From: an uncultured Verrucomicrobiales bacterium
Lineage (GTDB): Bacteria; Verrucomicrobiota; Verrucomicrobiia; Limisphaerales; UBA1100
Direction: 5' to 3'
DNA length: 41,067 nt
NCBI GenBank assembly: GCA_913048135.1
Contig: CAJWVY010000009.1
Coordinates: 1-41,067, forward strand
The position numbers and the translations under genes are program-made. Below, in pieces: positions 1 to 41,067 of this stretch (positions are counted from its first letter, which is position 1; each line of letters starts with the position of its first letter). Below the pieces are notes generated by a model. The model did no database searches, was not told where the DNA came from, and saw nothing but the letters and a program-made list of their open reading frames with translations.

Positions 1-2
1 AT

Positions 3-2756
3 AGCCCTCGCTATTGTCTCATGAGTGTTGAGGTTTCTACCTACAAATCCAAAGTACTCGTTGAAGACTACGCCGCTCTCCGTTATCCGCGCTGGTCGCC
101 TGACGGAAAGACCCTCCTCTTTACTCGCTATGGTATGCCTTGGTATCGCCCGCGTTATCGCGGAACGGCGGCAGCACAAACCTGGTGTGTGGACCTGGAA
201 ACCGGCCAAAGGCAACGAATTCTCGGTGATGACCGACAATATCTCTTCTCGCAATACATGCCCAATGGCGAAGACATTTTAGTTTCCACCACCGACGAGC
301 CAACCCCCACGTTGGCCAAGCTGGACGAAAAGCTCGGGCCGTTTGAGGATAATGACAAACGCGCCCCCAACCTTTGGCTTTCCAATCAGGAAGGCACCCT
401 GAAACAAATCACCTTCTTCAAGACTGACTCAGTACGCTACCCCAGCGTGGCCGCTGAATCTGGCGCAATTGCGTTTGAACATGGTGCAGATATTTGGCTG
501 TTGCGCTCCACCAAAGACAAACCACGCCCGATTAAACTCATTGCCAGTGCCGATGAGAAACGGAATTCACAGGAACATAAAACCACCACAACAGGTGTCA
601 CCGAGGCTGAACCCTCTCCCAAAGGCGACGTGATGTTGTTCGGTCTTCAGGGCGATATTTGGACCATCAAAACCACCAAGGCCAAAGGCGTGAACCGAGA
701 GCGAGACGAACTGGCCATTCGCCACACCACTTGGGCCGGGGATGACTCGGATTTTTCATGGGCCAATGACGGGAAGAAATTCTATTTTACCTCCGATCGC
801 GAAGGCAACACGCGCATCTACGAATACGACCTTGAAAAGCGCACCCAAACCCCACTCTGGAATCGCAACGAAAACATCGTGCGTCTTCGTGTCTCACCTG
901 ATGGTAAGCATTTGTATTTCTGGGTCGCCGGACCGGAAGGCGGCCTGCATCGCATGACGCTGGCCAACAAAGAGGTTAAGCGCATTTTCAAACTGCCCGG
1001 CATTCACATGCGCGGCCGTGGCGGCATCGATTATGAATGGTCACCAGACCTGAAATGGATCGCATACACCACGCGTACCGGCAGTAATTCCTACAATATC
1101 TGGGTGATCCCGGCCGATGGCGGCGAAGCCAAAAATGTCACCCGGCTTAGTGCCTTCCACAGTCAGCCAACTTGGTCACCTGACGGTAAATATTTATATT
1201 TTCAGAGCGACCGTGAGGGCTCAGGCCTCTACCGAGTCGCCCTCGAACCGGATGAATTTCGCAATGCGGATATCGATGACCGCTACGTCAAACCCGACAA
1301 GACACCGGATGTGAAAATTGATTTTGATCAAATCGACAAGCGTATCCAAAAAATATCCTCTACCAGCCCTTCCAGCGACCTCACCATGACGGATGCGGGG
1401 TTTCTGTACTTTCTATCCGGAGGCAATGTTTACCGTTCCACGCATAACGGTAGTGAAGTGAAGAAGATAAATTCAGACGGCGGGCGCAGCGCCCTCCGAG
1501 TGCTTCCCAGTGGCCGCTCAGCCTCTTACATTAAGAGTGGCAAAATGCACCTCATGAAACTCGAAAACGGAAGCACTTCGCCTGTAACTTTCAAGGCGCA
1601 TTACATTCGCGATACCTTGGCTCAACGAACAGCCGCCTTGCACCAGTTTTGGAAAACCTATCACCATCGGTTTTACGATCACAATTTCCACGGCCGAGAC
1701 TGGAGCGCCTTGCGCGACAAATATCTCCAACGCCTTACTTCAGTTGATACTCATGATGAATTCGCTGTACTCCTGCAAATGATGGTCGGTGAACTGGATG
1801 CCTCGCATACGGAGGTGTCCCCCGCCTCCTCAGGCATCACCACACAAAGCACTCCACATCTTGGGTTTACGCTTGATACATCACATCATGGAATTGGCCT
1901 GAAAATCAAAAACGTCCCTCTCCGAGCCCCGGGAGCGTTTGAAAAAACTCGCCTGAAAGCCGGTGAATTCATCCTCTCGATTGATGGCCGAAAGGTTTCC
2001 TCCACTGAAACGCTCTACCAGTTCCTCAACAGCAAAGGCACACGTTTCACCGAATTTCTTGTGAACGACAAACCCAACGAAAAAGGTGCCCGTAAAGTAA
2101 GATACAAATTGTTAACTAGTTCCGAATGGCAAAAGCTCCGCTACAACGGGCACGTTAGCGACCTTCAACAACGAGTTGAAAAATCCAGCAAAGGTCGCGT
2201 CGGCTATCTACATATCTCGGCCATGAGCAGCACAGATCAGGCGCGATTCGAACGCGAAGCGTACGAATACATTCTCGGCAAAGACGCCATGATCTTCGAT
2301 GTGCGCTTTAACCGTGGCGGCAATATCTCGGACACCCTCATCGACTGGCTCGAACGCAAGCCTCACGGCATTTACAAATCACGCGACCGAGAACCTGAGA
2401 TCGCCCCCAGCCGCGCCTGGGAGAAGCCCATCATTGTGTTAATGAACGAGCATAGTTATTCCAATGGCGAAATGTTTCCTTACGCCATGCGTCAACGCAA
2501 ACTGGCCCAACTCGTCGGCATGCCCACTCCCGGTTATGTGATCTGGACATCCAGTTTTTCACTAACCGACGGAACCAAGGCTCGCATCCCCGGCCGCGGT
2601 GTCTTTCGCATGGACGGCACGAACATGGAAAATCAGGGTGAGAAACCTGATGTACAAGTTTGGGTTACCCCTGAAGAATGGCTCGAAGGCAAGGATCCTC
2701 AGCTGGATCAAGCGCTCAAGCTGCTCGAACCCCAACCGGCCAACGCCACACCGTGA
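3..2756 (+). CDS. Tricorn-like S41 protease with TolB-type beta-propeller, 5' end cut by the window
   Basis: Serine peptidase of the tricorn type, expected to degrade peptides handed on by other proteases. The reading frame is open to base 3 with no stop; the first ATG is at 21, and residues below count from it. Propeller repeats with SPDGK-type signatures fill about residues 20-450. A C1-like helical domain follows, then a PDZ domain (about 625-685, with LSIDGRKV) and an S41 core (about 730-890). All four tricorn catalytic positions can be matched: Ser595-His596 in DASHTE, nucleophile Ser814 in YSNGEMFPY and Glu870 in MENQG. Bacterial relatives usually have more propeller blades and often a signal peptide ahead of this point, so the ATG at 21 is probably internal and roughly 100 or more residues are missing. 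The stop overlaps the fdhD start. Family assignment is firm; substrate and location are not known. Confidence 0.88.
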   Translation, partial: SPRYCLMSVEVSTYKSKVLVEDYAALRYPRWSPDGKTLLFTRYGMPWYRPRYRGTAAAQTWCVDLETGQRQRILGDDRQYLFSQYMPNGEDILVSTTDEPTPTLAKLDEKLGPFEDNDKRAPNLWLSNQEGTLKQITFFKTDSVRYPSVAAESGAIAFEHGADIWLLRSTKDKPRPIKLIASADEKRNSQEHKTTTTGVTEAEPSPKGDVMLFGLQGDIWTIKTTKAKGVNRERDELAIRHTTWAGDDSDFSWANDGKKFYFTSDREGNTRIYEYDLEKRTQTPLWNRNENIVRLRVSPDGKHLYFWVAGPEGGLHRMTLANKEVKRIFKLPGIHMRGRGGIDYEWSPDLKWIAYTTRTGSNSYNIWVIPADGGEAKNVTRLSAFHSQPTWSPDGKYLYFQSDREGSGLYRVALEPDEFRNADIDDRYVKPDKTPDVKIDFDQIDKRIQKISSTSPSSDLTMTDAGFLYFLSGGNVYRSTHNGSEVKKINSDGGRSALRVLPSGRSASYIKSGKMHLMKLENGSTSPVTFKAHYIRDTLAQRTAALHQFWKTYHHRFYDHNFHGRDWSALRDKYLQRLTSVDTHDEFAVLLQMMVGELDASHTEVSPASSGITTQSTPHLGFTLDTSHHGIGLKIKNVPLRAPGAFEKTRLKAGEFILSIDGRKVSSTETLYQFLNSKGTRFTEFLVNDKPNEKGARKVRYKLLTSSEWQKLRYNGHVSDLQQRVEKSSKGRVGYLHISAMSSTDQARFEREAYEYILGKDAMIFDVRFNRGGNISDTLIDWLERKPHGIYKSRDREPEIAPSRAWEKPIIVLMNEHSYSNGEMFPYAMRQRKLAQLVGMPTPGYVIWTSSFSLTDGTKARIPGRGVFRMDGTNMENQGEKPDVQVWVTPEEWLEGKDPQLDQALKLLEPQPANATP

Positions 2757-3571
2757 GCACAACGGCCGCAGCCACGCAACTCCTCCGTCAGCGCTGGGAG
2801 CATGGTAAATTGCACTCGGCCTCTTCGGATTCAGTCGTCACTGAAGAGCCTTTGGAAATTCGCCTGCGAGGCCAATCCATTGCCCTCACCATGCGAACGC
2901 CGGGCCACGATGAAGAACTGGCCTCAGGATTTCTTTTTTCCGAAAACATCCTGAGGCAGCGCACGGACCTTGTTGAAATTGCCCAATGCCCTGATGCTCC
3001 GATTGAATCCAGAGGCAACATCATCAATGTTTTCATCAGCCCGGAATGCCCTTTTAAGATTAGTCAACTGGAGCGGCATTTCTTCACTTCATCAAGCTGC
3101 GGAGTATGCGGACGAGCGGCTATCGAGCAAATTCATTCACACCATCCTCCTCTCCTGGAAGATGCTGTAAAATTCCCTGCGAACTCTCTCGATACATTGC
3201 CCGATACATTGCGCCTCGCACAAAACACCTTTAAGCAAACAGGAGGCCTCCACGCCGCCGCCCTTTTCGATACGAATGGAAACCTAATTGTATCACGAGA
3301 AGATGTCGGCCGACACAATGCTGTCGACAAGGTTCTTGGGCACGCTTTCCTGAATGAATTGTCCCTGTGCGAAAGCATTCTTTTGGTTAGCGGCCGGGTC
3401 TCCTTTGAGATAATTCAGAAAGCACTCGCCGGCCGCATCCCATTGATCGCGGCCATTTCCGCCCCGTCATCGCTGGCTGTTCAATGCGCGCAGGAAAACA
3501 ACCAGACACTCGTGGCGTTCTTGCGCGGCAATTCCATGAATATCTACACCGGCGCCCAGCGCATCACCTAG
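2753..3571 (+). CDS. fdhD: Formate dehydrogenase accessory sulfurtransferase FdhD
   Basis: FdhD carries sulfur from a cysteine desulfurase to the molybdenum/tungsten cofactor of formate dehydrogenase, in the cytoplasm. The 272-residue product matches the usual length of about 270. The sulfur-carrying pair is Cys116 and Cys119 in SSSCGVCG; other family landmarks are GHDEELASGFL (about 51-61) and the SREDVGRHNAVDK stretch. I chose the GTG at 2753 because it overlaps the upstream TGA in the arrangement GTGA. The ATG at 2678 would put 25 unconserved residues inside the protease gene. The last codon overlaps the uvrC stop in CTAG. No formate dehydrogenase or molybdopterin gene is in the window, so its client enzyme lies elsewhere. 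Confidence 0.9.
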   Translation: MSTTAAATQLLRQRWEHGKLHSASSDSVVTEEPLEIRLRGQSIALTMRTPGHDEELASGFLFSENILRQRTDLVEIAQCPDAPIESRGNIINVFISPECPFKISQLERHFFTSSSCGVCGRAAIEQIHSHHPPLLEDAVKFPANSLDTLPDTLRLAQNTFKQTGGLHAAALFDTNGNLIVSREDVGRHNAVDKVLGHAFLNELSLCESILLVSGRVSFEIIQKALAGRIPLIAAISAPSSLAVQCAQENNQTLVAFLRGNSMNIYTGAQRIT

Positions 3572-5046
3572 CCTCGGCGCGCATCCAGAAATTCCCGCAA
3601 GGCTTGGGCCGTCTTTAAGCCAAAGCCGGGTACCTCAGCGATCTCAACCACCCCCGCCTCCCGTAAGCGTTGCAAACTTCCAAAGTGTTTCAACAAAAGT
3701 GCCTTGCGGCGTTCCCCAACACCGGAAAATTCATCCAGCAAACTCTCGGAAATCTTCTTGAGACGCAGCTCGGCGTTAAAGGAATTAGCAAACCGGTGCG
3801 ACTCATCACGTACACGCTGCAGCAGCTTCAGCGCATTATGATCGAGCCCCAAACGCAATGGAGTCTCCTCGTTGGAGCGATGGATTTCCTCGAACTCCTT
3901 AGCCAATCCAATGACAGGAACATGCGTAAGCCTCAATTTCCCCAGTTCTCGCAATGCGGCGTTTAACTGTCCTTTCCCGCCATCAATAAGAATTAGATCC
4001 GGCATCGGACGCCCTTCCTTTTTAAGGCGACTGTAGCGCCGCCGCACGGCCTCGGCCATACAGGCAAAATCGTCCTGCGACCGGACGTCTTTCATTTTGT
4101 ACCGCCGATAGTCTCCATTAGCCGGGCGGCCATTTCGAAAGACCACCATCGAGGCAACCATGAATGTGCCGCTGATGTTGGAAATATCAAACCCCTCAAT
4201 ACGGGCGGGCGGGTTCGGCATCCCCAGTACTTGAGCCAATTCATTCAAGTCCCGATCCGGATTCATCGCCACTGGCAACTGATTGGGCAAACGATGGTAT
4301 CGGGTGGTCTTGCGGCTGGTTTCGCGCAAGGCCTCCATTTGGTCACGCAACTTGGCGGCTCGTTCATAATCCTGCCCCGCCGCCGCATCGCGCATATCCG
4401 TCTCCAGCAGCTGGACCATTTCAGCGCAATGGCCCTCAAGAAATTCACAGGCATTTTCAACCTGCATGCGGTATTGCTCTTCACTCACCTTGCCGACACA
4501 CGGTGCGCTGCACACCTCGATATGCCCGTAAAGACAGTGTTTATGATCGCGCTCCGTTGGCTGAAGCGGCTTACAACCCCGGAGGTTAAAGCGATGTCGC
4601 GCCAAATCCAGAGAACGCCGTAAGGCGCGACTACTGGGGAACGGCCCGAAGTAACGGGCACCATCATCCACCTTGAGCCGGGTGAGTGTAAAACGCGGAA
4701 TCGGATCATTGAGATTCACCTTGAGCATCAGGAAACGCTTGTCGTCCCTAAGACTCACATTATAGCGCGGCTTGTATTCCTTGATCAGCCGACTTTCCAA
4801 CAACAATGCCTCAGGCTCGCCCTTGACGAGGTGCACATCAAAATCATGAATGGCATCGACGAGTGCTCGGAATTTCACATCCCAACCCATCCGACGCGAG
4901 GGATGAAAATATTGACTCACGCGTTTCCGAAGATCACGCGCTTTTCCAACATAAATCACCGTGCCGAGACGGTCCTTCATGAGGTACACGCCCGGCTTGT
5001 GCGGCAACTCACTGACTTTGCTCCGGATGGCTTCGGAGGCCGGCAT
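3568..5046 (-). CDS. uvrC: Excinuclease ABC subunit C (short form)
   Basis: UvrC makes the two incisions around a lesion marked by UvrA/UvrB in nucleotide excision repair. The 492-residue product is shorter than the roughly 600-residue enterobacterial protein but has each expected block. These are a GIY-YIG nuclease (about 15-95, with KPGVYLM and IYVGKA), a Cys cluster (about 154-185, CxPLQP...CLYGH...CSAPC) and a UVR helix pair that binds UvrB (about 205-240, DYERAAKLRDQM). A C-terminal RNase H-like nuclease follows, with FDISNISG, DGGKGQL and RDESHRFA, and then helix-hairpin-helix repeats (SGVGERR, PGFGLKTAQAL). The shortening seems to be spread over linkers. The isomerase gene ends 9 bases upstream, so the two are probably cotranscribed. 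Confidence 0.95.
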   Translation of the reverse strand: MPASEAIRSKVSELPHKPGVYLMKDRLGTVIYVGKARDLRKRVSQYFHPSRRMGWDVKFRALVDAIHDFDVHLVKGEPEALLLESRLIKEYKPRYNVSLRDDKRFLMLKVNLNDPIPRFTLTRLKVDDGARYFGPFPSSRALRRSLDLARHRFNLRGCKPLQPTERDHKHCLYGHIEVCSAPCVGKVSEEQYRMQVENACEFLEGHCAEMVQLLETDMRDAAAGQDYERAAKLRDQMEALRETSRKTTRYHRLPNQLPVAMNPDRDLNELAQVLGMPNPPARIEGFDISNISGTFMVASMVVFRNGRPANGDYRRYKMKDVRSQDDFACMAEAVRRRYSRLKKEGRPMPDLILIDGGKGQLNAALRELGKLRLTHVPVIGLAKEFEEIHRSNEETPLRLGLDHNALKLLQRVRDESHRFANSFNAELRLKKISESLLDEFSGVGERRKALLLKHFGSLQRLREAGVVEIAEVPGFGLKTAQALREFLDARRG

Positions 5047-5055
5047 ACGAAGAGC

Positions 5056-5625
5056 CTACTCCATGAGGCCGGGATTTTCCATGAAGGCGTAGCAGATCAT
5101 GTGTGCTATCCCCATTTGGCAATCCTCAGCCCGACCGTAATGGGTTTCCTCGACCACAATACAGTTATCAGAAATCTCGGCGAGCGCGCCACGTTTACCG
5201 CCAACTAACGCGATGACATGCAGCCCATTTTCCTTGGCCCATTTGCAGGCCTCCACAAGATTAGGGGAGCTGCCACTCACACTCATGGTGAGGACAACAT
5301 CGCCGGATTGGCCGTAGTTTTCCAACTGCCGTTTGTAGATACCTTCATATTCGTAGTCATTACCAATGGCGGTCATCCAGCTCACGTTGTCGTTCAGTGA
5401 CAACACTTTGAAGCGTTTCCCTACTGCATCGGAGGAGCCTTTACCCAGATCGGTCGCAAAATGAGAGCTATTGGAAGCGCTGCCGCCATTCCCGAACACA
5501 AAGATTTGACGATCATTTTGCAGCGCTTCTTTGACCGCCTGAATAGCCTGTTCCACTTGTTCCACCGGGATCGAGGCCAGCGCCTTTTGTTCAGCGGCAA
5601 TGTAATCGGAAATCCACTCCTTCAT
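5056..5625 (-). CDS. GmhA-like SIS-domain sugar-phosphate isomerase
   Basis: A 189-residue SIS-domain protein that resembles sedoheptulose-7-phosphate isomerase, the first step of ADP-heptose synthesis for lipopolysaccharide. Visible SIS landmarks are the phosphate-binding FVFGNGGSAS (about residues 43-52), SVSGSSPN (about 112-119) and the VVEETHYGRAED stretch near the C-terminus. The ATG at 5625 was preferred because the family begins shortly before the first SIS helix; the upstream in-frame extension to 5817 has no family similarity and runs back into thrS. It sits 9 bases upstream of uvrC and is divergent from thrS across about 150 bases. A different phosphosugar substrate is possible, since no heptose kinase or epimerase gene is nearby. 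Confidence 0.8.
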   Translation of the reverse strand: MKEWISDYIAAEQKALASIPVEQVEQAIQAVKEALQNDRQIFVFGNGGSASNSSHFATDLGKGSSDAVGKRFKVLSLNDNVSWMTAIGNDYEYEGIYKRQLENYGQSGDVVLTMSVSGSSPNLVEACKWAKENGLHVIALVGGKRGALAEISDNCIVVEETHYGRAEDCQMGIAHMICYAFMENPGLME

Positions 5626-5778
5626 CGGCCCGAATGTATCGCGACGCCGCCTGAACTCCAGCCGGAATTGATCACAGGGATTTCCGGCTCGCCGAATGGA
5701 CTGTTTTTCGATAGACCAACGCCCATGCAGGACGCGAAACACGAAGTGCAACGCAAAACGATTGAGGAACGCCAACAA

Positions 5779-7518
5779 ATGGACGAGTTGTCCCGTATCC
5801 GCCATTCTTGCGCCCATGTGCTAGCAACGGCTGTGCTCCGTCTTTGGCCAGAGGTAAAACTAGATATAGGCCCGCCCACAGAGGAGGGGTTTTATTATGA
5901 TTTCGATCTCGAACACCGCTTTAGTCCGGAAGATTTCGAAAAGATCGAGGCTGAGATGAAGAAGGTGGTGAAGGAAAATCAAACCTTTAATTTTTCTGAA
6001 AAGTCTCGCGACGAAGCCAAGGAATATTATCAGTCCATCAACCAACCCTACAAGCTGGAGCGCATTGATGACATTCCCGAAGGCGAACAAATCACGTTTT
6101 TTCAGAATGGCGAATTCGTCGATCTTTGCGCCGGGCCGCATGTCCCGCGAACGGGCAATGTGAAGGCCTTTAAGCTGTTACGCGTGGCCGCCGCCTATTA
6201 TCGCGGCAACGAAAATAATCCCCAGCTCCAGCGCATTTACGGCACAGCATTTAAAAATAAGACACAGCTCAACGAATGGCTGGAAGCGCAAGAGGAAGCG
6301 AAGAAACGCGACCATCGCAAGATCGGCCGCGAACAAGGTCTGTTCACCTTGTCCCCTACCGTAGGTCAAGGGTTAGTATTATGGATGCCTAAGGGCGGCA
6401 TTGTCCGCACTGAACTACAAAACTTTATGCAAAGTGAGCTGCTTAAACGCGGTTACAGCCCAGTGTTTACACCGCACATTGGCAGCATTGAACTCTATAA
6501 AAAGTCAGGTCATTTCCCGTACTACAAGGAAAGCCAGTATCCCACGATTAAAGCGGATGAAGAGGAGGAGTATCTACTAAAGCCGATGAACTGCCCGCAT
6601 CACATTGAAATTTATGCAGCAGAAAAACACAGCTACCGTGAACTCCCGATTCGTTTGGCAGAATTTGGCGCGGTTTATCGTTATGAACAAAGCGGTGAGC
6701 TCAGCGGAATGACCCGAGTTCGAGGGCTTACACAAGATGATGCGCACGTTTTTTGCACACCAGAGCAAGTGGAAGCTGAAATCCGTGATACGGTTGACCT
6801 TACACTGAAAACGTTGCAAACACTTGGACTAAACGATTATCGCGCACAAGTAAGCCTGCGTGACCCGAACAGTGACAAATATACTGGTGACCCCGCTAAC
6901 TGGGATGCGGCAGAAGAAACCTTAGGGCGCGTCGCAAGCGACATGAATATCGCGCACGAAAAAGTTCCCGGCGAAGCAGCTTTTTACGGACCAAAGCTCG
7001 ACTTCATGGTTAAGGATTGCCTTGGCCGTGAATGGCAACTAGGAACCGTACAACTCGATTACAACCTACCCGAACGCTTCAACCTCCAATACATTGGGCC
7101 GGACAATGCGCCCCATCGACCAGTAATGATTCACCGAGCCCCCTTTGGGAGCTTCGAGCGTTTTATGGGAATATTAATTGAGCATTTTGCTGGCAATTTT
7201 CCATTGTGGCTTGCTCCTGAACAAGTACGTGTATTACCTATTACGGATCAGCAAAACAAGTATGCCGAGCAAGTCCTTAAAGATCTGAAAGCCGAAGGTA
7301 TTCGCGCTAACATCGATGTTTCCGGGGATAAAATTGGAGGCAAAATTCGAGCTGCAGAAACCTCAAAAGTACATACAATGCTGGTGATCGGCAAAAAAGA
7401 AGAAGAAGGTAATGCTGTTTCCGTGCGTATTCACGGACAAGGAGATAAAGGGATGAGACCGTTTACTGAAGTTCTGAGTGACCTCAATCTCGCCATAAAA
7501 GACAGAATACTGCAATAA
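5779..7518 (+). CDS. thrS: Threonyl-tRNA synthetase lacking the TGS domain
   Basis: Charges tRNA-Thr with threonine and removes mischarged serine. The 579-residue product starts straight at the editing domain: His9 and His13 of the HxxxH motif, with DLCAGPH supplying the other two metal-site-like residues. The class II core follows, with Cys in MNCPHH and the His in IHRAPFGSFER as zinc-ligand candidates and motif 2 around YRYEQSGEL. The anticodon-binding domain is C-terminal (QVRVLPIT onward). The ATG at 5779 has a GAGGAA 9 bases upstream; an alternative ATG at 5725 adds only 18 residues and no TGS fold. The TGS domain of the E. coli enzyme is therefore truly absent, as in many relatives of this group. 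rpmB follows after 70 bases. Confidence 0.95.
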   Translation: MDELSRIRHSCAHVLATAVLRLWPEVKLDIGPPTEEGFYYDFDLEHRFSPEDFEKIEAEMKKVVKENQTFNFSEKSRDEAKEYYQSINQPYKLERIDDIPEGEQITFFQNGEFVDLCAGPHVPRTGNVKAFKLLRVAAAYYRGNENNPQLQRIYGTAFKNKTQLNEWLEAQEEAKKRDHRKIGREQGLFTLSPTVGQGLVLWMPKGGIVRTELQNFMQSELLKRGYSPVFTPHIGSIELYKKSGHFPYYKESQYPTIKADEEEEYLLKPMNCPHHIEIYAAEKHSYRELPIRLAEFGAVYRYEQSGELSGMTRVRGLTQDDAHVFCTPEQVEAEIRDTVDLTLKTLQTLGLNDYRAQVSLRDPNSDKYTGDPANWDAAEETLGRVASDMNIAHEKVPGEAAFYGPKLDFMVKDCLGREWQLGTVQLDYNLPERFNLQYIGPDNAPHRPVMIHRAPFGSFERFMGILIEHFAGNFPLWLAPEQVRVLPITDQQNKYAEQVLKDLKAEGIRANIDVSGDKIGGKIRAAETSKVHTMLVIGKKEEEGNAVSVRIHGQGDKGMRPFTEVLSDLNLAIKDRILQ

Positions 7519-7534
7519 GTAGTAAAATAAGGGC

Positions 7535-7562
7535 TTGCCAGCATTTTTTTGACTGCTATGTT
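7535..7562 (+). promoter_or_regulatory. Candidate sigma-70-type promoter of rpmB
   Basis: TTGCCA (7535-7540) and TATGTT (7557-7562) are separated by 16 bases. Transcription would start near 7569, leaving a 20-base leader that contains the GGAG at 7578-7581. A second pair, TTGACT (7549-7554) and TTAAAT (7572-7577), fits the consensus about as well but would start only about 5 bases before the ATG. This is judged by eye only; rpmB may simply be cotranscribed with thrS. Confidence 0.3.
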
Positions 7563-7588
7563 CCGTGGCCCTTAAATGGAGTTCAAAT

Positions 7589-7849
7589 ATGGCCAGAGTT
7601 TGCAAAATTACAGGTAAGCGCCCCTTTGTTGGAGGCAGCATCAGCCGCAGCGGTAAAGCGAAGAAAGACGGCGGAATTGGTCGGCACGTGACCAAAGTCA
7701 ACAAGCGAATTTTTGCCCCGAACCTGCAGCGCGTGAAAATCATTGATGAAAACGGCACGGTAAAGTACGTGCGCGTTGCCGCCAGCGCCATCAAGAAAGG
7801 ACTAATCACCAAGGCACCCAAGCGTAACTGGAAGCCAAGCCAAGCCTAG
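7589..7849 (+). CDS. rpmB: 50S ribosomal protein L28
   Basis: An 86-residue basic protein of the large ribosomal subunit. It shows the family opening MARVCKITGKRP, then the glycine-serine-rich GGSISRSGKAKK and the KRIFAPNLQRVKI stretch. The ATG at 7589 has GGAG 7 bases upstream. A GTG at 7565 in the same frame would add eight unconserved residues and was not chosen. The gene is followed by a strong intrinsic terminator and faces smpB. Confidence 0.95.
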   Translation: MARVCKITGKRPFVGGSISRSGKAKKDGGIGRHVTKVNKRIFAPNLQRVKIIDENGTVKYVRVAASAIKKGLITKAPKRNWKPSQA

Positions 7850-7870
7850 ATTTGGAAACAGGAATTACTG

Positions 7871-7900
7871 AAGCGCGGCTGTCTTTCAGCCGCGTTTTTT
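7871..7900 (+). terminator. Rho-independent terminator of rpmB
   Basis: A perfect 7-base stem, CGCGGCT (7874-7880) with AGCCGCG (7888-7894), closes a 7-base loop and is followed by six T residues (7895-7900). A G-T pair and two A-T pairs extend the stem base. Its T-run overlaps the smpB stop codon on the other strand. In the minus direction the hairpin has no T-run. Confidence 0.9.
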
Positions 7901-8360
7901 ATTTGCCCTTCATGGCGTGCATGGTCGCCCGCCTAAGATCACGATCGGACTCGCGTTTCTTTATTGTCTCCCGCTTATCTACATGACTTTTACCGCGCCC
8001 TACCCCGATCAACACTTTCACGCGGCCATTCTTCCAATACATCTTCAATGGAATCAGAGCCAACCCTTTGGCCTGCGTAAGGCCTTGCAAACGATCAATC
8101 TCCTTGCGGTGCAACAATAGTTTCCGCGGCACCATGGGCCGGTGATTGTGCACGTTTCCATGCGAATATTCGTCGATATGGAAATTATGCAGCCAAGCTT
8201 GTCCATCGGCTTCTACTCGGGCGAATGATTCCCGCAATTGGCCTTTTCCGGCCCGCAACGATTTCACCTCCGTACCTCGTAAGACAAGGCCCGCTTCCAG
8301 CGTCTCGATGATCTCGTAATCACGCCGCGCCTTGGAGTTCTTGAGGATTTCGTCACTCAT
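7899..8360 (-). CDS. smpB: SsrA-binding protein SmpB
   Basis: SmpB binds tmRNA and takes it to stalled ribosomes for trans-translation. The 153-residue product has the family landmarks NSKARRDYEI (about 8-17), GTEVKSLRAGK (about 29-39), EYSHGNVHNH (about 64-73) and a basic C-terminal tail (KKRESDRDLRR) that enters the decoding centre. No ribosome binding site is visible ahead of the ATG: the T-run of the rpoZ terminator begins only 3 bases upstream and its hairpin 9 bases upstream. Starting further in would remove the conserved opening. No tmRNA gene is seen in this window. Confidence 0.95.
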   Translation of the reverse strand: MSDEILKNSKARRDYEIIETLEAGLVLRGTEVKSLRAGKGQLRESFARVEADGQAWLHNFHIDEYSHGNVHNHRPMVPRKLLLHRKEIDRLQGLTQAKGLALIPLKMYWKNGRVKVLIGVGRGKSHVDKRETIKKRESDRDLRRATMHAMKGK

Positions 8361-8363
8361 GAC

Positions 8364-8393
8364 AAAAAAGACCAGAAGGTCACCCTTCTGGTC
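8364..8393 (-). terminator. Rho-independent terminator downstream of rpoZ
   Basis: A perfect 10-base stem, GACCAGAAGG (8370-8379) with CCTTCTGGTC (8384-8393), has a TCAC loop. Read on the minus strand it is followed by six T residues (8369-8364). It lies between the rpoZ stop and the smpB ATG, ending 3 bases before that ATG, so smpB is translated from read-through or from a start inside the hairpin region. Confidence 0.85.
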
Positions 8394-8417
8394 ACAAAAG
8401 CTTCTAGTGGAAGCCCG

Positions 8418-8654
8418 TTATTTCTTCGGGGTCTTGGCGGTATGAATTTCAACTGCCACCGGGTCAGTCAACTCATAGTCCATCTTACCATCCACCAACT
8501 CAGTGAGTGCCATGTCCGCGGCACCCAGCAAAGGGGCATCAAGCAGGGGGCGGTCACCATTATTGAGCTGACGAACGCGGGTGGACACAATGTTCACCAA
8601 CACGTTGGGATTTCCGATCAACTCTCCCGCATCATTACAAAGTTCAGCATTCAT
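8418..8654 (-). CDS. rpoZ: DNA-directed RNA polymerase omega subunit-like protein
   Basis: A 78-residue protein that fits the omega subunit, which aids assembly of RNA polymerase beta-prime. Visible landmarks are NVLVNIVSTRVRQLNNG (about 17-33), matching the omega helix with its V-x-x-R-x-R-Q-L core, and ADMALTELVDGKM (about 46-58), matching the A-l-x-E-i-x-x-G-k motif. The length suits a short omega. Ahead of it the divergent gap to the prenyl synthase is 93 bases; behind it is an intrinsic terminator. Short size keeps the call below certainty. Confidence 0.8.
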   Translation of the reverse strand: MNAELCNDAGELIGNPNVLVNIVSTRVRQLNNGDRPLLDAPLLGAADMALTELVDGKMDYELTDPVAVEIHTAKTPKK

Positions 8655-8747
8655 CCGTAAAGGCCGGTGAAAATAGCCCGTTGACAGACAAACGCAACCC
8701 CAAAATCCTCTCTTGCCCTCTTTCCCTTGGCTCGCTAGAAACCTCGC

Positions 8748-9647
8748 GTGCCATCCAACGCCTCATTCGACCTCAAGCAATACGCTCGTAAAAACGCCCG
8801 GATTGTCGATCAGGCCCTCAATAAACTCCTACCCTCAGCACGCACCAAGCCTACCACAATCCACCGCGCCATGCGGCATAGCTTGTTTGCAGGCGGTAAA
8901 CGTGTCCGCCCGATCCTCGCCCTGGCCGCCGCCGAAGCGTGTGGGGGAAACATTGAGAATGCCCTGCCGGTTGCCTGCGCAGTTGAATGCATCCATACCT
9001 ATTCGCTGATCCATGATGATTTACCGGCTTTGGATAATGATGATTTCCGTCGTGGGCGCCCCACCAACCACAAAGTATTTGGCGAAGGAATCGCCGTTCT
9101 GGCAGGCGACGCTCTGCTCACTCAGGCCTTCGAGCTAGCTTCCCAAGCCAAACCCACACGACGCTATCCTGTGCGGGATATGATCATGGATCTCGCCAAG
9201 ACCAGCGGCTCACTTCAACTCATCGCCGGGCAAGTAGCCGATCTCGAGGGCGAAGGTAAAAAGCTAAATCAAACGAAGCTTCAGTATATTCACGAACGCA
9301 AAACGAGTGCCCTCCTAACCTGCTCTGCCCGGCTCGGCGGCATGAGCGCCAATTGCACCCCCAAACAACTTCAGGCGCTGACTGATTTTGGCTACCACAT
9401 CGGCCTCGCCTTTCAAGTGATTGATGACATCCTTGATGTCACTCAAACCACCGAGCAGCTTGGCAAAACCGCCGGCAAAGATGAAGCCACAGCCAAAGCA
9501 ACCTACCCCGCCATTGTGGGCCTCAAGAAATCCGAGCACATCGCCGAAGAACTCACCAACAAAGCATTCAACGCATTAAAACCCTTTCATGGTAAAGCCA
9601 TCGCATTGGAGGCCATGGCTGATTACTTACTCAAGCGGAAGAACTAG
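8748..9647 (+). CDS. ispA: Polyprenyl (farnesyl/geranylgeranyl) diphosphate synthase
   Basis: Condenses isopentenyl diphosphate with allylic diphosphates to make C15-C20 prenyl chains in the cytoplasm. The 299-residue product has both aspartate-rich Mg-binding motifs. The first is DDLPALD (residues 90-96), the long form with two extra residues usual in bacterial FPP synthases; the second is DDILD (226-230). GGKRVRP (49-55) binds isopentenyl diphosphate. The start is a GTG at 8748; no better start lies closer to the conserved region. A perfect TTGACA at 8681-8686 could be the -35 box, but no convincing -10 follows. The stop overlaps the purB stop in CTAG. Chain length cannot be fixed from sequence alone. 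Confidence 0.9.
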   Translation: MPSNASFDLKQYARKNARIVDQALNKLLPSARTKPTTIHRAMRHSLFAGGKRVRPILALAAAEACGGNIENALPVACAVECIHTYSLIHDDLPALDNDDFRRGRPTNHKVFGEGIAVLAGDALLTQAFELASQAKPTRRYPVRDMIMDLAKTSGSLQLIAGQVADLEGEGKKLNQTKLQYIHERKTSALLTCSARLGGMSANCTPKQLQALTDFGYHIGLAFQVIDDILDVTQTTEQLGKTAGKDEATAKATYPAIVGLKKSEHIAEELTNKAFNALKPFHGKAIALEAMADYLLKRKN

Positions 9648-10978
9648 AGCCCCAATGCTTTAAAGCGCGTATTGATATGGCGCTGATGGAATTCCACTGA
9701 GCACAGGGCTTCCAGTTCGCCTTTCTTGAAATGGCGCGACACATCCGGATCCGCCATTAATTGCTCCAGAAAATCCGCATCATCACGTCCCGCGTGTTTC
9801 ACCGCCCATGTCTCCATGGCGTTACGCTGCACCAGGGCATACGCATCTTCACGCGTCAGACCTTTACGAATGAGCGCCAACAACACGGTTTGACTGTTCC
9901 ACATACCGAGACTGATGCCCAAGTTCTTTTTCATGTTCTTGGGATACACATTCAGCCCTTCCATCATCTTCTGCAAAAGCGCGAACATGTAATTCAGCAA
10001 TGTGCAGGAATCCGGAAAAATGACGCGTTCCACGCTGCTGTGTGAAATATCGCGCTCATGCCACAACGCTACATTTTCCATGGCCGCCAGAGCGTTACCG
10101 CGCAGCACACGGGATAACCCCGTGATACGCTCCCAAGTGATGGGGTTGCGTTTGTGCGGCATCGCGCTGCTTCCTTTTTGCCCCTTTGTAAAAGGCTCCT
10201 CAGCCTCCAAGACTTCCGTGCGTTGCAAGTGCCGAAACTCAACAGCCCAACGTTCCATGCTGGCTCCCACCACGGCAATGGCGTTCAGAAATTCAGCATG
10301 ATTGTCGCGCTGAATCACTTGGGTCGCCATCGGTGCGGGTTTCACACCCAGTTTCCGGCAGACATATTTTTCCACACGTGGTGGTAAATGGGCATTGGTT
10401 CCTACCGCTCCGGAAAGTTTTCCAATGGACGAAACGATCTTGGCCCGCTCCAAGCGCTCCAGCGCTCGGCCAAACTCATCATACATAAGGGCCATCTTCA
10501 GCCCGAAAGTCGTGGGCTCGGCCTGAATACCGTGGCTGCGCCCAATACAAGGCGTAAACTTGTGGCGACGTGCCTGTTTAGCGATCGCTTTACGGACTTT
10601 TTTGACGTCCTTGATCAATAGTTCAGCGCTCTGCCTCATTTGCACAGCAAATGCCGTGTCGACTATATCACTGGAAGTAAGTCCAAAATGCAGCCACCGG
10701 CTGGCCTTGTGATTGATCTTTTCCGCCACGGCTGTCGTAAAGCCAATGACATCGTGATTCAACGTCCTCTCCAGTTCCTTCTGGCGTTGCACTAGACCGG
10801 GGAGATCGGCGAAACATTTTTTGGCTCCGGACTGCATTCTAGCAAAATCAGCCTTGGGCACAATGCCCTCCTTTACCAAAGCCTCACTGGCGTGCATTTC
10901 GATTTGCAGCCAAAGGTTCAGCTTATTTTCGTCAGTCCAAATAGCCCGCATTTCCGGGCGCGAATATCGCGGAATCAT
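9644..10978 (-). CDS. purB: Adenylosuccinate lyase
   Basis: Cleaves fumarate from SAICAR and from adenylosuccinate in purine synthesis. The 444-residue product has the fumarase/aspartase-superfamily signature GSSAMPHKRNP (269-279), whose Ser270/271 region holds the catalytic base. The general-acid histidine is in GRSHGIQAEP (His149), and LTSSDIVDTA (100-109) is conserved too. The C-terminal domain has the ADSL pattern (LGISLGMWNSQ, EDAYALVQRNAM). It lies 48 bases behind the rhomboid gene in the same direction and ends in a 4-base overlap with the prenyl synthase gene. Confidence 0.96.
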   Translation of the reverse strand: MIPRYSRPEMRAIWTDENKLNLWLQIEMHASEALVKEGIVPKADFARMQSGAKKCFADLPGLVQRQKELERTLNHDVIGFTTAVAEKINHKASRWLHFGLTSSDIVDTAFAVQMRQSAELLIKDVKKVRKAIAKQARRHKFTPCIGRSHGIQAEPTTFGLKMALMYDEFGRALERLERAKIVSSIGKLSGAVGTNAHLPPRVEKYVCRKLGVKPAPMATQVIQRDNHAEFLNAIAVVGASMERWAVEFRHLQRTEVLEAEEPFTKGQKGSSAMPHKRNPITWERITGLSRVLRGNALAAMENVALWHERDISHSSVERVIFPDSCTLLNYMFALLQKMMEGLNVYPKNMKKNLGISLGMWNSQTVLLALIRKGLTREDAYALVQRNAMETWAVKHAGRDDADFLEQLMADPDVSRHFKKGELEALCSVEFHQRHINTRFKALGL

Positions 10979-11026
10979 ACGCGGGGAAGTTACGAGACGG
11001 ACACTCCGGACGTCCAGCGTTAGAAG

Positions 11027-11920
11027 TTAACGCCCCATTTTTTTCCGGGCCTGCTCAAGGATTTTCCGCTCCCGTTCCGTAAGGCTTTGAATGCCTTTCT
11101 CAGAAATTTTATCCAGAATCGGGTCCACCTCCGATTCCACAAAATCGATTTCCTCAACATCCACGGATTTCCCATGATCCCGTGAGTAAGCGCGAGCACC
11201 GCCATCAATGGTCACCACCTTTCGGTCCCGTCCTGAGTCAATGCGTTCCTTCAGGCGATCCCACCAAGGCTCTGCCCCAGACCACGTGCCGCCCTGAACA
11301 AAAAGCAAAATAAACAGGACACCCCAAATCATCCCGCCCAAATGTGCCCCATGAGCAATGCCGCCTTCCTTTGAAATAATCCCCAATACGCCGATCACCG
11401 CCAATGCGATCAACAAATACTTTGCCTTCATTCTCACCGGGATAATGAACATGATTAAGAAAGTTAGCTCACGTTCCCAGTAGACCATCGCAAAAGCTGC
11501 GATCAGGCCAAAGATTCCAGCGGAAGCTCCCACCACCCCGGCAGGCGGCAAGAAACCGCTCCATGAAAGAGCGCATTGAAGCAGACCGCCGAATACGCCG
11601 GCCACCAAATATAAAGTAAGGAACTTGGTTTTTCCCAGAGCTTCTTCAATTTGCCGTCCGGCAAACCAAATCATCGCGCAGTTGATGAGCAGATGAAACA
11701 GTCCGCCATGCAAAAACTGGTAGCTTAACAATTCCCATATATTTCCCTCTTGAAGTCGCTGCGGGAACAGGGCCAATGCTCCCTCAAAACCTCGCACCGT
11801 GTGTTGCAGGACATAACAAATGACGTTGACAATTATCAACGTGAGGCAAAGTGAAATCCCACTCCGCGCGGCGGCTGGGCGCCAGTCTGGCTCACGCATG
11901 TATGAGCGGTCGTCGAGCAT
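11027..11920 (-). CDS. Rhomboid family intramembrane serine protease
   Basis: Inner-membrane protease that cuts transmembrane segments of other proteins. Six or so hydrophobic segments span about residues 20-215. The catalytic dyad is Ser133 in GASAG and His193 in AHGAHLGG; the L1-loop landmark is HGGLFHLLIN (71-80). A soluble C-terminal tail ends in a conserved block near residues 265-296 (ILDKISEKGI, SLTERERKIL), the DUF6576-type segment found on rhomboids of this group. It follows the oligoendopeptidase with a single base between the genes, so the two are probably translated from one message. Substrates are unknown. Confidence 0.92.
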   Translation of the reverse strand: MLDDRSYMREPDWRPAAARSGISLCLTLIIVNVICYVLQHTVRGFEGALALFPQRLQEGNIWELLSYQFLHGGLFHLLINCAMIWFAGRQIEEALGKTKFLTLYLVAGVFGGLLQCALSWSGFLPPAGVVGASAGIFGLIAAFAMVYWERELTFLIMFIIPVRMKAKYLLIALAVIGVLGIISKEGGIAHGAHLGGMIWGVLFILLFVQGGTWSGAEPWWDRLKERIDSGRDRKVVTIDGGARAYSRDHGKSVDVEEIDFVESEVDPILDKISEKGIQSLTERERKILEQARKKMGR

Positions 11921-11921
11921 T

Positions 11922-13652
11922 CTACTTTAAGGCCGCTAGTTCGGTCTGGATCAATTCTACAAGCGGCTTGAATGCCTCTGTGTCAAAACTGAACGGAATA
12001 TTTGCGGCGGCAAATAACTCCGGCAAAGGTCGTGAACCACCCAGTGCCAAAGCCCGCTTGTAATCCGCCAAGGCCTGTGCCCGGTCAGATTTGCTGTTTT
12101 TCCAAACACCTAAAGCGCCCAGTTGTGCGATACCGTATTCGATGTAATAAAACGGCACCAAAAAGATGTGGCTTTGGCGATGCCACATTTTTGTGCGGGG
12201 CATCTCGTATCCGCCCCAATCAATATCGCCACCAAAACGATCCAGGAGTCCATTCCAAGCCGCATCTCGCTCTTCAACGGTGTGTGTCGGGTGTGTGTAA
12301 ATCCAGTGCTGGAATGCATCAACTGTGGCAATCCAAGGGAACAAGCTGATGATCCCTTCAAGATGTTGCCGGCGCGCCCGCACACAATCTTCGCTGGAAT
12401 AAAATTCCTCCAAATGCTCGTTCCCCACCAATTCCATGCTCATCGAGGCCACCTCGCAAAACTCGAGCGGAGCATGTTGGTACTCGTGAATATCTTCACC
12501 CTGGGCCGCCAAGGTGTGGAAAGCATGACCGGCTTCGTGCAGCAATGTTTCCACATCACGCTGCAAGCCCACAGCATTCATGAAAATAAACGGCAAACGC
12601 GCTTCCGGAAGGCTGCTTTGATACCCGCCCGGGGCCTTGCCTTTGCGGTTGGCCAAGTCGAGCAAACTCTGATCTCGCATAGTCTGAAAACCCGCGGCCA
12701 GTTCATCATCTACATGATCAAAAATGCCCTTGGTCTTAGCGACCATATCCTCGACTTCACTAAACGGCTTGAGCGGCTCCAATCCATCCGGATCCACCGA
12801 AGTATCCCACGGCCGCAGCTTGTCCAGGTCCAGCTTTGAACGGCGGTCCGCCAGCAGCTCGTTGTACGCGGGCATCACCACCTTCTCAACGGCTTCATGA
12901 AACTTGAAGCAATCCTCGGGCTGATAATCAAACCGGCCCTTGGCGATATGCTTGAAATCCCGGTAATCGCCATACCCTGCATTCCCGGCAATTTGGATTC
13001 GTAAATCCTTCAGTTCATCAAATTGCCGGTCGCATTCCTCAGCCACTTCAAGGCGCCGATTGGCGACCAATTCCCACGCTGCCTGCCGCACGGTCCGATC
13101 TGTCTCCTGCAAGTACACCCCCATTTGCACCAGCGTCTTTTCTTCGCCCTGGAATTCAACAGTGAGGGCCCCCATCTTTTCCTGGTATTGCTGGCCTAGC
13201 TTCGATTCCTCCGTCTCCAGCGGCACGTTCTCTTCGCGGAATAAATCTACCATGGATTGCCAGTCGCGATTCAAGATTTCATAACGCTCCGCCGGCAAAT
13301 GTGCGCGCTGTGGATGGGCTACAAATTTTTTGGCCAGTTGAAAAAAACGTTCCTTCAAATGCGGCTCAATATTCTCAACGAAATCAAGATACGCCCCCTT
13401 CGCCTCCTCTTTGGAGGTATGACAGGTCATGGCTATATATCGGCGCGACCCATCTTCATCGAGAATCGCTCCCAACTCGCTAACCTTCAGCAGCCATCCC
13501 TCTAGCAATTCTGAACTACCACACGCATCCAGATCAGTTTCCAGTTGATCAAACAACGGCTCAATCGCGTCCCAGCCGGACACCTTGAAATCGGCCGGCA
13601 CAAAAGCGCGCGGCTTGTACGGGGGCAAATCACCAAACGGAAGCAGTTCCAT
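11922..13652 (-). CDS. M3B family oligoendopeptidase (PepF-like)
   Basis: Zinc metallopeptidase expected to hydrolyse short peptides in the cytoplasm. In the 576-residue product the zinc site is HEAGH (His372, Glu373, His376), with the third ligand probably the Glu in PLEFCEVASMSMEL about 25 residues later. The N-terminal part is helical, as in the PepF family. I chose the ATG at 13652; the frame is open to 13757, but that extension overlaps the end of the DUF885 gene and looks unconserved. It has no signal peptide. It sits between a DUF885 gene and a rhomboid gene in one co-directional group. Confidence 0.9.
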   Translation of the reverse strand: MELLPFGDLPPYKPRAFVPADFKVSGWDAIEPLFDQLETDLDACGSSELLEGWLLKVSELGAILDEDGSRRYIAMTCHTSKEEAKGAYLDFVENIEPHLKERFFQLAKKFVAHPQRAHLPAERYEILNRDWQSMVDLFREENVPLETEESKLGQQYQEKMGALTVEFQGEEKTLVQMGVYLQETDRTVRQAAWELVANRRLEVAEECDRQFDELKDLRIQIAGNAGYGDYRDFKHIAKGRFDYQPEDCFKFHEAVEKVVMPAYNELLADRRSKLDLDKLRPWDTSVDPDGLEPLKPFSEVEDMVAKTKGIFDHVDDELAAGFQTMRDQSLLDLANRKGKAPGGYQSSLPEARLPFIFMNAVGLQRDVETLLHEAGHAFHTLAAQGEDIHEYQHAPLEFCEVASMSMELVGNEHLEEFYSSEDCVRARRQHLEGIISLFPWIATVDAFQHWIYTHPTHTVEERDAAWNGLLDRFGGDIDWGGYEMPRTKMWHRQSHIFLVPFYYIEYGIAQLGALGVWKNSKSDRAQALADYKRALALGGSRPLPELFAAANIPFSFDTEAFKPLVELIQTELAALK

Positions 13653-13696
13653 CCGCGGAATGTCGCAAATCGCGGGCAATTTGCAAATTCGATTTG

Positions 13697-15286
13697 CTAA
13701 TCGAGCATGTATTTTTCTAGCCAACTTTGCGGCAGCGTGCCGTGCGATAGCAGCCAATCGTTAAACCGCTTAAGACTCCATCCTCGCCCCTCAACCAGGC
13801 GCTTGTGCAAACGAGCATTCTCGAGGCGGCCCAACCAATAGCTCATCGGCACGGCCGGCGAACTGGTGTACCAGTTCACATCAGCCTCAGCGCGTGCCTT
13901 GGTGAATCCGATGTTTGACATCAAATGTTTGACGCCCTGCTCGTAAGTGTACCGGCCCGTTTGGAGGCGCAAATCAACCAAGATTCGATGCACTCGCCAC
14001 AAGGCATCGTGCAATTGAATGATGGCCGTCCACGGCGAGCGGTCTATCTTCAGGTCGGCCATCATCTGTTCGCACCACAATGTCCAACCCTCATAAAAAA
14101 CAGCATGCGCAAAAAGCGGCCGCCACTTCCGGGTGTGACCGTTAGCCGTAACAAACTGCAAATGATGCCCGGGATAAGCCTCATGAGCCGCCGTCAGCGA
14201 GATACCGAAATGTTGTTGTATTTCGGATAACTTTTCTGCGGCCGAAGATTTTGCCAGTGACAAATCGTTCACCCAGAAAATGCCGCGCTGCCGTTTCTCA
14301 AACGGTCCCGGCGAGGAATATGCCGCAGTCGGATACAAGTGTCGCATAAACTCCGGCACCAAGCGCACCTGTAATTCATCTCCCTTAGGGAAACTCACCG
14401 CCTTTGTCTTCCGGAAACCCAACGCCACCCGATTCGTTTCCTTGCGATACACCTCCAACAAATCGCCCTCTGGCTTCCACTCAGAGCGTGCCTTTTCAAT
14501 GATTGATTCCGCTGATTGCCCCCGCCCGTGTTTGGCACAAGCCTTGGCTAACAAACCACCTATCCGATCCGCTTCGCTCAATGCCAGTGCCTCAACCTGT
14601 CCCAAAGTGTAATCCAGCCCTAGTTCATCATGAACTCTCCGCTGCAGTCGGTTTGCCCCCAACGCAAATGAGTTCTTCGCCGCCAAAGGCCGCGACATCA
14701 CCTGAGCATGATATTGAACAACGGCTTTCTGAGCTGCGGCAATCAAGCGCCTTGCATCATCCCCCATAAAGGAACTCACCGCCTCAAACAACGCTCCTGC
14801 GCCTGTCGCAGTTTGATCCATTACCCGCCGCCATACACGTTCAGGTCGATCAACCAACCGCACTGCTTGTCGCAGGTACTTGGGCGTTTGCCCCAACAAC
14901 GCCCGCACATTACGTCGTGCCCGGGTCGGCTCATCTTCACCCCGTTGCAATTCATGCAGCAACGCTCCAAACACGTGATCGACCGCATTTGGGTTAAGCC
15001 GATGAATTCCACGATCGAAATCCTCACATTCCGCCAACACCATGGCCCGAACCGCCAACCGATCAAGATGCTGTTCCGCACTCAAAGCGGAAGGCGCCAA
15101 CTGGTCCATATCAGCCAGAAGTTGTTGCCGGCGTTTTTCGTCGACACGGATCGCCTTTAACGAAGGCTCACCCAATAGCCCCTCGGCGGCGCGCATTCCC
15201 AAGTGATTTGCCCAAACCGGCCGCGCAGCCAATGTCTGCTTGAAATATCCATCCAACAAGGCATCGAATTTTTTAGCGTCGTTCAT
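13697..15286 (-). CDS. DUF885 family protein, putative metallopeptidase
   Basis: A 529-residue member of the DUF885 family, whose proteins carry a gluzincin-like HExxH motif and are thought to be zinc peptidases. Here the motif is HEAYPGHHLQ (His368, Glu369, with His373/His374), followed after about 25 residues by FYEGWTLWCEQMM, which supplies a candidate third ligand. The opening DALLDGYF and the PVWANHLGM stretch are also typical. No signal peptide is visible, although many relatives are exported lipoproteins. It starts 9 bases after the debranching enzyme gene. The substrate is unknown. Confidence 0.88.
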   Translation of the reverse strand: MNDAKKFDALLDGYFKQTLAARPVWANHLGMRAAEGLLGEPSLKAIRVDEKRRQQLLADMDQLAPSALSAEQHLDRLAVRAMVLAECEDFDRGIHRLNPNAVDHVFGALLHELQRGEDEPTRARRNVRALLGQTPKYLRQAVRLVDRPERVWRRVMDQTATGAGALFEAVSSFMGDDARRLIAAAQKAVVQYHAQVMSRPLAAKNSFALGANRLQRRVHDELGLDYTLGQVEALALSEADRIGGLLAKACAKHGRGQSAESIIEKARSEWKPEGDLLEVYRKETNRVALGFRKTKAVSFPKGDELQVRLVPEFMRHLYPTAAYSSPGPFEKRQRGIFWVNDLSLAKSSAAEKLSEIQQHFGISLTAAHEAYPGHHLQFVTANGHTRKWRPLFAHAVFYEGWTLWCEQMMADLKIDRSPWTAIIQLHDALWRVHRILVDLRLQTGRYTYEQGVKHLMSNIGFTKARAEADVNWYTSSPAVPMSYWLGRLENARLHKRLVEGRGWSLKRFNDWLLSHGTLPQSWLEKYMLD

Positions 15287-15295
15287 TTTATAAAA

Positions 15296-18200
15296 TTAAT
15301 TCTGCAGTAATTGCCACACACGATACGCCTCCGTGGCGCTCCAAGCCTGCGCGTCGCAGCCTCGTTGGGTGTGAGGCGCATCACCGTCCATCACCTCCGG
15401 AAGATGCCCAATGCAGCCCGTATTTAACAAGGGCTCCATCGTTAACAAATAGGAGCGAGCTGCCTTGAGTGCCCCTTCATCCCCCGGCCAGCAACGCATG
15501 ATAGATTCACTTAGGAATGGTAACTGCCACCCCCACGCAGTGCCGTTGTGATAGGCCGGTTTGCGGCGCGTATCTTCATCCCCTTCATAGCGACCCCAGT
15601 AAGGTTGAATTGGATCATTCAGTAATTCCCCGGCGTGCGACCGCACTGGCAAAGGTACTGCCACTGAAAGAGGCGCCAGAGAACGGATGCCTCCGGGTAC
15701 TACCAAATGGTCGCACGCGGCTAAAACTGTGGCTCGGCCAACTGAAAGGGGCACAGCCCCCAAGGCCACCGCCATCAGGCCATTACTACGCAATGCATCA
15801 TCACAAGGGGCATCCGATGGTCCCACGCCTTCAGCAGCCGGCAATAAATCCGCAATCCAACCGGAAGGTGTTCGGCAAAAATAATTCCTCAACGATTCAC
15901 GGGCGCGAAGCTCCAAATCACCCCAGCCACCTTCAGGGTCCAAGAGGCCCAAAAGACCAAGCAATTCAATCCACAGAGCCTGAATTTCGACAGGATAGCC
16001 TTCACGAGGTGTACCGGCAGGATAATTGGTATCCATCCACGTGAAATGCGAAGGACTCCAAATCAAACCGCTCTCCAAATCCATGCGAATCCCCTGCGGC
16101 GTTCCATCACGGTAACCCCGCCCAATCGAAATAAGGATCTCGCGCAAGGTCCGTCCATCGGCCATCCTTCCAGAAAACAGATCCTCTTGCGCGCTCTCAC
16201 CCAACTCGGCACAAACCTTGCCAAACCACAGTGGCGCATCGGAAGTCTCACGATTGGAAGCGTTATCGCCGTTCAAAACATTTGGCAACGAACCACGATC
16301 TTCAAACCGGGCAAACGCCTTCACGATCCCAAACACCTCTTCACTCCAACCCGCTGCCAACAAGCCGCGCGCGGCGATAAAAGTGTCACGACCCCAATCT
16401 AAAAACCACGGATATCCGGCCACTACCGTCTTGCCTTCTCCACGATTTACTACAAAGGCCTCCATCGAATTTCGCAGACGTCCCTCGAAAGAAACTGGCG
16501 TTGCCTTGTTTGAAAGCGGAGGCACGGGTTCCGCTTCAGCGGATAATGTCAAAACAGATTTCTCAGAAGGCTTTAACGGTATCTCAAACCATCCCGGGCT
16601 ATACGCATCCCCTGCCCCAGCTTGTCCCCGGCTCGCTTCAACTGGATGAGCCACGTTGTAAATCGGCTCCGCTTCGGCGTGAAAACGTCCGCGGTCGACA
16701 TCCGCACGCAACACACGATCGGCTGCCGGCGCAAAAACAAAGCCCTCACCCCCACATTCCAGACACTCATTGAAATACGACTCCCCTTCCCGGCTGAGAT
16801 GTGTTTCCCCATGAAAGCTGCGATCCTCCAAGTCAACTCGCGCCGTCAGGCTAAACTCTTTATCCCCGAGCAACTTACGGCCGCGCACAGGATCTTCATC
16901 CAGCCGCCGAAATGTCAGCACCGTGGCATTACACTCCGCAGGCATGGCGGCCTCGACTTCCACTTCGACCGCCCGAAAATCACCGGCACTCACCAAAAAC
17001 CGCCACCGTGCCGGAGGGCCCGGTTCAAAGTGAATGAGATTTGTCGCGTCCAAGGCGCTAATGAATCCATCCGCCACAGCCCATAAGCGGATTCGCTTGG
17101 CAAACACATGCCGATCCACAGGTGCATCGGCATGAAGGTTCGCGCCCAATAGGCAATCATACTTTGATTTGATCGCGCCCAGATCCACCGGCATTCGCGC
17201 CATGCCCCCGCGTCCGTTGGTCAGTAAGGCCACCGGCGCCTCCAACGTATCCTCAACCCACCGTACCGTTGTCGTATCAAACGATTCATCGCTAGGGTCT
17301 GAACCAACAACTTCAACACTACCCCCAACTGAGGACTCTTTATCACCCCTTTCTCGGAATCCTAATTGGTAGCGCCCCGCCCTTGTCATCGGACCAAATG
17401 AAGCCACATGAACATTCTCCATTCCCACAGAACTCAATTGACGCGTTCCATCGCTTCCCGATAAACAAACCTCAAACGGGGCGTCATCGTAAACCACCAA
17501 CCAATGCCCCGCGGGCACCGGCATTACGCGGGAGGCATCGCGGCGCCTCCAGATATTGAGCTGGGGAAACTGTTCCAGCCTGGCTGCCTCCCGCAATTGC
17601 GCCAACAAACCACTGGAATGATCTGCTTTCTGGATAGTCGCAATTGCCGCCACAAACTCAGCCGGATTGGCTGCTGCCAATTCCGCCAGCTCCAACCATT
17701 GCAGCCCACCCAACTCCTCCGGTTCAAAACGAACCGAAAGACACTGGTACGCCCAAGCTGCCTGAGCACGTTTCTCCTCATAAAGATCACCACCCAATTC
17801 AGGCGTCTCAGGAGCAAGGCAAAGAACGTCTCCCGGCAGAACTTGGCCACCCTCAAAAACTTTGCCTGATAATAGGTCAATCCAACCGGTCACTCCATCA
17901 TCCATGGATTGCGCTTCATCCAAATCAAGATTTGCCAGAACCCTGACTTCAGACGCTCCATCAGCCGAAGTACGGCACAAATGGTACAGAGGGCTTTCAG
18001 GGTCGCTCAGGCGCTCCAGTCTTGCCCCATCTCGAAAGCACGGATGTTGATTGATTAACCGATTCAGCTGAGCCAGCTCAGAAACAATATTGTCGTCAGC
18101 ACCCCAATTCAGCCCACGCGCGGAATGAACATTAATCTGTTCATCCGCCTGCCATTCCACTCCGTTCGCAAATCCAAACCCACCATTCACACTGGTGAGG

Positions 18201-19507
18201 GCACAGAGACGATTTCTCAACAACGACCATGCCCGTCCTTTGGAAGCCAACCGGCTGTTATCATGTGTTTCACTGTAATGAATGAGCGTGCCAACGCGTT
18301 CGCTTTGCGTCAGCGCATGCTCCAAATAGCCGGCAACCTGTTCGCCGTTGTATTCCTGAAAGAGCTCTGAATAAGCCCATTGCATCCCGCCCTCTGTGAG
18401 TAATGCCGCGGTGTCGTCCCAGCCGCCACCCAATCCTTCCAGCAGGAAAACAGTGTCAGGAAAATGCTCCCGCACACGGGCGGTGATATAACGCCAGACA
18501 GGCATCGGCACTTTGTAGCCGGCATCACAGCGAAAACCATCCACACCGCGCCGGCACCATTCAAGAAACGCCGAAGCCATGTGCTCCCAGAGTTCCGGAT
18601 GATTGGGCTCCAACTCGACTAAATCTGCCCACACGTTGCCCCACGCACCAGGGCTGGCGAAATCACCGTTGGGTTCGCGAAGGAACCATTCGGGATGATT
18701 TTCCTGCAAAGTGCTGCCCCAGCCTGTGTGATTGATCACCAAATCCAAAAACAACTGACCACCATGGCTGTGCACTCCCCTTGCCAGTTCACGAAATTGC
18801 TCCACGCCCGTCGTTCGCTTATCGAATTCCACCAAGGCAGGATCGATAGCCGTCAAATCCCCGCAGGCATAGGGACTGCCAAAACGCCCCATCCGCGCGT
18901 ATGTGGTCGGCGTCGGATTCACGGGCAACAAATGGAGGATTCGACAATCGAGCGTTTCAAAAATGTGCGGCAGCTCGGCTTTCAAATCTCGTAAACCACC
19001 ACCCGGAGGGATCACCGTGTAGCCTTGGTCATCCAGCGATGTGATTCGTGGATCATGATCCATTGACGCGGTTTCACGTCGAGTTTTCGTAAGGCCAAAC
19101 ATCCGCGGGAAAGCGCAGTAAATGGTATTGGCCGTGCGGCAGGAATTGGGATGCACCGAGAGCCCGATGTTATCACCATCGGGCCAGTGCTGTCGGCCTT
19201 CTGCATCGACTGCATAAGCCTTAGATTGAAACCACCCCACCTCCGTCAAGGCCAGTTCCACCGACCATACAACGCCATCAAAACGCATGGGCACATCACG
19301 CCAACTGCCTTCCAACTGCACACCAGGCTCTTCAATTCCGCGGATTATTTCCTCCCGCACTTGGCGCCCACGTCCAATAGTGGTTCGAAGAAAAACACGA
19401 AGTTCTCCGGCAGAACTCGAAAGGCCGCAGAGGGTGAACTCCATCACATCCCCCACATGTCGAACCCATTGCCCGCCGCAAGGAGGATTCATCGTTAGTT
19501 GCGCCAC
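15296..19507 (-). CDS. Bifunctional-type glycogen debranching enzyme, GH13 plus GH133-like domains
   Basis: A 1403-residue protein that joins an alpha-amylase-family domain to an amylo-alpha-1,6-glucosidase domain, the plan of eukaryotic glycogen debranching enzyme. The N-terminus (1-125) looks like a beta-sandwich. The GH13 barrel (about 160-470) has region I DLVINH (255-260), nucleophile Asp328 in GFRCD, acid/base Glu357 in FLLEGLGGG and Asp416 in ETHDN. A central region (about 560-980) has no family I recognise. The C-terminal alpha/alpha barrel (about 1010-1400) carries the hallmark PWFLDWGRDTF (about 1033-1043) and SHFTWMD. The expected reactions are transfer of maltosyl/maltotriosyl units and then hydrolysis of the remaining branch glucose; both are inferred from residues. 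No signal peptide, so a cytoplasmic glycogen role is likely. It begins 77 bases after ahcY, beyond a terminator. Confidence 0.88.
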   Translation of the reverse strand: MAQLTMNPPCGGQWVRHVGDVMEFTLCGLSSSAGELRVFLRTTIGRGRQVREEIIRGIEEPGVQLEGSWRDVPMRFDGVVWSVELALTEVGWFQSKAYAVDAEGRQHWPDGDNIGLSVHPNSCRTANTIYCAFPRMFGLTKTRRETASMDHDPRITSLDDQGYTVIPPGGGLRDLKAELPHIFETLDCRILHLLPVNPTPTTYARMGRFGSPYACGDLTAIDPALVEFDKRTTGVEQFRELARGVHSHGGQLFLDLVINHTGWGSTLQENHPEWFLREPNGDFASPGAWGNVWADLVELEPNHPELWEHMASAFLEWCRRGVDGFRCDAGYKVPMPVWRYITARVREHFPDTVFLLEGLGGGWDDTAALLTEGGMQWAYSELFQEYNGEQVAGYLEHALTQSERVGTLIHYSETHDNSRLASKGRAWSLLRNRLCALTSVNGGFGFANGVEWQADEQINVHSARGLNWGADDNIVSELAQLNRLINQHPCFRDGARLERLSDPESPLYHLCRTSADGASEVRVLANLDLDEAQSMDDGVTGWIDLLSGKVFEGGQVLPGDVLCLAPETPELGGDLYEEKRAQAAWAYQCLSVRFEPEELGGLQWLELAELAAANPAEFVAAIATIQKADHSSGLLAQLREAARLEQFPQLNIWRRRDASRVMPVPAGHWLVVYDDAPFEVCLSGSDGTRQLSSVGMENVHVASFGPMTRAGRYQLGFRERGDKESSVGGSVEVVGSDPSDESFDTTTVRWVEDTLEAPVALLTNGRGGMARMPVDLGAIKSKYDCLLGANLHADAPVDRHVFAKRIRLWAVADGFISALDATNLIHFEPGPPARWRFLVSAGDFRAVEVEVEAAMPAECNATVLTFRRLDEDPVRGRKLLGDKEFSLTARVDLEDRSFHGETHLSREGESYFNECLECGGEGFVFAPAADRVLRADVDRGRFHAEAEPIYNVAHPVEASRGQAGAGDAYSPGWFEIPLKPSEKSVLTLSAEAEPVPPLSNKATPVSFEGRLRNSMEAFVVNRGEGKTVVAGYPWFLDWGRDTFIAARGLLAAGWSEEVFGIVKAFARFEDRGSLPNVLNGDNASNRETSDAPLWFGKVCAELGESAQEDLFSGRMADGRTLREILISIGRGYRDGTPQGIRMDLESGLIWSPSHFTWMDTNYPAGTPREGYPVEIQALWIELLGLLGLLDPEGGWGDLELRARESLRNYFCRTPSGWIADLLPAAEGVGPSDAPCDDALRSNGLMAVALGAVPLSVGRATVLAACDHLVVPGGIRSLAPLSVAVPLPVRSHAGELLNDPIQPYWGRYEGDEDTRRKPAYHNGTAWGWQLPFLSESIMRCWPGDEGALKAARSYLLTMEPLLNTGCIGHLPEVMDGDAPHTQRGCDAQAWSATEAYRVWQLLQN

Positions 19508-19543
19508 ACGCGCATCATGCGCCTAAGGGTACAATCTGCCCAC

Positions 19544-19567
19544 AAAAAAGGCGGGCCGAAGCCCGCC
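19544..19567 (-). terminator. Rho-independent terminator of metK-ahcY
   Basis: A perfect 7-base stem, GGCGGGC (19550-19556) with GCCCGCC (19561-19567), closes a CGAA tetraloop. On the minus strand it is followed by six T residues (19549-19544). It lies between the ahcY stop and the debranching enzyme start, so the latter needs its own promoter. Confidence 0.9.
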
Positions 19568-19584
19568 GTGAAATACCTCGCTTT

Positions 19585-21027
19585 TTAGTAGCGATAATGC
19601 TCAGGCTTATACGGCCCCTCAACCGGGACGCTAATATAATCCGCCTGTTCAGGCGTAAGCTCGGTTAACTTCGCACCCAACTTACCCAAGTGCAGTCGTG
19701 CCACCTCTTCATCGAGTTGTTTATCAAGGCGGTACACACCAACTTTACGATCAGGATTCTTACGAATATCGATCTGCGCGATCGTTTGGTTCGTAAAACT
19801 ATTGGACATAACAAAACTCGGGTGCCCAGTCGCGCAGGCTAGATTAATGAGACGCCCTTCAGCCAATAAATAAATTGAATGACCATCCGAGAATGTATAC
19901 CGATCCACAGGACCGCCAGGAATGGAATCGTCTTTGATGACTTCCCGCGTGACCCCTTCCATTGCCTCCAAACCAGCCACCTGAATTTCATTATCAAAAT
20001 GGCCAATGTTGCAGACGATCGCCTGATCCTTCATGCGAGCCATATGGTCCGCAGTGATAATGTCCTTGTTTCCCGTGGTGGTAACGAAAATGTCAGCCTC
20101 AGTAAGCGCATCCTCAACTGTCGTGACTTGATAACCTGCCATGCAAGCCTGCAGTGCACAGATGGGATCCACCTCAGACACCATCACCCGAGCGCGCTCA
20201 TTAGCAAGCGATTCGGCCGAGCCCTTGCCTACATCGCCGTAGCCACACACCATCGCTACTTTGCCGGAGACCAACACATCCAACGCCCGTTTGATGCCGT
20301 CCACTAATGAGTGGCGGCAACCAAAGACATTGTCGAATTTAGACTTAGTTACCGAATCGTTGACATTAACGGCTTGAAACAACAACTCATCTCGTTCCTC
20401 CATTTGTATCAGACGTTGAACACCCGTGGTAGTCTCTTCGGACACGCCCACAACCGCCTCCGCCACCGGCCTCCAGTGACCAGGCTTGTCAGCATTCACC
20501 TTTTTAAGCAGGTTTTTGATAACCTGTTCTTCCTCACTGTCAGATTTAGAATCAACCCAATCACTACCGTTTTCCAACTCCAGCCCCTTGTGGATCAGCA
20601 GCGTTGCATCCCCGCCATCGTCAACGATTTGATCCGGCCCGGAACCATCCGGCCAAGTGAGAGCTTTAAAAGTGCAATCCCAGTATTCTTCCAGAGTCTC
20701 CCCCTTCCAGGCAAACACTGGAACGCCCGCGGCCGCAATGGCCGCAGCCGCATGATCCTGCGTGGAGAATATGTTGCAGGAACACCAACGCACATCAGCA
20801 CCTAACTCCACGAGGGTCTCGATCAGCACAGCGGTCTGGATAGTCATGTGCAGTGAGCCCATGATCTTTACACCGGCTAAGGGCTTTTCCGGCCCGTACT
20901 TTTCTCGAGTGGCCATCAGGCCCGGCATTTCCATTTCGGCAATATCGATTTCTTTCCGGCCAAAATCAGCCAGTGACATATCACGAACGTGATAATCCAT
21001 TTTTTGTTTTTCAAGCGTCATCGTCAT
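19585..21027 (-). CDS. ahcY: Adenosylhomocysteinase (SAH hydrolase)
   Basis: Splits S-adenosylhomocysteine reversibly into homocysteine and adenosine, clearing the product that inhibits methyltransferases. The 480-residue product matches bacterial family length. It shows the substrate-domain motif [15 protein letters not shown] (about 84-98), the NAD-binding [10 protein letters not shown] and the family C-terminus KPEHYRY. The ATG at 21027 has an AGGAGG (21040-21035 on the minus strand) 7 bases upstream, and that site overlaps the metK stop codon. With only 11 bases between the genes, metK and ahcY form an operon, ended by the hairpin at 19544-19567. Regulation by the neighbouring ArsR-methyltransferase protein is proposed. 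Confidence 0.97.
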
Positions 21028-21038
21028 TTGTATTCCTC

Positions 21039-22211
21039 CTATTTTATCACACGCTGCAAGGCAGCTATTTTGTCGGTTTTCTCCCAGGTAATATCTTTTT
21101 GGTTTTTACCAAAGTGACCATAATTCGTGGTCAACGAATAAATAGGTCGAAGCAGCTTCAAGTGCTTCACAATATCAGCCGGTTTGAGCTGAAAAACCTT
21201 GTTAACCGCACGAACAATTTTCCCTTCAGCCACGGTGTTGGTTCCAAATGTATCTACGTGCACCGAAACCGGTTTGGGATAGCCAATCGCATAAGCAAAT
21301 TGAATTTCACACCGGGTAGCCAGTCCCGCAGCAACAATATTCTTAGCCACATAACGCCCCATGTATGCCGCACTACGATCAACCTTGCTGGGGTCCTTAC
21401 CACTGAAAGCGCCGCCCCCATGGCGTCCCATACCGCCGTAGGTATCGACGATAATCTTACGGCCCGTCAAACCGCTATCGCCTTCTGGACCACCGACAAC
21501 AAACCGTCCAGTGGGATTGATTAAAATCTGCGTGTCCCTAGCCAGCATCTTTTTGGGAATTGATTTCTCGATGACCTCCCGTGTAATGAAGTCACGAATG
21601 ACCTTGTTGCTGGCATCGGCAGCATGCTGTGTGGAAACCACCACACTGGTAACCTTCACTGGTCTGTTGTCTACATATTGAACAGAAACTTGCGTCTTAG
21701 CATCCGGCCGCAGCCATTTAGCCTTTCCGGCTTTGCGAAGCTTGGTGAGCTGACGCCCCAATCGGTGGGAATACATAATCGGCGCCGGCATCAGCTCCGA
21801 AGTTTCGTCACAGGCATATCCAAACATGAGGCCTTGATCGCCCGCGCCCTGCTCAGCCGTCGCCTTGCCCGTTGCTTTACGAGCATCCACGCCCTGCGCA
21901 ATATCCGGGCTTTGCGCTGTGAGGTAATTATTGATGAACACCTTGTCCGCATGAAACACATCATCGTCATTCACGTAACCAATGTCGCGGATGGCCTTTC
22001 GGATCACCTGCTCATAATCAAACTTTGCCTTGGTAGTGATCTCGCCCCCTACGCAGACGACATTGCTTTTCACAAAGGTCTCGCAAGCCACGCGGCTGTT
22101 CTTGTCCTGCGCCATACACGCATCTAGGATTGCATCGCTGATGGTGTCCGACACCTTGTCCGGATGACCTTCACCAACGGATTCAGAGGAAAATATGTAA
22201 CTTTTAGCCAT
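21039..22211 (-). CDS. metK: S-adenosylmethionine synthetase
   Basis: Makes SAM from methionine and ATP in the cytoplasm. The 390-residue product has the opening [13 protein letters not shown] (ATP and metal site), the signature [12 protein letters not shown] and the P-loop-like [14 protein letters not shown]. Length is normal for bacteria. The ATG at 22211 lies 15 bases from the inverted repeat at 22227-22244; the leader has no strong Shine-Dalgarno match. It is the first gene of metK-ahcY and divergent from the ArsR-methyltransferase gene across 90 bases. Confidence 0.97.
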
Positions 22212-22226
22212 GAGATTTCAAGGGAT

Positions 22227-22244
22227 GTCAATTTACATATTGAC
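22227..22244. promoter_or_regulatory. Inverted repeat, candidate operator of the ArsR-methyltransferase regulator
   Basis: GTCAAT (22227-22232) and ATTGAC (22239-22244) form a perfect 6-base inverted repeat around a 6-base A/T-rich spacer, the size expected for a winged-helix dimer of the ArsR family. The right half overlaps the -35 candidate TTGACG (22240-22245) of the rightward promoter. The whole repeat lies just past the predicted start of the leftward metK transcript. Binding here could therefore repress both directions. That it is the regulator's site is inference from position and symmetry. Confidence 0.55.
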
Positions 22245-22267
22245 GTATCCGGATTAAAAGATATTAA
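22240..22267 (+). promoter_or_regulatory. Candidate promoter of the ArsR-methyltransferase gene
   Basis: TTGACG (22240-22245) and TATTAA (22262-22267) are spaced by 16 bases. The predicted start near 22274 would leave a leader of about 28 bases containing GGAG at 22276-22279. The -35 box lies in the inverted repeat and the -10 box overlaps that of the opposing metK promoter. Confidence 0.4.
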
Positions 22268-22285
22268 ATTTTGAAGGAGCGTCAA
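22258..22285 (-). promoter_or_regulatory. Candidate promoter of metK-ahcY
   Basis: Read on the minus strand, TTGACG (22285-22280) and TATCTT (22263-22258) are spaced by 16 bases. The predicted start is near 22251, giving a leader of about 40 bases that contains the inverted repeat at about +7 to +24. A repressor bound there would block initiation or escape. Confidence 0.4.
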
Positions 22286-22301
22286 ACCAATTTTCTCCAC
22301 C

Positions 22302-23231
22302 ATGAGCCAATCCCTGAAAATTCTGAAAGCGCTTACCGACGCCACCCGACTTAGACTGGTCGCTTTACTGAGCCGCGAGGAGCTCTCAGTCAATGAACTT
22401 CAGGAAATCACCGAATTGGGCCAATCTCGTATCTCAACCCATCTTGGTGTGCTTCAGGAAAACGGCCTGCTCACGTTTCGAAAAGACGGCAAGCGCTCGC
22501 TGTACCGCATTAATCCAAAGACCACCCGTCAAGCCCACGAATGCCTTGAATTGGCCCGGCAAATAGCCAGCGAAGGAGGGGAACACGAACAGGACGGCCG
22601 CAATCTCAAGCGCGTGCTCGAGCAACGCAGTGAGCAGGCCCAAGTGTATTTCAATCAAGTCGCCGGCCGGTTTGATCAAAAATATGGTCCCGGCCGTTCC
22701 TGGCAGGCCTTCGGCCAACTACTCCTGCAGCTTGTGCCTCCGCTTGATATCGCGGATCTTGGTTCCGGTGAGGGTTTGGTCGGGGAACTCCTCGCCCGTA
22801 ATGCCCGCAAGGTCATTTGCGTGGATAACTCCAAACACATCGTGGATTTCGGCCAGCGCAAAGCAGAAAAAAACGGCCTCAAGAACCTCGAGTTTCGCCA
22901 TGGCGACATCGAAAACCCTCCCCTCCGAGCCAAGACAGTGGATGTGGCTCTGTTCAGCCAAGCCTTACATCACGCCGAGAACCCCGAAGCGGCACTGGCC
23001 TCAGCCTACCGAATCCTGCGTCCGGGCGGACGCTTGATCATTCTGGATTTGCTCGAACACCAATTCGAACAGGCTCGGGATTTATACGGAGATCGTTGGC
23101 TCGGCTTCCCGAAAAATACGCTGCACCAATGGATCACTGAAGCTGGCTTTAAGCAGGCGGAAATCACCGAAGCCGCCCGAGAAGAAGAACCACCGCATTT
23201 CACCACACTGCTCGCAATAGCCGAGAAGTGA
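22302..23231 (+). CDS. ArsR-family regulator fused to a SAM-dependent methyltransferase-like domain (SahR-like)
   Basis: The 309-residue product joins two domains. Residues 1-75 form an ArsR winged helix (recognition region about 40-56, LGQSRISTHLGVLQENG, with the wing at KDGKRSLYRI). Residues about 115-305 form a class I methyltransferase-like domain with motif I DLGSGEGLVG (152-161), the acidic VICVDNS (171-177) and SQALHHAENP near motif IV. None of the metal-binding cysteines of arsenic-sensing ArsR is visible. This plan matches the SAH-responsive regulator SahR described in Proteobacteria, where the methyltransferase fold serves as ligand sensor. Facing metK-ahcY supports that role here; enzymatic methylation is not excluded. 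Its TGA touches the stop codon of the DUF1552 gene with no base between. Confidence 0.82.
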   Translation: MSQSLKILKALTDATRLRLVALLSREELSVNELQEITELGQSRISTHLGVLQENGLLTFRKDGKRSLYRINPKTTRQAHECLELARQIASEGGEHEQDGRNLKRVLEQRSEQAQVYFNQVAGRFDQKYGPGRSWQAFGQLLLQLVPPLDIADLGSGEGLVGELLARNARKVICVDNSKHIVDFGQRKAEKNGLKNLEFRHGDIENPPLRAKTVDVALFSQALHHAENPEAALASAYRILRPGGRLIILDLLEHQFEQARDLYGDRWLGFPKNTLHQWITEAGFKQAEITEAAREEEPPHFTTLLAIAEK

Positions 23232-24566
23232 CTAAGCCAAGTCCTTCAAGCGGCCCGTGCTGTCACCCAATTGATCGGTTGACGTACCCATTATATCGAG
23301 CATGTTGAGGAACAGGTTAGCCATCGGTGTCATCTTGGGATAGACCACATGCCGCCCCGGCTTAATCGCGCCATTGCCCTTACCGGCCATCAGAACGGGT
23401 AAATCATAATGAGTGTGACGATTCCCATCCCCAATTGCACCGCCATATACGACCATGGAATGATCCAGCAAAGTGCCTTCCCCTTCAGGAATGGTTTTCA
23501 AACGTTCCACGAGATGAGCAAACAGCGTCACATGATAACGATCGATCTTAGCCAACGACTTCACCTTCTCGGCATTGTCGCGGTGATGGGACAGACTGTG
23601 GTGTCCGCTTTTCACGCCAACCACCGGATAGCTCCGGTTCGATCCATCGTGCGCCATGAGATAGGAAATTACACGCGTTGAATCTGTTTGAAACGCCAAG
23701 GCCATCATGTCCGCCATAAGCCGAACATGCTCCCCGTAATCGTTGGGCTTGCCAGCAGGGACAGAAAAACCCTTCGGCAAATCCACCGGGGACTCCGCCA
23801 TAGCCTCCACGCGGCGCTCCATTTCCCGCACAGATTCCAGATACTCATCGAGCTTTCGCTTGTCCGTATAACCAAGGCGCTTCTCCAATTGCTTCGCATC
23901 GTCCATCGCGAAATCGAGAATGCTTTTCCGCAACGCCATGCGTCGCTTGCGCTCCTGCGAAGCCTCTTTAGCTGAACCGCCCGCAAACAGGCGGTCGAAC
24001 ACCTTCTTGGGATTGGATTCCGGCGGCACAGGCGTGGTTTCATTTTTCCACGCCAAATTAAACTGGTACGCACAACTGTAACCGGAATCACATCGCCCAC
24101 TCAATCGCACGCCTTCACTGCTCAACTCCAGTGAAGGCAGCCGGGTTTTGCCCGCCAATCGCTGTGCCGCCACTTGATCGACTGAGACACCCAGCCGAAT
24201 ATCAGCCCCGCTGGTTTTGCGCGCCTGACAGCCCGTCAGAAAAGTAGCATTGGCCCGTGCATGATCCCCGGCACCATCACCGTTGGCTTCCGCCTTTTCA
24301 TGCGCCAAGCCGCTAAAGACCAGCAAATCTTCCCGATGTTTTTCCAAGGGCTGCAACGTGCGGGACATCCGGTATCCGGTGCCTTCGCCTTTGACGTTCC
24401 AGTCCTTTTGAATGACGCCATTGGGAATGTACACGAACGCCATGCGCGTTGGAAATTTCACATTCCCCGCAGCCAACGCCTTGCCCGGGATCATGGCCTC
24501 CAGTGCCGGCAAAGCAATAGCCGTTCCAGCACCCCGCAAAAATGTTCTCCGTGAAAGTTGCTTCAT
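23232..24566 (-). CDS. DUF1552 family protein with Tat signal
   Basis: A 444-residue exported protein of unknown function. The N-terminus MKQLSRRTFLRGAGTAIALP is a twin-arginine signal followed by a hydrophobic core and an AxA-like cleavage region near KALAAG, so it is exported folded, probably with a metal cofactor. DUF1552 landmarks include RMAFVYIPNGV (about 41-51), the HARANATFLTG stretch and SGHHSLSHH near residue 327. The family resembles DUF1501 and may share the alkaline-phosphatase-like fold; that is inference. It is the last gene of the exported-protein block, 60 bases behind the DUF1592-type cytochrome gene, its usual partner in this group. The gene carries no sign of transfer. Confidence 0.9.
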   Translation of the reverse strand: MKQLSRRTFLRGAGTAIALPALEAMIPGKALAAGNVKFPTRMAFVYIPNGVIQKDWNVKGEGTGYRMSRTLQPLEKHREDLLVFSGLAHEKAEANGDGAGDHARANATFLTGCQARKTSGADIRLGVSVDQVAAQRLAGKTRLPSLELSSEGVRLSGRCDSGYSCAYQFNLAWKNETTPVPPESNPKKVFDRLFAGGSAKEASQERKRRMALRKSILDFAMDDAKQLEKRLGYTDKRKLDEYLESVREMERRVEAMAESPVDLPKGFSVPAGKPNDYGEHVRLMADMMALAFQTDSTRVISYLMAHDGSNRSYPVVGVKSGHHSLSHHRDNAEKVKSLAKIDRYHVTLFAHLVERLKTIPEGEGTLLDHSMVVYGGAIGDGNRHTHYDLPVLMAGKGNGAIKPGRHVVYPKMTPMANLFLNMLDIMGTSTDQLGDSTGRLKDLA

Positions 24567-24626
24567 TGTTCCTACGCGTTACTTAGAGGTAATCTAGCCT
24601 GAATTCGCTCAATAAACAAGCCGACA

Positions 24627-26513
24627 TTATGGGGCTGCTTCGCCACGTTTCATATCAAATGGCAGGCTTCCCACGATACCCATCACCAAGTGAAACGATC
24701 GATCCTCATTGCCCTTCAGCCGCTCAACAATTTTATCAACCGGCCTTTTATCGTAATATTCAAGCCCGCGCCCCAGAGCATAAGTCAGCATCTTCTCCGT
24801 GACGCAGCGGATGAACAAATCCGATTTCTTAGTCGCAAAAATCGCCCGCAGCTCCGCTGCATTTCTGAAAGGCTCGCCACTATCAAGTTGCCCGCCCGCA
24901 TCCACAGGCGCGCCATTGTCCTCCGTTCGGTAACGCCCGATGGCGTCAAAGTTTTCAAACGCAAACCCAATCGGATCCATTTTCTTATGGCAAGAGGCGC
25001 ATACGGCGTTGGTGCTGTGCTTGGCCATTTGTTCGCGCATGGTGCCCTTAATCTCACCGGCCTCTTCCAATTCCGGAACATTTGGCGGCGGTGGCGGTGG
25101 TGGTGTGCCCAAGATATTATCGAGCACGTATTTACCCCGCTTTACCGGCGATGTGCGGTCCGGGTCACTGGTTAGAGTCAGCACACTGGCATGCCCCAAG
25201 ACTCCGGCTCGTGTGTTTCCGCGTAACGCCACTTTACGAAACGCCTCTCCCTGAATATTTGGCAAGCCATACAAGGCAGCCAAACGTTCGTTCACAAACG
25301 AATAACGCGCAGTCAATAATTCGGTGAGCGGCCGGTTCCCTCGCAAAACATCAACGAAGAGCAACTCGGTTTCCCGACGCATATCCTCACGTAATTCCGG
25401 GGTGTAAACCGGGAACAGATTTTTATCAGGTCGCACGATATCCAAATTGCGCAACTGCAGCCATTGACCGGCAAAATTCTCCACCAACGCTTCCGCCCTG
25501 GAATCAGCCAACATTCGCTGCACTTCAGATTCGAGCTGCTTACGCAGCGCCCCTTTGGCCGCCAAATCCAACAAGCGATCATCCGGCACACTGCTCCAAA
25601 TGAAAAATGCCAGTCGAGAAGCTAGTTCGTATTCATTCAGACGCCGGATTGCCTTGGGATTTGATGGCGCCCCATCCAGTTCCCAGCGAAAAAGAAAATG
25701 CGGGGAAACCATGACCGCCTGAATCACCACTTGAACACGCATCTCAAGTGGCACCCCTTCGCCGGCCGCCGCCTTGCTCACCGCAAGCATGCGAGTTATC
25801 TCAGCATCCCGAATCTCACGCCGATAAGCGCGCCTCATAAATTTTGCCACAAACTCACCGAAGGCAACCGCTTCGGCATCCTTTGCGACCGGTAATTTGA
25901 AGTACTCTTTTTGAAATTCAGTGGGCTCCTTTTCCTTCGGCCGAATCACGACAGCCGCCGCGGCAATGGTTTCCGCGGCATCCAGATATTTCTCCATCAG
26001 TAACGGCGACATCGAAAGCACATCACCAATATTATCAAATCCATATCCCGTATCGTCCGCTGGAAAATCTTTGGCCGGCTTGAAATCCACAAATAACAAA
26101 TCGCGTACAACATTATTGTATTCACTCCGGTTCAGCCGCCGAACCGTCACCCGACCAGGATCCGGCGGAGCTGTTCGGTAAAAGGTATCCAGCGAATGGC
26201 GCGACCAATCTGCCAGCAAGTCCCGCTCTTCACCATTGGGACGTTTCTTCCGGCCTTCCGGCGGCATTTCCCCGGCGGCCACCAACTTACGAATTTGCTC
26301 CCAAATCTTGTAGCCGTGGTGGACGTCTTTTTCCGTTTGGAATACGTCCAGCGCCAACCCTCCCTTTGTCTCGCCGTCGCCGTGGCAGGCATAACAATGA
26401 TCTTCCAGCAACGGGAGAATATCCTTGGCAAACGAAACTTTGGCCGGATCCACCGCCGCAGTCACAGTTATGCTACCGGCCACTAAACACAAAATTACCC
26501 GAAACCAACCCAT
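24627..26513 (-). CDS. Exported c-type-cytochrome-like protein of the DUF1587/1595/1592/1588/1585 type
   Basis: A 628-residue protein with a Sec signal peptide (MGWFRVILCLVAGS) and two CxxCH haem motifs. The first is in a PSCyt1-like domain (CYACHG, Cys40, Cys43, His44) and the second in the C-terminal part (CASCHKK, Cys505, Cys508, His509). Between them the order fits DUF1587 (RRLNRSEYNNVVRDLL), DUF1595 (FMRRAYRREI), DUF1592 (YELASRLAFFIWSSVPDD) and DUF1588, with a run of seven prolines after NILGT; DUF1585 ends it. The frame is open to a GTG at 26555 overlapping the upstream stop, and another GTG at 26522 lies 4 bases from AGGAGG. I kept the ATG at 26513 because it starts the signal peptide. 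Function is unknown; redox activity is inferred from the haem motifs. Confidence 0.88.
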   Translation of the reverse strand: MGWFRVILCLVAGSITVTAAVDPAKVSFAKDILPLLEDHCYACHGDGETKGGLALDVFQTEKDVHHGYKIWEQIRKLVAAGEMPPEGRKKRPNGEERDLLADWSRHSLDTFYRTAPPDPGRVTVRRLNRSEYNNVVRDLLFVDFKPAKDFPADDTGYGFDNIGDVLSMSPLLMEKYLDAAETIAAAAVVIRPKEKEPTEFQKEYFKLPVAKDAEAVAFGEFVAKFMRRAYRREIRDAEITRMLAVSKAAAGEGVPLEMRVQVVIQAVMVSPHFLFRWELDGAPSNPKAIRRLNEYELASRLAFFIWSSVPDDRLLDLAAKGALRKQLESEVQRMLADSRAEALVENFAGQWLQLRNLDIVRPDKNLFPVYTPELREDMRRETELLFVDVLRGNRPLTELLTARYSFVNERLAALYGLPNIQGEAFRKVALRGNTRAGVLGHASVLTLTSDPDRTSPVKRGKYVLDNILGTPPPPPPPNVPELEEAGEIKGTMREQMAKHSTNAVCASCHKKMDPIGFAFENFDAIGRYRTEDNGAPVDAGGQLDSGEPFRNAAELRAIFATKKSDLFIRCVTEKMLTYALGRGLEYYDKRPVDKIVERLKGNEDRSFHLVMGIVGSLPFDMKRGEAAP

Positions 26514-26554
26514 GCGCTGCACTAGACCTCCTTTTGCCGCACCATATTCAAACA

Positions 26555-27832
26555 CTAAACAAACAACTCCTTCACGGGCTTGCCGTGATCGGTAATCGGG
26601 ACAGGGCGATCGCCGTCATACAGGTTTTTACTAGGGTTCACGCCCATGGCCCAGTGGATGGTGGCAAACAGGTCCGGCACAGATATCGGACGCTCGACCA
26701 CTTTCTTGCCAATCTCATCAGTCACGCCAATCGCCTGGCCGTTCTTCAATCCGCCACCGGCCAGAGCAACGGTAAACGCTCGCGATTGGTGTCCGCGCCC
26801 GCCACCGCCATCGAATTCCGGCGGACGCCCAAATTCTGTGGACACCACGATCAATGTCTTATCGAGCAGCTTATGGGTCTTCAGATCCGTCACCAACGTC
26901 GCCAACGCCTGATCCAGTTGCTGGATAATTAAGTGCTGTTTTAATTGGCCAGCATTATGCGTATCCCAGCCCGTGCCATTGACGAAATTCAAATTGAAGG
27001 ACACTTCCTGAAAGCGAACACCCCGCTGAATCAATCGACGCGCCAATAGGCAACGCTGGCCGAATTCGCCACCGTACGCGTTACGCAATGAGCCCGGCTC
27101 AGATTTCAGGTTAAAGGCTCCCATGAACTCGCCGCTCATCAACTCCTGCGATTCCCCGATCGCGTCATTGTATTGGCGAATCACCGTGTCTTTCGGATTG
27201 CGTTCCACAAACGATTCCCGCGCCACACCCAACAGGCGATCCCGCGCATCCTGTCGCGAGGTGGAGATATTCGCCGGACGCGTCAAACCTGCCGGTCCAT
27301 TTTCCGTATTCGTGAGGTAGACAAACCCATGCTTGGCCCCCAGAAAGCCCGGACCGCGAGTAAGATTCGGATACCCCATTACCACATAAGCCGGTGCGCC
27401 GTCGGTGGCTTTGCCCCGTTCATGCGCTACCGCCGAGCCGATGGAGGGGTACACGATGGTCCCACTAACCGGTCGGCCGGTGTGCATCTCATTGGTGGCA
27501 GCCGCATGTTCATCCACGGCCTCATGATGCACCGATCGCAACAACGAGAAATGCTCCATCACCTTCGCGCAATTACTGAGATGCTCGCAGACCTGCAAGC
27601 CGGGCACCGAGGTATTGATGGCATCATAATAGGAGCCCGGCTTTTTAAGCTTGGGATCGCCTTTAATTTTCGGATCCCAAGTGTCCACATGGCACGCACC
27701 GCCACCGAGCCAGATATGGATGCAGTGCTCCACGTTGCCCGGCGCAAAATCCGGCCGCGGCGCAGAATGCAACACTGAGGGCATTGCGGCCGCGGCGGCT
27801 GTTCCGGCGAGAAATTGTCGACGATCGATCAT
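26555..27832 (-). CDS. DUF1501 family protein with Tat signal (first copy)
   Basis: A 425-residue exported protein related to the alkaline phosphatase/sulfatase fold. The N-terminus MIDRRQFLAGTAAAAAMPS is a twin-arginine signal. Family landmarks are the early IHIWLGGGACHVDTWDPK (metal-site region), LRSVHHE, GWDTHNAG in the middle and STEFGRPPEF near the end. The ATG at 27832 overlaps the preceding TGA in the arrangement ATGA, so translation is coupled to the LamG-DUF1549-DUF1553 gene. The longer frame to 27898 has no signal peptide at its start and was rejected. Substrate unknown. Confidence 0.92.
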   Translation of the reverse strand: MIDRRQFLAGTAAAAAMPSVLHSAPRPDFAPGNVEHCIHIWLGGGACHVDTWDPKIKGDPKLKKPGSYYDAINTSVPGLQVCEHLSNCAKVMEHFSLLRSVHHEAVDEHAAATNEMHTGRPVSGTIVYPSIGSAVAHERGKATDGAPAYVVMGYPNLTRGPGFLGAKHGFVYLTNTENGPAGLTRPANISTSRQDARDRLLGVARESFVERNPKDTVIRQYNDAIGESQELMSGEFMGAFNLKSEPGSLRNAYGGEFGQRCLLARRLIQRGVRFQEVSFNLNFVNGTGWDTHNAGQLKQHLIIQQLDQALATLVTDLKTHKLLDKTLIVVSTEFGRPPEFDGGGGRGHQSRAFTVALAGGGLKNGQAIGVTDEIGKKVVERPISVPDLFATIHWAMGVNPSKNLYDGDRPVPITDHGKPVKELFV

Positions 27833-30800
27833 GGCACAAAAATAAACTCTGGTGAATTCACCAACGCGTACACTACATCTTCCAGTCGCTCGCGCCATTC
27901 AGGCCGCAATCGATTGGTCGGCGGATCGCCCGCCAGCACGCGTTTCTCCAGTTCCACCTTGATCCGATTGGCTTCCTCTGAGAGATGATTATTCCAGGAA
28001 ACATCCAGCACCTTTTCCTGACGAATCAATTGCGGCGCGTTCTTTACAATGCGATTGGCGTAGGTGACGCAAAGATATTGATCCATGGTGATGAGTTCTT
28101 CCTCTGATGGGGCGCGTCCCAGCACACGTTGGTAAATCAAACGCACCAACTCCCGGCAATCCACCGATCGCAAAGCCAATTCCGTGAAGGCACTGTCATC
28201 GGACAACTGCGCGATGCGGCGCCCCACAATGCCGTTGGCCAGTGCCGAGGGTTGGAGGACATTGGGTTCATGGTCCCGACGTGTCAGCGCATCTTGCCTA
28301 GCATCACGCCAGCCGAAGGTTTGCAGTACATCCACCACCGATTGCGCCTTAGGAATGGCGAGTGACGGTCGGTCGCGCTCATTTGAAAGCGATGTAAATT
28401 GCCAAGCGCGGCGGGGCGTTCCGAGATTCAGGAATGTCGCGACCGTGCCGCGACCATTGATATCCAAGGTGAGCGGTTCCACGCCCATCTCCTTGCCTGC
28501 CACGGCGAAAAGCGAATCCACCACCTGCTCGGCCGTGAGACGTCGACGGGCCGGGCCGGCATATACCCGTTCTCCAGCCTCCCCGGCTGCAGTGAACGAT
28601 GGATCCACCTGCCTTTGATAGACGTGCGAATTCATGATCAACCGCGCCACATGTTTCAGATCATAACCGCTCACAAGGAACTCGCGAGCGAGCCATTTCA
28701 ATAACTGTGGATGAGATGCCACGGCATTCTCCCAGTCATCCGCCGGCTCCATCAATCCCCAACCCAGATAGCGCTGCCAGACTCGATTCACGATCACTTC
28801 CGCAAACCGTTCCCCGTGACCATGCGTAATCATGGCTGCCAGTTGCGCCCGTGAATCATTGGAGATCGGCTCACTGAGTACATCAGCTTTAAACGGCCAA
28901 TCGGGCTTCACCGCCGTCCCTGGAACCAAGCTCACCTCCACACGCGATTTATGTCCGGGCACCACCGGCACACTGCTGGTCTTGGGGACGGCCACGGGCT
29001 TACGGCTCAGCATGGCGGCCATGCTGAAGAGATCCTTTTGGTTGTAGGAATGAAACGGCGCGTCATGGCAGCGCGCGCATTTCATTTGCATCCCGAGAAA
29101 CGCCTGCCCTACGACCTGCGCCTTGGCCGCCATTGGCACATCATTCTGCGTGGCCACCCCAAAACCACGTGGGCCGCCGTAGTATTGACTGCCCTCCATC
29201 ATAATTAGCTCCGTAACGAACCGATCCATCGGCTTGTTGTCCTGTAGGGATTCATGGATCCAGAACCGGAACGGGCCGGTGTTGTTCAGCTTCGGCTTCA
29301 GAATGTTTGGATTCTCCGCCAACACATCCTGCCAGTAGCTCGTCCAGTGATCCGCCCAAGCGAGTTCATTGTCCAAGAGGCGATCAATCGCTTTGGCGCG
29401 CCGGTTCGGGCCTTGATCTTCCATGAGTTGATTTTGAGACGATTCGCATGGGCCAATTCCATTGGCATCAAGCGATGCTCGCCGCAAAAAGGCGTCATCA
29501 TCCGTCAATGGCATCGGGTCACGCCCGGCCTGCTTCAGCTTGGCATTGATAAAATGATCAATGGGATTCTGGGCCGGAAAGCCCTCGATCGCCGCCGGGA
29601 CCGCAACTTGAAGGCGTTTAGCGGTCCATCCACGAACGATCTGGTGACGAGCCGTCCATCGTTCATTTTCCTTTTGCCCAAGCGACGCCCGACGTTCGCT
29701 GTTAAACAACCGCATCCGCTCTTGCGCGACCAAATATTGCTGGCGCCAGTTGGAATCCGTTAACTGCCAAGAGCCCTCGGGGGAGATTATCTGAAATGGT
29801 TTCCCGTCGACCGAAACAGCGACGCACAATTCGCCTGTTTCTGGACGTCGCTTTCCTGCGCCACCGACAAAGGCCTCCAATAACAGATGCTGAACCCCAC
29901 CTGCGGAATCCACTTCCACAACCGTTTCCTGAGTGCCCGGCCGCAACAACCGCGTCACCGGCCCCAGATCGGCCGGCTCTGCGGAGACCTTGCCGTGCGC
30001 ACTTGTCCTGGTTAACGCTTTACCCAAGGTCGCCACCACTTTCCCGCCCAGCCAAAGGCGTGACGTGGTGCGCGAGCGCAATAGCACCCGCACTTTGCCT
30101 TTCGGTATTTCCACCGAAGATTCCGCCCGCAGGAGAAACACGTCGGGCCGATCTTCGATGATGCCTCGAGCGTTGTATTTCTTCGGCAGGAACGGGATGG
30201 CAAAAGACGGCTCCCGAAAGCTCACCACAGGGTCATTTGCGATCAGGTTCCAACTTTCACTGACGCCTTCATGCAAATCAACCCGCACATGATCTCGCGG
30301 CGCTTTCTCCGGCTGCAAGGTGAAGCGCGGTGCATTAAAGCGATACCGTTTCTTCATACGCTCCGCGCTGACTGCATGGCGATAGAGGGCAACCTCATCA
30401 ACACCACCAATCAGCGTACTGCCGATCTGTCCGCCCAGCGCGGCGCCAACCCATAATTCATCGTCATCCACCCAGGGAGCCTGATCGGTGGCGCCGCCTT
30501 TATCCCAAACACCCTTAACTGGTTCACCGTCAATATACCCACGAATCGTTTCAGGTTTGCCAAAAGTGTAGGAAATCGCCACGTGATGCCAACCGCCCAG
30601 TGCGAATCCGGTTTTGGATGTCCACCGATGCCAACTATTGTCACCGGAATTTTTGGCGTCCCGAAATAAAAACGTAATGCCGGCTGAACTCCCGAGCTGA
30701 GCCAAACGCAGTGAGTAGTTTTGATTGTCAGCTTTCTGGCCGGGATTGCCCGTACGCCCCTTGCCGATGACGTAGGAGTACTTGCCAATCGTTTGAGGAT

Positions 30801-31152
30801 TCACCCACGCTTCCATGGTAATGGAATCGCCCTGAGCAAAATCGAGAATGCTCTCGGCACCGGGATCCTTGATTCGCAAAAACTGTCCCGCGCCATTCAA
30901 TTTGAGAGCAGCATTCTTTGCGGTAAAATCGGGGTACGCTTTGCCGCGCGGGCCGTGTTCGGTGATCGATGCGTTACCGGCTAATGCACCTTCAAGACCG
31001 CCCACCTCAGGCGTGATGACACTGCCCTCGACCTGATCAAAACGGAAATACAATGCCGGCTTATCAGCCAGCACCTGCTTGGAATAATCACCCGCCCCAA
31101 GCAGCGGCACCCACACCGCACTCAGCAACGCAATGAAGCGTACTCCATTCAT
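27829..31152 (-). CDS. Exported LamG-DUF1549-DUF1553 protein with one haem motif
   Basis: A 1107-residue protein. A Sec signal peptide (MNGVRFIALLSAVWVPLLGAG) is followed by a LamG/concanavalin-like domain (about 25-270, with ITMEAWVNPQ and GWHHVAISY), which usually binds carbohydrate or protein ligands. A beta-rich linker follows, then DUF1549 (from about residue 535, NPIDHFINAKL), the single haem motif CARCHD (Cys692, Cys695, His696) and DUF1553 (from about 780, AEVIVNRVWQRYLGWGL). It ends in the family-typical LVNSPEFIFVP. There is no N-terminal PSCyt1 domain; LamG takes its place. The ATG at 31152 starts the signal peptide; the open frame to 31347 is unconserved. The gene is coupled to the DUF1501 gene behind it. 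Confidence 0.9.
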   Translation of the reverse strand: MNGVRFIALLSAVWVPLLGAGDYSKQVLADKPALYFRFDQVEGSVITPEVGGLEGALAGNASITEHGPRGKAYPDFTAKNAALKLNGAGQFLRIKDPGAESILDFAQGDSITMEAWVNPQTIGKYSYVIGKGRTGNPGQKADNQNYSLRLAQLGSSAGITFLFRDAKNSGDNSWHRWTSKTGFALGGWHHVAISYTFGKPETIRGYIDGEPVKGVWDKGGATDQAPWVDDDELWVGAALGGQIGSTLIGGVDEVALYRHAVSAERMKKRYRFNAPRFTLQPEKAPRDHVRVDLHEGVSESWNLIANDPVVSFREPSFAIPFLPKKYNARGIIEDRPDVFLLRAESSVEIPKGKVRVLLRSRTTSRLWLGGKVVATLGKALTRTSAHGKVSAEPADLGPVTRLLRPGTQETVVEVDSAGGVQHLLLEAFVGGAGKRRPETGELCVAVSVDGKPFQIISPEGSWQLTDSNWRQQYLVAQERMRLFNSERRASLGQKENERWTARHQIVRGWTAKRLQVAVPAAIEGFPAQNPIDHFINAKLKQAGRDPMPLTDDDAFLRRASLDANGIGPCESSQNQLMEDQGPNRRAKAIDRLLDNELAWADHWTSYWQDVLAENPNILKPKLNNTGPFRFWIHESLQDNKPMDRFVTELIMMEGSQYYGGPRGFGVATQNDVPMAAKAQVVGQAFLGMQMKCARCHDAPFHSYNQKDLFSMAAMLSRKPVAVPKTSSVPVVPGHKSRVEVSLVPGTAVKPDWPFKADVLSEPISNDSRAQLAAMITHGHGERFAEVIVNRVWQRYLGWGLMEPADDWENAVASHPQLLKWLAREFLVSGYDLKHVARLIMNSHVYQRQVDPSFTAAGEAGERVYAGPARRRLTAEQVVDSLFAVAGKEMGVEPLTLDINGRGTVATFLNLGTPRRAWQFTSLSNERDRPSLAIPKAQSVVDVLQTFGWRDARQDALTRRDHEPNVLQPSALANGIVGRRIAQLSDDSAFTELALRSVDCRELVRLIYQRVLGRAPSEEELITMDQYLCVTYANRIVKNAPQLIRQEKVLDVSWNNHLSEEANRIKVELEKRVLAGDPPTNRLRPEWRERLEDVVYALVNSPEFIFVP

Positions 31153-31176
31153 CTGTTCAGCTTGGCGCAATGAAAC

Positions 31177-31209
31177 AAAAAAACAAGGCCCGACTGCTGC
31201 CAGGCCTTG
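31177..31209 (-). terminator. Rho-independent terminator after the DUF3500 gene
   Basis: The stem CAAGGCC (31184-31190) pairs perfectly with GGCCTTG (31203-31209) around a 12-base loop. On the minus strand it is followed by seven T residues (31183-31177). It divides the exported-protein block into two transcription units. Confidence 0.8.
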
Positions 31210-31234
31210 GTGAAAACTCTGTTGTTTTGACGAT

Positions 31235-32221
31235 TTAAGCTTCGTCGCGAATGTGCAACCACGTGTGCACGTGGGGTTTACCCCGGAAGTACCAAAGCAT
31301 GGATGGTCCTTCCACCTGCCACACATCCCAGACCTCGTCGTTCCCAATGTTTTCGCCCTGATAATAGGCGATGTGAAGATTCTCGAAACCGGCCTTATCG
31401 ATCAGCTTCAACGACTCGTCCGCATCCTTCTTACGGAACGGCGCGAGCATGTCTTTCATCACTTCGCGCATGAGACCCTGCTGGTCCTTGCTCATGTCCG
31501 CCGTGCGTAAGCCGGGCAAACCTTCTTTCTTACCGGTCAACTGAACCGTCTTAGCCCCCTTCTCGCCGCGTGAACGGCCGAGCAAAGCGGTCTTCCGCTG
31601 CTTGCCATCGAGCGCTTGGAACAACTCGTTCGGGCGTTTGGCCTGAAACCAGTAGGCATTGCCCTTGTGATCAGCCTTTTCATTGAAGCCATCCGCGGCG
31701 TGGCCGTAAAAAATCGGCCCGCCAAATGCAGCACCCTCAAGGGAATCGCCATCGCAACGCCGGGTCACATGCCGGCCGGTTAACACGAATTCGAATTTGC
31801 CCGTACCGGGTTCACCAAAGATAGCAATTGCACTGTCCTCGAAACCACCGGGCGAATCTTCCTTCACCTGCTTGTAAACGACATCGCGATACTCGTCGCT
31901 GTGCAGGCCGTTGAAAATCTGTTTACAGAGGTCAACCTGGTCATCCTCCATATCGCCAACGGCGGACTTGGTGATGTGCCAGTTGTTGTCAATGGCGTTC
32001 CGCAGGGGATGTTCCCACGGGAAACAAATTCCTTTGCGCTGCTTGTCATTCAGGCTCTTGTACAGCTGTGTGACCAGCGTCTCCGGTTCGGAGGCCTTCG
32101 TTTTGGCGAACACGGACGGGGCCGCGACCACTGCAGCTGCGCCCAAACCGGCAGCCTTGAGGAATTCGCGTCGGGAGGTCTCGCAACAATCGAGCACCTC
32201 AATACGGGGGTGTGCACTCAT
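31235..32221 (-). CDS. DUF3500 family protein with Tat signal
   Basis: A 328-residue exported protein of unknown function. A twin-arginine signal (TSRREFLKAAGLGAAAVVAAP) begins near residue 15, after a short extension that contains a Cys pair. The DUF3500 core shows ICFPWEHPLRNAIDNNWHITK (fragments near 66-86) and the family-typical EGAAFGGPIFYGH (about 162-174). It lies 44 bases behind the second DUF1501 gene and ends at a strong terminator, so it belongs to the same transcript as the second DUF1549/1553-DUF1501 pair. No catalytic residues can be assigned with confidence. Confidence 0.85.
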   Translation of the reverse strand: MSAHPRIEVLDCCETSRREFLKAAGLGAAAVVAAPSVFAKTKASEPETLVTQLYKSLNDKQRKGICFPWEHPLRNAIDNNWHITKSAVGDMEDDQVDLCKQIFNGLHSDEYRDVVYKQVKEDSPGGFEDSAIAIFGEPGTGKFEFVLTGRHVTRRCDGDSLEGAAFGGPIFYGHAADGFNEKADHKGNAYWFQAKRPNELFQALDGKQRKTALLGRSRGEKGAKTVQLTGKKEGLPGLRTADMSKDQQGLMREVMKDMLAPFRKKDADESLKLIDKAGFENLHIAYYQGENIGNDEVWDVWQVEGPSMLWYFRGKPHVHTWLHIRDEA

Positions 32222-32265
32222 GGGAAGACCCTACGCCGACCGCCGCCCGTGGCAATGCGATTTTA

Positions 32266-33636
32266 TCAGCCGATTACGTCCAGAATCGGCTCCCCGGTGG
32301 CAATGGGCAACGGTCGATCCTGCGTATCATGCACTTCCGTAGCCGGATCGATGCCCAGCAAATGATACATGGTAGCGGAAAGATCCCCGAGAGTGACCGG
32401 TTTATCGTCCGGATACATCGCGTGTTTATCCGACGCCCCGTAGACATACCCACCCTTCACCCCGCCGCCCGCGAGCAGCACGGAGTAACACTGAGGCCAA
32501 TGATCCCGGCTTTTGTTGGCGTTGATTTTCGGGGTCCGGCCAAATTCCCCCATCCAGACCACCAATGTTTCCTTGAGCAAGCCGCGGTCATCAAGATCGT
32601 TCAGGAACGTCGGCAGTGTCTGTTCGGTGATCGGGAAATGATATTTTTCAACGATGGGAAACATCCGCGTGTTATCGAACCCGTGCGTATCCCATCCCCC
32701 TTCGGTCGTGCTACGACCGCCGATGGATTTGGAAAAATATACCGTCACAAACTTCGCCCCGTGCTCCACCAACCGCCGGGCCAACAGGCAACCCTGCCCA
32801 TAGGTGCTCCGGCCATACGCCTCCCGAACCGGCGCGGCTTCGCGTGACAAGTCGAAGGCCGCTTTCAATTTGGGCGACGACAACATGGACAATGATTTTT
32901 GATACAGCGCATCCACGCCTCGCGCTTCCGCAGAGGCCTCAAGAATGCCGGCCTGTCGATCAATCAGGCTCTGCAGCCCACGCCGATCCGCCAAGCGATC
33001 CAGTGAAAGATTATTGGGCAGGGTTAATTCCGGCAGCGCGAAATCATTCGCATTTGGATCTGCCTGAAAGAAAAACGGATCATGCCGCTTCCCCAGAAAA
33101 CTGGCACCCTGTCCGGGAGTAATCGAGCCATCGGCGATAACGTGCGGATACGATATAAAGGTTGGCATCGCACCGTCCGAGGGAGCTAATTTATCAACCA
33201 CCGAACCATACGCCGGATACAAGGCCAACGACTCACGCAGGCGCTGATCATCACTCGGCGGCGCATGCCCAGTTAGGGCGTAGTAACCGGCCGAGTTATG
33301 ATTTTTCATGGTATGATGTACCGACCGAATCACAGACACCTTATCCATGATCTTCGCCGTCTTCGGCAGTTTCTCACATACCTGAATGCCGTCCGCACTG
33401 GAGGAAATCGGATTGAACGGCCCACGAATGCTGCTCGGCGCATCAGGCTTCATGTCGAACATGTCGATATGGCTCGGGCCGCCATATTGAAACAGAAAGA
33501 TCACCGATTTAGCCCGGGCCTTGGGGCCTTTCGTAGCCTTTTCCACCGCCCGCAACACATTGGGCATAGTCAACCCAAGCAATCCCAGCCCGCCCACTTT
33601 CAGCAGAGTTCGGCGATTTGAATTCAATCCTACCAT
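32266..33636 (-). CDS. DUF1501 family protein with Tat signal (second copy)
   Basis: A 456-residue exported protein. The twin-arginine signal is NRRTLLKVGGLGLLGLTMP from about residue 7. Family landmarks: IFLFQYGGPSHIDMFDMKP, VIRSVHHTMKNHN, GGWDTHGFDN and WMGEFGRTPK followed by RDHWPQCYS. These histidines and aspartates match the metal-binding layout of the alkaline-phosphatase-like superfamily. It differs clearly from the first copy, so the two are old paralogues and not a recent duplication. The ATG at 33636 overlaps the preceding stop by 7 bases, and a GGAG lies about 11 bases upstream; the extension to 33687 was rejected. Confidence 0.92.
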   Translation of the reverse strand: MVGLNSNRRTLLKVGGLGLLGLTMPNVLRAVEKATKGPKARAKSVIFLFQYGGPSHIDMFDMKPDAPSSIRGPFNPISSSADGIQVCEKLPKTAKIMDKVSVIRSVHHTMKNHNSAGYYALTGHAPPSDDQRLRESLALYPAYGSVVDKLAPSDGAMPTFISYPHVIADGSITPGQGASFLGKRHDPFFFQADPNANDFALPELTLPNNLSLDRLADRRGLQSLIDRQAGILEASAEARGVDALYQKSLSMLSSPKLKAAFDLSREAAPVREAYGRSTYGQGCLLARRLVEHGAKFVTVYFSKSIGGRSTTEGGWDTHGFDNTRMFPIVEKYHFPITEQTLPTFLNDLDDRGLLKETLVVWMGEFGRTPKINANKSRDHWPQCYSVLLAGGGVKGGYVYGASDKHAMYPDDKPVTLGDLSATMYHLLGIDPATEVHDTQDRPLPIATGEPILDVIG

Positions 33637-35831
33637 CGGAACAAAAACTCCTTCGTGTTCAGCAGCGACCACACAACATCCTCCCAAGCCTCCCGATCGC
33701 CGTCTTTTCCTTTCAAAAAATCCTTCACCTGTTTCATCTCCACCGGCTTTGGCTCACGGGAAATAATGCGCATAAACGATTCGCGAATCCGTCCTTCGAC
33801 CGGTCGATCTGATTTCATGATCACAGCAACATGATTACTCGTTTCAGTGATCAAATCATTCATCACCGGACTGGACCACATGACGAATGATTGCCGCAAC
33901 GTATTCGCCTTGCTGCGTTCGCAGTCGCAGGCGATCAGGCGCTCGGGCTTCCCAAATGTGCCCAGTAACACATCCGCCGATGTCGGCTTATCGCCGCGCC
34001 GTCGGCCCGGCGCCAGTCCGCCGGCAATTTGACCGGCGCGTGTGCCCAGCGGGTGATTGGAATATTTCGGCCATGCGCCAACACTCATGGCAATGGAATC
34101 GAGCAGCTGTTCAGCCTCAATCCGCCGGGGAATGGTCCGAGCATAGTTCGCCTCGTCATCCACATTTCCCGAATTTGGCAAATGCGTCAGTTGATAGGTG
34201 CGTGAGGCCATGATGCGACGGATCAATTGCCGCAGATCAAATCCGCCCCTGGCAAAGTCATCCGCGAGATCCTCGAGCAACTCCGGGTGGCTGGCCGGAT
34301 TGGTCGGCCGTAAATCGTCAACCGGATTCACCAACCCTCGCCCCATGAGGTGATACCACACACGATTCACTTGGACTCGGGCAAAGAACGGATTATCCCC
34401 CGAAGTCAACCATTCCGCCAGAGCATCCAATTGATCCGCCTGCGCCGGCACAGTCTCTCCACCCAACAGTCGATGCCGGGCCGATTTCCCACTGCGGGGA
34501 TTTGTCACAGTGTCCGTCTTCGCTGTCACAATTTGCTCCCCGATAAACTCATTTTTATCCAGACGATCCACCCGTTCTTCCTGAATCATCTCGTAATTCA
34601 CCCCGGCAAACATGGCGGTCCAATCGTAGTAATCCCCCTGCGTCCAGCGATCAAACGGATGATTGTGGCACTGCGCGCACTTGAGCCGAACGCCAAGAAA
34701 TACCTGCGCGGCGTTCTCGGCCCGGATCACTGGCGAGCGGTTGGCCCGATAAAAATTGGCCGGCGGATTACGGTAGGTGCTCCCACGAGCTCGGACAATG
34801 TCCGCAGCAAATTCATTTAACGGCCGATTCTCAATCAGCGACCGGCGGATCCATTCGTGAAAGACATGCACACCCTTGCGATCGAGTTGCTTTTCCTCAC
34901 TCCGAAGCAGATCACCCCATTTCAATGCCCAGAAATCCGCAAACTCAGGCCGCGCCAACAATTGGTCCACCAACCGCATCCGTTTTTCGGCTGCGTTACT
35001 CTTCACAAACGCCTCCACGGCTTCCGGCGGCGGAATGAATCCGAGCAAATCCAGATACGCACGCCGAATAAAGGCGTTATCACTGCACAAGCCGGAGGGG
35101 TTCAAACGCAAGTCCTTCAGTTTCCGAAAAACATGCCGATCCACAAAGTTAACCTCTGGCGGATTCGACCATTCGAAATCATTCCGATCCGGAATAAACG
35201 CCAACGTCACCGGCACCTGCCGTTCCAGAAAGCGCACCAACACCGTGACCTCTCCAAATTCAAGCCGCTCCACTTTACCCGCCGCCGTCACCTTAGCATT
35301 TTCATTCGATGGAAAATAAACCGCACGCGACGTCACATCCTGTACACTCCCATCAGAAAACGTAGCCTTCACCCGAATCTGGACTGTGGATTCCGGAGAC
35401 CGAATGACCTGCCTCACTGGGGACACCTTCAACCCCGCCACAGCTGGCGCCTCCTCAATATCCTCCGGCATACCCGCGGCGATCCAATCTCGAAGCACGT
35501 TGTATTCGGCCGACCCCGTCGCGAAACGTTTCCCGCCTTTGTGCGCGATCTGCTGTGTGGCCTTGCGTAGCATCAGGCTCTTTTCCGGTTCCAACAAATT
35601 AGTGCGGCGCCCCAGTTGATCTTTGGACAGCACGGCATAATCACCCCAAAGATCCTCGCCGCGCAGCGAAAGCTGGAATCCGCCCTTCCCCTTGGCATTG
35701 CCGTGGCACGTCCCCTGATTGCAACCAGCCTTGGCCAGCACAGCCATCACTTCATTGCGAAACGAGGGCCCATCCGCGCGCACAAACGGCGCGAGAGAAA
35801 GCAAAACCAACATGATTCGGACGTGGACCAT
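33630..35831 (-). CDS. Exported cytochrome-like protein with Big-2-like, DUF1549 and DUF1553 domains
   Basis: A 733-residue protein with a Sec signal peptide (VRIMLVLLSLAPFVRA). An N-terminal haem-like motif has the wide spacing CNQGTCH (Cys37, Cys42, His43), followed by an Ig-like Big-2 domain (about 130-215, KATFSDGSVQDVT). DUF1549 (about 230-440) contains a standard CAQCH (Cys385, Cys388, His389). DUF1553 ends in SLLNTKEFLFRW. I chose the ATG at 35831 because it begins the signal peptide; the open frame to 36035 overlaps the divergent protease gene. It is the first gene of its transcript and couples to the second DUF1501 gene. Function unknown. Confidence 0.9.
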   Translation of the reverse strand: MVHVRIMLVLLSLAPFVRADGPSFRNEVMAVLAKAGCNQGTCHGNAKGKGGFQLSLRGEDLWGDYAVLSKDQLGRRTNLLEPEKSLMLRKATQQIAHKGGKRFATGSAEYNVLRDWIAAGMPEDIEEAPAVAGLKVSPVRQVIRSPESTVQIRVKATFSDGSVQDVTSRAVYFPSNENAKVTAAGKVERLEFGEVTVLVRFLERQVPVTLAFIPDRNDFEWSNPPEVNFVDRHVFRKLKDLRLNPSGLCSDNAFIRRAYLDLLGFIPPPEAVEAFVKSNAAEKRMRLVDQLLARPEFADFWALKWGDLLRSEEKQLDRKGVHVFHEWIRRSLIENRPLNEFAADIVRARGSTYRNPPANFYRANRSPVIRAENAAQVFLGVRLKCAQCHNHPFDRWTQGDYYDWTAMFAGVNYEMIQEERVDRLDKNEFIGEQIVTAKTDTVTNPRSGKSARHRLLGGETVPAQADQLDALAEWLTSGDNPFFARVQVNRVWYHLMGRGLVNPVDDLRPTNPASHPELLEDLADDFARGGFDLRQLIRRIMASRTYQLTHLPNSGNVDDEANYARTIPRRIEAEQLLDSIAMSVGAWPKYSNHPLGTRAGQIAGGLAPGRRRGDKPTSADVLLGTFGKPERLIACDCERSKANTLRQSFVMWSSPVMNDLITETSNHVAVIMKSDRPVEGRIRESFMRIISREPKPVEMKQVKDFLKGKDGDREAWEDVVWSLLNTKEFLFRW

Positions 35832-35904
35832 GAATAAATAACGCTCGCCAGCAGACCCTTGAAAACTAGCATTCCACTTCAGTTCCGACGAGCCAATTTC
35901 CATC

Positions 35905-38094
35905 ATGCTGCGACTCATATTAACCCTCACCCTCATCTTCTGCCCCTCGGCCTTTTCCCAGGATACTCCGGCCAAACCGCCACCGGCAAAATCCGTCCGC
36001 GATCTGACTGCCGAGGCCCGTAAATCACTGGTCACCGTCAGTCACGGCGGACGCGGGAACACACGTGAGGGCACCGGCACGGGGTTCGCCATCAGTAAGG
36101 ATTTAATTGCCACCTGCCTGCACGTCATCGGCGAAGCGCGCGCCATCAAGGCCCGCACTTGGGACGGCAAGGAATTGACTGTGCTTGCCGTGCACGCCTC
36201 CGACCGCAAACGCGATCTCGCAATCCTCAAGATCAAGGACGGCAATCTCACCCCGCTTCCGCTCGGGGATTCCGCAAAGCTGCTCCAAGGCGAATCGGTC
36301 ATCGCATTGGGCAACCCCATGGGCCTGACCGGCAGTGTGGTGGAAGGCGTCCTTTCCGCCCGACGTGAAATGGAGTTGGGCGAAATGCTTCAGCTTGCCA
36401 TTCCCGTGGAGCCCGGCAACAGCGGCGGCCCCATCCTCGACCGCCAAGGCCGTGTGCATGGCATCATGACGATGAAATCCACCGTCACCGCCAACCTCGG
36501 CTTTGCCATGCCGGTGAATCTCCTGAAACCATTGATCACCACACCGAACCCTGTCCCGATGGATCGTTGGCTAACCATAGGCGCGCTGAACGGCAAGGAA
36601 TGGGAACCTTTGATGGGCGCCCAATGGCGCCAACGCGCCGGGCGGATCACCGTGAAGGAGAGTGGCTCTGGGTTTGGCGGACGCTCCCTGTGCCTCTCCA
36701 ACCTCAAGGCGCCCACGTTGCCCTACGAACTGGAAGTGATGGTCAAACTTAATGATGAGGCTGGCGCAGCCGGACTGGCATTCAGCGCTGATGGCAAAGA
36801 GAAGCATTACGGGTTTTATCCCACCGGCGGCAAGTTGCGGCTTACCCGCTTTGATGGACCCTCTGTGTTTACTTGGACAATTCTCAAGGACGCCGACAGT
36901 CCACATTACAAACCCGGCGAATGGAACACACTCAAGGTCCGCCATGAACCCAGCACCATCCACTGCTTTGTCAACGATCAGAAAGTCTTCACGGTCAAGG
37001 ATGACGGCCTAAAAGATGGCCGTGTGGGCCTGACTAAATTCCGGGAAACCGAAGCAGAATTTCGCAAGTTCCGTCACGGCGCCAAACTGGCCAGCCTCGC
37101 GCCTCCGGCCGAACTACTTGAAAAACTGGAACAGGAAATCAACACCCTGAAACCCTCCGATGATTTCTCCAAGGAGGAAATCAACCGGCTCAAGCCACAT
37201 GCCGGCATCAATCAAAACCTCCTGCGCAAACGAGCCGAAATGCTCGAGGCCCAAGCCCGCCAACTGCGCTGGCTGGCCGCCACTGTCCATGAGCGCGCCA
37301 CGCAGGATGCCCTCACCAAGGAACTCGACCAAGATGAGCCGAAGATCGATCTTCTCCGAGCCGCCCTCTTAATTGCCCGACTCGACAACGGGGAGATCGA
37401 GATTGAGCATTACCTGAAAACTGTCGACAGCATGGCCGCCACCATTCAATCAGCCCTCAAACCCAAGGCCACTGAAAAGGATAAACTCGAAGCGGTTGGC
37501 CGGTATATGTTCGAACAAAGCGGTTTCCATGGCAGCCGGGGCGATTACTACAATCGGGCCAACAGCTACCTAAACGAGGTGATCGATGACCGCGAAGGCA
37601 TCCCCATCACGCTCGCTGTGTTGTATATGGAAATCGCCAATCGCCTTGGTATTCCTTTGCAAGGCCTCCCCCTGCCCGGCCATTTTGCCGTGGGTAAAAT
37701 TAACGATGGCAAACCCACTTCGATCATTGATGTTTATGACGGAGCCAAAGTGATCTCCCGTAAAGAGGCCGAGGAATTGGTGTTCAACACTTCGGGCGTC
37801 CGACTGCGTGACGAACATTTTCAACCTGCCACCAAGCAGGACATGATTGTGCGCATGCTGCGCAACTTGATTGGCATTAGCAATGCCACTGAAGAACCGG
37901 CCACAGTGATCCGTTATCTGGACACACTGCTTTTACTCGAGCCTAATTCCCCGCAGGAACGCCTCAACCGTGCGTTGATGCACATGAAGCAAAAGAAGAA
38001 CGCCAAGGCGAAGGAAGACGTGCGGTGGCTACTGGAAAACAACCCGCCCGGTTTAAACCGCGAACGTCTGCTGGACCTGTTCCGCCAGCTTTGA
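35905..38094 (+). CDS. Exported fusion of a trypsin-like protease, concanavalin-like domain and SirB1-like domain
   Basis: A 729-residue protein with a signal peptide (cut near residue 19, AFSQD). Residues about 35-215 form an HtrA-type serine protease with the complete triad His73 (TCLHVI), Asp104 (RDLAILKI) and Ser173 (GNSGGP). There is no PDZ domain. Residues about 245-395 look like a DUF1080/LamG-type beta-sandwich (GFYPTGGKLRL, GEWNTLKVRH). A helical stretch (about 405-530) leads to a SirB1-type transglutaminase-like domain (about 540-660) with DDREGIPITLAVLY and PGHFAVG (His593). The last 70 residues resemble TPR helices. The SirB1-like domain shows no obvious catalytic Cys, so it is probably a binding module. 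It is divergent from the cytochrome-like gene across 73 bases. Confidence 0.85.
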   Translation: MLRLILTLTLIFCPSAFSQDTPAKPPPAKSVRDLTAEARKSLVTVSHGGRGNTREGTGTGFAISKDLIATCLHVIGEARAIKARTWDGKELTVLAVHASDRKRDLAILKIKDGNLTPLPLGDSAKLLQGESVIALGNPMGLTGSVVEGVLSARREMELGEMLQLAIPVEPGNSGGPILDRQGRVHGIMTMKSTVTANLGFAMPVNLLKPLITTPNPVPMDRWLTIGALNGKEWEPLMGAQWRQRAGRITVKESGSGFGGRSLCLSNLKAPTLPYELEVMVKLNDEAGAAGLAFSADGKEKHYGFYPTGGKLRLTRFDGPSVFTWTILKDADSPHYKPGEWNTLKVRHEPSTIHCFVNDQKVFTVKDDGLKDGRVGLTKFRETEAEFRKFRHGAKLASLAPPAELLEKLEQEINTLKPSDDFSKEEINRLKPHAGINQNLLRKRAEMLEAQARQLRWLAATVHERATQDALTKELDQDEPKIDLLRAALLIARLDNGEIEIEHYLKTVDSMAATIQSALKPKATEKDKLEAVGRYMFEQSGFHGSRGDYYNRANSYLNEVIDDREGIPITLAVLYMEIANRLGIPLQGLPLPGHFAVGKINDGKPTSIIDVYDGAKVISRKEAEELVFNTSGVRLRDEHFQPATKQDMIVRMLRNLIGISNATEEPATVIRYLDTLLLLEPNSPQERLNRALMHMKQKKNAKAKEDVRWLLENNPPGLNRERLLDLFRQL

Positions 38095-41067
38095 TTATTT
38101 GCGCGCCTCGGGCGTGATGGTCAGTTCAACCTTCTTATCCTTGCGCTGCACCACCACCTTGGTGGCCTGACCGATCTTGATGTCGTTGAGCGCGGCGGTG
38201 TAGTCGTAAATGTTATTGATCTTCTTGGCGCCCAGCTGGATCACGATGTCGCCACCCTTAATACCGGCCTTGGCGGCTGGTCCACCGGGCCGCACGTCAT
38301 TGATCAGCAACCCTTTCACCTCGGACGCATAATCGGGGATGACCCCCGTGTAAGCCTTCATGGAATTACGCGTGCCCGTGCCGCGATTTCCGCGCTCCAC
38401 TTTCACGTAATCAGGCCGCTCCATGTCACCAACCAAATCCATCATCAGACGCCCGGTAAACTTGGTGATCCGTTCCAATCCCTCATAGTTCAGCGTGTCC
38501 GGATCATCAGTTGGCTTATGGTAATCCTTGTGCAAACCCGTAAAGAGCGCGATGGATGGCACACCTTTCGGATAAATCGAAGTGATGTCAGTAGGTTGAT
38601 AGGGATCATTGTTCAACTTCAGGCTGAACCCGGCCGCCACATTGCGTTTCTCAACCATCTTCTTCCAGACACTAGATGAACCCATGCCCTGCATGATTAG
38701 CTGATTGTTTTTCATACGCCCCACCATGTCCAGATTGATGTAGGAAACAACCTGTTTGAACGGAATTAATGGATTCTTTGCGTATTGGGCAGACCCGAGC
38801 AACCCGAGTTCTTCACCAGTCCACCAACAAAAGATCACACCGCGTTTGAATTTCTCCGGGTTATGCTTTCGGGCCTCAGCCATCCAGGCAGCCAGTTCAA
38901 GCAAGACCACCGTTCCGGAAGTGTTGTCATCTGCTCCATTGTGAATCAGGCCAGGATCCCCGCCCTTAGGCTGAAGTGAGCCGTCATTGTAACCAAGATG
39001 ATCATAGTGCGCGCCGATCATCACATACTCCGGATTATCAGTTGGCACACCAGGCGGCAGTAAAGCGATCACATTATTGTCCTCTCGTCGCACCTGCTTC
39101 ACAGCGGTGGTGACTCGTAATTTAACACCGGGCAAATCAAAGCTAAACGGCTTGTGTGGGTTTTCCTTATCAAGCTCCGCCTGAACCTTAGCCAGGTCAT
39201 CCTTGCCGCCAGCAGACAACAAGGCATTGGCCAGCTTATGCGTACCGGAGAGCGCCACCACTCCCGTACTTGCAGCTCCCCGATCCAGATTCACGGGGAT
39301 CAACTTGTTGGAATTTTTTGATTTCGGGCCAGCCACAATGATGACGCCCTTTGCACCCTGCGTACCGGCCACCTTCGCCTTGTACTGAAGAGCCGCACTA
39401 CGCATGAGATTTTGGCGGCGCTCTTCAGAAACATCTTCAGGAACATATCGCAACATTAGAACGAATTTATTGGTGCAGTTCAGCCCCGCGTAGGAGTCAT
39501 AGCCTTCCCCAAGGTCCCCTGCGACAGCAAGTCCGTATCCCCCGAAAACCACATCAGCTTCCACGGTATTATTGACCGAAAAAGAAAGCGGGCTGAAATC
39601 TTTCCCGACTACCAAAGACGTCTCTTTTCCGTCCTTTCCAATTATTACCAGTTCGTTCTTATCCTTTTCCACCTCGACGCCGAATTTGAACGACATCGGA
39701 TTTAAGAATGTACCCTCTTTGTCTGCGGGCTTTAGGCCTTGGACTTTCATCTGAGAAACAATGTAATCAGCCGCCTTCCGGATACCTGGGGAACTAGTAA
39801 GACGTCCTTCAAATTCGTCCGAAGCAAGAAACTCCACCTGTGCCCTAATATCAGCCTCGGTGATTTCATGGCTTAACTTGGCTTGATCTAGTTTCTTTTG
39901 AGCGGGCGGCAGATCAGGCTGGGGCACATCAATTTTCTTCGCCTTACCTAATGCGATCAACGCTGCCTCATGATCCCAACGACCGATAAAGAGTTGCGAC
40001 TTACCAGTCTCCGTTCGATTGGAGGTCCACAACAACTGTTTGCCGTCCGGGGAAAACACCGGCAATCCATCAAAACCATCGGTAAAGGTAGCACGAACCG
40101 GTTCCCGCGTGCCTAAAACATCCACCAAATACACTTCGAAATTTGAGAATCCCAATTTATTGGAAGCAAAGGCCACATACTCGCCACTCGGATGATAATA
40201 CGGCGCCCAAGACATGGCCTTGAAATCAGTCAGACGTCGGACATCGCCACCGTCCAGATTCATCGTGTACACATCAGCGGTGTCGCCTTTCTCAGAAAAG
40301 TGCCGCCAAATGATCCGCCTGCCATCCGGCGCAAGCAGACTCTCCGGCGCGAAGAACGCGTGATCCACCCAACTCATCTGTGCGTGTGATTCGGGATGGA
40401 ACTGCTCGTCGCGCCACTCGCCGACGTAGTAGCGGCAGCCGAGTCGGTGACTGATGCACAGCAGGACATCCTTGTTGCCCAGCCGGAACAGGTCGGCGCA
40501 GGACACGTCTTCGTTGCGCGAGACACCGGCGACGCCGTCTGCAAACATGTCCCCTACGTACTCCCAGCGACCGTCCAGGGTCTTCGACTTTGCAATGCCG
40601 GGCTGTTTGCCGCCGAAGATGGCGTAGTAGGTGTCCCCTTCGAGCCAGCCGAACGGATCCCACGAGCGAAAACGTTCGTGATGCCGGTCACCCTCGCGGG
40701 TTTCCGGAGTGATCGTACCGAGTTTGCGCCACCGGTTGAGGTCTTCGTCGAGGGCGACCGCTATCGCGTTCCCCGCATGTTTCTGGTGGTAACAGATTGT
40801 CGGCACGCCGTCCTTGTTGATGAAGCAGTTGCCGCTGTACATCCCGTCCAGGAGGTGGGTCGGGTGGTGGCGCCAGTGAAGCAGATCTGTGCTGGATACG
40901 TGGCCCCAATGGTCGGCGCGATGACCGAGTTGGTGGTCCTGGAAGATGTAGAAGAGATGGTAGCGACCGTTCCAGTAGATGGCGCCATTGGGATCGAACG
41001 GCATCGCGTCCCCGAAGTCAGGGTGCGCCGACGTGATGAAGAGGCGGCCGTTCCGGCGCGAGAGCTT
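38095..41067 (-). CDS. Chimeric open frame: GH32-like N-terminus joined to a TolB propeller, M28 peptidase and PDZ protein; cut by the window
   Basis: The frame is open to the right edge; residues count from the ATG at 41004. Residues 1-233 match the N-terminal propeller of GH32 beta-fructosidases: FDPNG (Asp4), RSWDPFGW (Asp116), CISHRLGCRYY and FFAPESLL (Glu221). From about 228 the protein becomes a TolB-type propeller (DVYTMNLDGG, SWAPYYHPSG, FSPDGKQLLWTSNRT, to about 345). An M28 peptidase with PA insert follows, with zinc ligands and catalytic acids in GAHYDHLG, GADDN, WWTGEELG, LDMVGR and DYHKPTDD; a PDZ domain ends it (about 890-965). The 3' part alone is a well-formed exported aminopeptidase type whose true N-terminus is missing. 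GH32 is cut short in mid-propeller. I doubt that this is one natural protein. Confidence 0.7.
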   Translation of the reverse strand, partial: KLSRRNGRLFITSAHPDFGDAMPFDPNGAIYWNGRYHLFYIFQDHQLGHRADHWGHVSSTDLLHWRHHPTHLLDGMYSGNCFINKDGVPTICYHQKHAGNAIAVALDEDLNRWRKLGTITPETREGDRHHERFRSWDPFGWLEGDTYYAIFGGKQPGIAKSKTLDGRWEYVGDMFADGVAGVSRNEDVSCADLFRLGNKDVLLCISHRLGCRYYVGEWRDEQFHPESHAQMSWVDHAFFAPESLLAPDGRRIIWRHFSEKGDTADVYTMNLDGGDVRRLTDFKAMSWAPYYHPSGEYVAFASNKLGFSNFEVYLVDVLGTREPVRATFTDGFDGLPVFSPDGKQLLWTSNRTETGKSQLFIGRWDHEAALIALGKAKKIDVPQPDLPPAQKKLDQAKLSHEITEADIRAQVEFLASDEFEGRLTSSPGIRKAADYIVSQMKVQGLKPADKEGTFLNPMSFKFGVEVEKDKNELVIIGKDGKETSLVVGKDFSPLSFSVNNTVEADVVFGGYGLAVAGDLGEGYDSYAGLNCTNKFVLMLRYVPEDVSEERRQNLMRSAALQYKAKVAGTQGAKGVIIVAGPKSKNSNKLIPVNLDRGAASTGVVALSGTHKLANALLSAGGKDDLAKVQAELDKENPHKPFSFDLPGVKLRVTTAVKQVRREDNNVIALLPPGVPTDNPEYVMIGAHYDHLGYNDGSLQPKGGDPGLIHNGADDNTSGTVVLLELAAWMAEARKHNPEKFKRGVIFCWWTGEELGLLGSAQYAKNPLIPFKQVVSYINLDMVGRMKNNQLIMQGMGSSSVWKKMVEKRNVAAGFSLKLNNDPYQPTDITSIYPKGVPSIALFTGLHKDYHKPTDDPDTLNYEGLERITKFTGRLMMDLVGDMERPDYVKVERGNRGTGTRNSMKAYTGVIPDYASEVKGLLINDVRPGGPAAKAGIKGGDIVIQLGAKKINNIYDYTAALNDIKIGQATKVVVQRKDKKVELTITPEARK
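40306..40323. other. Junction between GH32-like and TolB/M28 coding sequence
   Basis: These 18 bases encode GRRIIW, a stretch that fits both the GH32 pattern PESLL-x-DGRR-x-x-W and the TolB pattern SPDGRRIIWR. To the right (40441-40560) base composition is about 62% G+C by hand count; to the left two 60-base samples give 47% and 50%. Family identity and composition change together here. Confidence 0.7.

Follow-up and report, generated by a model that had tools for sequence, protein, structure and literature searches.

Organization of the metK-sahR locus

The window, that is, the whole 41,067-nucleotide stretch of DNA analysed here (contig CAJWVY010000009.1 of an uncultured Verrucomicrobiales bacterium), contains a 90-base gap (22212-22301) that separates two divergent transcription units. 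On the plus strand lies sahR (22302..23228), assigned from Pfam and NCBIfam profile matches, an AlphaFold model and homology, which encodes a 309-residue protein with an ArsR-type domain and a methyltransferase-like domain. Facing it on the minus strand is an operon whose first gene is metK, for S-adenosylmethionine (SAM) synthetase (21039..22211; TIGR01034, 554 bits), and whose second is ahcY, for S-adenosylhomocysteine (SAH) hydrolase (19585..21027; TIGR00936, 578 bits). The gap also holds an exact and perfect inverted repeat, GTCAAT-N6-ATTGAC (GTCAATTTACATATTGAC, 22227-22244). A first-pass annotation had described the ArsR-methyltransferase gene, the repeat and the metK-ahcY pair facing it across the 90 bases, and all of these were present as described.

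Among 98 genomes from the order to which this bacterium belongs (in the little-studied phylum Verrucomicrobiota), 83 carry a sahR ortholog, each in single copy. The divergent neighbour of sahR is metK in these relatives too: in most of the 79 loci examined among them, sahR faces metK and ahcY comes after metK. Downstream of sahR, the minus strand of the window (23232-26555) carries a DUF1552 (HXXSHH) protein and another large open reading frame, which have no relation to the switch.

A SahR-type regulator

The sahR product is laid out as a winged-helix domain (residues ~1-75), a set of linker helices (~76-145) and a class I methyltransferase-fold sensor domain (~146-309). Profile matches placed an ArsR helix-turn-helix (HTH_5) at residues 13-57 and a class I methyltransferase domain (Methyltransf_11) at residues 152-247, and in the AlphaFold model (mean pLDDT 90) a helical linker joins the winged helix to a Rossmann methyltransferase fold. 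When residues 131-309 of this model were compared with known structures, SAH-bound methyltransferases were among the best fold matches, with Z of ~18-22 in structural alignment. Profiles, model and fold search thus all give the fusion of an ArsR-type helix-turn-helix to a SAM-methyltransferase-like effector domain that is a feature of SahR. The residues at the usual cofactor-motif positions (Gly154, Gly156, Gly158 and Asp175) were invariant across 51 sequences. A sequence search of the PDB matched the domains separately and found no ArsR-methyltransferase fusion of the SahR family among solved structures.

SahR was reportedly first described by Novichkov et al. in 2014, and Desulfovibrio SahR is reportedly a repressor released by SAH. 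The window protein is homologous over its full length to SAM-cycle-linked SahR proteins, in a comparison that did not include the D. alaskensis protein itself, and is 30-37% identical to SahR of the proteobacterial and desulfo types. A Halodesulfovibrio homologue encoded beside ahcY, used as the query, picked out the window protein as by far its best hit in this genome (E 3e-46, with the next at 1e-7). Orthology, gene context, operator spacing and regulon bear out the first-pass proposal of a SahR-type SAM-cycle regulator, and on sequence grounds the window gene is a regulator of this known type, in phyla for which no earlier report was found. By analogy with Desulfovibrio SahR, and from the presence of ahcY in the target operon, its ligand would be SAH; the same analogy points to repression as the sign of regulation and to release of the repressor from DNA by SAH. 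In a tree, the proteins of Verrucomicrobiota, Acidobacteriota and Planctomycetota fall on one side and the proteobacterial, desulfo-, spirochaete and other proteins opposite. With a separate clade and 30-37% identity, ligand preference could have shifted from that of the proteobacterial and desulfo-type proteins.

An alternative that we consider unlikely is that the regulator senses SAM, as proposed for SamR of the Xanthomonadales, a SahR-like regulator with a partly similar palindrome (PMC4239095), which would give end-product feedback on the cycle. In its favour, this fold accommodates SAM as well as SAH, metK is among the targets, and the ~33% identity to SahR resembles the distance between SamR and SahR (PMC4239095). 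However, Leyn et al. found metK to be the only SAM-cycle gene of SamR, with no ahcY in its regulon (PMC4239095), whereas here ahcY lies behind metK in an operator-preceded operon and is predicted to be co-regulated with it. Moreover, the genome already has a means of sensing SAM, a single SAM-I riboswitch (RF00162, 80 bits; L248:3561-3676, minus strand of contig 174) upstream of a threonine-synthase-like (thrC-like) gene, which is followed by a gene with a NIL domain. RF00162 is present in 65 of the 98 relatives, and the one other gene read downstream of it, in the sahR-less genome G044, is also thrC-like. No SAM or SAH riboswitch was matched by Rfam at gathering scores within the window, where metK-ahcY lies. 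Given this position of SAM-I, the sensing of SAM and that of SAH appear to be split between two systems, which suggests that SAM controls the homocysteine/threonine branch while SahR controls the cycle.

A predicted operator within overlapping divergent promoters

Adjoining the perfect repeat is the predicted SahR operator, TATCCGGATTAAAAGATA (22246..22263), of the form TATC-N10-GATA, which was identified by its conservation, spacing and rarity. Its half-sites TATC and GATA were invariant in 62 aligned intergenic sites; these sites were chosen by the left half-site, and it is the right half, GATA, that forms the independent part of this conservation. The conserved block in the alignment reads [AG]TATTGACGTATCnnGATnnGAnGATATA, followed ~13 bases further on by CGTCAA. 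The half-sites match ATC-10nt-GAT, the consensus common to gammaproteobacterial SahR and SamR sites (Leyn et al., PMC4239095); the SahR operator of this type is a 20-bp palindrome.

A spacing of 10 is favoured over every other: 59 of 79 regions upstream of sahR contain an exact TATC-N10-GATA, and each other spacing from 4 to 16 gives 0-1. About a quarter of the upstream regions near sahR lack exact half-sites; several of them belong to loci at which sahR and metK are no longer neighbours. The pattern GTATCnnGATnnnAnGATA was found in 70 of the 98 genomes, against 1 of 98 for a reversed control, and it tracks the regulator gene, being present in 69 of 83 genomes with sahR and in 1 of 15 genomes without it (Fisher p 1.6e-8). 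Some other matches to the operator pattern in relatives (e.g. L116, L126, L129 and L133) fall within coding sequence and look like chance.

The operator lies among the elements of two face-to-face promoters. For sahR, the -35 box is TTGACG (22240..22245, plus strand), which hardly varies at sites with sahR alongside (G in 59 of 62), and the probable -10 box, after a 16-base spacer, is TATTAA (22262..22267, plus strand), inferred from a conserved TATATN at this position. For metK, the -35 box is TTGACG (22280..22285, minus strand; CGTCAA on the plus strand), with 1.4-1.65 bits at five of its six positions, and the probable -10 box is TATCTT (22258..22263, minus strand), in which the last T corresponds to an invariant A. 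An independent promoter scan returned the same metK promoter, TTGACG-16-TATCTT at 22285-22258 on the minus strand. The metK -10 box overlaps both the right half-site of the operator and the sahR -10 box, and the two bases that the -10 boxes share are within that half-site. Since the operator coincides in part with both of these opposed promoters, whose -10 boxes overlap, binding of a single repressor should silence transcription in either direction.

If each transcript starts 7 bases past its -10 box, the predicted start sites are near 22274 for sahR and 22251 for metK, ~23 bp apart, an arithmetical estimate for unmapped starts, and 23 bp is one of the common start-site distances at bidirectional promoters of Escherichia coli (PMC12825309). 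The bidirectional promoters with a shared -10 described by Warman et al. (PMC12825309) likewise have overlapping -10 boxes on opposite strands; here, in contrast, the start sites are predicted, and a repressor site is part of the unit as a whole. In four genomes of relatives (loci L122, L127, L130 and L131), the operator precedes metK, and the retrieved stretch showed no sahR next to it. The left -35 box at these loci has become TTAACG or TCGACG and the metK -35 box retains its GTCAA, as would be expected if TTGACG serves sahR.

The predicted regulon

There are exactly two occurrences of TATCnnGATn5GATA in the genome of the window, one at 22246-22263 and the other ahead of metH on contig 28; metH is the only methionine synthase gene found in this genome. 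Since we estimate from base composition that ~1 match per genome would arise by chance, the weight lies on the location of the two matches. The metH operator overlaps a 24-base perfect palindrome, ATCAACATATCCGGATATGTTGAT. Among relatives, an exact TATC-N10-GATA was present in 37 of 75 metH upstream regions, and in 70 of 75 when one mismatch was allowed; other spacings gave 0-1 exact matches. Scored in bits, 70 of 75 metH loci have a site above 8 in their upstream region, as does 1 of 30 metF loci, on a background of 5 of 172 segments of other loci, the highest of which is the one metF site. Five metH regions had no site, and for three of them the genome also yielded no sahR (G044, G066 and G094). 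One genome that is 93% complete, G053 (L144), has a good operator upstream of metH and no sahR found, which may reflect a missing contig, a divergent regulator or a relic.

The first-pass annotation had proposed that the repeat be sought upstream of metE, metH and metF. With TATC-N10-GATA, this held for metH and, in three relatives, for metE, and failed for metF in all but one relative. Three genomes of the same family with no metH match (G009, G010 and G013) have the operator upstream of metE, and no operator was found upstream of metE in G043, G057 and G067, in which metE and metH are both present. As the operator appears at metE where there is no metH match, control would follow the methionine synthase reaction, and the change of target from metH to metE would be a natural demonstration that regulation tracks the reaction, not the gene. 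Two more distant genomes that have metE and no metH match (G033 and G095) have no site before metE, so the shift holds within the family of the window only.

The genome of the window itself has no operator upstream of metF. The single metF site is a strong operator in one relative (G052; L120/L179), and metF is otherwise outside the regulon in the order. The core SahR regulon is recovered as sahR, metK-ahcY and metH in the own genome and metE in relatives, with the missing metF a partial departure. Overall, the sites make a strong prediction of the SahR regulon in this lineage.

We also considered whether the conserved block is merely a strong bidirectional promoter at which no repressor acts, the methyltransferase being an enzyme. 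This seems to us most unlikely: TTGACG and CGTCAA do fit -35 boxes with 16-base spacers, but the core is also found before metH and metE, where it occurs in either orientation and lacks the two -35 boxes, it tracks the presence of sahR, and it matches sites before sahR-ahcY operons in other phyla.

The perfect inverted repeat

The first-pass annotation had taken the 18-base repeat, rather than TATC-N10-GATA, for the operator. The repeat is real and rare, with two exact matches in the 2.94-Mb genome, the second inside the nusA coding region, and the four closest genomes and three of 12 other family members keep its left arm, GTCAAT, in full. We nevertheless find it hardly tenable as an operator, ruled out by the 62-site alignment: in relatives that keep the gene pair the right arm is retained and the left arm is lost (none of 46 sites from other families has it whole), its columns are little conserved, and the metH operator in this genome lacks the repeat. 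The right arm ATTGAC is nearly invariant, being intact in 43 of the 46 other-family sites, because its TTGAC belongs to the -35 box of the sahR promoter. The operator predicted by sequence conservation is therefore TATC-N10-GATA, not GTCAAT-N6-ATTGAC; the striking perfect palindrome was a distraction, one half of which is a -35 box.

We find it barely credible that the gene codes for a conventional ArsR sensor of metals or arsenic joined to a domain like that of arsenite methyltransferase and lies beside metK by chance, since HTH_metalloreg and ArsM-type profiles do match but the metal-sensing cysteine pair (CxC) of the ELCVCDL type is absent from the helix-turn-helix, which has ELSVNEL instead, the only two cysteines (Cys81 and Cys173) are far apart, and the arrangement with metK-ahcY is kept across the order.

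Proposed mechanism

The family, operator, promoter layout and target genes of the window's SahR are supported by the comparisons above. The mechanism to which they point, and which we hold to be very probable, is a SahR-type repressor with one operator across the metK-ahcY and sahR promoters and a second at metH, whose release by SAH derepresses the SAM cycle. The winged helix of SahR would bind TATC-N10-GATA (22246-22263), lying across both promoters, and the second operator copy, upstream of metH elsewhere in the genome. Bound SahR would block RNA polymerase in both directions, so that sahR would repress itself along with the SAM cycle. Accumulating SAH, the by-product of methylation reactions, would fill the methyltransferase-like pocket, upon which SahR would leave the DNA and MetK, AhcY and MetH would be produced. 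As a result SAH would be hydrolysed, and homocysteine returned to methionine and SAM. The exact operator and the target list are now available for tests with purified protein.

SahR-type regulators in other phyla

A scan of named genomes gave homologues in Verrucomicrobiota, Acidobacteriota, Planctomycetota, Spirochaetota, Gemmatimonadota and candidate division KSB1, as well as in Desulfovibrionaceae, Desulfuromonadales and Alphaproteobacteria, and these mostly adjoin ahcY, metK, metH or metF. An exact TATC-N10-GATA precedes sahR in 10 of 19 members of the delta/Spirochaete/KSB1/Gemmatimonadota set and in three of four Acidobacteriota, with almost no other spacing in either. The N10 spacing is found before sahR-ahcY in Desulfuromonadales, Spirochaetota, Gemmatimonadota and Acidobacteriota, and Leptospira interrogans has a perfect palindrome, GGATATCAAGATATCTTGATATCC, before sahR-ahcY-metH.

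With SahR of Desulfovibrio and other Deltaproteobacteria (PMC4239095), the system of the window shares the ArsR helix-turn-helix and methyltransferase-like domain, autoregulation, the targets ahcY, metK and metH, and the ATC-10nt-GAT operator spacing; loci of the Desulfuromonadales type have sahR-ahcY with TATC-N10-GATA, as in the window. It differs from the deltaproteobacterial systems in that the proteins are ~35% identical, in that sahR faces metK-ahcY here and leads ahcY there, and in that the window operator has a less symmetric core (TATCnnGATnnGAnGATA) and sits inside overlapping divergent promoters. SahR of the Rhizobiales (Sinorhizobium meliloti and Ensifer aridi; PMC8877191) is homologous over its full length, with 33% identity, and likewise regulates the SAM cycle, but it is encoded in a sahR-metF operon and has a ACATAAAGATATCTTTATGT-type operator without exact TATC and GATA 10 bases apart. 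Sites of the ACATAAAGATATCTTTATGT type were those found for alphaproteobacterial sahR.

A literature search, with subscription papers largely outside its reach, returned no earlier report of SahR in Verrucomicrobia, and the papers naming both SahR and ArsR were, by their titles and abstracts, proteobacterial or unrelated. The present results would extend a well-defined SAH-responsive regulon described in Proteobacteria to Verrucomicrobiota and other phyla, many of whose members are uncultured. We lean, by a little more than an even chance, towards the broader reading that an SAH-sensing repressor is widespread beyond Proteobacteria (in Verrucomicrobiota, Acidobacteriota, Planctomycetota, Spirochaetota and Gemmatimonadota), and that in this order it uses a bidirectional-promoter operator, with polymerase competition between sahR and the methyl-cycle operon, and an operator at metE when the synthase is replaced.

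Three contigs labelled as Akkermansia muciniphila (L270, L274 and L291) encode sahR of other verrucomicrobial types, those of L270 and L274 being ~62-63% identical to the window's sahR; the species labels of all three are probably wrong.
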